Shown here: piece by piece, positions 1 to 64,000 of the stretch
Layout: each line of letters opens with the position of its first letter
How positions within the stretch are numbered: the stretch's first letter is position 1
DNA from: Paracoccus albus
GTDB lineage: Bacteria; Pseudomonadota; Alphaproteobacteria; Rhodobacterales; Rhodobacteraceae
Direction: 5' to 3'
Length of the DNA: 64,000 bases
Assembly (NCBI RefSeq): GCF_027913035.1
Contig: NZ_CP115775.1
Coordinates: 372,001-436,000, forward strand
Program-made: the position numbers and the translations under genes
The notes under the pieces: generated by a model
What the model was told of the DNA's origin: nothing
The model's database searches: none
What the model saw: only the letters and a program-made list of their open reading frames with translations

Positions 1-91
1 TTACCAAGATACCATGACCGTGACCTTTCACGATCTGTCCTGCCAGCCAGCCGGCGATGGCGCCGACGATAATTGCTACGATGATACCCAT
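1..91 (-). CDS. GlsB/YeaQ/YmgE-family small membrane protein, N-terminal part
   Basis: Only the first 30 codons lie in the window; the gene continues past base 1. The visible protein begins MGIIVAIIVGAIAGWLAGQI and then has a glycine/histidine-rich turn (KGHGHG). That is the first glycine-zipper membrane helix and loop of the GlsB/YeaQ/YmgE (transglycosylase-associated) family, which are about 80-residue inner membrane proteins induced by stress. The ATG at 91-89 has a purine-rich site (AAAGGAAAAGGGA) just upstream. It is divergent from the nuo operon, so the 297 bp between them carries both promoters. The family call is firm for so short a piece, but the function of the family is poorly defined. 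Confidence 0.75.
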   Translation of the reverse strand, partial: MGIIVAIIVGAIAGWLAGQIVKGHGHGILV

Positions 92-299
92 ATGTCCCTT
101 TTCCTTTCAGATGGTCCTGTAGACGAGCGTGTATCAGCAACGCGCAGTTGCGTCGCAGGTTCCAGTATTGTGCGTATGATTAATTTTCTGCAAGCATTGA
201 CTTGCGGCCTGTAGCTGCTGCGGTGATACGCTGACATTTCCGTCGCCGAATTCGGCTTGCACGAATGCGATTCGTGCTTCGGAATTGCGCCGGCCCGAG

Positions 300-328
300 T
301 TGACCCTTATTCGCCGCAGGGATAAACG
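300..328 (+). promoter_or_regulatory. candidate sigma-70-like promoter for the nuo operon
   Basis: TTGACC at 300-305 is followed after exactly 17 bases by TAAACG at 323-328, placing a start site near 335, about 50 bases before the nuoA start. The -35 element is good and the -10 element is weak. The rest of the 92-388 gap shows no gene. This is a pattern match only. Confidence 0.3.
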
Positions 329-388
329 GGCTATTAGCCCAACCCAAACGAAGCCGGGGCCCGGCTGTCGCATAAGGGAGCCTTAATA

Positions 389-1278
<890 letters not shown>

Positions 1279-1281
1279 ATC

Positions 1282-1899
1282 ATGGCCCTTTATCCTGATA
1301 CCGACGCGCTGAGCGATCTTGCGGATCTGGTGCAGGTCCGTTTTCCAGATGATGTGGAATCCGCGACCATTGCCTTCGAAGAACTGACCGTCACCGTTGG
1401 TCTGTCCGGCCTGCTTCGGTTGATCGAATTCCTGCAATCCGACGCCAATTGCCGGTTCTCGACCTTGATCGACATCACCGCAGTCGATCACCCCGAGCGC
1501 CCGGCGCGTTTCGATTTGGTCTATCAGTTCCTGTCGATGTACCGGAACCAACGTATTCGTCTGAAGGTCGCTGTGCGCGAGGATGAGCTTGTGCCGTCAG
1601 CTACCGGTATATTCCCCGGTGCAGACTGGTATGAGCGCGAGGTATTCGATCTGTTCGGGATCATGTTCTCGGGCCATCCGGACCTGCGCCGGATCCTGAC
1701 CGATTACGGCTTCCACGGCTATCCGCTGCGCAAGGATTTCCCGACCACCGGCTATGTCGAGGTTCGCTATGACGAGTCGCTGAAACGCGTTGTTTACGAA
1801 CCCGTCAAGCTGACGCAGGAATACCGTCAGTTCGATTTCCTGTCCCCGTGGGAGGGCGCGAAATATGTGCTTCCCGGCGACGAAAAGACCGAGGGCTAA
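1282..1899 (+). CDS. nuoC: NADH-quinone oxidoreductase subunit C
   Basis: This is the 30-kDa (Nqo5) peripheral subunit of complex I, which packs against NuoD around the quinone site and carries no cofactor. It has 205 residues. The family signature [12 protein letters not shown] is near residues 115-126, followed by [11 protein letters not shown] and HPLRKDFP-like sequence ([13 protein letters not shown]). It is a stand-alone NuoC, not the NuoCD fusion of enterobacteria, as expected for alphaproteobacteria. It sits three bases after nuoB and three before nuoD. Confidence 0.97.
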
Positions 1900-1902
1900 G
1901 AC

Positions 1903-3138
1903 ATGGATGGTGATATTCGCGTCAATACTTATGACGACGGTTCGCGCGACGCGCTCACCGAAGAACAGGCGATCCGCAACTTCAATCTGAACTTCGGTCC
2001 TCAGCATCCGGCCGCGCATGGTGTGCTGCGCCTTGTCGTCGAGCTTGACGGTGAGGTTGTCGAGCGCTGCGATCCGCATATCGGGCTGCTGCATCGCGGC
2101 ACCGAAAAGCTTATGGAATCGCGCACTTACCTGCAAAACCTTCCGTATTTTGACCGTCTGGACTATTCGTCACCGCAAAATCAGGAACATGCCTGGTGCC
2201 TCGCCATCGAGAAACTGACCGGGATTGAGGCGACGCCGCGCGCCAAGATTATCCGTGTGCTGTTCTGTGAAATCGGGCGGATTCTGAACCACCTGCTGGG
2301 GATTACGACAGGGGCGCTTGATATCGGTGCGCTGACGCCGCCGCTTTGGGGCTTCAAGGCGCGGGAAGAGCTGATGGTCTTCTGCGAGCGTGCTTCCGGC
2401 GCCCGTCTTCATATGGCCTATTACCGGCCCGGTGGCGTTCACGCGGACCTGCCGCCCGAACTGATCGACGATATCGAAGCATGGTGTGAGACTTTCCCGG
2501 CGCTTGTCGACGATCTCAACACGCTTCTGACCGAAAACCGTATCGTTAAACAGCGACTGGTCGATATCGGCGTCGTCACAGAGGAGGACGCGCTGAACTG
2601 GGGATACACCGGGGTGATGGTTCGCGGTTCGGGCCTCGCATGGGACCTGCGCAAATCGCAGCCCTATGACGGGTATGAGGAATATGATTTCCAGATTCCC
2701 GTTGGTAAGAACGGCGACTGCTATGACCGTTATCTGGTCCGCATGGCGGAGATGCGCGAATCCGTCAAGATCATGAAGCAGGCCTGCGAAAAGCTGCGCA
2801 AAACGCCGGGCGATGTTCTGGCGCGCGGTAAGCTGGCCCCGCCGAAGCGGGCGGCGATGAAAACGGATATGGAAAGCCTGATTCATCACTTCAAGCTGTA
2901 TACCGAAGGCTTCAAGGTCCCTGCCGGAGAGGTTTATGCCGCGGTGGAAGCGCCTAAGGGCGAGTTTGGCGTCTATCTGGTGTCGGATGGAACGAACAAA
3001 CCCTATCGGGCCAAGCTGCGTGCGCCGGGCTTTGCGCATCTTCAGTCGATGGACTGGATGGCGACCGGACATATGCTGTCGGACATTCCGGCCTTCATCG
3101 CGACGCTTGATATCGTCTTCGGTGAGGTGGACAGATGA
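1903..3138 (+). CDS. nuoD: NADH-quinone oxidoreductase subunit D
   Basis: NuoD (49-kDa, Nqo4) forms most of the quinone-binding cavity of complex I and descends from the large subunit of NiFe hydrogenase. It has 411 residues, a normal length. The signature around [14 protein letters not shown] (about residues 58-72), the catalytic-cavity segment [13 protein letters not shown] near the N-terminus and the C-terminal end in DIVFGEVDR are all visible. The ATG at 1903 follows nuoC by 3 bases. Its stop codon overlaps the start of a small lipoprotein gene. Confidence 0.97.
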
Positions 3139-3278
3139 GCGGCTTGCGGATGTCCGTTTTGGTTGGGCTGGCCCTGCTTGGGCTTGCCGCCTGTCAGCGT
3201 AACCCGGAAATCGGATTGTCAGCCGAGCGCGGCGGTCCGCAGGTTCTGAACCCGCAGCCGGCCCCCCCGGCGCAATAG
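3135..3278 (+). CDS. 47-residue lipoprotein between nuoD and nuoE
   Basis: A short open frame begins with ATGA overlapping the nuoD stop. It encodes a 47-residue protein with a positively charged start, a hydrophobic stretch and the lipobox LGLAAC (cysteine at residue 20), followed by a short Pro/Gln-rich tail ending PAPPAQ. It would be lipidated and anchored in the membrane on the periplasmic side. The overlap suggests translational coupling to nuoD. I do not recognise a family. It could be one of the unidentified reading frames known from Paracoccus nuo loci, or an accessory factor; no function is claimed. Confidence 0.7.
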
Positions 3279-3283
3279 AGTTT

Positions 3284-3304
3284 TCCGGCCTGCACCGGGC
3301 CGGA
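3284..3304 (+). other. intercistronic stem-loop between the small lipoprotein gene and nuoE
   Basis: A perfect 7-bp stem (TCCGGCC / GGCCGGA) with a 7-base loop lies just after the lipoprotein stop and about 70 bases before nuoE. There is no U-run after it, so it is more likely an mRNA-stabilising or processing element than a terminator. Confidence 0.5.
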
Positions 3305-3372
3305 CCATGGATTGAGATGCGCACATCGTCGGTTGGGCGCGGATCGCAACAGTAAGGAACGGATAGAAGAAG

Positions 3373-4518
3373 ATGCTTCGCCGCCTCAGCCCTCTCCAGC
3401 CGGACTCATTCGAGTTTACGCCAGCCAACCTCGAATGGGCGCGGGCGCAGATGACCAAATACCCTGAAGGCCGCCAGCAATCGGCGGTCATTCCGGTGCT
3501 GTGGCGGGCGCAGGAACAGGAGGGGTGGCTGACGCGTCCGGCAATCGAATACTGCGCGAAGCTGCTGGACATGGCGTATATCCGCGTCCTGGAGGTCGCG
3601 ACTTTTTACTTCATGTTCCAGCTTCAACCCGTTGGTACTGTTGCGCATATCCAGATTTGCGGAACGACCACCTGCATGATTTGCGGTTCGGGTGAACTGA
3701 TCGCGGTTTGCAAGGAAAAAATCGCGCCTCAGCCCCATATGCTGTCCGAAGATGGCAAGTTTTCGTGGGAGGAGGTCGAATGCCTTGCTGCCTGCGCGAA
3801 TGCGCCGATGGCGCAGATCGGCAAGGATTATTACGAGGATCTTACGCCCGAAAAGCTGGCCCAACTGATTGATGCGATGGCGGCGGGTAAGGTCCCGGTT
3901 CCGGGCCCGCAGGATGGGCGGTTTTCGTCCGAGCCGGCAGAGGATCAGAGTGCGCTGACCAACCTGGTACCGGCGCAAGAACAGAACAATGCCTCGGTCG
4001 CTCTCGCCTTGGATCTGAAGGACACGCTCAAGCGTATTGACGGCAGCGAAGTGCCCGTGCTGACGCCTTGGCTTCGCAAGCCTGAAGGTGCTGCAGACGA
4101 CCGCAGCGGGAACAACATCCAGTCAGAGGACGAACCCCGCCCCGCCGAGGGGCAGCCGGTCGATGAAACCGGTGTGACAGAACAGGAAGCGGCGGTGAAA
4201 CCCGCCGCAGAGCCCGAAGCCGACGCGCCCGCCGGGTCATCCGATGCTGAGCCGATCGGACGCCAGCCGGTGAAGCTCGAGGCCCCGCGCGAAGGTTCGG
4301 CAGACGATCTCAAGCGGATCTCCGGCGTCGGGCCGGTTCTGGAAGAACTGCTCCACTCGCTGGGTATTTACCACTTCGATCAGATATCGAACTGGGATGA
4401 TGAAGAAATCGCGTGGGTCGACGAAAACCTTGAAGGATTCAAGGGACGCGTCAGCCGTGACGAATGGGTCCGGCAGGCAAGGGAATTTGTCAAGGAAAGT
4501 GACGGCAAGACCAGCTAG
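3373..4518 (+). CDS. nuoE: NADH-quinone oxidoreductase subunit E with a C-terminal helix-hairpin-helix-like extension
   Basis: NuoE (24-kDa, Nqo2) is a thioredoxin-fold subunit holding the 2Fe-2S cluster N1a beside NuoF. Ligands C96, C101, C137 and C141 are in [12 protein letters not shown] and [10 protein letters not shown]. Residues 1 to about 235 correspond to the whole of the standard ~240-residue protein. A Glu/Ala/Pro-rich linker (about 236-305) and a compact domain (about 309-372; [17 protein letters not shown], then WVRQAREF) follow, giving 381 residues. The extra domain resembles the H3TH/helix-hairpin-helix domain assigned to COG3743, and a copy closes the next gene. The role of the extension is unknown; such long NuoE forms occur in Rhodobacterales. 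Confidence 0.95.
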
Positions 4519-4547
4519 AATGTAACGATACCTGAACGGGGTGACCG

Positions 4548-5594
4548 ATGCTGAAGAACGAATGCTCTCGCAATTGCTGGCTGGCAGCCGCTGTGGCTGG
4601 TCTGTTGGTATGGATATTCAACGGGACCTTCATCGGGGGCCTCGTTCTGGGGCTTATTACGTTCTTCCTTCTTGGCAGCGCTCTGATCTGGCTGGTCTGT
4701 ACTGGCCGGGGTGGGGCAGCAGAAGATGCCGAGGTCCTGAGCCGCGAAGCCGCGCCTGAAAGCAGTGACGACGGCGTGCTCAATCGCGCTGAGCAGGCGG
4801 TGGTCGATGCCGGGAACGCCTTTGCCGCCGGGACCGTTGCTGCTGTCGCCAAAGGCCGTGAAGCCTTGCAGGATATGCGCGACGAATCCAAAAAACCGCA
4901 CGACGATGACAACCGAGATCACGACCGTGGCGAAGATGAGCGCGAAGACCGTGACGCCGATGACGACAGCATCCTGGAACGCGCGGAAGAGCGGCTGGAG
5001 AAAGCCGGTGAGGCGGTAAAAGACGCGATGGGTGCTCTGGCTGCGCGTGGAAAGGACGCGATCAGCACGCTGAAGAACCGTGGCGATGATGATGCGGACG
5101 AAGTCTCTCCGGCAGATGGCGGACGGATGAGCCTTGCGGCAAATGTCTCTCCGGCTGGGCAGTCGGCGGTCCCGACCGATCCCGAAGATGCTGCTGCGAA
5201 ACCCGCTGCGACCCCGGTAAAGCCAGAGCCTCGGACTGCTGCTGCTGACGACACTGCGGAAGCCGGCCAGCCACAGCCAAAAGCGGCTGAGCCGCAGAAG
5301 GCCACTGACGCGAAGGCCGATACGGAAGAACCCGTGTCGGCCGCTGGCCCGGACGATCTGAAAGAGATTAAGGGCGTCGGTCCTGCCCTCGAAGGGCTTT
5401 TGCACGAAAATGGCGTGACCAGCTTTGCGCAGATTGCAGGCTGGGGTGAAAGCGACATAGATCACTATGCCGAATTGATTGGCCGCATGGGCGGTCGCAT
5501 CCGCTCAGACGATTGGGTGTCGCAGGCAAAGGTGCTGGCAAAGGGCGGCTCGACCGAGTTTTCGCGCCGCGTCGACAAAGGTGAGGTCTACTGA
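4548..5594 (+). CDS. membrane-anchored protein with NuoE-like C-terminal helix-hairpin-helix domain
   Basis: This 348-residue protein has an N-terminal membrane hairpin (about residues 11-51, two hydrophobic segments), a long charged, low-complexity middle with an Asp/Glu/Arg cluster at about 118-140 and Ala-rich helices, and a C-terminal domain (about 268-335) containing DDLKEIKGVGPALEGLL and DDWVSQAK. That domain is clearly homologous to the extension of NuoE just upstream. The gene lies 29 bases after nuoE and its stop overlaps the next start (TGATG). It belongs to the COG3743-like group. Co-operon position suggests a link to complex I assembly or membrane attachment, but that is inference only. 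Confidence 0.8.
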   Translation: MLKNECSRNCWLAAAVAGLLVWIFNGTFIGGLVLGLITFFLLGSALIWLVCTGRGGAAEDAEVLSREAAPESSDDGVLNRAEQAVVDAGNAFAAGTVAAVAKGREALQDMRDESKKPHDDDNRDHDRGEDEREDRDADDDSILERAEERLEKAGEAVKDAMGALAARGKDAISTLKNRGDDDADEVSPADGGRMSLAANVSPAGQSAVPTDPEDAAAKPAATPVKPEPRTAAADDTAEAGQPQPKAAEPQKATDAKADTEEPVSAAGPDDLKEIKGVGPALEGLLHENGVTSFAQIAGWGESDIDHYAELIGRMGGRIRSDDWVSQAKVLAKGGSTEFSRRVDKGEVY

Positions 5595-5824
5595 TGGTCG
5601 ATCGGTCGGCCCATGATGCGGCGCAAATGCGTCTTGTCGCGGTCGTGATGGCCCTGACGGCCATTCTGTGGCTGGCGGCAAACTGGGCCGGACAGCGCTT
5701 TGGCTGGCCGTCTAAATATGCGTATCTCGCGGATCTGGCCGCGATAGGTGGTTTTGTCTGGTCGCTGCTTGTGGCCTGGCGTATCTGGCAGCGCGGCAAG
5801 GCGCGGTCGGGCAAGGAAGGATAA
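5594..5824 (+). CDS. DUF5337-like two-helix membrane protein
   Basis: This 76-residue protein has two predicted membrane helices, about residues 13-31 (LVAVVMALTAILWLAANW) and 44-66, joined by a short polar loop (GQRFGWPSKYAY), and a basic C-terminus. It matches what I recall of DUF5337, a family found in Rhodobacteraceae nuo operons between nuoE and nuoF. The ATG overlaps the upstream stop by one base, and nuoF starts 6 bases after its end, so it is translated as part of the nuo message. Its function is unknown. Confidence 0.75.
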   Translation: MVDRSAHDAAQMRLVAVVMALTAILWLAANWAGQRFGWPSKYAYLADLAAIGGFVWSLLVAWRIWQRGKARSGKEG

Positions 5825-7129
<1,305 letters not shown>

Positions 7130-7133
7130 CGAC

Positions 7134-7931
7134 GTGACGGAAGAGGCGACATCGGTTGCAGAACACCATGACCACGAACCCTTCTGGAAGCGGGCGCGTG
7201 GTTTGCAATATCTGAATTTTCTGTCGCAACTTCATTCGGAGATGCTATTCGACACGTATTTTGAGATTGGTACCAACCGAGGTAACAGCCTCTACCCATC
7301 GCGTTCGCGTACCGTGGCGGTTGATCCCTACTTCCGGGTGGAGAGAAATGCCATTGGTGTGAAGCCCGAGCTACATTTCTTTCAGTGCAGCTCGGACGAG
7401 TTTTTTGAGCGCGATTTCCTGAAGCGCAACGGGATGTCCATCAGCTTTGGATTCCTCGACGGGATGCATCTAAGCGAGTACCTGTTACGGGATTTCATTA
7501 ATGCCGAGCGTAATTGCCGCGAAGGGTCGGTATTGGCGCTGCACGATTGTTGTCCTTTCAGTTACAAGATGCTGACTCGTGATACTGAAAATTTGCCGTT
7601 CCGTGAGGCATGGACAGGCGACGTCTGGAAGCTGATACCGATCTTGAGCGAACATCGGCCCGATCTGAAATTAACGGTCCTCAACTGCAAGCCTACCGGG
7701 CTAGTGATTGTGAGCGGACTCGATCCGGAGAATGACACGCTTTCGCGCAAATATGACAAGATCGTCGAAAAATGGGTCGGTATCGACTTGGAAGATTACG
7801 GCGTCACTCGCTTCAATGATCTGTTCGAGTATACGGACGCCCAGAGCTTTGCGGATGACGGATTCCCGCTGTTTTCCGATATCGCTTTGAAAAATGTTCA
7901 GGCGTTGAAGCCGGTAAAGGTGTCGACATGA
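7134..7931 (+). CDS. class I SAM-dependent methyltransferase-like protein within the nuo operon
   Basis: This 265-residue protein has a Rossmann-type start: YFEIGTNRGNSL at about 42-53 fits SAM-binding motif I, AVDPYF at 62-67 the acidic second strand, and FGFLDGMH at 105-112 followed by VLALHDCC at 133-140 fits the O-methyltransferase (Methyltransf_24-like) fold. The substrate is unknown. The start is GTG at 7134, four bases after the nuoF stop, with GGAG inside the end of nuoF as ribosome site. Base composition is visibly poorer in G+C than nuoF and nuoG, with rarer codons such as TTA and ATA, which points to later acquisition. It is followed by a 127-base gap, unlike the tight packing elsewhere. 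Confidence 0.7.
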   Translation: MTEEATSVAEHHDHEPFWKRARGLQYLNFLSQLHSEMLFDTYFEIGTNRGNSLYPSRSRTVAVDPYFRVERNAIGVKPELHFFQCSSDEFFERDFLKRNGMSISFGFLDGMHLSEYLLRDFINAERNCREGSVLALHDCCPFSYKMLTRDTENLPFREAWTGDVWKLIPILSEHRPDLKLTVLNCKPTGLVIVSGLDPENDTLSRKYDKIVEKWVGIDLEDYGVTRFNDLFEYTDAQSFADDGFPLFSDIALKNVQALKPVKVST

Positions 7932-8058
7932 GCCTGCTTTCGAACACCAACTTCGCAATGTGTCGGAATGCATTCACGAACCGCTCACCCCTCCGTGTCG
8001 GGCAGTCCATGACCGCTCGTGATATGACGCTCTCCATAAACAAATGGAGGCACGAGCC

Positions 8059-8460
8059 ATGAAGAAACTGATCGCACTTACCCTGACCGCAGGAATCCTT
8101 GCCGCTCCGGCAATGGCGCAGGCACCGCTCAGTCAGGAAAAATACATCAATGACCGGCTGATCGCCGCGCGTGTCGCGGACCGCGTGCGCCGTGAATGCC
8201 CGTCGATTGACGCGCGGATCGTCTATGCGTGGAGCCAGGCGCGCGCTTTGAAAAAATATGCGCAGAATCAGGGTTACTCTTCGGCCCAGATTGACGCATT
8301 CCTCGACAGCAAGCCCGATAAGGACCGCATCTATGCTGCGGCCGAAAACTATCTGACCCGCAACGGCGCGGCCAAGGGGGATGCCGAATCCTTCTGCCGC
8401 ATCGGTCGGGCCGAAATCGCAAGCAAGTCGGTCGCTGGCTCTTTGCTGGTGGCCAAGTAA
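8059..8460 (+). CDS. DUF5333-like exported small protein
   Basis: This 133-residue protein has a clear signal peptide ([20 protein letters not shown], cleavage after AMA at about residue 20). The mature part is a helical domain with two cysteines (RRECPS and SFCRIG) that could form a disulfide. I recall this type as DUF5333, typical of Rhodobacteraceae nuo operons upstream of nuoG. The frame opens at 8044, but ATG 8059 is preferred because GGAGG at 8046-8050 lies 8 bases before it and the signal peptide starts there. nuoG begins 10 bases after the stop. No function is known. Confidence 0.8.
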
Positions 8461-8470
8461 GGACGTAAAG

Positions 8471-10495
<2,025 letters not shown>

Positions 10496-10514
10496 ACGGG
10501 GGCCAGTTGGTGAC

Positions 10515-11306
10515 ATGCGCCGCAGTCAGATCATCGGGATGGGCGTCATGACGGCGCTGACCGCCATGCTGAGCGCGTGTTCCACCACAACCGATGGTGG
10601 GCTGTCGGAGCCGCCTCGCGCGAAGCCCGCGACATTGCCCGTGCGACTGGAAGGACCGACCACCGATACATCCATTCTGGGCGGTGTTTCCACCAAAAGC
10701 GGAGAGTTGCTGATTCTTGAAAACGACGGCTCTGTCACGCGCACGCAGGTCGACTCGGCACGCGGTCGTCAGACATTGCGCCAATCGGAAGAGGCCATGT
10801 TCAGCCTGACCGATGTATTGGTCGAAGATACAAGCATTCCGTTGGATGAACTGCCAAAGCCGCCGCGGGCGCAGGACATCGCCATCGAAGAATTTGCGTC
10901 GCGCCGAAGCTCTGCCCTGCCATCGCGAATTGAGCCGGCTGCGCCCGAGGCATTCAAGGGCGGCACCGTTCAACGTGTCGCGCGCCGGGGGGCGGTTGCG
11001 GGTGGCGATATGGTCGCGGTTCAGGTCAGGCTTCAGCAAGGGGTGGACGAAAGCACAGTCTTTGCCTATGCCACCTGCACATTGGCAGCATGGTCAAGAT
11101 CGACAGATACGCCCTATGCGCGCCATATCCGCACGATTTCCGCCGAAGATGATGGTGATATGGTCGCAGAATCGGTTTTCACCATGTCGAAATCGACGCC
11201 TTTGGGCCTGCGGGTAATGGAAAGAGACAAGACTCTGCAGGATTGCAGAGCACACGGTATTCCCGCACGCGTTGCAGCGGTCGGGCCTGTGGAAGGGACG
11301 GAATAG
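10515..11306 (+). CDS. lipoprotein of unknown function between nuoG and nuoH
   Basis: This 263-residue protein has an N-terminal lipoprotein signal: MRRSQ, a hydrophobic stretch and the lipobox MLSAC (cysteine near residue 22) followed by Ser/Thr. The rest is a soluble, beta-rich-looking domain with two further cysteines (YATCTL and LQDCRAHG). The ATG at 10515 is chosen because the signal starts there, although the frame opens at 10464. The stop is one base before the nuoH start, so it is in the operon. I do not recognise a family. Its place suggests a nuo-linked envelope protein, but nothing in the sequence proves this. Confidence 0.75.
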
Positions 11307-11307
11307 A

Positions 11308-12342
11308 ATGGCAGAATTCTGGGCATCCGGATTGGGTCACGCCATCATCCTGCTGGCGCAGGGGCTGGCAATCATCGCCTTTGTGATGATCTCGTTGATC
11401 TTCATGGTTTACGGCGACCGCAAGATCTGGGCGGCCGTGCAGTTGCGGCGCGGCCCTAACGTCGTAGGTCCGTGGGGTTTGCTTCAGACCTTTGCCGACG
11501 CCTTGAAATACGTGCTGAAAGAGATCGTCGTTCCTGCCGGGGCCGACAAATTCGTCTTCTTCCTGGCACCTTTCCTGTCAATGGTTCTGGCCCTGATCGG
11601 CTTCGTTGCCATTCCATTCGGGCCCGGCTGGGTTATGGCCAACATAAATGTCGGCATCCTGTTCATCTTCGCCATGTCCTCGCTTGAGGTTTACGGCGTG
11701 ATTATGGGCGGCTGGGCGTCCAACTCTAAATATCCGTTCCTTGCTGCCTTGCGCTCTGCCTCTCAGATGATCTCTTACGAGGTGTCGATGGGGCTGATTA
11801 TCATTGGCATCATCATTTCTGCCGGGTCGATGAACCTTTCGGTGATCGTGGAATCACAGCGTGGGGCAGGGCTGCTGAGCTGGTACTGGCTGCCGCATCT
11901 GCCGATGCTGGCGCTGTTCTTCGTGTCGGCACTTGCCGAAACCAACCGCCCGCCCTTCGATCTGGCGGAAGCTGAATCCGAACTGGTCGCAGGTCACATG
12001 GTGGAATACGGCTCTACCCCGTATCTGCTGTTCATGGCCGGTGAATATATCGCCATCTTCCTGATGTGTGCCCTGATCTCTATCTTCTTCTTCGGGGGAT
12101 GGCTGTCACCGATACCCGGCCTGCCGGATGGCGTGCTGTGGATGGTCATCAAGATGTGGTTCTGGTTCTGGATGTTCTCGATGGTGAAGGCTATCGTGCC
12201 ACGCTATCGCTATGATCAGCTGATGCGCATCGGCTGGAAGGTTTTCCTGCCGCTGTCGCTTGGCTGGGTTGTTTTCGTGGCGATCATGGCGCGCTATGAA
12301 GTTCTTGGCGGGTTCTGGGCCCGCGCAGCAGTCGGAGGCTGA
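11308..12342 (+). CDS. nuoH: NADH-quinone oxidoreductase subunit H
   Basis: NuoH (ND1, Nqo8) is the membrane subunit that forms the entry of the quinone tunnel and links electron transfer to pumping. The 344 residues form about eight membrane helices. The hallmark [26 protein letters not shown] cytoplasmic loop is present near residues 206-228 with its conserved acidic residues. The frame opens at 11272, but ATG 11308, after GGAAGGGACGG, gives the correct N-terminus. It begins one base after the lipoprotein stop. Confidence 0.97.
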
Positions 12343-12345
12343 GAT

Positions 12346-13407
<1,062 letters not shown>

Positions 13408-13411
<4 letters not shown>

Positions 13412-14010
13412 TCGCCTTCGCATTCTATTTGTTCGCCGCCATCGCCTGCCTCGCGGGCTTTATGGTCGTCATGTCGAAGAACCCGGTTCATTCGGTGCTC
13501 TGGCTGATCCTGACCTTTCTTTGCGCCGCGGGGTTGTTCGTTTTGCAGGGCGCTGAGTTCGTCGCCATGCTGCTGATCATTGTCTATGTCGGCGCGGTTG
13601 CGGTGCTTTTCCTGTTCGTGGTCATGATGCTCGACGTTGATTTCGCGGAATTGCGGGGCGAGCTTGCGCGCTTCCTTCCCTTAGGAATCCTGATCGCCGT
13701 CGCACTGCTGACCGTGCTGGGGATGAGCTTTGCCGGCTGGCAGACCGCACCGGGTGCCGACGCGCAACTGGCCGCGCCGATCCCGTCCGATATCTCCAAC
13801 TCCAACGCGATCGGGACAGTGCTGTATGACCGTTACTTCCTGGCGTTTCAGATTTCCGGTTTGATCCTGCTGGTGGCCATGATCGGTGCAATCGTCCTGA
13901 CGATCCGCCATCGCCGCGACATCAAGCGCCAGAATGTGCTGAAACAGATGTGGACCGATCCGAAGAAGCAGTTGGAGCTGCGCGACGTTAAACCGGGTCA
14001 GGGGCTGTGA
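13408..14010 (+). CDS. nuoJ: NADH-quinone oxidoreductase subunit J
   Basis: NuoJ (ND6, Nqo10) is a five-helix membrane subunit in the E-channel region of complex I. The 200 residues match the alphaproteobacterial length. The conserved third helix with [21 protein letters not shown] (about residues 54-74, given here in two overlapping parts: [12 protein letters not shown] and [10 protein letters not shown]) contains the pi-bulge region. The stop overlaps a GTG that opens a very short frame. nuoK, which normally follows within a few bases, is 536 bases away. Confidence 0.96.
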
Positions 14011-14075
14011 AGTTCTTCGCGGCCCTATCGGTGGTAGCGGTCGGAGTTTTGCTGCACAGAGCAGAGGGTGATTAA
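14007..14075 (+). pseudogene. 22-codon frame resembling a truncated signal peptide, coupled to nuoJ
   Basis: GTG at 14007 overlaps the nuoJ stop (GTGA), the same kind of junction used by other genes here, and encodes [22 protein letters not shown] before a stop (quoted in two parts: [16 protein letters not shown] and HRAEGD). This looks like the beginning of an exported or membrane protein that ends abruptly. It may be the remnant of a nuo-associated reading frame cut by an insertion, or a chance frame. Confidence 0.3.
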
Positions 14076-14852
<777 letters not shown>

Positions 14853-14855
14853 GTC

Positions 14856-17009
14856 ATGGAAAAGTTCATCCTCTTCGGTCCGCTCGTCGGCTCGCTGATT
14901 GCGGGTTTTGGTTGGCGCATCATCGGTGAAAAGGCAGCCCAGATCCTGACCACCGGCATCCTTTTCCTCGCCTGTCTGATGTCATGGATCGTCTTCATCG
15001 GCTTCGATGGTGTCACGCAGCACATTCCGGTTTTCGACTGGATCGTTTCGGGCGACTTCGTTTCCCGCTGGTCGATCCGTCTGGACCGGCTGACGGCGAT
15101 CATGCTGATCGTTGTGACAACCGTCTCGGCGCTCGTCCATCTATATTCGATGGGCTATATGGCCCATGACGATAACTGGACCGAGGGCGAGCATTACAAA
15201 GCCCGCTTCTTTGCCTATCTGTCCTTCTTCACCTTCGCCATGCTGATGCTGGTGACCGCCGACAACCTGCTGCAGATGTTCTTCGGCTGGGAAGGCGTGG
15301 GCGTCGCGTCCTATCTGCTGATCGGTTTCTACTACAAGAAGCCGTCGGCGAACGCTGCCGCGATGAAGGCTTTCATTGTTAACCGGGTAGGGGACTTTGG
15401 TTTCCTGCTGGGGATTTTCGCGCTGTGGTGGCTGACCCGCTCGATCTATTTCGACGAGATTTTCGCGCAGGTTCCCGAAGTCGCAGAAACAACGGTCCAT
15501 TTCCTTTGGACCGACTGGAATGCGGCAAACCTGGTTGGTGTGCTGCTGTTCATCGGCGCGATGGGTAAATCGGCGCAGCTTCTGCTCCACACATGGCTCC
15601 CCGACGCGATGGAGGGCCCGACACCTGTTTCGGCGCTGATCCACGCGGCAACGATGGTTACGGCTGGCGTATTCCTCGTCTGCCGCATGTCGCCACTTTA
15701 CGAATTTGCGCCCTCTGCGTCGCTTTTCATCACGATCATCGGTGCCTGCACAGCGTTCTTCGCGGCAACCGTGGGGCTGGTGCAGAACGACATCAAACGG
15801 GTTATCGCCTATTCGACCTGCTCACAGCTGGGCTATATGTTCGTGGCCGCGGGTGTTGGTGTCTATTCAGCCGCCATGTTCCACCTGCTGACCCACGCCT
15901 TCTTCAAGGCTATGCTGTTCCTTGGTGCGGGCTCGGTGATTCACGCGATGCATCATGAGCAGGACATGCGCAATTACGGTGCACTGCGCAAAAAAATCCC
16001 GCTGACCTTCTGGGCGATGATGATCGGAACGCTGGCTATTACGGGTGTGGGTATTCCGCTGACCCATTTCGGTTTCGCGGGTTTCCTGTCGAAAGACGCC
16101 ATCATCGAAAGCGCATGGGTCGGCAACGGCTTTGCCTTCTGGGCATTGGTGATCGCGGCCGGGATGACCAGCTTCTATAGTTGGCGCCTGATGTTCATGA
16201 CTTTCTTTGGCACCGAACGCGGTGACCATCACGCGCATGAGCACGCACATGAATCTCCGCCCGTCATGACGATCCCGCTTGGCGTTCTGGCCATCGGCGC
16301 GATTTTCTCGGGCATGGTCTGGTATGGGGACTTCTTCGGCGACCGGATCAATCAGTTCTTCCATATCGGTGGGGCCGAGTCGCATGAAGCGGCTGAGGGC
16401 GAGCATGGGGAGGCCGAGCCTGCCGGGCACGCCAGTGACGCACAAGCGGGTGGCGAAGCCGTTGCGACCGAAGCCTCAGCACAAGGCGAACATGCCCCCG
16501 CCGCCGCCGCAGAGGCGGAACATGCCGAGGGTGGGCTGAACACCGATGTGCCGGCCCCGGTTGGTGGTGCGATCTACATGCATCCCGACAACCACGTGAT
16601 CCATGAAGCCCATGAAGCGCCGAAATGGGTCAAGGTTTCGCCCTTCATCGCGATGCTGATCGGTCTGTTCACCGCCTGGATGATGTATATCCGCCATCCC
16701 GAAGCCCCGGCGAAGCTGGCCGCAACGCAGCGCCCGCTTTACAACTTCCTGCTCAACAAGTGGTATTTCGACGAGATCTACGACCGTGTTTTCGTCCGGC
16801 CCGCCCGCTGGCTGGGTCGCGTACTTTGGACGGAAGGCGATGGCAGGGTTATCGACGGCAGCATCAATGGTGTGACGATGGGGCTTATCCCGCGACTGGC
16901 GCGCTTTGCTGGCCGGTTGCAATCGGGCTACATCTTCCATTATGCGCTCGCCATGGTGGCAGGTATCCTTGGCCTGCTGATCTGGGTGATGATGCGCGGG
17001 AGCATGTAA
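14856..17009 (+). CDS. nuoL: NADH-quinone oxidoreductase subunit L
   Basis: NuoL (ND5, Nqo12) is the distal antiporter-like pump subunit of complex I, with a lateral helix along the membrane arm. It has 717 residues. The antiporter core is visible ([52 protein letters not shown]). A His-rich loop ([13 protein letters not shown], near residue 456) and a long Ala/Glu/His-rich insert (about 503-565, with [16 protein letters not shown]) precede the last helices. These inserts make the protein longer than enterobacterial NuoL (about 613). Confidence 0.97.
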
Positions 17010-17010
17010 G

Positions 17011-18594
17011 ATGACCAATATTCTCTCGATTATCACCTTCCTGCCGATCGTTGCTGCCCTGATCCTTGCAGTTTTTCTGCGTGGCGATGACGAATCCTCG
17101 CGGCGCAATGCGAAATGGCTGGCGCTGATCGCCACTTCCGCGACCTTCGTGATCTCGCTTTACGTTCTGTTCGGCTTCGATCCGGCCAATACCGGCTTCC
17201 AGTTCGTCGAGGATCGGAACTGGATCATGGGGCTGCGCTACAAGCTGGGCGTTGACGGCATTTCGGTCCTGTTTGTCATGCTGACCACCTTCCTGATGCC
17301 GATCACCATCCTGTCGACATGGGAGGTGCAAAGCCGCGTCAAGGAATACATGATTGCCTTTCTTGTACTGGAAGGGCTGATGATCGGCGTGTTTGTCGCG
17401 CTCGATCTGGTGCTGTTCTATCTGTTCTTCGAAGCCGGTCTGATCCCGATGTTCCTGATCATCGGGATCTGGGGCGGGCAGAACCGAATCTACGCGGCAT
17501 TCAAGTTTTTCCTTTATACGTTCCTTGGCTCGGTCCTGATGCTTGTGGCGATGGTCACGATGTATCGCGCCGCCGGCACGACCGATATCGCCCAGCTTCT
17601 GGAATTCGATTTCTCGTCCGAGCCGATGCATTTCCTGGGCTGGACGATCTTCGGCGGATTGCAGACGCTGCTGTTTTTGGCCTTCTTCGCAAGCTTTGCG
17701 GTCAAAATGCCGATGTGGCCGGTGCATACCTGGCTGCCGGATGCGCACGTTCAGGCCCCCACGGCCGGGTCGGTGGTGCTGGCCGCTGTGCTGTTGAAAA
17801 TGGGCGGCTACGGCTTCCTGCGCTTTTCGCTGCCAATGTTCCCGGTCGCCTCTGACATCTTTCAGCCGGTGGTGTTCTGGCTGTCAGCCATCGCCATTGT
17901 CTATACCTCGCTGGTGGCATTGGCGCAGTCGGACATGAAGAAGCTGATCGCCTATTCTTCCGTAGCGCATATGGGCTACGTAACGATGGGTGCGTTTGCC
18001 GCCAATCAGGCAGGCATTAACGGCGCCATTTTCCAGATGCTGTCGCACGGTTTCATTTCCGGGGCGCTGTTCCTGTGTGTTGGCGTGATCTACGACCGGA
18101 TGCACACACGCGAAATCGACGCCTATGGCGGTCTGGTTAACCGCATGCCGAAATATGCGCTGATTTTCATTTTCTTCACGATGGCCAATGTCGGCGTTCC
18201 CGGCACTTCTGGCTTCGTCGGTGAGTTCCTGACACTCCTTGGCACGTTCAGGGCAAACACCTGGGTCGCAACCGTGGCGGCCACTGGCGTTATCCTGTCG
18301 GCTGCCTATGCGCTGTGGCTATATCGCCGGGTCACGCTTGGATCGCTGATCAAGGAAAGCCTGAAGACAATCACCGATATGACCCCGCGAGAGCGTTGGA
18401 TCTTTGTGCCGCTCGTGGTCATGACATTGTGGCTGGGGATTTATCCGCGCGCGGTGATAGACATTACCGGCCCAAGCGTCGAGGCATTGGTGAACAACTA
18501 CGCTGCCGCGACGGAAGACCTGGCTGCCGATCCTGCTGCGTATCGCATGGTCGAGGCCACACCTGCGGCAGAAGCCGCCACGGCAGAGCACTGA
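17011..18594 (+). CDS. nuoM: NADH-quinone oxidoreductase subunit M
   Basis: NuoM (ND4, Nqo13) is the middle antiporter-like pump subunit. The 527 residues form about 14 membrane helices. Key segments are visible: [40 protein letters not shown] with the conserved lysine and histidine region, and [15 protein letters not shown]. It begins one base after the nuoL stop. The C-terminal tail is Ala/Glu-rich. Confidence 0.97.
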
Positions 18595-18604
18595 GAGGAC
18601 CGTC

Positions 18605-20098
18605 ATGACTTCGCTTGATTTCACGATCATCATGCCGGAAATCCTATTGGCGGCTTATGCCATGCTGGCACTGCTCGCCGGGGCCTATTTCGGCAAGGAT
18701 GCGATTGCGCGGCCCATTCTGTGGGCCACGGTCGCGGTCCTGCTGGCGCTCGCCTTCTATGTAGAGGTCGGCGTCGCGCCCGAGGGCGAAGCCTTCTACG
18801 GCATGTTCATCTCTGACGCATTCTCGCGCTTCTCGAAGATCGTCATCCTGCTTTCCGCCGCCGCGGTCGTCGCCATGAGCGCCGATTACATGGAGCGGCG
18901 CGGGATGCTGCGTTTCGAATTTCCGATCCTGATCGCCCTGTCCGTGACGGGGATGATGATCATGGTCTCTGCCGGTGATCTGCTGTCGCTTTATCTTGGG
19001 CTGGAGCTGCAATCGCTGGCGCTTTATGTGGTGGCGGCAATGCGCCGCGAATCCTCGCGTTCGTCCGAGGCGGGGCTGAAATATTTCGTTCTCGGCTCTC
19101 TCAGCTCTGGGATGCTGCTCTATGGTGCGTCGCTGATCTATGGCTTTGCGGGTACAACAAGCTTTGCCGGGATCATCAATGTTGTGCATGGCGGTACGCT
19201 GCCTGTTGGGCTGCTGTTCGGTATGGTCTTTGTGATGGTCGGTCTGGCATTCAAGGTTTCGGCGGTTCCGTTCCACATGTGGACGCCGGATGTCTACGAA
19301 GGCTCCCCCACGCCGGTGACGGCATTCTTCGCCTCGGCACCCAAGGTTGCCGCGATGGCACTGCTGGCGCGCGTGCTGGTCGATGCGTTTGGTCAGGTGC
19401 CGGGCGATTGGGGACAGATCCTTGCGGTGCTGGCGGTACTGTCGATGTTCCTTGGTTCCATCGCCGGCATCCGTCAGACGAATATCAAGCGTCTGATGGC
19501 CTATTCCTCGATCGCGCATATGGGCTTTGCGCTGATGGGGCTGGCTGCGGGTACCGCGCTTGGCGTGCAGTCTATGCTGCTTTACATGGCGATTTATGCG
19601 GTGATGAATGTTGGCGTTTTTGCATGGATCATGTCGCTGGAGCGGGATGGAGAGCCGGTGACCGATCTGGCCAGCCTGCATCAATTCGCGAATGGAGAGC
19701 CGGTGAAGGCCTTTGCCGTGATGATCCTGCTGTTCAGCCTTGCGGGTGTGCCACCGATGCTGGGCTTCTTCGCGAAGCTGGGCGTGCTGAATGCGGCTGT
19801 GGATGGCGGTATGACATGGCTGGCGGTTGCGGGCGTTATCGCATCTGTTATCGGCGCGTTCTATTATCTGCGCATCGTCTACTACATGTATTTCGGTACC
19901 GATATTGAACCCGTCGGCAGCCGTATGGCACCAGTATCCGTGGTCATGCTTGTGGCTTCGGCAGCAATCGTTCTGCTGGGTGCTATCACCACATTCGGGG
20001 TGGATCGTGCGGCTGGCCGTGCGGCTGATGCGCTGATGTTAAGTGAGGGTGTCGTCGTCGAACAAGCGGCTGCGCCCGCTGCGCAACACGGTGGCTGA
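18605..20098 (+). CDS. nuoN: NADH-quinone oxidoreductase subunit N
   Basis: NuoN (ND2, Nqo14) is the proximal antiporter-like pump subunit and the last subunit gene of the operon. It has 497 residues. The typical segments [33 protein letters not shown] and [19 protein letters not shown] are present. The start ATG follows GAGAGGACC. Its last codons overlap birA by 8 bases, so transcription continues into birA-coaX-rnj. Confidence 0.97.
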
Positions 20099-20843
20099 TC
20101 AACATCCCTGGCCTGAGGGCGTTGCGCGGCATGTCCTGCCGCGCAGCCCATCCACCAATGCCGAAGCGCTGCGCATGGCCCCGAAGCTTGCCGGCCAGGC
20201 ATGGATAATCACGCATGACCAGTTTCAGGGACGCGGTCGCCGTGGTCGTGACTGGGCTATGCCGAAAGGGAACTTCGCGGGTTCTCTGGTCTTGCGGCCG
20301 AAAGGCGGCGCCTCCAACGCAGCACTTTATAGTTTTGTTGCTGCATTGGCGCTTTATGATGCGCTTGGCCTGGCCGCTGGGCCATCGGCGCGTCTGGCGC
20401 TGAAATGGCCGAATGACGTCTTGTTGAACGGTGGCAAGGTCGCCGGAATTCTTTTGGAAAGTACGGGGCAGGGCGGCGAGGTCGCGGCACTCGCCATCGG
20501 GATCGGCGTGAACCTTTTTTCGGCCCCTCCGACCGATCCCGAGGCCGCATTTGCGCCGGTGAGCCTGCGCGAGGAAACCGGGATAACGGTCGGTGCAGAA
20601 GAGTTTCTCGATTTGCTGGCACCCAGCTTCTCGGCGTGGGAGCGACGCTTCCTGACCGAAGGTTTCGTCCCCATCCGCGATGCTTTTCTTGCCCGCGCCG
20701 CACGACTTGGTGAAACGATAAAGGCGCGGACAGGGACGGCTGAATTCGTCGGACGGTTTGACGGGATCGACGAAGCCGGATCGCTTATTCTGAGCACTGC
20801 CTCCGGACGCCAACTTATTCCTGCTGCGGATGTATTCTTCTGA
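20091..20843 (+). CDS. birA: biotin--[acetyl-CoA-carboxylase] ligase
   Basis: BirA activates biotin with ATP and attaches it to the biotin carboxyl carrier protein of acetyl-CoA carboxylase. The biotin/ATP loop GRGRRGRDW is at about 47-55 and [17 protein letters not shown] at 105-121, with the SH3-like C-terminal part following. There is no N-terminal DNA-binding domain, so this is a monofunctional (class I) ligase of about 250 residues. The start is uncertain: the frame opens at GTG 20043, but GTG 20091, overlapping nuoN by 8 bases, fits the family N-terminus ([10 protein letters not shown]). Neither has a good ribosome site. birA behind nuoN is known from Paracoccus. Confidence 0.93.
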
Positions 20844-21622
20844 TGCTGCTTTGTATTGACACCGGAAATACCAACACGGTCTTCTCGATCTGGGATGGCG
20901 AAAAGTTTCTGTCGCATTGGCGCATCGCCACCGATCACAAGCGGACCGCGGATGAGTATTATGTCTGGCTGCAGACGCTGATCTCGCTGACCCATTTCGA
21001 ACTGGATATTGATCGTTGCATTATCTCTTCGACGGTTCCGCGTGTCGTGTTCAATCTGCGCGTGCTTTGTAACCGCTATTTCAACACGCGCCCGCTGGTG
21101 GTCGGCAAGCCTGACTGCCTGCTTCCGGCAGAACCCCGTGTCGATTCCGGTGCCACCGTCGGGCCCGACCGAATTGTCAACACATGGGCCGCGCATGAGC
21201 GCCTCGGCGGTGATGTGATCGTCGTCGACTTTGGAACCGCCACGACCTTTGACGTCGCGGCGGACGATGGCGCCTATGTCGGCGGTGTGATTGCGCCCGG
21301 TGTTAACCTTAGCCTGGAGGCGCTGCATATGGGCGCGGCATCTTTGCCGCATGTTGATGTCACCAAGCCCGCGCGCGTGATCGGCACGAATACGATCGCC
21401 TGTATCCAGTCAGGAATCTTTTGGGGCTATATTGGTCTGGTCGAGGGCATCATCGGCCAGATACGCAACGAACAGGACAGGCCGATGAAGGTTATTGCAA
21501 CCGGCGGCCTTGCTCCGTTGTTTGAACAGGGAACGGATGTTTTCGACAGCATCGAAGACGATCTGACCGTCCACGGGCTGCGGCTCATCTACGATTATAA
21601 CAAGGAGGCGGGGAATGTCTGA
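20843..21622 (+). CDS. coaX: type III pantothenate kinase
   Basis: CoaX phosphorylates pantothenate, the first step of coenzyme A synthesis. The 259 residues match the family. The ASKHA-fold motifs are in place: DTGNTNT at residues 6-12, GPDRIVN at 107-113 and DFGTATTFD at 129-137. It overlaps birA by one base and rnj by 8 bases, forming a tail to the nuo operon. Confidence 0.96.
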   Translation: MLLCIDTGNTNTVFSIWDGEKFLSHWRIATDHKRTADEYYVWLQTLISLTHFELDIDRCIISSTVPRVVFNLRVLCNRYFNTRPLVVGKPDCLLPAEPRVDSGATVGPDRIVNTWAAHERLGGDVIVVDFGTATTFDVAADDGAYVGGVIAPGVNLSLEALHMGAASLPHVDVTKPARVIGTNTIACIQSGIFWGYIGLVEGIIGQIRNEQDRPMKVIATGGLAPLFEQGTDVFDSIEDDLTVHGLRLIYDYNKEAGNV

Positions 21623-23288
21623 CCGGCTGATCTATCTGCCGCTTGGCGGCGCAGGCGAAATTGGCATGAACGCCTATGTCTATGGATATGGGCCAAAAGG
21701 TAAGGAACGCCTCATCGTCGTCGATCTGGGTGTAACCTTCGGCGACATGGACACGACACCGGGTGTCGATCTGATTATGGCCGATACGGCGTGGCTGCAG
21801 GCCAACAAGGACCGGATCGAGGCGATATTTATCACCCACGCGCATGAGGACCACGTCGGTGCGCTTGGTCTGCTGTGGGACCGCTTGGAAAAGCCGGTTC
21901 ACTGCCGGAAGTTCACCGGCACGTTGGCGAAGATGAAGCTGGAAGAACGTGGCCTTTCGCCTGATGCCGTGCGCATCCACGAACCACGGCCCGATGTCGT
22001 CGAGGCTGGGCCGTTCAAAGTCCAGTTCGTGCCGATCAGCCACTCGATCCCCGAAAGCTCCGCGCTGATCATTGATACGCCTGCCGGTCGGATCGTGCAT
22101 AGCGGCGATTTCAAACTGGACGGAACGCCGGTTGTCGGCGAAGCCTTCGATCCCATTCTGTGGCACGAGATTGCCGGCGAAGCGGGCGGCATAAAGGTTC
22201 TGGCCTGCGATTCCACCAATGTGTTCAACCTGCATCCCGGCCGGTCAGAGGCGCTGCTGGCGAACCCTCTGCTGGACTTCGTTATGGCGCAACCGAATCT
22301 CGTCGCTGCGACAACGTTCGCCTCCAATGTCGCGCGCCTGAAATCGCTGGCCGAGGCAGGCGTGGCGGCAGGCCGGAAGATCTGTCTGCTTGGCCGTTCG
22401 ATGCGCCGGATGACACAGGTTGCGCAGGAAACCGGTGTTGTGTCCGACTTTCCGAACACGATCAGCCCTGAAGAGGCGGCAGAACTGCCCCGAAATGAGG
22501 TCATGCTGATCGTCACCGGCAGTCAGGGCGAACGCCGCGCGGCCTCCGCCCAACTCGCGCGCGGTTCCTATCTTGGTATCCGCCTGCAAGAGGGTGACAG
22601 CTTCCTGTTCAGCTCCAGCGTCATTCCGGGGAACGAGCGAGGCGTGATCCGCATCATGAACCAGTTTTCTGAAATTGGTGTCGATGTGTTTGACGGGCAG
22701 GACGGGACATTCCACGTCTCCGGCCACGCCAACCGGCCCGATCTGGAGGCGGTGCACGATCTGCTGAAGCCTGCAATTCTGCTGCCAATGCATGGCGAAC
22801 ACATGCATTTGCGCGAACACGCGGAAATCGGGCGAGAGAAGGGCATTGCCTCAATCGTCGCGACGAATGGTGCTGTGGTGGATATCACGGGCGACAGGCC
22901 CGAGATCGTCGACAACGTCGAAGCGGGACGAATCTATCTTGACGGGTCCGTTCTGATAGGCGCGTTTGACGGCGTGATCCGCGACCGGATCCGCATGGCA
23001 CTGAACGGTCATGTCACAGTCAGCGTGATCGTTGATGAAGAGGACAATCCCTTCCCGGACGCCTGGGTCGAACCGATGGGCCTGGCAGAACGCGGGCGCT
23101 CCAACCAGCCGGTTGCCGAGCAGATCGAGTCTGAACTGGCCGAATTCCTGGAGCGTGCAGATGCCAAGACCGTTGCGGATGACAAAAAGATCGAGGACGC
23201 GGTGCGCAAGATTACCCGTCAGGTCACCATGGAAGAAATCGGCAAAAAGCCAGAGGTTACGGTCATCATAAGCCGACTGGCGCCTTGA
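21615..23288 (+). CDS. rnj: ribonuclease J
   Basis: RNase J is a metallo-beta-lactamase-fold (beta-CASP) enzyme with 5'-3' exonuclease and endonuclease activity on mRNA and rRNA. The 557 residues match the family. The zinc motif HAHEDH is at residues 75-80, SGDFKLD supplies another ligand, and the beta-CASP segment has GSQGERRAA and SGHANRPDLE. The preferred ATG at 21615 follows AAGGAGGCGGGG within coaX. The coaX-rnj overlap is common in alphaproteobacteria. Confidence 0.96.
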   Translation: MSDRLIYLPLGGAGEIGMNAYVYGYGPKGKERLIVVDLGVTFGDMDTTPGVDLIMADTAWLQANKDRIEAIFITHAHEDHVGALGLLWDRLEKPVHCRKFTGTLAKMKLEERGLSPDAVRIHEPRPDVVEAGPFKVQFVPISHSIPESSALIIDTPAGRIVHSGDFKLDGTPVVGEAFDPILWHEIAGEAGGIKVLACDSTNVFNLHPGRSEALLANPLLDFVMAQPNLVAATTFASNVARLKSLAEAGVAAGRKICLLGRSMRRMTQVAQETGVVSDFPNTISPEEAAELPRNEVMLIVTGSQGERRAASAQLARGSYLGIRLQEGDSFLFSSSVIPGNERGVIRIMNQFSEIGVDVFDGQDGTFHVSGHANRPDLEAVHDLLKPAILLPMHGEHMHLREHAEIGREKGIASIVATNGAVVDITGDRPEIVDNVEAGRIYLDGSVLIGAFDGVIRDRIRMALNGHVTVSVIVDEEDNPFPDAWVEPMGLAERGRSNQPVAEQIESELAEFLERADAKTVADDKKIEDAVRKITRQVTMEEIGKKPEVTVIISRLAP

Positions 23289-23348
23289 TCGCTGAATGGC
23301 GCAGCAGTTAGGCTCGGCAGCCTTAGACACGTCTTGGAGGCGGACGCG

Positions 23349-24140
23349 ATGACTGCGACGGCATATCTGGCGGTCATCGCTCTTGCTCTGACCATGTTCG
23401 CCACGGGTCTTGGTCTGCGTGGCAGGGACTTGCAGCGCGTCGCCAAGATGCCCGGTTCAACGGTGCTTGGCCTTGCGCTGCAGTCGCTGCTGATGCCGAT
23501 TTTCGTTGCGATGCTTGCCAAGGCTATCGTCCCCGCGTCGTCAGAGGGATTTGGCCTCGTCCTTGTTGCTTTGGCACCGGCCACTGTAAGCAGCCATGTT
23601 TTCGTAGGGCTTGCAGGCGGGAATTTGGGTCTGGCGCGGACCTTGACGCTGTGTTCGTCCTTCACGTCGCTGATCGCGTTCTTCTCTTTAGGTTTGGATC
23701 AGCTCTTCCCGGGGCTGGTGCAACTTATTCTGCTGGCTTATGTGATACCATTGTTGCTGGGGCTTGCATTGCCGCTTTTGCAAGCCAATCTGGCGCAGGC
23801 CATGGAGCGCCGGATGATGGTCTACGCCTCTGCGCTGACGGGGCTGACGGTTTTGGCGACGCTGTGGTCATGGTTTGAATGGGGTCACATTTCGCTGTTC
23901 TTCCTTTCGCTGACCATCGCATTCTGCTGCGGCCTGTTCGCATGGGGTGCGGGTCGAATGTTGGGTGCCGCGAAGGGCGAGGCGATAGGCTTGTCGCTGC
24001 TTATGCAGAACTTTGCGCTTCCTCTTGCAATAACTTGGGTCGCGGACGCGCAGAAAATGACTGTCGCGCCTGCGCTCTACGCCATTGCGATGTATCTGGC
24101 ATCCTTCGTGCTTATCGCTGTGTGGCGCCGTTTCCGCTGA
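23349..24140 (+). CDS. bile acid:sodium symporter-family (BASS) transporter
   Basis: This 263-residue protein consists of about eight to nine membrane helices. The conserved BASS-type segment LVALAPATVSSHVFVGLAGGNLGLA (quoted as LVALAPATVSSHVF and VGLAGGNLGLA) corresponds to the crossover region, and a second such repeat is near GLSLLMQNFALPLA. Members import bile acids, pantoate or other organic anions with sodium; the substrate is not predictable here, though pantoate is conceivable near coaX. The frame opens with TTG 23334, but ATG 23349 lies 8 bases after GGAGG. Confidence 0.75.
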   Translation: MTATAYLAVIALALTMFATGLGLRGRDLQRVAKMPGSTVLGLALQSLLMPIFVAMLAKAIVPASSEGFGLVLVALAPATVSSHVFVGLAGGNLGLARTLTLCSSFTSLIAFFSLGLDQLFPGLVQLILLAYVIPLLLGLALPLLQANLAQAMERRMMVYASALTGLTVLATLWSWFEWGHISLFFLSLTIAFCCGLFAWGAGRMLGAAKGEAIGLSLLMQNFALPLAITWVADAQKMTVAPALYAIAMYLASFVLIAVWRRFR

Positions 24141-24187
24141 TCTTCGCGGCTTGACGGATGCGACGCGGCTTGCCACATGCTGCGCCC

Positions 24188-24892
24188 ATGTCTGACAAGC
24201 CCTTCGATCCGAATCCGACCCACCGCAATTTCTACGGCCGACGCCATGGCAAGACCCTGCGTCGTAGCCAGAAGGGCTATCTGGCCGAGGATCTGGGGCC
24301 GTTGCAGCCCACCGGGATTACGCTTCAGGACAACCCTGACCGCACGCCAATCGACCCCGCCGCGATTTTCGGTGACGACCGCCCGATCTGGCTGGAGGTC
24401 GGCTTCGGCGGGGGCGAACATATGGTCCATATGGCCGCAACCTATCCGCAGATGGGCATCATCGGGTGTGAACCCTTCATCAACGGCGTGGCCATGCTGG
24501 TGGGAAAGATCAAGTCCGCTGGGGTGGAGAATGTCAGCGTGCATCCCGGCGATGCGCGCGATCTGATGGATGTGCTGCCCGATGGCTCGATCTCAAAGGC
24601 GTTTCTGAACTATCCCGATCCATGGCCCAAGACACGGCATCATCGCCGGCGTTTTGTCACGCCAGAGCATTTGCTGCCGTTGCACCGGGTCATGGCACCG
24701 GGGGCAGAGTTCCGCGTCGCCACGGATATTCCATCATATGTCCGCCAGACGCTGGAAGAGGTGCCGAAAGCAGGTTTCCAACTTGAAAGCCTGCGTGCCG
24801 TCGCTTGGCCGGACTGGCTGTCTACCCGCTATGAACAAAAGGCGCTGCGCGAGCAGCGGACACCGACCTATATGTCGTTCAGGCGGGTTTGA
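24188..24892 (+). CDS. trmB: tRNA (guanine-N7-)-methyltransferase
   Basis: TrmB methylates N7 of guanine 46 in the variable loop of tRNAs, using SAM. The 234 residues match the family. SAM motif I is LEVGFGGGEHMVHMA (69-83) and the family signature NYPDPWPKTRHHRRRF starts at 141. The frame is open from 24158, but ATG 24188 gives the usual short N-terminus (MSDKPFDPNP); there is no clear ribosome site for either. It converges with mazG across 72 bases. Confidence 0.95.
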   Translation: MSDKPFDPNPTHRNFYGRRHGKTLRRSQKGYLAEDLGPLQPTGITLQDNPDRTPIDPAAIFGDDRPIWLEVGFGGGEHMVHMAATYPQMGIIGCEPFINGVAMLVGKIKSAGVENVSVHPGDARDLMDVLPDGSISKAFLNYPDPWPKTRHHRRRFVTPEHLLPLHRVMAPGAEFRVATDIPSYVRQTLEEVPKAGFQLESLRAVAWPDWLSTRYEQKALREQRTPTYMSFRRV

Positions 24893-24964
24893 CGGGCAGT
24901 ATTAGGCCAAGCGCGACTGCCTTTCCGGTCGGAAAACGCGACGCTTGCTGGAAGATCGCGCGAA

Positions 24965-25801
24965 TCAGGATGCCTCGCGTTCGGCTCGCTTGGCGTCATC
25001 CCACAGACCATCCATTTCCGCTAAGTTCGATTCATCCGGGCGTCGGCCCTGCGCTTGAAGCTGCGCCTCGATAAAGCGGAAACGGCGGGTAAATTTGGCA
25101 TTGGCGCCCCGTAGCGCTTCTTCGGGGTCGATATCCAGATGGCGGGCGAGGTTGGCGACCACGAACAGCAGGTCGCCGAATTCCTCGGTCAGATGGTCGT
25201 GATCAGCGCTTTCTCGGGCCTCGACCAATTCGGCAGTTTCCTCGGCAATCTTGTCCAGCACATGTTCCGCGCCCGGCCAATCGAATCCGACGCGGGCGGC
25301 GCGGTTTTGCAGCTTCACCGCGCGCGTAAGTGCCGGAAGACCCAGGGCGACCCCGTCCAACACGCCCTTTTCGGCCTTGGCAGCACGCTCGGCCGCTTTG
25401 ATCGTTTCCCAATCCTTAACCTGCTGGGCCGCTGATTTGTCACGCGATTCGTCGCCAAAGACATGCGGGTGCCGGTCAATCAGCTTGTCAGATATCTTTG
25501 CGGCCACGTCTGCAAAGTCGAACATGCCCTTTTCGCTGGCCATCTGAGCGTGAAAAACGACCTGCAACAGCAGATCGCCCAACTCTGCGGGGAATTCGTC
25601 CCATGCTTCGCGTGCGATGGCATCGGCCACCTCATAGGCCTCTTCGATTGTGTAGGGAGAGATTGAGGCAAAATCCTGTTCGATGTCCCACGGACATCCC
25701 GATTCAGGGTCGCGAAGCGCCGCCATAATGTCGATCAGGCGCGTGATTTCGTCCTGATTCCGGTCGGTTGACCCTTGCTTCAGGGCGGCACTGTCAGACA
25801 T
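24965..25801 (-). CDS. mazG: nucleoside triphosphate pyrophosphohydrolase MazG
   Basis: MazG hydrolyses NTPs and dNTPs to monophosphates and pyrophosphate, and in bacteria helps limit (p)ppGpp-linked starvation effects and damaged nucleotides. The 278 residues contain two MazG repeats: an N-terminal one with GCPWDIEQDF and EEAYEVADAI, and a C-terminal one with EETAELVEAR and EFGDLLFVVANLARH, with the metal-binding acidic residues in both. The frame extends to 25858, but ATG 25801 has AAGGAGA seven bases upstream. Confidence 0.94.
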   Translation of the reverse strand: MSDSAALKQGSTDRNQDEITRLIDIMAALRDPESGCPWDIEQDFASISPYTIEEAYEVADAIAREAWDEFPAELGDLLLQVVFHAQMASEKGMFDFADVAAKISDKLIDRHPHVFGDESRDKSAAQQVKDWETIKAAERAAKAEKGVLDGVALGLPALTRAVKLQNRAARVGFDWPGAEHVLDKIAEETAELVEARESADHDHLTEEFGDLLFVVANLARHLDIDPEEALRGANAKFTRRFRFIEAQLQAQGRRPDESNLAEMDGLWDDAKRAEREAS

Positions 25802-25987
25802 GGCGATCTCCTTCGCGATCAGGGGTGCCATAGCGGACGGGGCAAGTCCACCATGCACAGCAGCCGCAGATCAAGTAACAGATTTGGCAGCTTTCTTGCC
25901 ATTGACGCTTGTGAAGATTAGGTTGCGCGGCAATTCAGGGCTTTCTGGCCCCACTCCTTCTGACCTGACCTTCCGAAAGGACCGCCG

Positions 25988-26320
25988 ATGTTCGTTTCTC
26001 CTGCCTATGCGCAAGCCGCCGGTGGCGCCGGCGGTGCGGCCGCTATTACGCAGTTTATCCCGCTGATTCTGATCTTCGTGATCATGTATTTCCTGATCCT
26101 GCGCCCGCAGCAAAAGCGCATGAAGGAACATAAAAACATGGTTGCGGCGCTGAAGCGGGGCGATCAGGTCATCACCCAGGGGGGGCTGATCGGCAAGGTG
26201 ACCGATGTCAAGGAAGGTGAAGTCACCGTCGAAATCGCGCAGGGCGTCAAGGTCCGCGTTGTTCGCGCCACGATTTCGCAGGTCCTGAACGCGACCACCC
26301 CTGCCGCCGCAAATTCCTGA
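25988..26320 (+). CDS. yajC: preprotein translocase subunit YajC
   Basis: YajC is the small accessory of the SecDF complex, with one membrane helix and a cytoplasmic beta domain. The 110 residues match. The helix ITQFIPLILIFVIMYFLIL is followed at once by RPQQKRMKEHK, the family signature, and by GDQVITQGGLIGKVTDVKEG. The ATG follows GAAAGGACC by 6 bases. The 186 bases between the divergent mazG and this gene should hold the promoter of the sec-ccm operon; no clear element was identified. Confidence 0.96.
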   Translation: MFVSPAYAQAAGGAGGAAAITQFIPLILIFVIMYFLILRPQQKRMKEHKNMVAALKRGDQVITQGGLIGKVTDVKEGEVTVEIAQGVKVRVVRATISQVLNATTPAAANS

Positions 26321-26343
26321 GGGCTTTTTAAGGCTTTTCCGAC

Positions 26344-28008
26344 ATGCTGGATATTCCGCTTTGGAAACGCGTCCTGATTCTGGGCGTGGTGGCAATCGGC
26401 CTGATCTGGGCCTTGCCGAACTTCTTCTATGGCCGTGTAGAGGCCCATAACGACGCGGTTGCCGCATCCGAAGCAGCGGGCTTTGTCAGTGATGAACAGC
26501 AGGCGGCCATAGATGCATGGCCGAACTGGATGCCGAACGGATTGGTCAACCTTGGTCTCGACCTGCGCGGCGGTGCCCATCTGCTGGCGGAGGTGAACGT
26601 TGCGGAAGTCTACAAATCCCGCATGGATGCCCTCTGGCCGGAACTGCGCCGGGTGCTGGCAGAGCAGCGCGACACCATCGGTGCCGTGCGCCGCGTGCCG
26701 GGTCCCGAAGACGAGTTGCATGTCGAAATCGAGAATGCAGATCAAATGGCAGCGGCGGTCGCTGCTGCGCGCACTCTTGCGACGCCTGTCGTCTCTCTCA
26801 GCGGTGCGGGGCAGAACGATATCGAGATTTCTGCTTCGGGCAATCAGTTGCAGATCAATCTGTCGGATGCCGAAAAAACCGCGACTGATGACCGAACCGT
26901 TCAGCAATCGCTGGAAATCGTTCGCCGCCGCGTCGATGAGGTCGGCACACGAGAGCCGACGATCCAGCGTCAGGGTGCGGACCGTATTCTGATTCAGGTG
27001 CCGGGCATCGGGTCTGCCGCTGAACTGAAAGAACTGATCGGGACGACCGCGAAGCTGACATTCAACCCCGTGATCAGCCGGACGACGGATGCGAATGCCG
27101 CGCCCGGTGTCGGCAATGCGCTTCTGCCCTCGATTGATGAAGAGGGCGTGTTCTACATTGTCGAGGATAGCCCCGTTGTAACAGGTGAAGAGCTGACGAA
27201 TGCCCAACCCGGCTTCGACCAGAACAGCCAGCCTGCGGTGAACTTCAACTTCAACCCGTCGGGCGCACGCAAATTCGGCGCATACACCGCCGCCAATATC
27301 GGCCAGCCCTTCGCGATTGTGCTGGATGATGAGGTGATCTCTGCCCCGGTCATCCGTGACGCGATCACGACCGGTGCTGGCCAGATTTCCGGTTCCATGG
27401 ATGTCGCCAGTTCCACCCAGCTTGCGGTCCTGCTGCGCGCCGGTGCGCTTCCGGCGGAACTCACGTTTCTTGAGGAACGCACCATCGGACCGGAACTGGG
27501 ACAGGACAGCATCGATGCGGGCAAGGTTGCCTCTGCGGTGGGCTTTGTCGCTGTCATCGTGTTGATGATTGCCAGCTATAGGCTGTTCGGCGTGTTTGCC
27601 GCGATTGCGCTGACGCTGAATATCGGGCTGATCTTTGGTATCCTGTCCCTGATCGGCGCCACGCTGACGCTGCCTGGTATCGCCGGTATTGTGTTGACCA
27701 TCGGTATGGCGGTTGATGCCAATGTTCTGGTTTTCGAACGTATCCGCGAAGAGCTGAAGCGTGCCAAAGGACCGGCACGGGCGATCGAGCAGGGCTACCG
27801 TCACGCGATGTCGGCCATTGTCGATGCCAACGTGACCACTCTGATTATCGCGGCGATCCTGTTTATGATGGGCTCTGGCCCGGTCAAGGGCTTTGCCGTC
27901 ACGCTGGCCATCGGTATCGTGACATCCGTCTTTACGGCGCTTTGGGTGACGCGTCTGATGATGGTGATCTGGTTTGATCGCGCTCGCCCCAAGACGATAG
28001 AGGTTTGA
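26344..28008 (+). CDS. secD: protein translocase subunit SecD
   Basis: SecD uses the proton gradient to pull secreted proteins through SecYEG on the periplasmic side. The 554 residues show one N-terminal helix, a large periplasmic part including NLGLDLRGGAHLLAEV (D1) and GRPFAIVLD-like sequence (IGQPFAIVLDDEVISAPVI), and five C-terminal helices with GMAVDANVLVFERIREEL, the RND-type proton-relay segment. It follows yajC by 23 bases and secF starts one base after it. Confidence 0.97.
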   Translation: MLDIPLWKRVLILGVVAIGLIWALPNFFYGRVEAHNDAVAASEAAGFVSDEQQAAIDAWPNWMPNGLVNLGLDLRGGAHLLAEVNVAEVYKSRMDALWPELRRVLAEQRDTIGAVRRVPGPEDELHVEIENADQMAAAVAAARTLATPVVSLSGAGQNDIEISASGNQLQINLSDAEKTATDDRTVQQSLEIVRRRVDEVGTREPTIQRQGADRILIQVPGIGSAAELKELIGTTAKLTFNPVISRTTDANAAPGVGNALLPSIDEEGVFYIVEDSPVVTGEELTNAQPGFDQNSQPAVNFNFNPSGARKFGAYTAANIGQPFAIVLDDEVISAPVIRDAITTGAGQISGSMDVASSTQLAVLLRAGALPAELTFLEERTIGPELGQDSIDAGKVASAVGFVAVIVLMIASYRLFGVFAAIALTLNIGLIFGILSLIGATLTLPGIAGIVLTIGMAVDANVLVFERIREELKRAKGPARAIEQGYRHAMSAIVDANVTTLIIAAILFMMGSGPVKGFAVTLAIGIVTSVFTALWVTRLMMVIWFDRARPKTIEV

Positions 28009-28009
28009 T

Positions 28010-28984
28010 ATGGCTTGGCGACTGAAACTCGTACCTGACGAGACGAAGATCGATTTCTTCCGGTTGCAGACCTATACCTTCGGTCTGTCGGGGATTCTGG
28101 TCGTGGCTTCGCTGATTTGCCTGTTCGTGATGGGTTTGAACTTCGGCATCGATTTCCGTGGTGGAACAACCATCCGGACCGAGGCGACGCAGCCTGTCGA
28201 TGTCGGTGCCTATCGCGATGCAATTGCGCCGCTGAATCTTGGCGATGTTGCAATCAGCGAAGTTTTCGATCCGACCTTCGGGCCGGAAGAACATGTGGCC
28301 CAGATCCGCATTCAGGCGCAGGAAGGGTCAGAATCCGTCAGCCCTGAAACCATCACCCGGGTCGAAGCTGCGCTGCAACAAGTCGATCCGACCCTGACCT
28401 TTCCTTCCGTCGAATCTGTGGGCCCCAAGGTTTCAGGCGAATTGATCCAAACCGCCATCAACGCGGTTCTGGCGTCTTTGCTGGCGATCTCGGCTTACAT
28501 TTGGCTGCGGTTCGAATGGCAGTTTGCCGTTGGGGCTTTCGTGTCGCTTATCCACGACGTCGTCATAACATTGGGCGTGTTCAGCCTGTTTCAGATCAAG
28601 TTCGACCTGACGATTATCGCAGCGCTGCTGACCATTCTGGGTTACTCGATCAACGATACCGTGGTTGTCTTTGACCGCTTGCGGGAAAACCTGATCAAGT
28701 TCAAATCAATGGCCCTGCGCGATGTGATGAACCTGTCGGTCAACGAAACCCTCAGCCGGACCGTGATGACCTCTGGCACGACGCTTGTGGCGCTGATTGC
28801 GCTGCTGGTGCTGGGCGGTGACGTGATCCGCGGCTTCGTTTTTGCGATCACCTTCGGGATCATTATCGGGACCTACTCGTCGATTTATGTCGCGAAGAAC
28901 ATTGTGCTGTGGCTTGGCGTGAAGCGCGACTGGTCCAAGCCCGATCCCGAAAAACTGCCCGATCAGTTCCGGGAATCGCCCTGA
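28010..28984 (+). CDS. secF: protein translocase subunit SecF
   Basis: SecF pairs with SecD. The 324 residues show an N-terminal helix, the motif GLNFGIDFRGGT and C-terminal helices with GYSINDTVVVFDRLRENL, the counterpart of the SecD relay segment. The start is one base after the secD stop. The last base of its stop codon is the first base of the next gene's ATG. Confidence 0.97.
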   Translation: MAWRLKLVPDETKIDFFRLQTYTFGLSGILVVASLICLFVMGLNFGIDFRGGTTIRTEATQPVDVGAYRDAIAPLNLGDVAISEVFDPTFGPEEHVAQIRIQAQEGSESVSPETITRVEAALQQVDPTLTFPSVESVGPKVSGELIQTAINAVLASLLAISAYIWLRFEWQFAVGAFVSLIHDVVITLGVFSLFQIKFDLTIIAALLTILGYSINDTVVVFDRLRENLIKFKSMALRDVMNLSVNETLSRTVMTSGTTLVALIALLVLGGDVIRGFVFAITFGIIIGTYSSIYVAKNIVLWLGVKRDWSKPDPEKLPDQFRESP

Positions 28985-29340
28985 TGAAACTGACCGAGGT
29001 TCAGTTCCCGTCCGGCGCAAAGCCTATCGACGGTTACGGACCCGGCTTCTTCCGCGTGGGCGGTACGGTGCATCAGGGTGGTATCGTCGCATCGCCAAGC
29101 GGTGTTGCTGGCTGGTCGGGACTGGATGATCGTGCGCCGCTGAAATCGCTTTCGGGGCAGGTCGATGTTCTGCTGCTGGGCATGGGCGCGGATATCGCGA
29201 TCCCGCCGCGCGATCTGCTGGACGCGTTACAGCAGGATGGCCTGATGGCCGAGGCCATGTCATCTCCCTCAGCCGCACGCAGCTATAACGTCCTGTTGGC
29301 AGAGGGGCGGCGCGTCGCCTGTGCGCTGCTGCCCTTATGA
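28984..29340 (+). CDS. Mth938-like domain protein (DUF498/NDUFAF3-like)
   Basis: This 118-residue protein has the single-domain Mth938 fold: [10 protein letters not shown], then [17 protein letters not shown] and a C-terminal strand [18 protein letters not shown]. The human relative NDUFAF3 is a complex I assembly factor, so a bacterial role in respiratory complex biogenesis is possible, though unproven. It overlaps secF by one base and ccmA by 4 (ATGA). A secF-DUF498-ccmA order is typical of Rhodobacterales. Confidence 0.88.
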
Positions 29341-29969
29341 GTTTGCTCTCGGTCCAAGAACTCGCCGTAGCGCGCGGCGGGTTGTGGGCGGTCGAGGGTG
29401 TTTCCTTTTCAATTAATCCGGGAAGAGCGCTGATCCTGCGTGGTCCCAACGGTATCGGCAAAACGACACTGTTGCGCTGCGTCGCGGGGCTGCAACCGTC
29501 GGTCGCCGGGCGAATAGCGTGTGAAGCAGAGAGCATCGCCTATGCGGCCCATGCGGACGGTCTGAAAGCTGCGCTGACGGTGTCGGCCAACCTGCGTTTC
29601 TGGGCCGACATCTTCGGCCAGCCGGACATCGCACCCGCCCTGACAGCGATGAATCTGCGCGATCTGGCAGGGCGCGCGGCGGGCAGCCTTTCGGCGGGAC
29701 AGAAACGGCGGCTTGGGCTCGCGCGGCTTCTTGTCACGGGCCGCCCGATCTGGGTTCTGGATGAACCGACGGTTTCGCTGGATGCGGATTCTGTCGCGCT
29801 GTTCGTGGCTGCGGTTCGCCATCATCTGAAAGGCGGGGGCGCAGCGCTGATCGCGACGCATATCGACCTGCATCTGCCAGAGGCGGATGTTCTCGATCTG
29901 ACGCCATACCGCGCAAAAGCCGATACGCCGCGCGCCATTTCTGCCGGCTTCAATGAGGCTTTTGCGTGA
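29337..29969 (+). CDS. ccmA: heme exporter ATP-binding protein CcmA
   Basis: CcmA is the ATPase of the CcmABCD complex, which releases heme-loaded CcmE during cytochrome c maturation. The 210 residues show Walker [10 protein letters not shown] (36-44), the ABC signature LSAGQKRRL (118-126) and Walker B WVLDEPT (139-145). It starts with ATGA overlapping the Mth938-like gene. This is helA in the Rhodobacter capsulatus naming. Confidence 0.96.
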
Positions 29970-30015
29970 CACAGGCCTCATTTGAACCTGTGCCGCGCCG
30001 CCGAAGGAGAGCATC

Positions 30016-30672
30016 GTGATCGCCCTGCTGATGCGCGATCTCACGCTTGCAACACGTGCTGGCGGTGGCTTTGGCCTCGGTCTCGGCTTTTTCCTGATCC
30101 TCTGCACGTTGGTGCCCTTCGGCGTCGGCCCCGAAGGCGAAACCCTGTCAAGGATCGCGCCCGGCATTCTTTGGGTCGGTGCCCTGCTGGCCTGCCTGCT
30201 GTCGCTCGACCGTATATTCGCATTGGATTACGAAGACGGCTCTCTCGATCTTCTGGCAACGGCGCCGATCCCGCTGGAGGGGGCAGTGCTGGCCAAAGCC
30301 GCCGCGCATTGGATAACGTCGGCCCTTCCTCTGGTCGTGGCCGCGCCACTGTTCGGCCTCCTGCTTCAATTGCCGCGGCAAGCCGTCATTCCGCTGCTGC
30401 TGTCGCTGCTGATCGGCACACCGGCGCTGTCGATGCTCGGCGCTTTTGGCGCTGCCCTGACCGTCGGTCTGCGCCGGGGCGGCCTGCTGCTGTCGCTGCT
30501 GGTCCTGCCACTTTATGTCCCGACGCTGATTTTCGGGGCAGAGGCAACGCGGCGCGGTGCATCGGGGATGGAATTTACGACGCCGCTGATTTTCCTTGCC
30601 GCGATCACTTTGCTGACGCTGGCGCTGATCCCCTTCGCCGCGGCTGCGGCATTACGTATCAACCTGCGGTAA
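30016..30672 (+). CDS. ccmB: heme exporter protein CcmB
   Basis: CcmB is the six-helix membrane partner of CcmA. The 218 residues match the family: LMRDLTLATRAGGGFGLGLGFF at the start (quoted as LMRDLTLATRAGG plus FGLGLGFF), FALDYEDGSLDLL near residue 70 and LPLYVPTLIFGAEA in the C-terminal half. The start is GTG at 30016 behind GAAGGAGA. It lies 46 bases after ccmA. Confidence 0.95.
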   Translation: MIALLMRDLTLATRAGGGFGLGLGFFLILCTLVPFGVGPEGETLSRIAPGILWVGALLACLLSLDRIFALDYEDGSLDLLATAPIPLEGAVLAKAAAHWITSALPLVVAAPLFGLLLQLPRQAVIPLLLSLLIGTPALSMLGAFGAALTVGLRRGGLLLSLLVLPLYVPTLIFGAEATRRGASGMEFTTPLIFLAAITLLTLALIPFAAAAALRINLR

Positions 30673-30736
30673 AGACTCCGCCAGCTAAAGCGGGTAAAGA
30701 CTTCACCCGGACCCCGCCACGCGCTAGGAAACGCCC

Positions 30737-31462
30737 ATGTCGATCTGGGAATATGCCAACCCCGTCAAGTTCATGAAAACCTCGGGCAGGGTGTTGCCTT
30801 GGGTCGTGGGTGGTGCTGCGCTTTTCACCGTGACCGGACTGATCTGGGGCTTTCTGACACCGCCCGATTACCGGCAGGGGGCATCGGTCAAGATCATGTT
30901 CCTGCATGTGCCAGCCGCGATGATGGCGATTAACATATGGCTGATGATGCTCGTCGCCTCGTTGATCTGGATCATCCGCCGTCACCATGTCAGCGCATTG
31001 GCTGCCAAGGCCGCCGCCCCGATCGGTGCGGTCATGACCGTAATTGCCCTTGTCACCGGCGCGGCATGGGGCCAGCCGACCTGGGGCACATGGTGGGAAT
31101 GGGACCCGCGCCTGACCAGCTTCCTGGTGCTGTTCCTCTTCTATGTCGGCTATATCGCGCTGTGGGAGGCCGTCGAAAACCCCGACAGCGCCGCCGATCT
31201 GACCGGGGTGCTTTGCCTCGTCGGTTCGGTCTTCGCGCTGCTGTCGCGCTATGCGGCGATGTTCTGGAATCAGGGGTTGCATCAGGGAGCGTCCCTCTCT
31301 GTGGCCCCCGGCGAAAGGATGAGCGAGATCTACCGCTACCCTCTCTACCTCTGCATGATCGGGTTCTTTTTGCTGTTCCTCGCCCTGCTGCTGATCCGCA
31401 CCCGAACCGAAATCCGCATCCGCCGCACCGCCGCCCTGCAAGCCAGAGAAACCCGCCTATGA
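30737..31462 (+). CDS. ccmC: heme exporter protein CcmC
   Basis: CcmC delivers heme to CcmE on the periplasmic side. The 241 residues form six membrane helices. The tryptophan-rich WWD-type heme-handling motif is at 111-122 (WGQPTWGTWWEW), with conserved histidines at H57 (FLHVPAA) and in the second periplasmic loop (LHQGAS). It is followed directly by ccmD with an ATGA overlap. Confidence 0.97.
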   Translation: MSIWEYANPVKFMKTSGRVLPWVVGGAALFTVTGLIWGFLTPPDYRQGASVKIMFLHVPAAMMAINIWLMMLVASLIWIIRRHHVSALAAKAAAPIGAVMTVIALVTGAAWGQPTWGTWWEWDPRLTSFLVLFLFYVGYIALWEAVENPDSAADLTGVLCLVGSVFALLSRYAAMFWNQGLHQGASLSVAPGERMSEIYRYPLYLCMIGFFLLFLALLLIRTRTEIRIRRTAALQARETRL

Positions 31463-31611
31463 TTGAACTTGGTAAATATGCCGTTCCGGTGGCGCTGTCA
31501 TACGGCGTCGGTCTGACGCTTCTGGCGCTGCTGATCTGGCAAAGCATTGCCCGCAATACCCGTGCCCGTCGTGCACTTGAACAGCAGGAGGGCCGACAGA
31601 ATGCGCGTTAA
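31459..31611 (+). CDS. ccmD: heme exporter protein CcmD
   Basis: CcmD is a very small membrane protein that stabilises CcmABC and helps release holo-CcmE. The 50 residues show one helix (PVALSYGVGLTLLALLIWQS) and a basic C-terminus (ARNTRARRAL), as in the family. It overlaps ccmC by 4 bases and ccmG by 11. Confidence 0.93.
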   Translation: MIELGKYAVPVALSYGVGLTLLALLIWQSIARNTRARRALEQQEGRQNAR

Positions 31612-32143
31612 ACCTCTGATGCTGATCCCGCCGGTGGTGTTTCTGGGGCTGGCTTTGCTGTTCCTGTGGGGGATGGGCCGCGACGATCCCGATGGCCTGC
31701 CCTCGACCCTGATCGGGCGAGAGGCACCGCCGCTGCCGGAAACGACCCTGCCGGACAATACCCAGCTGACCGGCGACATGCTGCGCGAACCGGGCGTGAA
31801 GCTGGTGAATTTCTGGGCAAGCTGGTGCCCGCCTTGCCGGGCCGAGCATCCGACGCTGACCGAATTGTCCGAACGGTTGCCGGTCTATGGCGTCGATCTG
31901 AAGGATAACGAAGCCGACGCCTTGCGCTTTCTGGCAGAGGACGGCAACCCGTTTCACGCCATCGCCACCGATCCGCGCGGTCGCGCCGCGATTGACTGGG
32001 GCGTCACTGCCCCGCCCGAGACCTTTATTATTAACGGTGCAGGAGAGATCCTTTACCGCCACGCCGGCCCCTTGATCCGCGAAGATTACACCAACCGCTT
32101 CCTGCCCGAACTGGAAAAGGCACTCGCCGCCGAACCCCGCTGA
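31601..32143 (+). CDS. ccmG: thiol:disulfide interchange protein CcmG (DsbE/HelX)
   Basis: CcmG is a membrane-anchored periplasmic thioredoxin that reduces the CxxCH motif of apocytochromes c before heme attachment. The 180 residues show an N-terminal anchor (about 8-25), the active site WCPPC at 75-79 and the DsbE-type GVTAPPETFIING. The ATG 31601 lies within the end of ccmD, about 9 bases after AGGAGGG. ccmE, ccmF and ccmH are not in this window. A 6-bp stem (GTGCGC/GCGCAC, 32151-32166) separates it from the convergent cupin gene. Confidence 0.95.
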   Translation: MRVKPLMLIPPVVFLGLALLFLWGMGRDDPDGLPSTLIGREAPPLPETTLPDNTQLTGDMLREPGVKLVNFWASWCPPCRAEHPTLTELSERLPVYGVDLKDNEADALRFLAEDGNPFHAIATDPRGRAAIDWGVTAPPETFIINGAGEILYRHAGPLIREDYTNRFLPELEKALAAEPR

Positions 32144-32179
32144 CCGTAGCGTGCGCTTCAGCGCACCACCCCCACGCAC

Positions 32180-32530
32180 CTATTCCAGATCGTCCTGAAT
32201 CCAGACCGGGCTGTGATGGACATCCACCGTCCGCAGCCTTCCCGGCCCGAGGTTCCAGAACTTATGCGGCACATCCGGCGGCCCGATCAGCACATCACCC
32301 GCCACCGCATCAATCACCTGATCGCCGACCTGATAGCGGCCATTGCCATCCAGCACGACAAACGTCTCGGCATAGGGGTGCGTGTGCAGCACTGGCCCCT
32401 TGCCGATCTCGTCGGTCTCATAGAAGGCGAGCGTGATATCTGTCCCCATCCGCTCTCCGGTGAGGCTGCCACGCCATGTATCGGGAAAGCGTTCCCATTC
32501 AGACTGGGTGATTTTCTGGGTCTTGACCAT
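32180..32530 (-). CDS. cupin-domain protein
   Basis: This 116-residue protein has a single cupin barrel: HTHPYAETFVVLDGNGRYQVGDQ supplies the first motif with the two histidines and glutamate (HTHPYAE), and PPDVPHKFWN the second with its histidine, so a metal-binding site is likely. The ligand or reaction is not predictable. The frame extends to 32608, but ATG 32530, eight bases after GGAGAG, is the better start. It converges with ccmG. Confidence 0.88.
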   Translation of the reverse strand: MVKTQKITQSEWERFPDTWRGSLTGERMGTDITLAFYETDEIGKGPVLHTHPYAETFVVLDGNGRYQVGDQVIDAVAGDVLIGPPDVPHKFWNLGPGRLRTVDVHHSPVWIQDDLE

Positions 32531-32703
32531 GATGCTCTCCGCTTTTTCCGGCCCTCGCCGGAAATACCAACCCATCGCGACGAAAAGCGCAACAGAGGGC
32601 GAGCGCATGCCCGTGGGATGGCGCCATAAAGGGCCGGGTTCAGCACTTTATCGCGCGCGCCCCATGTCTTCGCCGGGCGAAGGGACCAGCGTCACCAAAG
32701 CGC

Positions 32704-32753
32704 CTGCCCGCCGGGACGGGCAGACGCTCAGCCCGCGGGCTGCGCCCTTTTTT
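32704..32753 (+). terminator. double-hairpin Rho-independent terminator-like structure
   Basis: Two adjacent stems (CTGCCCG/CGGGCAG at 704-723 and CAGCCCG/CGGGCTG at 729-742) are followed by CGCCC and six T (748-753). It reads as a + strand terminator, yet the nearest + strand gene upstream ends 560 bases away with a minus-strand gene between. The rest of 32531-32897 shows no gene; the LysE promoter should lie after 32760. Confidence 0.55.
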
Positions 32754-32897
32754 CTTGCGAGGTTCAAGATGCGAATGTCGGCTTTGAGACCATATTAACT
32801 AATGCTGCGCAATGCATCAGTGTCTGCTATCTGCATAGGGACGTGGTGAAGTGCTGCCGAATTGGGCCATGCCAATCAAAAATCAGGAAGACAACCG

Positions 32898-33530
32898 ATG
32901 CCATCTTTTGAACTCTTGTCTGCCTTCGTGGTCGCGACAGCCGTTTTTGCCTACATGCCCGGTCCGGCAATGCTTTACACGGCCGCTCAGACGATGGCAC
33001 GCGGCCGCAAAGCGGGTTGGTTGGCCGCACTTGGGATACACATTGGGGGGTACGCCCATGTGGCTGCAGCGGCTCTTGGCCTGGCGATTCTGTTTGAAGC
33101 CGTTCCCATCTTGTACACATTGTTGAAGTTTGCAGGTGCCGCATATCTGATCTGGCTCGGCGTGAAGCTCTTCTTTTCGCGGGACAATATTACGATGTCA
33201 GTTTTGGAAGTGGATGCAAAGTCGCCAAAGCGGGCATTCTGGGAAAGTGTCACAGTGGAGGTCTTGAACCCGAAAACAGCCATCTTCTATGTGGCCTTCC
33301 TTCCTCAGTTCACCGATTTGAGCGCTACTTTTCCGATCTGGCTGCAACTGTTCATTTTGGGGACGATCGTCAACCTCATGTTTTCGAGCGCCGACGTCAT
33401 CGCGGTCGTATTGGCCGACAAGGTGTCTTCGGCACTTCGCCGTTCTGCAACAGCTGCGAAGGTTGCGCGCCGAATCGGTGGGAGCATTCTGGTGGGGCTT
33501 GGGGTGAACGTCGCTGCTTCTCGGCAATAA
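32898..33530 (+). CDS. LysE/RhtB-family amino acid exporter
   Basis: This 210-residue, six-helix protein has the family opening MPGPAMLYTAAQTMARGRKAGWLAALG (quoted as MPGPAMLYTAAQ and GRKAGWLAALG) and the mid-protein NPKTAIFYVAFLPQF. Family members export lysine, arginine, homoserine, threonine or related compounds; the substrate is not clear. ATG 32898 follows AGGAAG by about 8 bases. G+C content is somewhat lower than in the flanking genes. It converges with uvrD. Confidence 0.92.
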   Translation: MPSFELLSAFVVATAVFAYMPGPAMLYTAAQTMARGRKAGWLAALGIHIGGYAHVAAAALGLAILFEAVPILYTLLKFAGAAYLIWLGVKLFFSRDNITMSVLEVDAKSPKRAFWESVTVEVLNPKTAIFYVAFLPQFTDLSATFPIWLQLFILGTIVNLMFSSADVIAVVLADKVSSALRRSATAAKVARRIGGSILVGLGVNVAASRQ

Positions 33531-33624
33531 TGTATAAGCGCCTGCCTGCTGACTATCAGGAGCCATTCTCGAGGGTATCGCAAAGGACCGCTCCGTCCCG
33601 CGTTTCGGACCTCCGCTCACCTCC

Positions 33625-36012
33625 TCAAAAAGGCACATCATCCTCAGCCCCCATGGGCTGCACATAGCCTGCCTTCACATTCTTGAAACCGGCCTCGAAC
33701 TGGATTGTCAGCGTGTCTTCGGCGATGCCCATGATGCTGCCCTCGCCGAATTTCGGGTGGGTCACGCGGTCGCCGACGGAAAAGCCCACGGCCTCGGCGT
33801 CGATGACCACGGCGGCGGGGGTGCGGGGCTTGGCGCGTTGGTCGCCGCGTTCTGCCATGCGCTTCCAGCCGGGGGAGTTATAGACATCGGCATTGGCGGC
33901 CCGGCTGTGCATGGACGCCCCGAAATCGCCTGAGCCTGCGGCCACTGCAGCCGCGCCATAACCTTGCCCGTAAAGGCCCGGCGCGGTCAGGACTTCGATA
34001 TGTTCCTCGGGCAGTTCGTCGATGAAACGCGAGGGCAGGGATGACTGCCATTGCCCATACATCCGCCGGTTGCCGGTGAAACTGATCGTCGCCAGCTTCT
34101 CGGCCCGGGTGAGGCCGACATAGGCAAGACGCCGTTCCTCCTCCAGCCCCTTCATGCCGCTTTCATCCATGCTGCGTTGGCTGGGGAACAGACCGTCTTC
34201 CCATCCCGGCAGAAAGACGATGGGATATTCCAGCCCTTTCGCGGCGTGCAGCGTCATGATGGAGACGGCATCCTGTGCCTCGTCATTGTCGCGGTCCATG
34301 ACCAATGCGACATGTTCCAGAAAGCCCTGAAGATTGTCGAATTCCTCAAGCGCCTTGACCAGTTCCTTGAGGTTTTCCAGCCGCCCCGGCGCATCGGGCG
34401 ATTTGTCATTCTGCCACATGGCGGTATAGCCGGTTTCATCCAGAATGCGCTCGGCCAGTTCGACATGGTTGGCCGTCGAATCCAATGCGTCGGCATGAAA
34501 GCGCCCCATCGCATCGACGAATTCGCGCAGATTGGCAGCACCCTTGCCGCCCAGAAGACCGTTGGCAATCACCGATTGCGCGCCGATCAGCAGCGGCTCG
34601 CCCAGATCGCGGGCCTCTTGCTGGATCGTCTTGACCGCCTTGTCGCCGAGCCCGCGCTTCGGCGTATTCACTACCCGCTCAAAGGCCAGATCGTCGGTGG
34701 GGGAGACCGCCAGCCGGAAATAAGCCATCGCATCGCGGATTTCCTGCCGCTCATAGAAACGCGGGCCGCCGATCACGCGATAGGACAGGCCGATGGTCAG
34801 GAAGCGATCCTCGAACGCCCGCATCTGATGGCTGGCGCGGACAAGGATCGCCACGTCGTTCAGATCGTGCTTGCCGACGCTGCGCCGCGTGCCGGAGTGG
34901 AAATCCTCGATCTCTTCGCCGATCCAGCGGGCCTCTGCCTCGCTGTCCCAATGCCCGATCAGCCGGACCTGCAAGCCGTCCTGCGCATCGGTCCACAGCG
35001 TCTTGCCAAGCCTGCCCTTATTGGCGGCAATCAGCCCCGAAGCCGCCCCAAGAATCTGCGGGGTGGACCGGTAATTCTGTTCCAGCCGGATGATCTGAGC
35101 GCCGGGGAAATCTTTTTCGAAGCGCAGGATATTGCCGACTTCTGCCCCGCGCCAACCATAGATCGACTGGTCATCATCGCCCACGCAGCAGATATTGCGA
35201 TGGGCCTGCGCGAGCAGCCGCAGCCACAGATATTGCGCGACATTGGTGTCCTGATATTCGTCCACGAGGATATAGCGGAAGCGGTTCTGCCATTGTTTCA
35301 GGATATCCGGATGGGCCTGAAACAGTGTCACGCAATGCAGCAGCAGATCGCCGAAATCGACCGCGTTCAGCGCCAGAAGGCGCTGCTGATAGGCGCGGTA
35401 AAGCTGCACGCCCTTGCCGTCATAGGCAGCACCTTCATTATGGCTGACCTTGTCGGGCGTCAGCGCGCGGTTTTTCCAGCCGTCGATCATCCCGGCAAGC
35501 TGGCGGGCCGGCCACCGCTTTTCGTCGATGTTTTCCGCCGCGATCAACTGTTTCAAAAGGCGGATCTGGTCGTCGGTATCCAGAATCGTGAAGGTCGGTT
35601 TCAGATGAAAATCGCCCGCGCCGATCAACTCGGCATGGCGGCGCAGGATCTTCACCGAAACGCTGTGAAATGTCCCCAGCCACGGCATCCCTTCAATCGC
35701 ATCCCCCAGTAGCCGCCCGATCCGGTCGCGCATTTCCCGCGCGGCCTTGTTGGTGAAGGTCACGGCCAGGATCTGTCCGGGATGCGCACGCGCCGTCGCA
35801 ATGATATGCGCGATTCGCGTTGTCAGAGCACGCGTCTTGCCGGTGCCCGCACCCGCCAGCATCAGGACCGGGCCATCCAAAGCCTCCACCGCCTGACGTT
35901 GGGCATCATTCAGCCCGTCCAGATAGGGCGGCGGGCCAGAGGGCATGCCCATGGCGCGTTGCGACAGGCTCAGCTTGCGCTCGGCCGCTTCGAAGGGATC
36001 GTCATCCATCAT
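33625..36012 (-). CDS. uvrD: UvrD/PcrA-type ATP-dependent DNA helicase
   Basis: This superfamily I 3'-5' helicase acts in nucleotide excision and mismatch repair and in clearing replication blocks. It has 795 residues. Walker A GAGTGKT is at 54-60, motif II is VDEYQDTN, and QNYRSTPQIL and VSIMTLHAAKGLEYP are later helicase motifs. The C-terminal Tudor-like RNA-polymerase-binding domain is also present (VGDRVTHPKFGEGSIMGI). Two in-frame ATG codons (36012 and 36009) are possible starts. A LexA box lies about 41 bases upstream, so SOS induction is likely. Confidence 0.95.
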   Translation of the reverse strand: MMDDDPFEAAERKLSLSQRAMGMPSGPPPYLDGLNDAQRQAVEALDGPVLMLAGAGTGKTRALTTRIAHIIATARAHPGQILAVTFTNKAAREMRDRIGRLLGDAIEGMPWLGTFHSVSVKILRRHAELIGAGDFHLKPTFTILDTDDQIRLLKQLIAAENIDEKRWPARQLAGMIDGWKNRALTPDKVSHNEGAAYDGKGVQLYRAYQQRLLALNAVDFGDLLLHCVTLFQAHPDILKQWQNRFRYILVDEYQDTNVAQYLWLRLLAQAHRNICCVGDDDQSIYGWRGAEVGNILRFEKDFPGAQIIRLEQNYRSTPQILGAASGLIAANKGRLGKTLWTDAQDGLQVRLIGHWDSEAEARWIGEEIEDFHSGTRRSVGKHDLNDVAILVRASHQMRAFEDRFLTIGLSYRVIGGPRFYERQEIRDAMAYFRLAVSPTDDLAFERVVNTPKRGLGDKAVKTIQQEARDLGEPLLIGAQSVIANGLLGGKGAANLREFVDAMGRFHADALDSTANHVELAERILDETGYTAMWQNDKSPDAPGRLENLKELVKALEEFDNLQGFLEHVALVMDRDNDEAQDAVSIMTLHAAKGLEYPIVFLPGWEDGLFPSQRSMDESGMKGLEEERRLAYVGLTRAEKLATISFTGNRRMYGQWQSSLPSRFIDELPEEHIEVLTAPGLYGQGYGAAAVAAGSGDFGASMHSRAANADVYNSPGWKRMAERGDQRAKPRTPAAVVIDAEAVGFSVGDRVTHPKFGEGSIMGIAEDTLTIQFEAGFKNVKAGYVQPMGAEDDVPF

Positions 36013-36052
36013 TCACCGATCATAGCCGCGCAGGGCCGCGGCGAAAAGTGGT

Positions 36053-36067
36053 GTTCGCTAATTGTTC
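36053..36067 (-). promoter_or_regulatory. LexA (SOS) box of alphaproteobacterial type upstream of uvrD
   Basis: GTTC-GCTAATT-GTTC is an exact GTTC-N7-GTTC, the operator described for Rhodobacter sphaeroides and other alphaproteobacteria. It lies 41 bases before the uvrD start. It is AT-rich around the site (TTCGTTAAATTG), as expected of a promoter overlap. Confidence 0.7.
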
Positions 36068-36122
36068 GTTAAATTGTCGATGCCCATCGCAGAGCGCCTC
36101 AAGTGACCAGAACGGGACGTCA

Positions 36123-37100
36123 TCAGCCCCGGTGCTGAAGGCTGGCGAAGGTCGTCGGGTCAAGACTGTCCTGCGCGAAGGTCTCACCATTGACCAGCAT
36201 CGACACCGCATCATGGGAATGCAGCGATTCCTGATGGCTGGCGATGACGCGGAAATCGCCCACGCGCGGCTCGGCAATCAATTGCTCGGCGAAACTGCGC
36301 ACGGCATCTTCGACAAAGATCGGGTTGGCGGCGTTCAGTTCAGCGAAAGCCTGCTCATCCTCGCGCTTGACCATAACCTGCGTTTCGGTTGGCACGGCAC
36401 GGCGGCACAGTTCGATCATATCCTCGAACCACAGCCGGTCGCTTCCTTTCATCTCGACAGAGATTCGCGCGACCGAGCGCTGCGAATGCGGTGTTGCCAG
36501 CCGCCCCCGGCTTTCCCGGGCATGTTCGGAAAGCTCCAGCGAGCAGGGGCAGGTCGAGGAATAGACGTAATCCACATGCATGATCCGCCGCCGCTCGCCC
36601 TGATGTTCGATCAGTTCAAGCGCGACATCGTAATATTGCCAGCCCGACAGGCCAGAGCGCAGCGAATCCACCCGCGTCGGATAGGAAAACCGCATCTGGA
36701 TTCGCGCATCCATACTGTCCAGATCGTCCTTGTAATCATCAAGGGCCGTCTGCAGCACATCGAGGCTGAATTCCTTATCCGCATGGGCATAAAAACTGCG
36801 CATGATGCGCGACATGTTGATGCCCTTGCGATCCGCCTCCAGGCTGACGGTGCCGGTGACGCTGGTTTCCAGAGTGATCTCTCCGCCGTCCTTCAACTGA
36901 TAGCGGATCGGCAGGCGGAAATTGGAAATCCCGACATGCTGGATCAGGACATTTGCGCCCACGATCAGGCTGGCCGGTCCGTTCTGAAGGTCGGGCAGGC
37001 TGGCCTTGTATTGCGGATCGACCTTGAAGTCGGCGTCATATTCGCGGGCAAGTGCCGGATAGACCGTCGGCGGGCGCGGCGTGTTCACGGGCGTCTCCAT
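36123..37100 (-). CDS. folE2: GTP cyclohydrolase FolE2 (type IB)
   Basis: FolE2 converts GTP to dihydroneopterin triphosphate, the first step of folate synthesis; unlike FolE it can use metals other than zinc. The 325 residues match the family. The active-site cysteine region SSTCPCSLELSEHA is at 182-195 (C184, C186, H193), followed by H205, and the C-terminal FRVIASHQESLHSHDA is present. No strong ribosome site precedes ATG 37100. The 98-base leader between metZ and this gene contains two stable hairpins. Confidence 0.94.
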   Translation of the reverse strand: METPVNTPRPPTVYPALAREYDADFKVDPQYKASLPDLQNGPASLIVGANVLIQHVGISNFRLPIRYQLKDGGEITLETSVTGTVSLEADRKGINMSRIMRSFYAHADKEFSLDVLQTALDDYKDDLDSMDARIQMRFSYPTRVDSLRSGLSGWQYYDVALELIEHQGERRRIMHVDYVYSSTCPCSLELSEHARESRGRLATPHSQRSVARISVEMKGSDRLWFEDMIELCRRAVPTETQVMVKREDEQAFAELNAANPIFVEDAVRSFAEQLIAEPRVGDFRVIASHQESLHSHDAVSMLVNGETFAQDSLDPTTFASLQHRG

Positions 37101-37128
37101 TGCAGTTCGCTGCCTGAATATAAGGCGA

Positions 37129-37187
37129 AACCCCGTATTCCAAAGGGGGTTCCGGCGGAAAAGGACCGATCATCGCTTTTCCCGCCG
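37129..37187 (-). other. two stem-loops in the folE2 leader
   Basis: On the minus strand, a stem pairing 176-187 with 153-164 (CGGCGGGAAAAG with CCTTTTCCGCCG, one bulge) is followed by a perfect AACCCC/GGGGTT stem (151-146 with 134-129). They fill most of the gap between metZ and folE2. They could be a metZ terminator without a U-run or a cis-regulatory leader for folE2. Confidence 0.4.
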
Positions 37188-37199
37188 ATCTTTGACACG

Positions 37200-38375
37200 C
37201 TATTCCAGTGCCTGTGTCAGATCCGCGATCAGGTCGTCGGGATGTTCCAGACCAACGGACAGGCGCACCAAACCCGGCGTGATGCCAAGGGTCAGCCGGT
37301 CCTCTTCGCTCAGGCGCTGATGCGTCGTCGTGGTCGGATGGGTCACGATGGATTTGGCGTCGCCCAGATTGTTGGAAATCAGGATAAGTTCAAGCTTGTT
37401 AAGCGTGTCGAACGCCGCCTGCTGGCCGCCTTTGATCTCAAGCGCGATCATCGTGCCGCCCGATCCCATCTGCGACATGGCCAGATCGTGCTGCGGGTGA
37501 TCGTTCAGGCCGGGATAGATGACCTGTGACAGCCGTGCATGGCCCTGCAATGCTTTGGCAATGACTGCCGCGCTGTCAGCCATCGCCCGCACACGTAGAT
37601 CAATCGTCGCAAGTCCGGTCAGCATCAGCCAGGAGTTGAACGGGCTGATCGCGCCGCCGGAATGCTTCAGATAGGGTTCCGCGACCTCGCGGACGAACTG
37701 CTTTGTGCCGCAAATTACACCGCCAAGCGCACGGCCCGCACCATCTATATGCTTGGTGGTGGAATAGATCACCACATCCGCGCCCTGTTCCACGGCACGG
37801 GAAAAGACCGGCGTGGCAAAGACGTTATCAACCATCACCACCGCGCCGACCGCATGGGCCAGTTGCGCCACAGCGGCGATGTCGATCACCTCCAGCGTCG
37901 GGTTCGACACCGACTCGAAGAAAACGGCAGTCGTGCCGGGTCGGATCGCGCTGCGCCACTGATCCAGATCGGTGCCGTCAACCAGCGTGACCTCGACGCC
38001 GAAACGCTTCAGCACATCAAGAATATACAGGTTCGATCCGAACAGTGCGCGCGCCGCCACGACATGACTGCCCGACTGGCAGACCGCCATCAGCGCCCCA
38101 TTCACCGCCGCCATGCCAGAGGTGGTCGCAAAAGCGTCCTCCGTGCCTTCCAGTGCCGCAATCCGGTCCTCAAACATGCGGTTTGTCGGGTTGCCATAGC
38201 GGGCATAGATGAACTCGTCATCGCCTGCCTGCTGGAACCGCGCCTCGGCCTGTTCGGCGGTGTCATAGGCAAAGCCCTGGGTCATGAACATCGCCTCGGC
38301 CATCTCGCCATATTGGCTGCGACGGGTGCCGGCGTGTACGGCAAGGCTGCGTTTGTGCAGTTTGCGATTGTCCAT
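37200..38375 (-). CDS. metZ: O-succinylhomoserine sulfhydrylase
   Basis: MetZ makes homocysteine from O-succinylhomoserine (or the acetyl ester) and sulfide using pyridoxal phosphate, a direct-sulfhydrylation route to methionine. The 391 residues match the Cys/Met-metabolism PLP family. YARYGNPTNRMFEDRIAALEG is at about 57-77, and the PLP lysine is K208 in STTKHIDG. The frame opens at 38429, but ATG 38375 lies 8 bases after AAGAGG. Close relatives include MetY and gamma-lyases, so the substrate is family inference. Confidence 0.9.
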   Translation of the reverse strand: MDNRKLHKRSLAVHAGTRRSQYGEMAEAMFMTQGFAYDTAEQAEARFQQAGDDEFIYARYGNPTNRMFEDRIAALEGTEDAFATTSGMAAVNGALMAVCQSGSHVVAARALFGSNLYILDVLKRFGVEVTLVDGTDLDQWRSAIRPGTTAVFFESVSNPTLEVIDIAAVAQLAHAVGAVVMVDNVFATPVFSRAVEQGADVVIYSTTKHIDGAGRALGGVICGTKQFVREVAEPYLKHSGGAISPFNSWLMLTGLATIDLRVRAMADSAAVIAKALQGHARLSQVIYPGLNDHPQHDLAMSQMGSGGTMIALEIKGGQQAAFDTLNKLELILISNNLGDAKSIVTHPTTTTHQRLSEEDRLTLGITPGLVRLSVGLEHPDDLIADLTQALE

Positions 38376-38584
38376 GATGGGCCTCTTTTGTTGCAGTTTT
38401 GCGTTACTCTGCTGCCGTGGTCTTGGCAAGGCTGCTGCCAGTGAAGCAAGGCAGGGACGTCCAGTCGTTGCGCCAACCGAAACTATATCTTGTAGATTGT
38501 CACCACCTTGTCACAAGGCGGTCACGCCGCTGTCGCGTGGCAGGTCTATCCCGCAAGCAGCGGAAACTGCCGAAGATATTGGTC

Positions 38585-39490
38585 ATGGCGATTTTACCGA
38601 TCAATGCCGGACGGCCCCATGCGCCGGGCTTGCTGCCTTTGGCGGCACGGCTTGAATCAGACGCGCCGATCATCGTCATGATCCACGGATATCGTTACTG
38701 CCCCTTTCGCCCGGAACACGATCCGCACCGGCATATCCTTGGCCTTGACCCGCACCTGCCAGGCGCGCGCCGTCTACGGTCATGGCCGCGTGCTCTGGGC
38801 TTCACCGCCGATGGGGACGAGGGGCTGGGAATTGCCTTTGGCTGGTCGGCCCGCGGTTCGCTGGCATCGGCCTATCGCAAGGCAGGACATGTCGGCGCGG
38901 AACTGGGGCGGCTGATCGCCGAAATTTCGCAAAGAGCAGGGCGTCCGGTGCACCTGATCGGCCACTCCCTTGGTGCGCGTGTGGCCTTGCAGGCTGTTGC
39001 TGCCACTCAACCGGGCAGCGTCGGTCGCCTGATCCTGATGTCGGCGGCCGAATTGCAGCCAGAGGCAGAGACCGCGATGGACAGTCCCGCTGGCCACAAG
39101 GCAGAGGTGATAAATGTCACTTCGCGCGAAAACGATCCCTTCGATCTCGGTCTGGAGTTGCTGGTTGCCCGCGCCCGCAGCCGGGCGCTTGGTCTGGGCC
39201 TGTCCGCGCCGCGCCGGAACTGGCTGGACCTACAGATCGACGGGGCAGAGATGCGGGCAGGGCTGGCGGCACTGGGCTTTGACATCGGCGATGAAGCGTC
39301 CCGCGCCTGCCACTGGTCACCCTATCTGCGCGAGGGGCTGTTCGATTTCTACCGCGTCGCACTGGCGCAGCCGTGGGCGCTGCCGCTTCCCTTGCTGCGC
39401 GCGCATCTGCCAACCGGACAAAGCCGCCGCTGGTCAAGGTTGCTTCAGCCGCCGAAACGGCTTCAGTCCTTTTCCTTCTCCAACGCGTAA
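38585..39490 (+). CDS. alpha/beta-hydrolase-fold protein
   Basis: This 301-residue protein has the oxyanion segment VMIHGYRYCPF (32-42) and the nucleophile elbow GHSLGARVALQ (126-136; serine 128), typical of DUF900-like and lipase-like alpha/beta hydrolases. No signal peptide is seen with this start. The frame opens at 38399, but the upstream part is Arg-rich and unlike a protein; ATG 38585 is chosen without a strong ribosome site. Its 3' end overlaps the convergent yciB by 28 bases. The substrate is unknown. Confidence 0.8.
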   Translation: MAILPINAGRPHAPGLLPLAARLESDAPIIVMIHGYRYCPFRPEHDPHRHILGLDPHLPGARRLRSWPRALGFTADGDEGLGIAFGWSARGSLASAYRKAGHVGAELGRLIAEISQRAGRPVHLIGHSLGARVALQAVAATQPGSVGRLILMSAAELQPEAETAMDSPAGHKAEVINVTSRENDPFDLGLELLVARARSRALGLGLSAPRRNWLDLQIDGAEMRAGLAALGFDIGDEASRACHWSPYLREGLFDFYRVALAQPWALPLPLLRAHLPTGQSRRWSRLLQPPKRLQSFSFSNA

Positions 39491-40059
39491 CGGTTGAACA
39501 GCCCGGCATTCGCCATGAAAAAGGCGAACATGATGACCGGCAGCCCGAAGGTTTTGAAGTTTACCCAGGCTGTATCGGACATCGTGCGCCAGACGAACTC
39601 ATTGGCAACCGCCATGAATGCAAACAGCAGCACCATCCGCAGGGTCAGCTTCATCCAGCCCTCGTGCTGCATCGGCAGGGCCTCGCCCATGACCAGTTCC
39701 AGCCAATTCTTGCGCAGAAGCAGCCCCAGCCCCAGAAGCCCCGCGAAAATCGCATAGATGATCGTCACCTTCATCTTCAGGAAACGCTCGTCATTCAGCC
39801 AGATCGTCAGCCCGCCGAACAGCACCACCAGAACCAGCGTCAGCAATTGCATCGCCGACAGCTTGCCGGTCAGCCGCCACAGAAGGAATGTCGTCAGCGC
39901 CAGAACCGGCACGAATATCATCGTGGCGACCACGAAACCGCCATATTCGGTGCCGCCAAGCATGACTGTACGGTTGCGCATGAACATGAACACGACGAAG
40001 AATAGGGCGAGCGGGCCATATTCCAATGCTGGTTTCACCCAGGGTGCTGGCTGCTTCAT
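39463..40059 (-). CDS. yciB: inner membrane-spanning protein YciB (septation protein A)
   Basis: YciB is a conserved five-helix inner membrane protein linked to cell division and envelope integrity. The 198 residues match: KPALEYGPLALFFVVF at the start, FGGLTIWLNDERFLKMK near residue 80 (the family hallmark), and NEFVWRTMSDTAWVNFKTFG in the C-terminal half. It is tail-to-tail with the hydrolase gene, sharing 28 bases. Confidence 0.94.
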   Translation of the reverse strand: MKQPAPWVKPALEYGPLALFFVVFMFMRNRTVMLGGTEYGGFVVATMIFVPVLALTTFLLWRLTGKLSAMQLLTLVLVVLFGGLTIWLNDERFLKMKVTIIYAIFAGLLGLGLLLRKNWLELVMGEALPMQHEGWMKLTLRMVLLFAFMAVANEFVWRTMSDTAWVNFKTFGLPVIMFAFFMANAGLFNRYALEKEKD

Positions 40060-40131
40060 ACTGTCTCCTGATCGGGCCGGTCACTGACCGCTGCCCTTTT
40101 CGCGCAGCGCGGGGCGACGGGCAAGGGCAGA

Positions 40132-41136
40132 TCAGTCCAGCCGGACCGTAGCGAAGATCTCACCGGGTCTTGCGCCGCGCATTTCCTGAACAATCAGGGC
40201 GTGGCGCGTATCCTCTGGCAGGTCGGCCGAACGTCCGGCGCCCAAGGTGACCGTCAGGCGCAGCGGCGCTCGCCCGTCCCATCGCGACAGCTCATCCGCG
40301 CTGACGACGACATTGTGCATTTCAAGATTTTTGCCCGCATTCTCGCCGCTGCCCACTTCGACGCTGCGCGCCGGCAGATAGCGGATAAGCTGAATTGCAA
40401 TGTCACCGGGCAGATTGGTCAACGGCGAAAGCTCTATCTCGCTGCGCGCCCCATCAGAGCGGCGCGAGATCGCAACATGATCGCCCTCTGCCATTTCTTG
40501 CTTCACCGCAGTCATCAGCGCGGCCGGGTTGGGGTTGTCGATCGCCGTTTCCCCGGCGACGATCACCTGCGGTGTGAACAGGCTGCGTGCGCCGCGAGAC
40601 AGGTTGTAACCCTTTTGCCGGATGCTGAATTCGGGGCGGGCGAAACTGTCGCTCCAGCCAAGGTAATCCCAGTAATCCACATGCCAGCTGAGGACGAGCA
40701 CATCCCGCCGCCCCTTCAGATTTCCCATCATTTCCTCTGCCGGGGGGCAGGCATCACAGCCCTGCGCCGTGAACAGCTCTACCACGATGGGAGATGGCGT
40801 ACGCGGACCTTGCGGAATTTCGGGCTGCGGGGACTGCTGTGTGTTGGCAGAGGTCGGCGATCTGCGCCGCAACGCATCTGAACCGGGTGGTCCGCCGCCG
40901 CCCATCGCGTCATCCATTGCGTCAATCACGGCGTCGACGTCATCCATGATGTCGGAATAGTCGCCTTTGCTCCCCGGCTGATCCACGTCCTGCGTCTGCG
41001 CGTCACCAAATCCATCACCGGATACGAGGCCGCTTTCCGCACCATCGGCATCGTCTAAATCGTCAGCCGTTGCAGCGTGTGGACCAAGGCCGAGCGTCAG
41101 AGAAAGCAGGATAGGCAGAACGGTCTTTCGCAGCAT
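40132..41136 (-). CDS. DUF1223 (thioredoxin-fold) secreted protein
   Basis: This 334-residue protein has a signal peptide (MLRKTVLPILLSLTLGLGPHAATA). An Asp/Gly-rich segment follows (about 25-90, e.g. DDVDAVIDAMDDAMGGGG). The DUF1223 domain starts near 115 with VELFTAQGCDACPPAEE, whose C127-x2-C130 pair suggests redox activity, then LSWHVDYWDYLGW. The frame runs to 41301, but the signal peptide fixes the start near 41136; a GTG one codon earlier fits the AGGAAAGGA site slightly better. It is divergent from acnA. Confidence 0.85.
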   Translation of the reverse strand: MLRKTVLPILLSLTLGLGPHAATADDLDDADGAESGLVSGDGFGDAQTQDVDQPGSKGDYSDIMDDVDAVIDAMDDAMGGGGPPGSDALRRRSPTSANTQQSPQPEIPQGPRTPSPIVVELFTAQGCDACPPAEEMMGNLKGRRDVLVLSWHVDYWDYLGWSDSFARPEFSIRQKGYNLSRGARSLFTPQVIVAGETAIDNPNPAALMTAVKQEMAEGDHVAISRRSDGARSEIELSPLTNLPGDIAIQLIRYLPARSVEVGSGENAGKNLEMHNVVVSADELSRWDGRAPLRLTVTLGAGRSADLPEDTRHALIVQEMRGARPGEIFATVRLD

Positions 41137-41254
41137 CACAAATCGTATGTCCTTTCCTGCCCGTGCTTTTTTGTCGATGATTGCACACGGGGTTAGGCCA
41201 TTGCCGCCGAAATCCCAAATCAACCGTGTGTTATGTGGCCCGACCGCACAGGCA

Positions 41255-41299
41255 GTTGCACTTGTGCAACAAGCTGAAATGCGGTATACATTCGTATAC
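41255..41299 (+). promoter_or_regulatory. inverted repeats in the acnA / DUF1223 intergenic region
   Basis: GTTGCAC-TT-GTGCAAC (41255-41270) is a perfect 7-bp inverted repeat. It is followed by GTATAC-ATTC-GTATAC (41284-41299), itself palindromic at two levels. Together they lie 94-138 bases before the acnA start and look like operator sites for dimeric regulators. No regulator can be named from sequence. Confidence 0.45.
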
Positions 41300-41392
41300 A
41301 TTTTGTTGCGCTGCCCTTGAAAGACAGCCCCGAATGGGGCATCTCAGTTTCGAACTGTATGCCGTACCCATCCATTTGACAGGGAGGCCACC

Positions 41393-44161
<2,769 letters not shown>

Positions 44162-44183
44162 ACCCGGCAAGACAAACGGAACG

Positions 44184-44216
44184 AAAAACCCCCGGCCATC
44201 GCGCCGGGGGTTTTTT
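44184..44216 (+). terminator. Rho-independent terminator of acnA
   Basis: An 8-bp G/C stem (CCCCCGGC, 189-196, with GCCGGGGG, 203-210) with a 6-base loop is followed by TTTTTT (211-216) and preceded by AAAAA, so it could also stop minus-strand transcription of the downstream gene. It starts 23 bases after the acnA stop. Confidence 0.93.
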
Positions 44217-44249
44217 GTTTCGGCGGCAGCTGTGGGTTCCCGCCCAAGG

Positions 44250-44900
44250 CTATTGCAGCGGCTCGGCCTTGCCCGACGCATCGAACGAAAGGTTCGAATT
44301 GGGTAGGAAATCATCTATGATGTGGAACTCATCCATATCCTCAGTCGAGGTCTTATCATAATAGTCCAGTACCGCCTTGAAGAAGGTCGTTAAGTCTTTT
44401 GCAATAATCGGTCGATACTTGTCATCGTGATAGAAGGCCAGAAGCTGGTTCGCATCACCTGTATGGATACCTTGCGGATCGACCACCAAGTAATCGCCAC
44501 CACCATTGTGGAACAGCGGCAACCATGCTTGATGCCACCAGTTTTTCAGATGAAAATCATATCCGATCATACTGTCAAATTCGGCTTTCGTTTGCAGCAA
44601 CTCCGACAATGGCTGGAAGGCCATATTGTTGGCGAAGGTCGTGAAACCGGTTGGGTCTTGTCCGTCGTGCCAAAGGTATAGGGTCCTGACCTCATCAGGC
44701 AGGACGATCTGATATCGCGCTTCCATTCTTTCGATCTGTTCAGCGGATTGCGGAGGACGCAGGCTGGCGGCGAGTTCGGGGTGCTTGCTTTTCAGCAGCA
44801 TATCAAGTTCGGATAAAAGCTCAGCCAAACTAGTTTGGGCCGATGCGGATGATGCGCCCAAAAGTGCGGCGAAAAATGCAAATAACTTAGCCATTGCCAT
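44250..44900 (-). CDS. exported SMI1/KNR4 (SUKH)-like protein
   Basis: This 216-residue protein has a signal peptide (MAMAKLFAFFAALLGASSASA) and then a SUKH-type domain: LPDEVRTLYLWHDGQ near the start, WWHQAWLPLFHNGGGDYLVVD in the middle (quoted as WWHQAWLPLFHNGGG and DYLVVD) and YRPIIAKDLTTFFKAVLDYY at the end. SUKH proteins are usually cytoplasmic immunity or cell-wall-regulation proteins, so an exported form is unusual. G+C content is clearly lower than in acnA and rlmJ. ATG 44900 or 44894 can start it; the frame extends further but without sense. No toxin gene is adjacent. Confidence 0.8.
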   Translation of the reverse strand: MAMAKLFAFFAALLGASSASAQTSLAELLSELDMLLKSKHPELAASLRPPQSAEQIERMEARYQIVLPDEVRTLYLWHDGQDPTGFTTFANNMAFQPLSELLQTKAEFDSMIGYDFHLKNWWHQAWLPLFHNGGGDYLVVDPQGIHTGDANQLLAFYHDDKYRPIIAKDLTTFFKAVLDYYDKTSTEDMDEFHIIDDFLPNSNLSFDASGKAEPLQ

Positions 44901-45050
44901 ACCGTCTTCTGTCGGAGTTAAGGTGCAAGGTTTCAACTCCAAGCATTTGCCGCGTCGCAGGAAAGTGCAAGTCATGCCCGGATCGAAGCTGCGAGAGTTT
45001 GGCAACATTGTCCGCATCAACTTCGAACAGAGTTTTTGACGCAGCGCCGA

Positions 45051-45824
45051 TCAGCCTCGGAACAGCCCTTCGATTCGCGCGGCTTCTTCGGCCATGCCCC
45101 AGGGTGGATTGACCGTAAACATCCCCGATCCGACCATCCCATGGCCCGGTTTCGCTGGCGGGAATTGCACTTCTGATGTCAGCGCATCGGGAAAGGCCCC
45201 TTGTAATTTCTTATGCATCCGGCGCTCTCGCCCATCGCTCAGCAAGGGATACCACAGGATCAGCGTGCCGACATTCCATTTCCGGGCGATGTCTCCAATA
45301 AATGCTGGAATTTCCGCATAGTCCGACTTCACCTCATAGCTCGGATCGACAAGCATCAGTCCTCGCCTTGGGGTCGGCGGCGTCACCGATCTGGCCATCG
45401 CGAAACCGTCCTGTTTGTACAGTGTCGCATGGCCCGCGACCTCTGCCAGTGCCTCATGCTCGGCCGGGTGCAGCTCTGCCAGATGCGCGCTGTCGCCTTT
45501 GCGAAGGAAATGACGTGCAATCAAAGGCGAACCGGCATAGGCATCAGCGCCATAGCGCGCCCTGATTGCCCCAATCGCCCGCATCAGCGGATGCCCATCC
45601 GCCAGCCAGTTCTGCGCCTCTGCCCGTCCGATCCCGGCCGCGGCCTCTCCGGTTTTACGCGCCTCATCCGATGACAGATCGTATAATCCTCGTCCGGCAT
45701 GGGTTTCGAGATAACTCAACGGCTTATCCTTCGCCGTCAAGTAATCCATCACCCACGCCAACAGCGCGTGCTTATGCAAATCCGCGGCGTTCCCGGCATG
45801 GTAAATGTGCTGATAGGACAACAT
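45051..45824 (-). CDS. rlmJ: 23S rRNA (adenine(2030)-N6)-methyltransferase
   Basis: RlmJ methylates A2030 of 23S rRNA with SAM. The 257 residues match: YQHIYHAGNAADLHKHALLAWVM at the start (quoted as YQHIYHAGNAADLHKH), YLETHAGRGLYDL as SAM motif, GSPLIARHFLR, and MLVDPSYEVKSDY as the DPxY-type catalytic motif. It lies downstream of the hairpin array, separated by 35 bases and a terminator-like last hairpin. Confidence 0.95.
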   Translation of the reverse strand: MLSYQHIYHAGNAADLHKHALLAWVMDYLTAKDKPLSYLETHAGRGLYDLSSDEARKTGEAAAGIGRAEAQNWLADGHPLMRAIGAIRARYGADAYAGSPLIARHFLRKGDSAHLAELHPAEHEALAEVAGHATLYKQDGFAMARSVTPPTPRRGLMLVDPSYEVKSDYAEIPAFIGDIARKWNVGTLILWYPLLSDGRERRMHKKLQGAFPDALTSEVQFPPAKPGHGMVGSGMFTVNPPWGMAEEAARIEGLFRG

Positions 45825-45859
45825 TCGCCCTTATTTCCACGCCTGCGCAGAAATGAAAA

Positions 45860-45929
45860 GCGGCGACGCCCAGGGAGGAGGAGGGGCGCCGCCGCGACAA
45901 CGCTGGCCCAGGGAGGAGGAGGGGCCGCG
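45860..45929 (-). ncRNA. CcsR/cuckoo-like sRNA unit 5, ending in a terminator-like hairpin
   Basis: Hairpins 45901-45929 and 45860-45895 are five bases apart. The last stem (12 bp, one mismatch, G/C-rich) is followed on the minus strand by TTTTCATTTC, so this sRNA hairpin can also serve as the Rho-independent terminator of the whole DUF1127-sRNA transcript before rlmJ. Confidence 0.7.
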
Positions 45930-45936
45930 TATAACT

Positions 45937-46005
45937 GCGACACAGGCAGGGAGGAGGACGCCCGCGTCGCGCACACGAACCCAGGGAGGAGAAGGGGGTC
46001 CGCGT
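45937..46005 (-). ncRNA. CcsR/cuckoo-like sRNA unit 4
   Basis: Hairpins 45973-46005 and 45937-45970 pair through several G-U pairs (GCGACACAGGC with GCCCGCGTCGC), two bases apart. The leader CCTATACGCGG is nearly repeated before unit 5 (GTTATACGCGG). Confidence 0.68.
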
Positions 46006-46011
46006 ATAGGA

Positions 46012-46082
46012 AGCGACACAGACAGGGAGGAGAGGCCCGTATCGCTGACGTCACACCCTCGGGAGGAGGTGAGGGCTGACGT
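46012..46082 (-). ncRNA. CcsR/cuckoo-like sRNA unit 3
   Basis: Hairpins 46048-46082 (ACGTCACACCCTC with GAGGGCTGACGT, one bulge) and 46012-46046 (AGCGA/TCGCT base, imperfect above) are one base apart. UAAGAAUA precedes the unit, as before unit 1. The second stem is the weakest of the array. Confidence 0.65.
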
Positions 46083-46091
46083 ATTCTTACT

Positions 46092-46167
46092 AGCGGCGCC
46101 CCCGCAGGGAGGAGGAGGGCGTGGGCGCCGCTGTCACCACAAGGCTAAGGGAGGAGGTATAGCCTTG
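46092..46167 (-). ncRNA. CcsR/cuckoo-like sRNA unit 2
   Basis: Hairpins 46140-46167 (perfect CAAGGCTA/TAGCCTTG) and 46092-46132 (perfect AGCGGCGCCC/GGGCGCCGCT) are separated by 7 bases; both loops carry CUCCUCCC. Twelve bases separate it from unit 1. Confidence 0.72.
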
Positions 46168-46179
46168 TCGTATCTGGTC

Positions 46180-46250
46180 GGCGGCACCTCCAGGGAGGAG
46201 GAGGGGAGGTGCCGCCTAAACCCGGACCCAGGGAGGAGGGAGGGTCGGGT
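46180..46250 (-). ncRNA. CcsR/cuckoo-like sRNA unit 1 (nearest DUF1127)
   Basis: Hairpins 46220-46250 (ACCCGGACCC pairs with GGGTCGGGT, one bulge) and 46180-46216 (perfect 12-bp stem GGCGGCACCTCC) are 3 bases apart. It starts 10 bases after the DUF1127 stop, so it must be cut from the DUF1127 transcript. A UAAGAAUAGAAUA stretch precedes it. Confidence 0.75.
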
Positions 46251-46259
46251 ATTCTATTC

Positions 46260-46484
46260 TTACTTGCCCCAGGCCGCTTCGCTAGCGATCCGGGTGATCA
46301 TGCTGCGGTGGATGCCCAGGTCATCCAGTTCGCGTGCCGACAGGCTGGACAGTTCGGAAACGGTCTGGCGATAAACGGCGCGACGGGCGCGGGCTTCCTG
46401 CAGACGAGCAAACAGGCCCATGATGCCAGTTCCGGCGGCCCGTTCGTTGTGGGCGGTGTGGGTAAGAGTGTTCGTTGCAGCCAT
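46260..46484 (-). CDS. DUF1127 small protein (CcaF1-like)
   Basis: This 74-residue basic protein ends with the DUF1127 motif (RRAVYRQTVSELSSLSARELDDLGIHRS, quoted as RRAVYRQTVSELSSL and SARELDDLGIHRS). In Rhodobacter sphaeroides the DUF1127 protein CcaF1 is an RNA-binding protein encoded upstream of, and co-transcribed with, the CcsR sRNAs, and it influences their maturation. The same order here supports that role. ATG 46484 has GAAG nine bases upstream; an in-frame ATG at 46493 is possible. The stop lies 10 bases before the first hairpin. Confidence 0.88.
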   Translation of the reverse strand: MAATNTLTHTAHNERAAGTGIMGLFARLQEARARRAVYRQTVSELSSLSARELDDLGIHRSMITRIASEAAWGK

Positions 46485-46548
46485 TGTTTTCATCTTCGTC
46501 TATATCGGTTCGTATTCACGGTGCGGCGTATCCGCGCCGTTGGGATGA

Positions 46549-46576
46549 AGATGGACCCAATGCTGCGCTTGCACAA
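46549..46576 (-). promoter_or_regulatory. candidate heat-shock-sigma (RpoH-type) promoter of DUF1127 and the sRNA array
   Basis: On the minus strand TTGTGC (576-571) is followed after 16 bases by CCATCT (554-549), close to the CTTG / CCATNT pattern of RpoH promoters. The start site would be about 57 bases before the DUF1127 ATG. The Rhodobacter ccaF1-ccsR locus is reported as RpoHI/RpoHII-dependent, which makes this a fair guess. Confidence 0.35.
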
Positions 46577-47086
46577 CGTCCAATACCTCAATGCTGCCAT
46601 GCAGCAATTGCAATGCATCTCTGGGTTGTGCCGCTAATGTGACGGATTCGTTAAAGGAATTCTGATCACGCCGCCGTTATCGCGTGTCGTTTTCTCTGAA
46701 AACAGGCGTTTTTGTTCTCGGCCCGGATTGCTCATATTGCTGAATTCTGCGCTATCGCGGCAACGGTTCCGAGTGACGCTGCGTCACCAAACTCACTCAC
46801 CGTTCCGGCGAAATAATCTTATTTGCAGACCAGTTTTCTTTGCAGCCTGCTATGCGGGGCAACAGGACCGCTTTGTTGGGTGGAGAACAGGCGGCGCGAG
46901 ACGTGCTCAATGGCTGAATAGGATGCCAGTATCATGCGTTGTCTCGCGCGAGGGCTTTGGCGTCGTGACTGCACATCATGCAAACAGCTATGCGTACGCA
47001 TCGCAATAGCCCTGCTGACTGTAAATCTGGAAATCCGGTGTTCTCGCCGCGTTCCCAATCGGTCGAAAGCCGACCGAGACTCCGGC
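46577..47086 (+). other. non-coding stretch between DUF1127 and the mraZ leader
   Basis: No gene is supported in these 510 bases; open frames are short, Arg/Cys-rich and lack ribosome sites. A perfect 7-bp hairpin (TCGGTCG/CGACCGA) is at 47059-47077, and a small one (GCTGC/GCAGC) at 46593-46605. The region is less G+C-rich than genes around it and may hold further promoters or a small RNA. Confidence 0.5.
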
Positions 47087-47101
47087 TGGGAAAACGTGGG
47101 A
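47087..47101 (+). promoter_or_regulatory. MraZ-box-like repeat 1 (two TGGGA units)
   Basis: TGGGA-AAACG-TGGGA: two identical pentamers with a 5-base spacer, the spacing described for MraZ operators (TGGGN repeats, 10-bp period). A third unit would fall on TTGTC (47107-47111), which does not match. Confidence 0.35.
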
Positions 47102-47115
47102 ACGGGTTGTCCGAT

Positions 47116-47153
47116 GCCCGAATCACCGAGCCGTGACCTGTCGTGATTCGGGC
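47116..47153 (+). other. 11-bp perfect inverted repeat upstream of mraZ
   Basis: GCCCGAATCAC (47116-47126) pairs exactly with GTGATTCGGGC (47143-47153) across 16 bases. It is long enough to be an operator or an RNA stem. There is no T-run after it. Confidence 0.5.
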
Positions 47154-47200
47154 GGTTCTGCCCTGCTCAGGTGGGAAGATCGGCGTCTTTGTCAGCCTCG

Positions 47201-47240
47201 TCTGGAAATTTTTGGGATTTTCCGGGATTTCGTTTGGCAA
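47201..47240 (+). promoter_or_regulatory. MraZ-box-like repeat 2 at 10-bp spacing beside a promoter
   Basis: Four consecutive 10-mers carry GG at fixed or nearly fixed phase: TCTGGAAATT, TTTGGGATTT, TCCGGGATTT, then CGTTTGGCAA. The middle two have the TGGGN/CGGGN core with 5-base spacing expected for an MraZ operator, and they abut the TTGGCA element of the putative mraZ promoter. Confidence 0.45.
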
Positions 47241-47263
47241 GATCTAAAAACACTACATATTGT
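47234..47263 (+). promoter_or_regulatory. candidate promoter of the mraZ (dcw) leader, overlapping an AT-rich inverted repeat
   Basis: TTGGCA (47234-47239) and TATTGT (47258-47263) are 18 bases apart, suggesting transcription from about 47270 and a leader near 400 bases. The same DNA forms an inverted repeat: AGATC and AACACTA at 47240-47255 match TAGTGTT and GATCT at 47273-47285. Confidence 0.4.
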
Positions 47264-47269
47264 GTAAAA

Positions 47270-47672
47270 TTATAGTGTTTGATCTAGGACTGCTGCAGAT
47301 CGGACATGCGAATTTTTATGTTCTCGAATTGTTCACGGTCAATCACGAATGCTCACGCGGCGCCGGTCCACTCTTTTCCATTGCGTCCCATAAATTCCCA
47401 TGCCATCAAAGAAGCACGGAGACGGGCTAAAAGGGCGATCAAGACCCTGAAGGCGATAGCAGGCTTCATACAGGCACCCGCTTCCGAAAACGACGGTCCC
47501 AAATGTGCGAGCAGCACCTCCCCCAAGGTGGCACCAGGGACCGCCCCGCCAACGAGCGGGACCCAGAGATGGGAACGAGGGCGGCGGATCGGGCAGTGGC
47601 AGCGGCCCGGTCCGCCTTTCTTTTCCGGAGACGCCGGAAAGGAAGGGACAGGATCGAAGGAAGGGCCCGCCG
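47270..47672 (+). ncRNA. long structured mraZ leader, possible UpsM-like sRNA
   Basis: The stretch before mraZ has no supported gene but many stems: GGTCCC/GGGACC (495-500 with 537-542) enclosing CACCT/AGGTG (515-519 with 526-530), CCCGC/GCGGG (545-549 with 556-560), CCCA/TGGG (562-573) and a long stem at 47615-47646 whose right arm (GGAAAGGAAGG) lies just before the ribosome site. In Rhodobacter sphaeroides an extended leader of the dcw cluster yields the abundant sRNA UpsM. Position and structure agree; sequence homology was not tested. Confidence 0.4.
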
Positions 47673-48188
47673 GTGGCGCGCAAGTTCAGAGGCTCGGAAG
47701 AGGTAAAAGTGGATGGCAAGGGTCGCATGTCGATCCCGGCCCGCTTTCGCCGTATTTTCGAAGCCGGCGATCCTGACTGGAACCCCTCTGAACGGGTCCG
47801 CATGATCGTGGTTTACGGCCCGGATAGCTGGCAGAAGCTGGAATTTTACACCGTCGAAGCGGCAGAGCAGATCGACGAGGAAATCGACCGTTTGCCGCGC
47901 GGTTCGCAGGAACGCCTGTGGCTGGAAACCCTGATGAATGGTTTGGCCACCGAGGCGGAGATTGACACGGATGGTCGTCTGGTCCTTCCACAGAAGCTGC
48001 GCGACAAGATCGGTCTTGATAACGAAGCTTTCTTTACCTCCAAGGGTGATTTTATCGAGGTCTGGAATCCTGAAAGCTATTCCGCCTCCAGTGGCTCTCT
48101 TGAAGCGTTCATGTCGCAATTCCCGGACGATTTCGATCCGCGCAGTTTCCTTGCCAAACCTGCTGCGCCTGAAGGGACGGAGGGCTGA
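47673..48188 (+). CDS. mraZ: transcriptional regulator MraZ
   Basis: MraZ is an AbrB-like DNA-binding protein that represses the division and cell wall (dcw) cluster. The 171 residues contain two copies of the fold with [14 protein letters not shown] (about 12-25) and [14 protein letters not shown] (about 98-111). The start is GTG at 47673, 8 bases after GAAGGAAGGG; the frame is open further upstream but lacks family similarity. It is the first dcw gene, and TGGGA repeats upstream may be its own operators. Confidence 0.94.
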
Positions 48189-48192
48189 GGCA

Positions 48193-49185
48193 ATGGCCGC
48201 GCCCGCAAATCCCAAAGAAAATCCGCATATCCCGGTTCTCATCGAACCCTTGATTCGGGCTGTCGAACCTGTCTCTGGCGTCTGGATTGACGGCACCTTC
48301 GGTGCTGGCGGCTATACACGGCGCTTGCTGAAGGCCGGGGCGGAGAAGGTCATCGCCATCGATCGGGACCCAACTGTCTTCCGGATGGCGGCAGGCTGGA
48401 TTGACGAATATGGCGATCAACTGGAGCTGCGCGAAGGCACATTCTCGGACATGGACAGCATCGCGGGCGGTGTGGTTGACGGCGTCGTTCTGGATCTGGG
48501 CGTAAGCTCCATGCAGCTGGATCAGGCGGAGCGCGGCTTTTCCTTTCTGCGCGAAGGGCCGCTGGATATGCGGATGGGAGATGACGGTCCCGACGCGGCG
48601 GGTCTGCTGAACAGTGCAGACGAGGCTGAGATTGCCGATGTTCTGTATCATTATGGCGAGGAACGCGCGTCGCGGCGTATTGCCAGGGCGATAGTGGCTG
48701 CACGGCCGCTAAGCACGACGGCGCAGCTGGCAGAGGTTATAGCGAGCCAGTTGCCGCGCCCGAAACCCGGCCAGAGCCACCCGGCAACGCGCAGCTTTCA
48801 GGCGGTTCGAATCTGGGTCAACGACGAATTCGGTCAGCTGGCAGAGGGGCTTGCGGCAGCCGAGAGGGCACTGAAACCCGGCGGCAAACTGGCCGTGGTC
48901 AGCTTTCATTCGCTGGAAGACCGCGTTGTGAAGCGCTTTTTCCAGTCTCGCTCTGCGACCGCAGGCGGCGGTTCGCGTCACGCGCCCGCAGAGATCGTCG
49001 ATGCCCCGACGTTCACGCAGCCCTACCGTCGCGCAATTGGCGCTGACGAGGGTGAGTTGGCCGTCAATCCTCGCGCACGCAGCGCGTTCCTGCGGGTCGG
49101 CATTCGAACCGACGCCCCCCCGCGCGAACTTGACCGTGATGCCATTGCCTTGCCGCGCTTGCGGCAGAAGGGCGGTGCGCGATGA
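48193..49185 (+). CDS. rsmH: 16S rRNA (cytosine(1402)-N4)-methyltransferase
   Basis: RsmH (MraW) methylates C1402 in the ribosomal P site. The 330 residues match. SAM motif [15 protein letters not shown] is at 33-46, [18 protein letters not shown] is the family signature, and FKRFFQ-type sequence (VKRFFQSRS) and [10 protein letters not shown] are near the C-terminus. ATG 48193 is 4 bases after the mraZ stop. It overlaps ftsL by 4 bases. Confidence 0.97.
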
Positions 49186-49571
49186 AGTCTATCCTCTACT
49201 TGCTGGTGGCAATGGTGGTCATGGGGCTGGCCTTCTGGGCCTATCGCGAAAATTACCGCACGCAGGACGCGCTGAACGAGATGGAGGCGGTCCAGCGTGA
49301 GATTGCCGGTTTGCGCGAACAACTGGTCGTGCTGCGGGCGGAATGGGCCTATCTGAATCGGCCTGCGCGTCTGCGCGAACTTGTGCGGCTGAACGCCGAT
49401 AAGCTCCAACTCGACCCGATCACCTCGGACCAGTTTATCGAAACCAGCAAAATTGATTATCCCCCGCCGCCGGTGAAGCACCCGCCGCGCCGGCCCGAGA
49501 ATTTCGTTCCGCCCACCGGGGGCGCCATTACCGACGATGATCCGACCCCGTCCGAACAGGAGGCCCAGTGA
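49182..49571 (+). CDS. ftsL: cell division protein FtsL
   Basis: FtsL is a bitopic membrane protein of the divisome that works with FtsB, FtsQ and FtsI/FtsW. The 129 residues show an N-terminal helix ([18 protein letters not shown]), a coiled-coil ([20 protein letters not shown]) and a Pro-rich tail ([17 protein letters not shown]). The family is poorly conserved, and the call rests on size, topology and place between rsmH and ftsI. Confidence 0.88.
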
Positions 49572-51379
49572 TGATCCGTAAACCTTTGCGTCCATTGGCC
49601 CGCATTCTTCGCGCCAGAGAAACCGGTCAGGACCCCGATGAGATCGAGGCCGCAAACCGGGCAGAGCGACACGCGCAAATTCAGGACCGGGCGCGAAAGC
49701 GGGCCGAGGGTCGGCTGGTGTTCATGGCCCTTGGTTTTCTTGCGGCCTTTTCCGTCGTGGGGTTCCGAATGGGCGCCTTGGCGGCATCTGATCCGGCAGA
49801 GCCGCGCGCGCAGGCGACGGGTGCCCAGATCATCAGCCAACGCGCCGATATTACGGATCGCCGGGGACGGGTTCTGGCAACGAATATGCTGACCTATAGC
49901 CTGTATGCACAGCCTAACCAGATGGTTGATGGGCGCGGTGCTGCCGACGCGCTCGCACGGATCTTCCCGGACCTGGACCGCGAACGGCTGGTCAAGGACT
50001 TCACAGACCCAAAGCGCAAGTTTCTGTGGGTGAAGAAAAAGCTCAGCCCAGAGCAGATGCAGGCGGTTCACGATATTGGCGAACCGGGGCTGCTGTTTGG
50101 GCCGCGTGAAATGCGGCTATACCCGAATGGGCGCATTGCCAGCCATATTCTTGGCGGGTCCGCTTTCGGTGTCGAGGGCGTGAACAGTGCTGAAGTGATC
50201 GGCACGGCGGGCGTAGAAAAGGCCTTTGACGGATGGTTGCGCAACCCCGCGAATGAAGGTGCGCCGCTGACCCTTTCGATTGATCTGACGGCACAATCCG
50301 CGATGGAGGAGGTCCTGTCCTCTGGTATGCGCCGGATGAATGCGAAGGGTGCGGCCGGGGTGCTGATGGAAATCGAGACCGGCGAGATCGTGGCGATGGC
50401 CAGCCTTCCGGATTTTGATCCGAATGATCGTCCTCGTCCCGCACTGAAGGGCGATCCGTCGGACAGCCCGCTGTTCAACCGGGTGGTGCAAGGCCAGTAT
50501 GAACTTGGCTCGACCTTCAAGATCTTCCCGGTTGCGCAGGCGATGGACCTGAAACTGGTCAATCCGAATACGCATATCAACTCCAACAGTCCGATGAAGA
50601 TCGGCAAATACAATATCAATGACTATCACAACTACGGACCCAGCCTGTCTGTGTCGGATATCATTGTGAAGTCGTCCAATGTCGGAACGGTTCGGATTGC
50701 GCAGATGATCGGGGTGGAGCGGCAGAAGGATTTTCTTGAACAGCTTGGCTTCTTCGAGCCGACAAACGTCGAGATGGTCGAGGCGCCGACGGGCAAACCT
50801 ATCGTTCCGCCGCGTTGGCCTGCGGTGACGGCGGCGACGGTCAGCTTTGGCCACGGCCTTGCGGCCAGCCCGCTGCATCTTGCCTCGGCCTATGCGACGC
50901 TGGCCAATGACGGGCGCAAGGTCACGCCGACGCTGGTTCACGGCAAGAAACGCGCCGTGGGGGAGCGCGTGATTTCATCGGATGCAGCAAAGCTTTCGGT
51001 GAACCTGCTGCGTCAGGTCGTTGTGCGCGGGACTGCAAAATCGGGCAATGTCGAGGGCTATGAGGTGGCGGGCAAAACCGGCACTGCCGACAAGCCCCGG
51101 CCCGGCGGCGGCTACTATGACAATAAGGTGGTGGCGAATTTTGCATCGGTCTTTCCCTATGAAGACCCGAAATACGTGCTCGTCGTGACCTTGGACGAAC
51201 CAACCGGCCAGCTTGGCGGTGGTGAAAGCCGCGTTGCTGGCGCAACAGCCGTGCCGGTTGCGGCGGATGTCATCAGAAGGCTTGCGCCGATCCTTGGATT
51301 GCGCCCTGTCGGCACGACCGATCTGCCTGACATTGAAGCGCCGCCGAAAAACAAGGTAAAGGTCGCCGCGAATCACTGA
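49571..51379 (+). CDS. ftsI: peptidoglycan D,D-transpeptidase FtsI (PBP3)
   Basis: FtsI crosslinks septal peptidoglycan. The 602 residues show a cytoplasmic tail, one membrane helix (about 48-66), a pedestal domain starting with AQIISQRADITDRRG, and the transpeptidase domain. The serine nucleophile motif is S314-TFK317, followed by SSN (368-370) and KTG (502-504). ATG 49571 overlaps the ftsL stop; GTG one codon earlier is also possible. AGGAGG lies 9 bases upstream. Confidence 0.96.
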   Translation: MIRKPLRPLARILRARETGQDPDEIEAANRAERHAQIQDRARKRAEGRLVFMALGFLAAFSVVGFRMGALAASDPAEPRAQATGAQIISQRADITDRRGRVLATNMLTYSLYAQPNQMVDGRGAADALARIFPDLDRERLVKDFTDPKRKFLWVKKKLSPEQMQAVHDIGEPGLLFGPREMRLYPNGRIASHILGGSAFGVEGVNSAEVIGTAGVEKAFDGWLRNPANEGAPLTLSIDLTAQSAMEEVLSSGMRRMNAKGAAGVLMEIETGEIVAMASLPDFDPNDRPRPALKGDPSDSPLFNRVVQGQYELGSTFKIFPVAQAMDLKLVNPNTHINSNSPMKIGKYNINDYHNYGPSLSVSDIIVKSSNVGTVRIAQMIGVERQKDFLEQLGFFEPTNVEMVEAPTGKPIVPPRWPAVTAATVSFGHGLAASPLHLASAYATLANDGRKVTPTLVHGKKRAVGERVISSDAAKLSVNLLRQVVVRGTAKSGNVEGYEVAGKTGTADKPRPGGGYYDNKVVANFASVFPYEDPKYVLVVTLDEPTGQLGGGESRVAGATAVPVAADVIRRLAPILGLRPVGTTDLPDIEAPPKNKVKVAANH

Positions 51380-51389
51380 CGAGGCAAAA

Positions 51390-52874
51390 ATGAGCGATGG
51401 CGCAAAGCGGCTTTCCCGACTGGGTCTGAACGCAATTGGAGGACGGGACCCGGATGTCACCGGAATCTCGGTCGACAGCCGCACTGTAAAGGCGGGCCAT
51501 CTGTTCGCGGCACTGCCGGGCTCTGCGATACACGGCGCGGAATTCATTCAATACGCGCTGCGCATGGATGCAGGTGCCGTTCTTACCGATGCCGCAGGCG
51601 CGGCGATTGCAGCCGATGTGCTGCGCGGCTGGGACGGCGCGCTTGTCGTGGCCGAAGACCCGAGGCAGGCGCTTGCCGGTGCAGCTGCGCTCTGGTTCGG
51701 ACGGCAGCCGGAAAAGATCGTCGCTGTTACCGGCACCTCTGGGAAGACCTCGGTCGCGAACTTCACCCGGCAGATATGGCAGGCGCTTGGGGCTAAGGCG
51801 ATCAGCCTTGGCACCATGGGCGTGCAGGGCGATTATGAGGCCAAGCTGGCCCATACCACGCCGGAACCCGTCACGCTGCACCGTATTCTTGCGGCAGCGG
51901 CGGATGCCGGTGTCACGAATGTGGCGATGGAGGCCTCGTCCCACGGCTTGGATCAGCGGCGCCTGGATGGCGTGCGGGTCATGGCGAGTGCCTTTACCAA
52001 TTTCAGCCAGGATCATCTGGATTACCACGCCGGGTTTGATGAGTATTTCGCCGCCAAGGCATTGCTGTTCAACCACATCCTTGATGCCGGTGACGCGGCA
52101 GTCATCAATGTCGATGGAGAGCGCGGGCGCCAAATGGCTGACATCGCGCGCGACCGTGAACTGAACCTGACGACAATCGGCACGGCAGAAGGCTGCGATT
52201 TCCGCATTCTGGGTCAGCGTTTTGACGCGACGGGTCAGCAGCTGCGCTTCAGTATTGCCGAGCAGACCCATCTCGTCCGGCTGAATCTGATCGGCGGTTT
52301 TCAGGCCGAGAATGTTCTGGCGGCGGCGGGACTGGCGATTGCTTCGGGCGATCACCCGGATGCCGTTATCGAGACGCTCCAGCATCTGGAAACGGTGCGT
52401 GGCCGGATGCAGCTTGTCGCGCAGCGTGAAAATGGCGCAGCGGTTTTCGTTGACTACGCGCATAAGCCGGGGGCGGTGATTGCCGCGCTCAAATCGCTGC
52501 GCCCGCATGTGATGGGCCGGATCGTCGTTGTCCTTGGTGCGGGGGGTGATCGTGACAAGGGCAAGCGTCCGCTCATGGGTCAGGCAGCGCGTGAACATGG
52601 TGACGTGGTCTTTGTCACCGACGACAATCCGAGAACCGAGGATCCTGCCGCAATCCGCGCAGAGGTCATGGCCGGGGTCGGCCCCGACGCCGTTGAGGTC
52701 GGCGACAGGGCCGAGGCAATCCTGCGCGGTGTCGACGCCTTGCAGCCCGGCGATGCCTTGCTGATTGCCGGGAAGGGCCATGAGACCGGGCAGATCGTGG
52801 GCAGCGATGTGTTTCCGTTTGACGATGCAGAACAGGCGTCGGTCGCGGTGGCGGCTCTGGACGGAAAAATCTGA
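51390..52874 (+). CDS. murE: UDP-MurNAc-L-Ala-D-Glu:meso-DAP ligase
   Basis: MurE adds the third residue of the peptidoglycan stem peptide. The 494 residues show the ATP loop VTGTSGKTSVANF (about 112), the EASSHGLDQRRLDGV signature and DDNPRTED (about 411-418), whose DNPR specifies meso-diaminopimelate. ATG 51390 is 10 bases after ftsI. It overlaps murF by one base. Confidence 0.97.
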   Translation: MSDGAKRLSRLGLNAIGGRDPDVTGISVDSRTVKAGHLFAALPGSAIHGAEFIQYALRMDAGAVLTDAAGAAIAADVLRGWDGALVVAEDPRQALAGAAALWFGRQPEKIVAVTGTSGKTSVANFTRQIWQALGAKAISLGTMGVQGDYEAKLAHTTPEPVTLHRILAAAADAGVTNVAMEASSHGLDQRRLDGVRVMASAFTNFSQDHLDYHAGFDEYFAAKALLFNHILDAGDAAVINVDGERGRQMADIARDRELNLTTIGTAEGCDFRILGQRFDATGQQLRFSIAEQTHLVRLNLIGGFQAENVLAAAGLAIASGDHPDAVIETLQHLETVRGRMQLVAQRENGAAVFVDYAHKPGAVIAALKSLRPHVMGRIVVVLGAGGDRDKGKRPLMGQAAREHGDVVFVTDDNPRTEDPAAIRAEVMAGVGPDAVEVGDRAEAILRGVDALQPGDALLIAGKGHETGQIVGSDVFPFDDAEQASVAVAALDGKI

Positions 52875-54253
52875 TGGTTCTTTGGACTTCACAGGATGCG
52901 GCAGCTGCAACCGGCGGGCAGGTCACGGCGGATTGGCAGGCGAATGGTGTCAGCATTGACACCCGGACGATTCAGCCCGGCGATTTGTTTGTCGCGCTGA
53001 AGGATGTTCGCGACGGTCACGATTTTGTCGCGCAGGCACTGGAAAAAGGCGCGGCTGCGGCACTTGTCAGCCGGGTTCCGGATGGGGTGGCGGCGGATGC
53101 ACCGCTGCTGATCGTCGATGACGTGCTTAAAGGGCTGGACGCGCTCGGCCGCGCAGGGCGTGCGCGCATGGGCGGCAAGGTGATCGGTGTCACCGGCTCT
53201 GTCGGCAAGACCTCGACCAAGGAAATGCTGCGTGCGGCATTGGCTTCGCAGGGCAGGGTTCACGCGGCAGAGGCATCCTATAACAATCACTGGGGCGTGC
53301 CGCTGACATTGGCGCGTATGCCCGCGGACAGCGACTTTGCGATCATCGAAATCGGCATGAGCAATCCTGGCGAAATAGCGCCACTTGCCAAGATGGCGCG
53401 TCCGCACGCGGCGCTGATCACGACAATCGCTGCCGCCCATATTGGCGCATTCGGTCATGTTGACGGGATTGCACATGAAAAGGCGGCGATCTTTCAGGGG
53501 CTGGTGCCGGCGGGGGCCGCGATCATCCCCACCGATCTGTCAACGACGCCGATCCTGCGCGAAGCGGCGGATGAGGCAGGCGCACCGATCCTCTGCTTCG
53601 GTGAAGATGGAGAGGCGCGGCTGATTTCTTCGACGCCGGAAGGTGAAAGCCTGAAGGTTCGCGCGGCGCTTTCGGGTAAGCCGATAAACTTCGTCCTGCA
53701 CTCTGTCGGGCCGCATTTTGCGCAGAATGCGATCGGTGTTCTGGCGACGGTCAGTGCGATTGGGGGCGACGTTGTCGAAGCCGCGAAAGGGCTGGGCGAC
53801 TGGCTGCCACCCAAGGGGCGCGGCGCCGTCGAACAACTGGGGTCGATCAGGCTGATCGACGACGCATTCAACGCCAACCCCGATTCCATGCGTGCGGGCT
53901 TGGGCACGCTGGCACGGCTTCCGGGTGGGCGTCGCGTGGCGGTGCTTGGCGATATGCTGGAGCTCGGGCCGGATGAGGCGAAGCAGCACAGCGACCTTGC
54001 CAGCGATCCGGTCATGGCATCGGTCGATCTTGTTCACGCCGCCGGTCCCCTGATGCGCCATTTTTACGAAGCTTTGCCACAATCCAAGCGTGGGCTGTGG
54101 TCAGAATCCGCCGATGGACTGGTCGAACGGCTGGACGAAATGTTGCAAGACGGCGATACGGTGCTGATCAAGGGCTCCAAAAGCTCATATATCAGCCGCG
54201 TCGTCGAGGCGCTGCGCAAGGCCGGGGACACGGCCAAAGGAACGGGGACGTAG
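52874..54253 (+). CDS. murF: UDP-MurNAc-tripeptide:D-Ala-D-Ala ligase
   Basis: MurF completes the UDP-MurNAc-pentapeptide. The 459 residues show VTGSVGKTSTKEML (about 106-119), YNNHWGVPLTLARMP and EIGMSNPGEIAPLAKMARP, and DAFNANPDSMRAGL, all Mur-ligase landmarks. The TGATG overlap with murE suggests coupling. mraY begins 6 bases after its stop. Confidence 0.97.
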   Translation: MVLWTSQDAAAATGGQVTADWQANGVSIDTRTIQPGDLFVALKDVRDGHDFVAQALEKGAAAALVSRVPDGVAADAPLLIVDDVLKGLDALGRAGRARMGGKVIGVTGSVGKTSTKEMLRAALASQGRVHAAEASYNNHWGVPLTLARMPADSDFAIIEIGMSNPGEIAPLAKMARPHAALITTIAAAHIGAFGHVDGIAHEKAAIFQGLVPAGAAIIPTDLSTTPILREAADEAGAPILCFGEDGEARLISSTPEGESLKVRAALSGKPINFVLHSVGPHFAQNAIGVLATVSAIGGDVVEAAKGLGDWLPPKGRGAVEQLGSIRLIDDAFNANPDSMRAGLGTLARLPGGRRVAVLGDMLELGPDEAKQHSDLASDPVMASVDLVHAAGPLMRHFYEALPQSKRGLWSESADGLVERLDEMLQDGDTVLIKGSKSSYISRVVEALRKAGDTAKGTGT

Positions 54254-54259
54254 GACGAT

Positions 54260-55342
54260 ATGCTTTATTGGCTGTACGAGATCACGGGCGGAGAAGGCCC
54301 GTTCAACCTGTTTCGCTATATCACCTTCCGTGCGGGCGGCGCGTTCTTCACCGCTCTGATCTTCGCCTTCATCTTCGGTCGCCCGCTGATCGACGCCTTG
54401 CGCCGCGTCCAGAAGAAGGGCCAGCCGATCCGCGATGACGGACCAGAGGGCCATTTCGTCAAGGCGGGCACCCCGACCATGGGCGGCATTCTTATCCTGT
54501 CGGCCTTGCTTGTCGGAACGCTGCTCTGGGCGCGGCTGGGCAACGCTTATGTCTGGATCGTGCTGATGGTAACATATGGCTATGCGGCGATCGGTTTTGC
54601 CGATGATTATGCCAAGGTGTCCAAGCATAATACGAAGGGTGTGCCGGGACGGGTTCGCATGGCGCTTGGGCTTGGGCTTGCGATGATTGCTGCGGTCTGG
54701 ACGATGTTCCTTCACCCAGATGCGCTGTCCGGGCGGCTGGCTTTCCCGTTCTTCAAGGACCTTTTGCTGAATCTGTCCGTCATCTTCGTTCCCTTCGCAA
54801 TGATCGTGATCGTTGGGGCAGCGAATGCCGTGAACCTGACTGACGGGCTGGACGGGCTGGCAATCATGCCGGTGATGATCGCGGCGGCGACCTTTGCCGT
54901 GATTTCCTATGCTGTCGGCAGCGCCACATTCGCCGATTATCTTGGCGTCCACCGGGTTCCCGGCACGGGCGAGCTGGTGGTGTTTGTTGCCGCGCTGATT
55001 GGCGGGGGGCTGGGCTTCTTATGGTACAACGCCCCACCCGCCGCCGTATTCATGGGCGACACGGGCTCTCTGGCGCTTGGCGGCGCACTGGGCGCGATGG
55101 CCGTGGTCACGAAGCACGAAATCGTTCTTGCGATCGTCGGCGGGCTGTTCGTGGTCGAGGCGCTGAGCGTCATTATTCAGGTGCTTTACTTCAAGCGCAC
55201 CGGAAAACGTGTTTTCCTGATGGCCCCGATTCATCACCACTTCGAGAAGAAGGGATGGAAGGAAAGCCAGATCGTGATCCGGTTCTGGATCATCGCGCTT
55301 ATCTTGGCCCTGATCGGGCTGTCGACACTGAAACTGCGCTAG
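54260..55342 (+). CDS. mraY: phospho-N-acetylmuramoyl-pentapeptide-transferase
   Basis: MraY makes lipid I by moving phospho-MurNAc-pentapeptide to undecaprenyl phosphate in the inner membrane. The 360 residues form ten helices. The catalytic aspartates are in [12 protein letters not shown] and [14 protein letters not shown], and the nucleotide loop is [17 protein letters not shown]-family gene follows after 9 bases, where murD is normally found. Confidence 0.98.
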
Positions 55343-55351
55343 GAGCCGGCA

Positions 55352-55702
55352 ATGATCGTTACCGCCAACCTGCCCAGCCGCGATTTCGATGCGACCGAGG
55401 CGTTCTACGCGCCACTCGGCTTCGTGCGAAGCTGGCGCGACACCAACTGGATGATCCTGACACAGGGCGAAACCCAGATCGAGTTCTTCCCGCACCCTGA
55501 CCTGAAGCCCGAGGAAAGCTGGTTCAGCGCATGTTTTCGCGTCGACGATCTGGATGCGCTGCATGAAACCTACGGCAAATTGGGATTGCCCGGCGACGGC
55601 ATCCCGCGCCTGCATCCGGGCATCCAGCGGATCACGGACGATCTGCGTATGTTTGCCATCGTTGATCGTGATGGAAGCCTGATCCGTTGCTTGGGTCCCT
55701 AG
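55352..55702 (+). CDS. VOC-superfamily (glyoxalase/bleomycin-resistance-like) protein
   Basis: This 116-residue protein has one VOC unit pair: ANLPSRDFDATEAFYAPLGFVRSW at the start (quoted as ANLPSRDFDATEAFY and PLGFVRSW), QIEFFPHPDL, and MFAIVDRDGSLIRCL at the end. Such proteins bind metals or drugs such as bleomycin, or isomerise small metabolites; sequence alone does not decide. It sits between mraY and murD, 9 bases after mraY and 85 before murD, so it is likely co-transcribed with the dcw genes. That place is unusual. Confidence 0.82.
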   Translation: MIVTANLPSRDFDATEAFYAPLGFVRSWRDTNWMILTQGETQIEFFPHPDLKPEESWFSACFRVDDLDALHETYGKLGLPGDGIPRLHPGIQRITDDLRMFAIVDRDGSLIRCLGP

Positions 55703-55787
55703 GCCGCATTGCGGCGCGAATAACAGCACCTTACGATGTCTCCGCAATTCAGGGTGCCGGTCTGCGCACCATTCATGAGGTGAACGA

Positions 55788-57182
55788 ATGATCCCGGTCC
55801 AAGGTGTTTCTGGTCAGACCATCGCCGTTCTGGGCCTGGGTCGGTCCGGCAAAGCGACCGCCACTGCACTGCAGGCTGGCGGAGCGCAGGTTGTCGTCTG
55901 GGATGATGGGCAAGAAGCCCGCGCGCAGGCAGAGGCCGATGGGCTGGAAGTGCGCGACCTGACCCGCGATGACGCCTGGACCGGCATTGCCACACTTGTG
56001 ACTTCTCCCGGTATTGCGCATCTGTATCCCGCGCCCAACCCTGTGATCGCAAAAGCGATGGAACTTGGTATCCCGGTCGACAACGATATCGGCCTGTTCT
56101 TCCGCAGCTTCGCGACCCGCGACTGGGACAGCTTCGATACGATGCCGCGCGTCATCACCGTGACTGGTTCTAACGGCAAATCCACGACAACGGCGCTGAT
56201 CCACCACATCCTGAAATCGGTTGGCAGACCCACACAGATGGGCGGCAATATCGGGACCGGCGTGCTGTCGCTTGAACCGGCGCATGACGGCGAGGTCGTG
56301 GTGATCGAACTATCCAGCTATCAGACCGATCTGGCCCGAGCGCTGACGCCGGATGTTGCCGTCTTCACCAACCTCTCGCCGGACCATCTTGACCGGCATG
56401 GCGGTCCGGGTGGTTATTTCGCGGCAAAGCGGCGGCTGTTCGCGGAAGGTGGTCCTGATCGCTGTGTTATCGGCGTTGATGAAGTCGAGGGGCAGTATCT
56501 TGCCAACCAGATGGCTCAGGGTCCGGCCGATGACCGTGTGATCCGGGTGTCCTCCGGCAAGAAGCTGGACGGGTTTGGTTGGGCCGTTTACGCGAAAAAG
56601 GGCTTTCTCAGCGAATACAGGAAGGGTCGGCAGGTCGCGTCAATCGATCTGCGTGACATTGGCGGTCTGCCCGGCGCCCATAACCACCAGAACGCGTGCG
56701 CTGCTTATGCGGCCTGTCGTTCGGTCGGCGTCGCACCGAGAGAAATCGAGGCTGCCTTTTACAGCTTCGCCGGGCTTCCGCATCGCAGCCAGACTGTGCG
56801 CGAAAAGGACGGGGTGCGCTATGTCAACGATTCCAAAGCGACCAATATCGACGCGGCAGAGCAGGCGCTGCAAGCGTTCAAGCGCATTCGCTGGATCGCA
56901 GGTGGGCTTGGCAAAGATGGTGGCATAACCGCGCTGCAACCTTATTTGGGCGAGGTCGTAAAGGCCTATCTGATCGGCCATTCGGCGCGCGATTTTGCCC
57001 TGCAACTGGGCGACACCCCGCATGAAGTGGTCGAAACGATGGAAGCGGCTGTCGCCAGAGCTGCCGCCGAAGCTCAGCCGGGCGAGACTGTGTTGCTGGC
57101 CCCCGCTGCCGCAAGCTTCGATCAGTATCCGAATTTCGAGAAACGTGGAGAGCACTTTGTCCGGCTGGTCAACGAGATCTGA
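55788..57182 (+). CDS. murD: UDP-MurNAc-L-alanine:D-glutamate ligase
   Basis: MurD adds D-glutamate to UDP-MurNAc-L-Ala. The 464 residues show the N-terminal Rossmann start [13 protein letters not shown], the ATP loop [16 protein letters not shown] (about 124-139), LSSYQTDLA and [13 protein letters not shown]. It is the last dcw gene in this window. ftsW, murG and murC, which usually follow, do not; an SH3-domain gene on the other strand comes next. Confidence 0.97.
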
Positions 57183-57274
57183 CGCGCAAGCGTCTGGTCG
57201 CGCAAGAAAAGCCCGGCCGCGCAAGAACTGTGGCTGGCCTGCTGCTTCGCCAGGGGGCTAAAAGGGGACGGTTG

Positions 57275-57763
57275 CTATGGGCGACTTGCCGAAAGGAATT
57301 GTGCGGACATATACCCGGCCCGCCCGTCGCCGTCGCGAATCTGAACCCAATCGCCCGAGCGCTCTCCGACGGCGGTGACCATCTGACCGCGCGACAAACG
57401 GCCAACGACTTCATTCGAAGTGCTCGGGCCCGCGCGGAAGTTCACCGAATTGCCGGTGACGTAAAGCGTATCGGTCGGTGCCTCTGCCAGGTTTTCTTGC
57501 GGCGTTTCGCCCTGATATTCGGGCGAGGGGCGCAGTTCTGGTCCCGGAAACTCTGGCTGTTGCTCCGGGGTCTGTTCGACCTGCGGTTCGTCGACGACTG
57601 CAACACCGGCGTCCGTTGCCTCTGACGGAACAACCTGTTCTGTCGGTTCGGGTGACGCCGCAACCTCTTCGGCCGCAGGTTCCAGCCGTCTGCCGTCACC
57701 CTCGCCGAACACGACAAGTATTGTCACAAACGCCAGCAGCGTCAGAAAGATCAGCTTGAACAT
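57275..57763 (-). CDS. membrane-anchored SH3-domain protein
   Basis: This 162-residue protein has an N-terminal hydrophobic anchor (MFKLIFLTLLAFVTILVVF), an acidic Glu/Pro/Gln-rich linker (about 25-95) and a C-terminal bacterial SH3 domain (about 100-158: YVTGNSVNFRAGPSTSNEVV, then GDWVQIRDGDGRAGYM). Bacterial SH3 domains often bind peptidoglycan or peptides, so a periplasmic wall role is plausible. The frame opens at 57898, but ATG 57763 with AGGGA upstream fits. It is divergent from parC. Confidence 0.82.
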   Translation of the reverse strand: MFKLIFLTLLAFVTILVVFGEGDGRRLEPAAEEVAASPEPTEQVVPSEATDAGVAVVDEPQVEQTPEQQPEFPGPELRPSPEYQGETPQENLAEAPTDTLYVTGNSVNFRAGPSTSNEVVGRLSRGQMVTAVGERSGDWVQIRDGDGRAGYMSAQFLSASRP

Positions 57764-57909
57764 TACCATCCCTGTCCGGCCAGATGGCCGGTTCCGTATT
57801 CGCGATACGGATTCGAAACGCTTCTGACAAGCTGGACGTTCCGGTAGCTTTTGCCGCTTTGCACAATTTCCGGCTGGACCGGGGGGCAGACGCGGCATAA
57901 ATCCGTAGC

Positions 57910-60159
57910 ATGTCCGACGATCTTATTCCCGAAGAACCCGAGAACCTAAGTTCCGAACCGCTCTCTCGCGCGATCGGAGAGCGCTATCTGACATATGCGC
58001 TGTCCACGATCATGAACCGTGCCTTGCCTGACGCGCGTGACGGGCTGAAACCAGTTCACAGGCGCATCCTTTACGCGATGCGGGAATTGCGGTTGGCGCC
58101 GAACGGCCCATTCAGGAAATCGGCCAAGATTTCCGGCGATGTGATGGGTAACTATCACCCGCATGGCGACGGCGCGATCTATGATGCGATGGCGCGTCTG
58201 GCGCAGGATTTCGCCATGCGATACCCGCTGGTCGACGGGCAGGGGAACTTCGGCAATATCGACGGCGACAGCCCGGCAGCTTCGCGCTATACCGAGGCGC
58301 GGCTCGCCAGCCCCGGCGATGCGCTGATGCAAGGTCTCAACGAAGATTCGGTTGAGTTCCGGCCCAATTACGACGGCACGCTGACCGAACCCGTCGTGCT
58401 GCCGGCGGCATTTCCAAACCTTCTGTGTAACGGCGCGTCAGGCATCGCGGTCGGCATGGCCACGAATATTCCGCCGCATAACCTGCACGAGGTCATCGAT
58501 GCCTGTCTGCATCTGATCAAGACGCCGGATGCGCGTGACGATACTTTGCTGAATTTCGTGCAGGGGCCGGATTTTCCGACAGGCGGCGTGCTTGTGGAAG
58601 ATGCTGAGACATTAAGGGAAGTCTACCGCACGGGCAGGGGAAGCCTTCGCCTTCGCGCACGGTGGTCGCAAGAGGATCTGGGCCGAGGGATGTGGCAGAT
58701 CGTCGTATCCGAGATTCCCTATCAGGTTCAGAAGTCCCGCCTGATCGAACGGCTTGCCGAACTGATCCAGACGAAGAAAATGCCGATCCTTGCCGACGTG
58801 CGCGACGAATCCGCCGAGGATGTGCGCATCGTGCTGGAACCCAAGACCCGCAGCGTCGATCCCGCACAGCTTATGGCTGCGCTGTTCAAGGCATCGGATC
58901 TGGAGATCCGCTTTGGCATGAACATGAACGTGTTGATCGACGGGCGGGTGCCGAAGGTCTGTTCGCTCAAGGAGGTGCTGCGGGCGTTCCTTGATCATCG
59001 CCGCGATGTGCTGCTGCGCCGCTCCAACTTCCGCCTTGGCAAAATCGCCGCCCGGCTGGAGGTGCTGGAGGGCTATATCATCGCCTTCCTGAATCTTGAC
59101 CGGGTGATTGAGATCATTCGGAATGATGACGATCCGAAGGCTGGCCTTCTGGCCGAAAACTGGGGGAAGGATCTAGGGACAGAGATCTTCCTGACAGAGG
59201 TCCAGGCCGAAGCCATCCTGAACATGCGCCTGCGCGCGTTGCGCCGCCTGGAGGAGATGGAGCTTCGGGCAGAGCGTGACAGCCTTCTGGAAGAGCAAGA
59301 GGGTCTGAATGCACTGGTGGCCGACGAAGATCTGCAATGGACCCGGATAACCGAAGAACTGCGCGAGGTGCGCAGCCAGTTCGGGAAGTCCGCCGATGGT
59401 GGAATGCGGCGCACCGAAATCACCACCTCGGTGGATGTGCAACCGCTCGATCTGGATGCCATGATCGAGAAAGAGCCGGTGACGGTCATCCTGTCACGGA
59501 TGGGCTGGATCAGGGCGATGAAAGGCCATCAGCCGCTGGATGCCGAGGTCAAGTTCCGCGATGGTGACGGCCCGTTCATGGCGCTTCACGCCGAAACGAC
59601 CGACAAACTCATGCTGTACGGATCAAACGGTCGCTTCTATACGCTGGCAACGAACGACCTGCCCGGTGGGCGTGGCTTGGGCGAACCTGTGCGCCTGATG
59701 GTTGATCTGCCGAATGACGCGGGCATTGTAGATCTGTTCCCGTGGCGGGACGGTGTGAAATATCTGCTGGCATCCAAGGCGGGCGACGGCTTCATCGTCA
59801 ATGCACCTGATATCCTTGCTCAGACCAAAAGCGGCAAGCAGGTGCTCAACGGCGATGCGCTGCTGTGCAGAAGCGTCTCTGGCGATCATGTCGCGACGGT
59901 CGGCGAAAACCGCAAGATGCTGGTCTTCCCGCTGAATGAGCTGCCCGAGATGGCGCGTGGCAAAGGCGTTCGCCTGCAAAAATTCAAGGATGGCGGGCTG
60001 TCTGACGCGGTTTGCCTGACATTGGCCGAGGGGCTGCGTTGGCAGGAAAGCGGCGGCCGCACCCGGACAGAGCCGGATCTGACGGAATGGCTGGGCAAAC
60101 GCGCGAGCGCAGGCCGAATGGCACCGCGCGGCTTCCCGCGGGACAACAAATTCAACTGA
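57910..60159 (+). CDS. parC: DNA topoisomerase IV subunit A
   Basis: ParC is the DNA-cleaving subunit that decatenates daughter chromosomes with ParE. The 749 residues match the ParC length and lack the extra C-terminal features of GyrA. The active tyrosine is Y127 in ASRYTEARL, and the helix [12 protein letters not shown] (83-94) is the quinolone region. There the residue equivalent to E. coli Ser80 is Gly88 and Glu84 is Asp92. No ribosome site is obvious before ATG 57910 (CGTAGC). Confidence 0.95.
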
Positions 60160-60206
60160 TTCCGGATTGTCCGAGACGATCTTTTTTGACGGCGGATAGT
60201 CGAAAG

Positions 60207-60236
60207 TAAAACGGGGCGGATCTGACACCGCCCCGT
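60207..60236 (-). terminator. Rho-independent terminator of the 48-residue secreted protein gene
   Basis: A perfect 9-bp stem (ACGGGGCGG 211-219 with CCGCCCCGT 228-236) with an 8-base loop is followed on the minus strand by TTTTAC. It lies about 50 bases after the small gene's stop and could also slow transcription from parC. Confidence 0.8.
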
Positions 60237-60283
60237 CGTCGTAGGTACCGTCTGCGCCACTGAGGGCGCTCCACCGGTCTGTC

Positions 60284-60430
60284 TTAGCTGTTGATCTGCG
60301 GCGGCAGAATGACCGGATCGGGGGCTGTTTCCGCCGTCTGGTCGTGTGCCTTGCCTGCGCATCCGGCAAATGCTGGCAGCGCTGCCAGGCTGAATGCCGC
60401 AGCAAAGAGTGCTGCAAAGAATTTCGTCAT
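60284..60430 (-). CDS. 48-residue secreted protein
   Basis: A short frame starts at ATG 60430 behind a strong AAGGAG site and encodes a signal peptide (MTKFFAALFAAAFSLAALPA, then FAGC) and a 25-residue tail ending PVILPPQINS. The cysteine at residue 24 follows FAG, which is close to but not a good lipobox, so it may be a lipoprotein or a cleaved peptide. Ribosome site, signal and terminator support a real gene. The family is unknown. Confidence 0.72.
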   Translation of the reverse strand: MTKFFAALFAAAFSLAALPAFAGCAGKAHDQTAETAPDPVILPPQINS

Positions 60431-60545
60431 GCGTGCTCCTTTCGTGTTGATGCACGTCCGGAATGATAAGGCGACGCTTCAGGTTGCCGCCTTATCCGAG
60501 CGTTGCATGATTAGCCGATTCGATCAATCGGCAGGCTCAAGGCCG

Positions 60546-61133
60546 CTATTTCCCGCGAACGTCCTTGTTTCCGTGAACCATTGGGCCAACGAGGTCCTCT
60601 TTTTTCCAGAAGCGGTAGAAAACGATCACGACCACATGAAGTAGAACAAGGATAAGGATCAGGTTCGCGCCGAACTCGTGATAATCCTTGGCGGCGTCAC
60701 TGGTAGAGGAACTGACATAGCCCGCAAGCGGTCCCACATCCACGAAATTTTCCGATTCAGACATCATCCCGGTCAGGACTTGCGCAACAAGGGCAGCAAG
60801 CATCGCGATCACCGAAAGCGCGCCAAGCGGGTTGTGTCCCGGCCAATAGCTCGGCTCTCGCAAGAACATATGCCGCACGTAATCCCCGACTGCTTTTGGT
60901 CCGCGCAGGAAGTGTGAAAAGCGGGCAGGGGCCGGGCCGATAAAACCCCAAATCAGTCTGAAGGCCAGAAGAAAGGTAACGGCGTAGCCAAACCAGAAAT
61001 GCCATTTCATGCTGGTGGGACCATAATTGCCCAGCAGCCAAGCCCCAGTTACAAAAAAGGCTAAAAGCCAGTGAAACCCGCGCAGAAGCGGGTCCCACAG
61101 CTTTACCTGGCGGACCTCTGGACGATCCGCCAT
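60546..61133 (-). CDS. b-type cytochrome (cytochrome b561-like membrane domain)
   Basis: This 195-residue, four-helix membrane protein resembles the di-heme cytochrome b subunits of the Ni/Fe-hydrogenase and b561 type. Candidate heme histidines are H21 (RGFHWLL), H45 (KWHFWFG), H152 (YHEFGAN) and H166 (LLHVVVI). It would carry electrons between the quinone pool and a periplasmic partner. It starts 3 bases after the cytochrome c gene on the same strand, so the two very likely act together. Confidence 0.9.
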   Translation of the reverse strand: MADRPEVRQVKLWDPLLRGFHWLLAFFVTGAWLLGNYGPTSMKWHFWFGYAVTFLLAFRLIWGFIGPAPARFSHFLRGPKAVGDYVRHMFLREPSYWPGHNPLGALSVIAMLAALVAQVLTGMMSESENFVDVGPLAGYVSSSTSDAAKDYHEFGANLILILVLLHVVVIVFYRFWKKEDLVGPMVHGNKDVRGK

Positions 61134-61136
61134 GAC

Positions 61137-61583
61137 TTAGTCCTCGCGATAGTCATCGTGGCATGCCTTACACGCACCGCCGAGTTTCTGAAGCAGGGGA
61201 GCAAGCGCTTCCTGACCGCCGCCTGCCGCTTCGCCTGCACCGGCGGCCGCTTCCCGCAAGCCAGCAAATTTCGTCGCGAAATCTTCGCTGTTCTCCCAGA
61301 TTGCGGGCAACGCGTCCGTCTCTGCGCCATCGTCAGGCGACGTGCCTTCGATGAACAGTCCGGGCAGGGCGTAATTGCCGAGAGCTTCGACGTTACTGCC
61401 AGCGGTTGTGGCGGCTTCGGCATTATATTCAATATCCCCTCTGGCCATGCCGGAAAGTGTGCCCATCGAGATTGCGAGCATCTTCATATAGCCTTGACGC
61501 GCTTCGATGGCGTCCTCTGCAGCATCTGCAAGGGCTATGGCGGGTAGGGTCGCGATCACGCTGGCGAGTATAAGCTTGCGCAT
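61137..61583 (-). CDS. class II cytochrome c (c'/c556 type)
   Basis: This 148-residue protein has a signal peptide (MRKLILASVIATLPAIALA) and a four-helix-bundle mature part with the heme motif CKACH (138-142) close to the C-terminus, the mark of class II cytochromes. M-containing helix 1 (ARQGYMKML) could supply the sixth ligand of a c556 type. Its heme would be attached by the Ccm system encoded in this window. It forms an operon with the cytochrome b gene. Confidence 0.92.
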   Translation of the reverse strand: MRKLILASVIATLPAIALADAAEDAIEARQGYMKMLAISMGTLSGMARGDIEYNAEAATTAGSNVEALGNYALPGLFIEGTSPDDGAETDALPAIWENSEDFATKFAGLREAAAGAGEAAGGGQEALAPLLQKLGGACKACHDDYRED

Positions 61584-61694
61584 TCTGTCCTCCTTGAAGG
61601 GCGATGAATTCAGGTCGTAGGTCTATCCATTTCTGCTTTGCGCACATTGAATCAGGCGCATGATCGAAGCTTATTCCAGAAAAGTAACATCTCA

Positions 61695-61728
61695 AATGAT
61701 AACCGCCGCCCGATTGCCGGGCGGCGGT
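61695..61728 (-). terminator. stem-loop terminator of the TerB-like gene
   Basis: A perfect 11-bp G/C stem (ACCGCCGCCCG 702-712 with CGGGCGGCGGT 718-728) and 5-base loop lies 30 bases after the stop at 61759. On the minus strand it is followed by TATCATTTG, only partly U-rich. Confidence 0.6.
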
Positions 61729-61758
61729 CACGAGATCGTCAGCTATTCAGCTACAAAG

Positions 61759-62631
61759 TCAGCTATAAAGATTCTGCACGCCCACCTCTTGGTGGATCTG
61801 ATTGATCATCTGGGGTTGCAGATTCAGTGCCTGGGCAAGCTGGTGCAGATACTGTGCCTCTTCCTGGCTGTCGAAGTCGATGGCCATAACTGACATCAGA
61901 TAGACCTGCGGGCCAAGGCCTTGTGGCACGTCACGGGCAAGCGCTTGCGCATCAACGGGTGCCGCCATCTGTTCCCGGATGAACTGGCGCTCTTCATCGT
62001 CAAGATCGCCAAGCTCGCCCATAAGGCGCTCTTTCTCTGCATCGTCGATTTTTCCGTCTGCCTTGGCAGCCTGGATCATCGCGCGCAGCATCAGTCCGGC
62101 GACGGCGTTCTGCTCTGGCGTGGGTGCAACTTCCGGCTCACCGCCATTGCTCAGTGAGTCGTTCAGCAATTCGCCGAATGACGCGTCGTTCTGTTGTTGC
62201 GATCCCTTGTTGGCCAGCGAACCCGCCGCAGTGCCGCCAAGCAGCCCGCCCAGCAAATCACCCAGACCACCGCCGCTCTGGCCGGTGCGGCTTGTCTGAC
62301 TACCCCCGGTCAGTTGGTCGAGAATGCCGCCAAGCCCGCCCGATGCGCCAGTCGAATTCGGCCCGCCATAGCGACGGCCGCTGCCCGCAGTGGTGCCGCC
62401 TGTGTTGCCTCCCAGCAGCCCGCCCAGCAGGTCACCTAGCCCGCCAGAGCCTTGCGAGCCCGATTGCGTACCGCGCGTGATCTGGTCAAGCAGCCCGCCG
62501 CCGCTGCGGCGCGAGCGCGTGTCCGAGCCAGAGGCAGTTTGCGTCTGATTGCGGTTTTTCATCATCGTGCTCATGCCTTTTGCGACCAGAACACCGGCAG
62601 CGACACGGGCGAGGGATTTCATTAAACTCAT
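61759..62631 (-). CDS. DUF533/TerB-like protein with glycine-rich repeats
   Basis: This 290-residue protein has an N-terminal hydrophobic segment (ARVAAGVLVAKGM), a Gly/Ser/Gln-rich middle and a C-terminal TerB-like helical domain (about 172-285; MLRAMIQAAKADGKIDDAEKERLM quoted as AMIQAAKADGKIDDAEKE) as in DUF533 (YebE) proteins. The middle holds two copies of a ~36-residue unit, each with LLDQI or ILDQL and GGLGDLLGGLLGG (about 44-78 and 98-133). The function of DUF533 is unknown. Confidence 0.88.
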   Translation of the reverse strand: MSLMKSLARVAAGVLVAKGMSTMMKNRNQTQTASGSDTRSRRSGGGLLDQITRGTQSGSQGSGGLGDLLGGLLGGNTGGTTAGSGRRYGGPNSTGASGGLGGILDQLTGGSQTSRTGQSGGGLGDLLGGLLGGTAAGSLANKGSQQQNDASFGELLNDSLSNGGEPEVAPTPEQNAVAGLMLRAMIQAAKADGKIDDAEKERLMGELGDLDDEERQFIREQMAAPVDAQALARDVPQGLGPQVYLMSVMAIDFDSQEEAQYLHQLAQALNLQPQMINQIHQEVGVQNLYS

Positions 62632-62751
62632 TGCTGTTCTCCACCTTCAGCAGAAAATACCGCATAGGATGCGGCATCCATCAGAATTCTAACGCAAATT
62701 TTTCTGGATGGTTCCCCCTGGTTACGTTTTGTTGGCTGACGCCGCGTGCCC

Positions 62752-62779
62752 TTGATTTTTCCCGATTCTGAATTTATCT
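62752..62779 (+). promoter_or_regulatory. candidate tuf promoter
   Basis: TTGATT (62752-62757), 16 bases, then TTATCT (62774-62779), 60 bases before the tuf ATG. Both boxes are moderate matches. Confidence 0.3.
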
Positions 62780-62838
62780 CCGCCACCGATAGAAATACGG
62801 GGACCGGTCCGGCGATTGCCCCGATCAAGGAGGCCTTC

Positions 62839-64000
<1,162 letters not shown>

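Follow-up and report, generated by a model that had tools for sequence, protein, structure and literature searches.

The window, as we call the whole stretch of 64,000 nucleotides of the Paracoccus albus genome that was analysed, contains on its minus strand, between 45860 and 46250, ten hairpins with CUCCUCCC loops. They are sited between a DUF1127 gene and rlmJ, with the first hairpin starting 9 bases past the DUF1127 ORF and the array ending 35 bases short of rlmJ. Read along the minus strand, the features of the locus are the following.

46589..46613, minus strand: putative LysR-type (VtlR/LsrB-like) operator, a T-N11-A dyad at 46599-46613 overlapping TGCATGGCAGCATTG at 46589-46603, with 14/15 bases in agreement with the VtlR motif
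46548..46576, minus strand: core promoter candidate TTGTGC-N17-CATCTT, conserved and aligned in 69 genus loci
46260..46493, minus strand: gene for a CcaF1-like DUF1127 protein of 77 aa, with 46484 as an alternative possible start (Pfam PF06568, E 5e-13)
46220..46250, minus strand: hairpin 1 (unit 1), predicted fold; no pair varies in nine loci
46180..46216, minus strand: hairpin 2 (unit 1), fold and alignment; CcsR1 match 46176-46254, 47.1 bits
46135..46172, minus strand: hairpin 3 (unit 2), 8/12 pairs with both sides changed
46092..46132, minus strand: hairpin 4 (unit 2), alignment; CcsR1 match 46088-46174, 38.2 bits
46048..46082, minus strand: hairpin 5 (unit 3), predicted fold and alignment
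46012..46046, minus strand: hairpin 6 (unit 3), alignment; CcsR1 match 46008-46086, 30.4 bits
45972..46006, minus strand: hairpin 7 (unit 4), weakest single fold (12/200) and lowest share of paired cells among the ten (79%)
45937..45970, minus strand: hairpin 8 (unit 4), alignment; CcsR1 match 45932-46010, 33.2 bits
45900..45930, minus strand: hairpin 9 (unit 5), predicted fold and alignment
45860..45895, minus strand: hairpin 10 (unit 5), with TTTTCATTT after it; CcsR1 match 45855-45935, 43.6 bits
45051..45824, minus strand: rlmJ, the downstream neighbour (Pfam PF04378, E 2e-47)

The first-pass annotation, made from the letters alone, had described ten minus-strand hairpins here beside a DUF1127 gene; the Pfam match confirms the gene, and motif count, predicted fold and folding energy bear out the hairpins. 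When both strands of the window were searched, 10 of the 11 CTCCTCCC motifs fell on the minus strand of the array region (the eleventh, at 3767, is antisense within ORF 3373-4518), against a mean of 2.2 and a maximum of 6 in 100 shuffles of the window. The predicted fold places every motif in the loop of a hairpin whose stem has 9 to 15 pairs. The minus-strand stretch folds at -199.7 kcal/mol versus -143.1 +/- 5.6 for 100 shuffles (z -10.0), and since the plus strand of the region reaches a z of -2.6, the minus strand is the likelier RNA. In flank shuffles run for each hairpin, the folding was equalled or bettered in 0-12 of 200 trials, the second weakest single fold being hairpin 1 (6/200). 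Genome-wide, the spaced pair CTCCTCCCN20-50CTCCTCCC occurs nine times in the array and once on contig C4, with two matches for the backwards control. Two details of the earlier description stood in part: the common loop sequence holds for CUCCUCCC (10/10), but the full CCUCCUCCC is present in 8/10, and the stems are paired but not all unrelated, with a common 3' arm in hairpins 6 and 8 and a common 5' arm in hairpins 7 and 9. Judging from the sequence, hairpin 10 likely doubles as the terminator of the array. A T-rich tail (4 or more T among 8 bases) follows the last hairpin in 56 of the 77 genus loci described below and 10/700 of the other hairpins, and a scan for short-loop terminators reported merely a fragment of hairpin 10.

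The stems change in a way that preserves pairing. We aligned nine ten-hairpin Paracoccus loci, namely that of the window and those of eight selected relatives. Both sides are altered in 27 of the 116 stem pairs, and 93.5% of the pair cells are standard pairs; with partners slid by 1-3 columns, standard pairs drop to 37.6-42.4% and double-changed pairs to at most 8, a comparison biased in favour of the window's own fold, which served as the reference structure. Shuffled controls reached the observed value in 0/500 cases for four measures and in 37/500 for the remaining one, which counts further pair types. The double-changed pairs thus support the earlier proposal that selection acts on structure. 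Of these pairs, 25 of the 27 fall within hairpins 3-8, and over the same nine loci hairpin 1 is invariant, two pairs vary in hairpin 2, one pair departs in hairpin 9 and four pairs of hairpin 10 vary on one side only, so the ends of the array are conserved and its middle is fluid. The plus-strand ORFs that run across the region could speak for a DNA repeat with no role as RNA, or for a functional plus strand (which carries GGGAGGAGG), but the difference in folding between the strands, the compensatory changes, and a promoter-like element and terminator-like end that both stand in the minus sense make this highly improbable.

Each of the five units gives an in-register match to the Rfam model CcsR1 (RF02791), on hairpins 1-2, 3-4, 5-6, 7-8 and 9-10, at 47.1 to 30.4 bits, which supports the grouping in pairs. 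Running the covariance model had been suggested together with the outcome that would count against the array, scores no better than chance, and the E values of 3e-10 to 3e-5 are not of that kind. All five matches are under the gathering cut-off (best 47.1 versus 65.3 bits). That cut-off is passed in 1/101 genus genomes and 7/199 family genomes, and by a lone unit, at 106 bits, in Cereibacter johrii, which we take to be a close relative of Rhodobacter sphaeroides; the cut-off therefore picks out the close relatives of CcsR1 and not the whole family. The C. johrii locus, our positive control, has a 71-aa DUF1127 protein and the expected eight hairpins; its CcsR units 3 and 4 (L299 2940-3125) are nearly identical, flanks included, as if by a recent tandem duplication. 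Among 14 control genomes, the CcsR1 search found a match in one, under the cut-off. The alpha-r14 model (RF02344) scores 52.0 bits on the window versus a cut-off of 58.8, with a match that covers hairpins 2-4 and thereby parts of two adjacent units, and membership in that family (three hairpins, a gene of their own and a score over the cut-off) does not describe the array. What we found are two-hairpin units with CCUCCUCCC-type loops in variable stems and a short DUF1127 gene linked upstream on the same strand, as in the CcsR/cuckoo RNAs to which the first-pass annotation had assigned the array. We consider it a genuine five-unit member of the CcsR (cuckoo) RNA family and a CIN1-type locus.

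Published work on this family is quoted here from partial texts of the papers. In R. sphaeroides, an RpoHI/HII promoter reportedly drives co-transcription of the 71-aa ccaF1 and four CcsR RNAs (PMC10253847), RNase E and CcaF1 are reported to process the CcsR RNAs, and CIN1 locus is the name given to the linkage of DUF1127 and CcsR (PMC10253847; PMC8625941). Loops of this kind in variable stems were named anti-SD in 2011 (PMC3927594, in the text available).

CcsR1 matches (E <= 0.001) are present in 99/101 Paracoccus genomes, P. albus included, and in 170/199 family genomes, sampled at nearly one genome per genus. To count hairpins we used 77 genus loci, the window and one each from 76 further genomes (of 98 others with a match), among the matches listed, leaving out copies of the window (L001-L005), the C4 locus (L006 and L084) and a second copy in one genome (L078). 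The count requires the exact 8-base motif; a relaxed counter fused neighbouring hairpins and was dropped. Loci carry 3 to 17 hairpins, ten in 18, twelve in 13, eight in 12 and fourteen in 10 of them, and the number is even in 56/77. The comparison of copy number across Paracoccus that had been suggested shows an ordinary array: it is expanded, as claimed, with respect to the four units reported for R. sphaeroides, but ten is the commonest number within the genus, and this is a normal Paracoccus CcsR locus. Synteny is strong, with rlmJ downstream in 77/77 loci and a DUF1127 gene upstream in 67 of 76 testable ones (L064, truncated by the end of its contig, is left out). On the rlmJ tree, two sister pairs, L048/L023 and L014/L017, differ by 8 versus 16 hairpins, and a hairpin number this fluid within one genus makes dosage testable. 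One genome holds the DUF1127-array stretch twice (L077 and L078, on G089:C1 and C2), the second time on the smaller contig with a short piece of rlmJ.

The DUF1127 protein of the window shares 60% identity with its counterpart in L085, where CcsR1 scores 106 bits. In nine genus loci no DUF1127 gene was found by tblastn at 1e-4 and by reading the upstream frames, and there the promoter core stands 51-88 bases ahead of the first loop, versus roughly 340 otherwise. On the rlmJ tree of 76 loci this absence needs two losses. The larger clade without the gene comprises eight loci with 3, 3, 3, 3, 3, 3, 5 and 7 hairpins, and the second loss is a single locus with eight; short arrays in one of two DUF1127-losing lineages are one event and not a statistic. 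For one of these loci (G043), the single DUF1127 match of the genome lies elsewhere.

Upstream of the operon, 69 genus loci could be aligned (the 8 others had no fit to the search pattern) and share a conserved block, ~AGCcATGCnnTTnCTGCATrGCAGCAT, then TTGTGCAnnnGCAGCA...CCATCTT. The core resembles the RpoHI/HII pattern (-35 TTG / -12 TAT) given in a figure legend of PMC10673084, and a sigma-70 promoter scan gave no match here. Ahead of this core, TGCATGGCAGCATTG is the reverse complement, in 14/15 bases, of the Brucella VtlR-binding motif CAATGCAGCCATGCA as it appears in the accessible part of PMC12595884, a post hoc match, since we came upon the motif in seeking to explain the element. With respect to the published consensus GCAT-N3-TG-N3-T, quoted from partial text, one of the seven fixed bases is missed (T to A) in GCATGGCAGCATT. 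A motif of at least 12/15 is present in 48/76 genus loci (shuffles 4/380, opposite orientation 3/76), in 27/30 family loci, the best 30 by CcsR1 score (shuffles 1/150, opposite orientation 2/30), and in 71/77 array-linked named loci (shuffles 1/77), which come from the best 80 of 412 DUF1127 relatives, 79 of them array-linked and 2 of these too short upstream to score. The three sets overlap and share ancestry, so the shuffles show conservation and are not independent evidence for VtlR. The motif falls under 12/15 in 28/76 genus loci, including every one of the eight in the larger clade without DUF1127. The dyad ATGC-N7-GCAT, which is a T-N11-A box, stands in exact form 37-38 bases ahead of the core in 44/77, 21/30 and 53/78 loci, and anywhere in shuffles in 9/1850; the window has TTGC in place of ATGC. 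The box centre lies 48 bases ahead of the end of the putative -10, which would place it at about -55 to -60 if transcription starts some ten bases past that element. The LsrB sites of S. meliloti are given, in partial texts, as -72 to -57 of NfeR1 (PMC10746234) and -61 to -49 of AbcR1 (PMC8844928).

The box has 17 matches genome-wide, against 3 for its reversed control, and the sole exact one is the array operon; C1:2298413, near the LysR gene beside trxB, and C1:2300168, inside the trxB match, are one-mismatch matches among the 17. The only other DUF1127 match of P. albus (C1:1736820-1736930; L138 ~2300-2610, minus strand) codes for 59 aa and has no array; its box has one mismatch to the search pattern, with a similar core by eye. 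The box as a general trait of DUF1127 genes was rejected, as a match with at most two mismatches was found within 520 nt upstream in only 8/31 loci, namely 4/4 with six or more CTCCTCCC downstream and 4/27 others (L131, which is this second P. albus gene, L155, L158 and L167); controls gave 8/620 shuffles and 3/124 flank stretches. By sequence, the promoter link is conserved, and in this 31-locus DUF1127 sample it was found mostly at array-linked operons.

On contig C4 (83 kb; L084, G000:C4:70000-78500), at ~4232-4342 on the plus strand, there is a stand-alone candidate for a two-hairpin CcsR/alpha-r14-like RNA, with 57.4 bits, just under the 58.8 cut-off. It has the promoter core of the array operon 50 bases ahead of its first loop and no exact dyad, and no DUF1127 gene was found beside it. 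The array operon is divergent from mraZ, the start of the dcw cluster (window 46500-47505). As the UpsM RNA of R. sphaeroides comes from the dcw 5' UTR (PMC8625941, in the part available), a UpsM-like RNA may, by analogy, lie within 46500-47505.

A regulator of the VtlR/LsrB type was sought through gene order. A LysR gene follows trxB on the same strand in 6/8 genomes outside the family (58-72% mutual identity) and in 0/9 Rhodobacteraceae trxB loci. A profile built from four of the six trxB-linked proteins has one match in the P. albus genome (G000), C1:553000-553875, at 349.8 bits. This candidate has the LysR helix-turn-helix and substrate domain (Pfam) and is 47-49% identical overall to the four profile proteins, with a nearly identical DNA-reading region: the segment LSQSAVSRQI is identical in three of the four and LFHRHARGLILTEQGELL in two. 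We call it VtlR/LsrB-like because of the trxB-vtlR gene order that the accessible text of PMC7486931 describes. The LysR gene beside trxB in P. albus (L137:2674-3579) was rejected as VtlR, being 26-29% identical to the trxB-linked LysR proteins of other orders, and its best match in family genome G269 reaches 33%; C1:553000-553875 is the better candidate. A clear best profile match is present in 20/20 chosen family genomes with CcsR (P. albus included) and in 19/20 without; second matches passing E 1e-45 score 156-186 bits. Because the protein is also found in 19/20 genomes without a CcsR1 match, co-occurrence lends no support. No paper naming CcsR together with LsrB or VtlR, or Paracoccus with 'small RNA' and CcsR, was found in a search that most subscription papers fall outside of, and a term search in the available part of the P. 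denitrificans sRNA paper (PMC5107571) returned nothing on the array locus.

PhaR-type proteins recognize CTGC-N3/4-GCAG-like sites. The element contains CTGC-ATG-GCAG, so the CcsR dyad could be bound by another regulator, for example of PhaR type, or be only part of an RpoH-type promoter; the text available to us attributes the R. sphaeroides operon to an RpoHI/HII promoter and mentions no LysR protein. The 15-mer match to VtlR and the T-N11-A dyad upstream of the core, 37-38 nt off in loci with both, fit a LysR activator, and we find the PhaR-type or RpoH-only explanation rather unlikely. That a VtlR/LsrB-group regulator acts at this operon is, from the sequence evidence, an even call.

We assume that the locus would work as one operon, the DUF1127 gene with five tandem CcsR RNAs in its 3' UTR. 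A LysR activator of the VtlR/LsrB group would bind the dyad at 46589-46613, RNA polymerase would start just downstream of 46548, and the transcript would end at hairpin 10. Cuts between the units, made by RNase E with the assistance of the DUF1127 protein in the way described for R. sphaeroides, would release five two-hairpin RNAs of ~80 nt, each offering two anti-Shine-Dalgarno loops to the ribosome sites of mRNAs and so reducing translation. We infer the action of the loops by analogy with NfeR1 of S. meliloti, an LsrB-activated RNA with three such loops; in the portion of PMC10746234 available, NfeR1 silences mRNAs by base-pairing through redundant loops with the loop motif of the array. 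We put the probability of a CcsR operon with this general working at roughly 0.8.

The exact 9-base complement in front of ATG starts (GGGAGGAGGN3-10ATG) occurs at four sites of the genome. Three were discounted, one inside ORF 3373-4518, one antisense to the C4 RNA and one that starts no ORF of at least 80 aa. The fourth starts the gene of an MFS transporter (L115 1503, minus strand; G000:C1:107141-107157), with GGGAGGAGG, the exact complement of CCUCCUCCC, as its ribosome site; being the only clear ribosome site among the exact matches, it is the best single predicted target. The few exact targets, together with middle stems that vary while loops are kept and an array length of 3-17 hairpins, could also mean that the main role of the hairpins is a cis-acting one or that of a protein or RNA sponge (binding DUF1127 protein or Hfq), with copy number as capacity and mRNA targeting secondary. 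We see this as unlikely, as NfeR1, with an equal loop motif, is reported to silence mRNAs by base-pairing.

Activation of CcsR operons by a VtlR/LsrB-type regulator via the conserved dyad may be family-wide in the Rhodobacteraceae, and the rhizobial AbcR/NfeR1 RNAs and the CcsR arrays may be branches of one ancient module joining a regulator to anti-SD RNAs, with array length tuned by tandem duplication and possibly shrinking upon DUF1127 loss. The chances that this whole reading is right seem about balanced; the occurrence of the regulator where CcsR is absent and the post hoc nature of the motif match count against it. The array itself is of an already-known kind, and the part that may be new is the promoter link. 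If the dyad is a VtlR/LsrB operator, it would link two stress-RNA circuits so far studied separately and provide CcsR with a named regulator, testable in standard laboratory strains.

Compared with known systems, the locus is similar to the VtlR/LsrB regulon of Rhizobiales in its operator (14/15 bases), and the targets there, according to partial texts, are AbcR sRNAs and small DUF1127 genes; unlike there, nine Rhodobacteraceae trxB loci have no VtlR-type gene within about 1.5 kb of trxB. The alpha-r14/NfeR1 RNA of Sinorhizobium (RF02344) has an equal loop motif in unrelated stems and a LysR-type LsrB site upstream, but has three hairpins, its own promoter and NtrC repression, and the available description mentions no DUF1127 gene. 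Cereibacter has the promoter element of the window; in C. johrii a separate terminator-like hairpin, identified by eye, lies past the array, whereas in the window the last hairpin itself looks like the terminator. Finally, CcsR1-4/ccaF1 of R. sphaeroides differs in having four units against five, with the window's Rfam scores under the cut-off, and, as far as its partial description goes, shares the whole arrangement of a DUF1127 gene followed, in one operon, by tandem two-hairpin RNAs with CCUCCUCCC loops.
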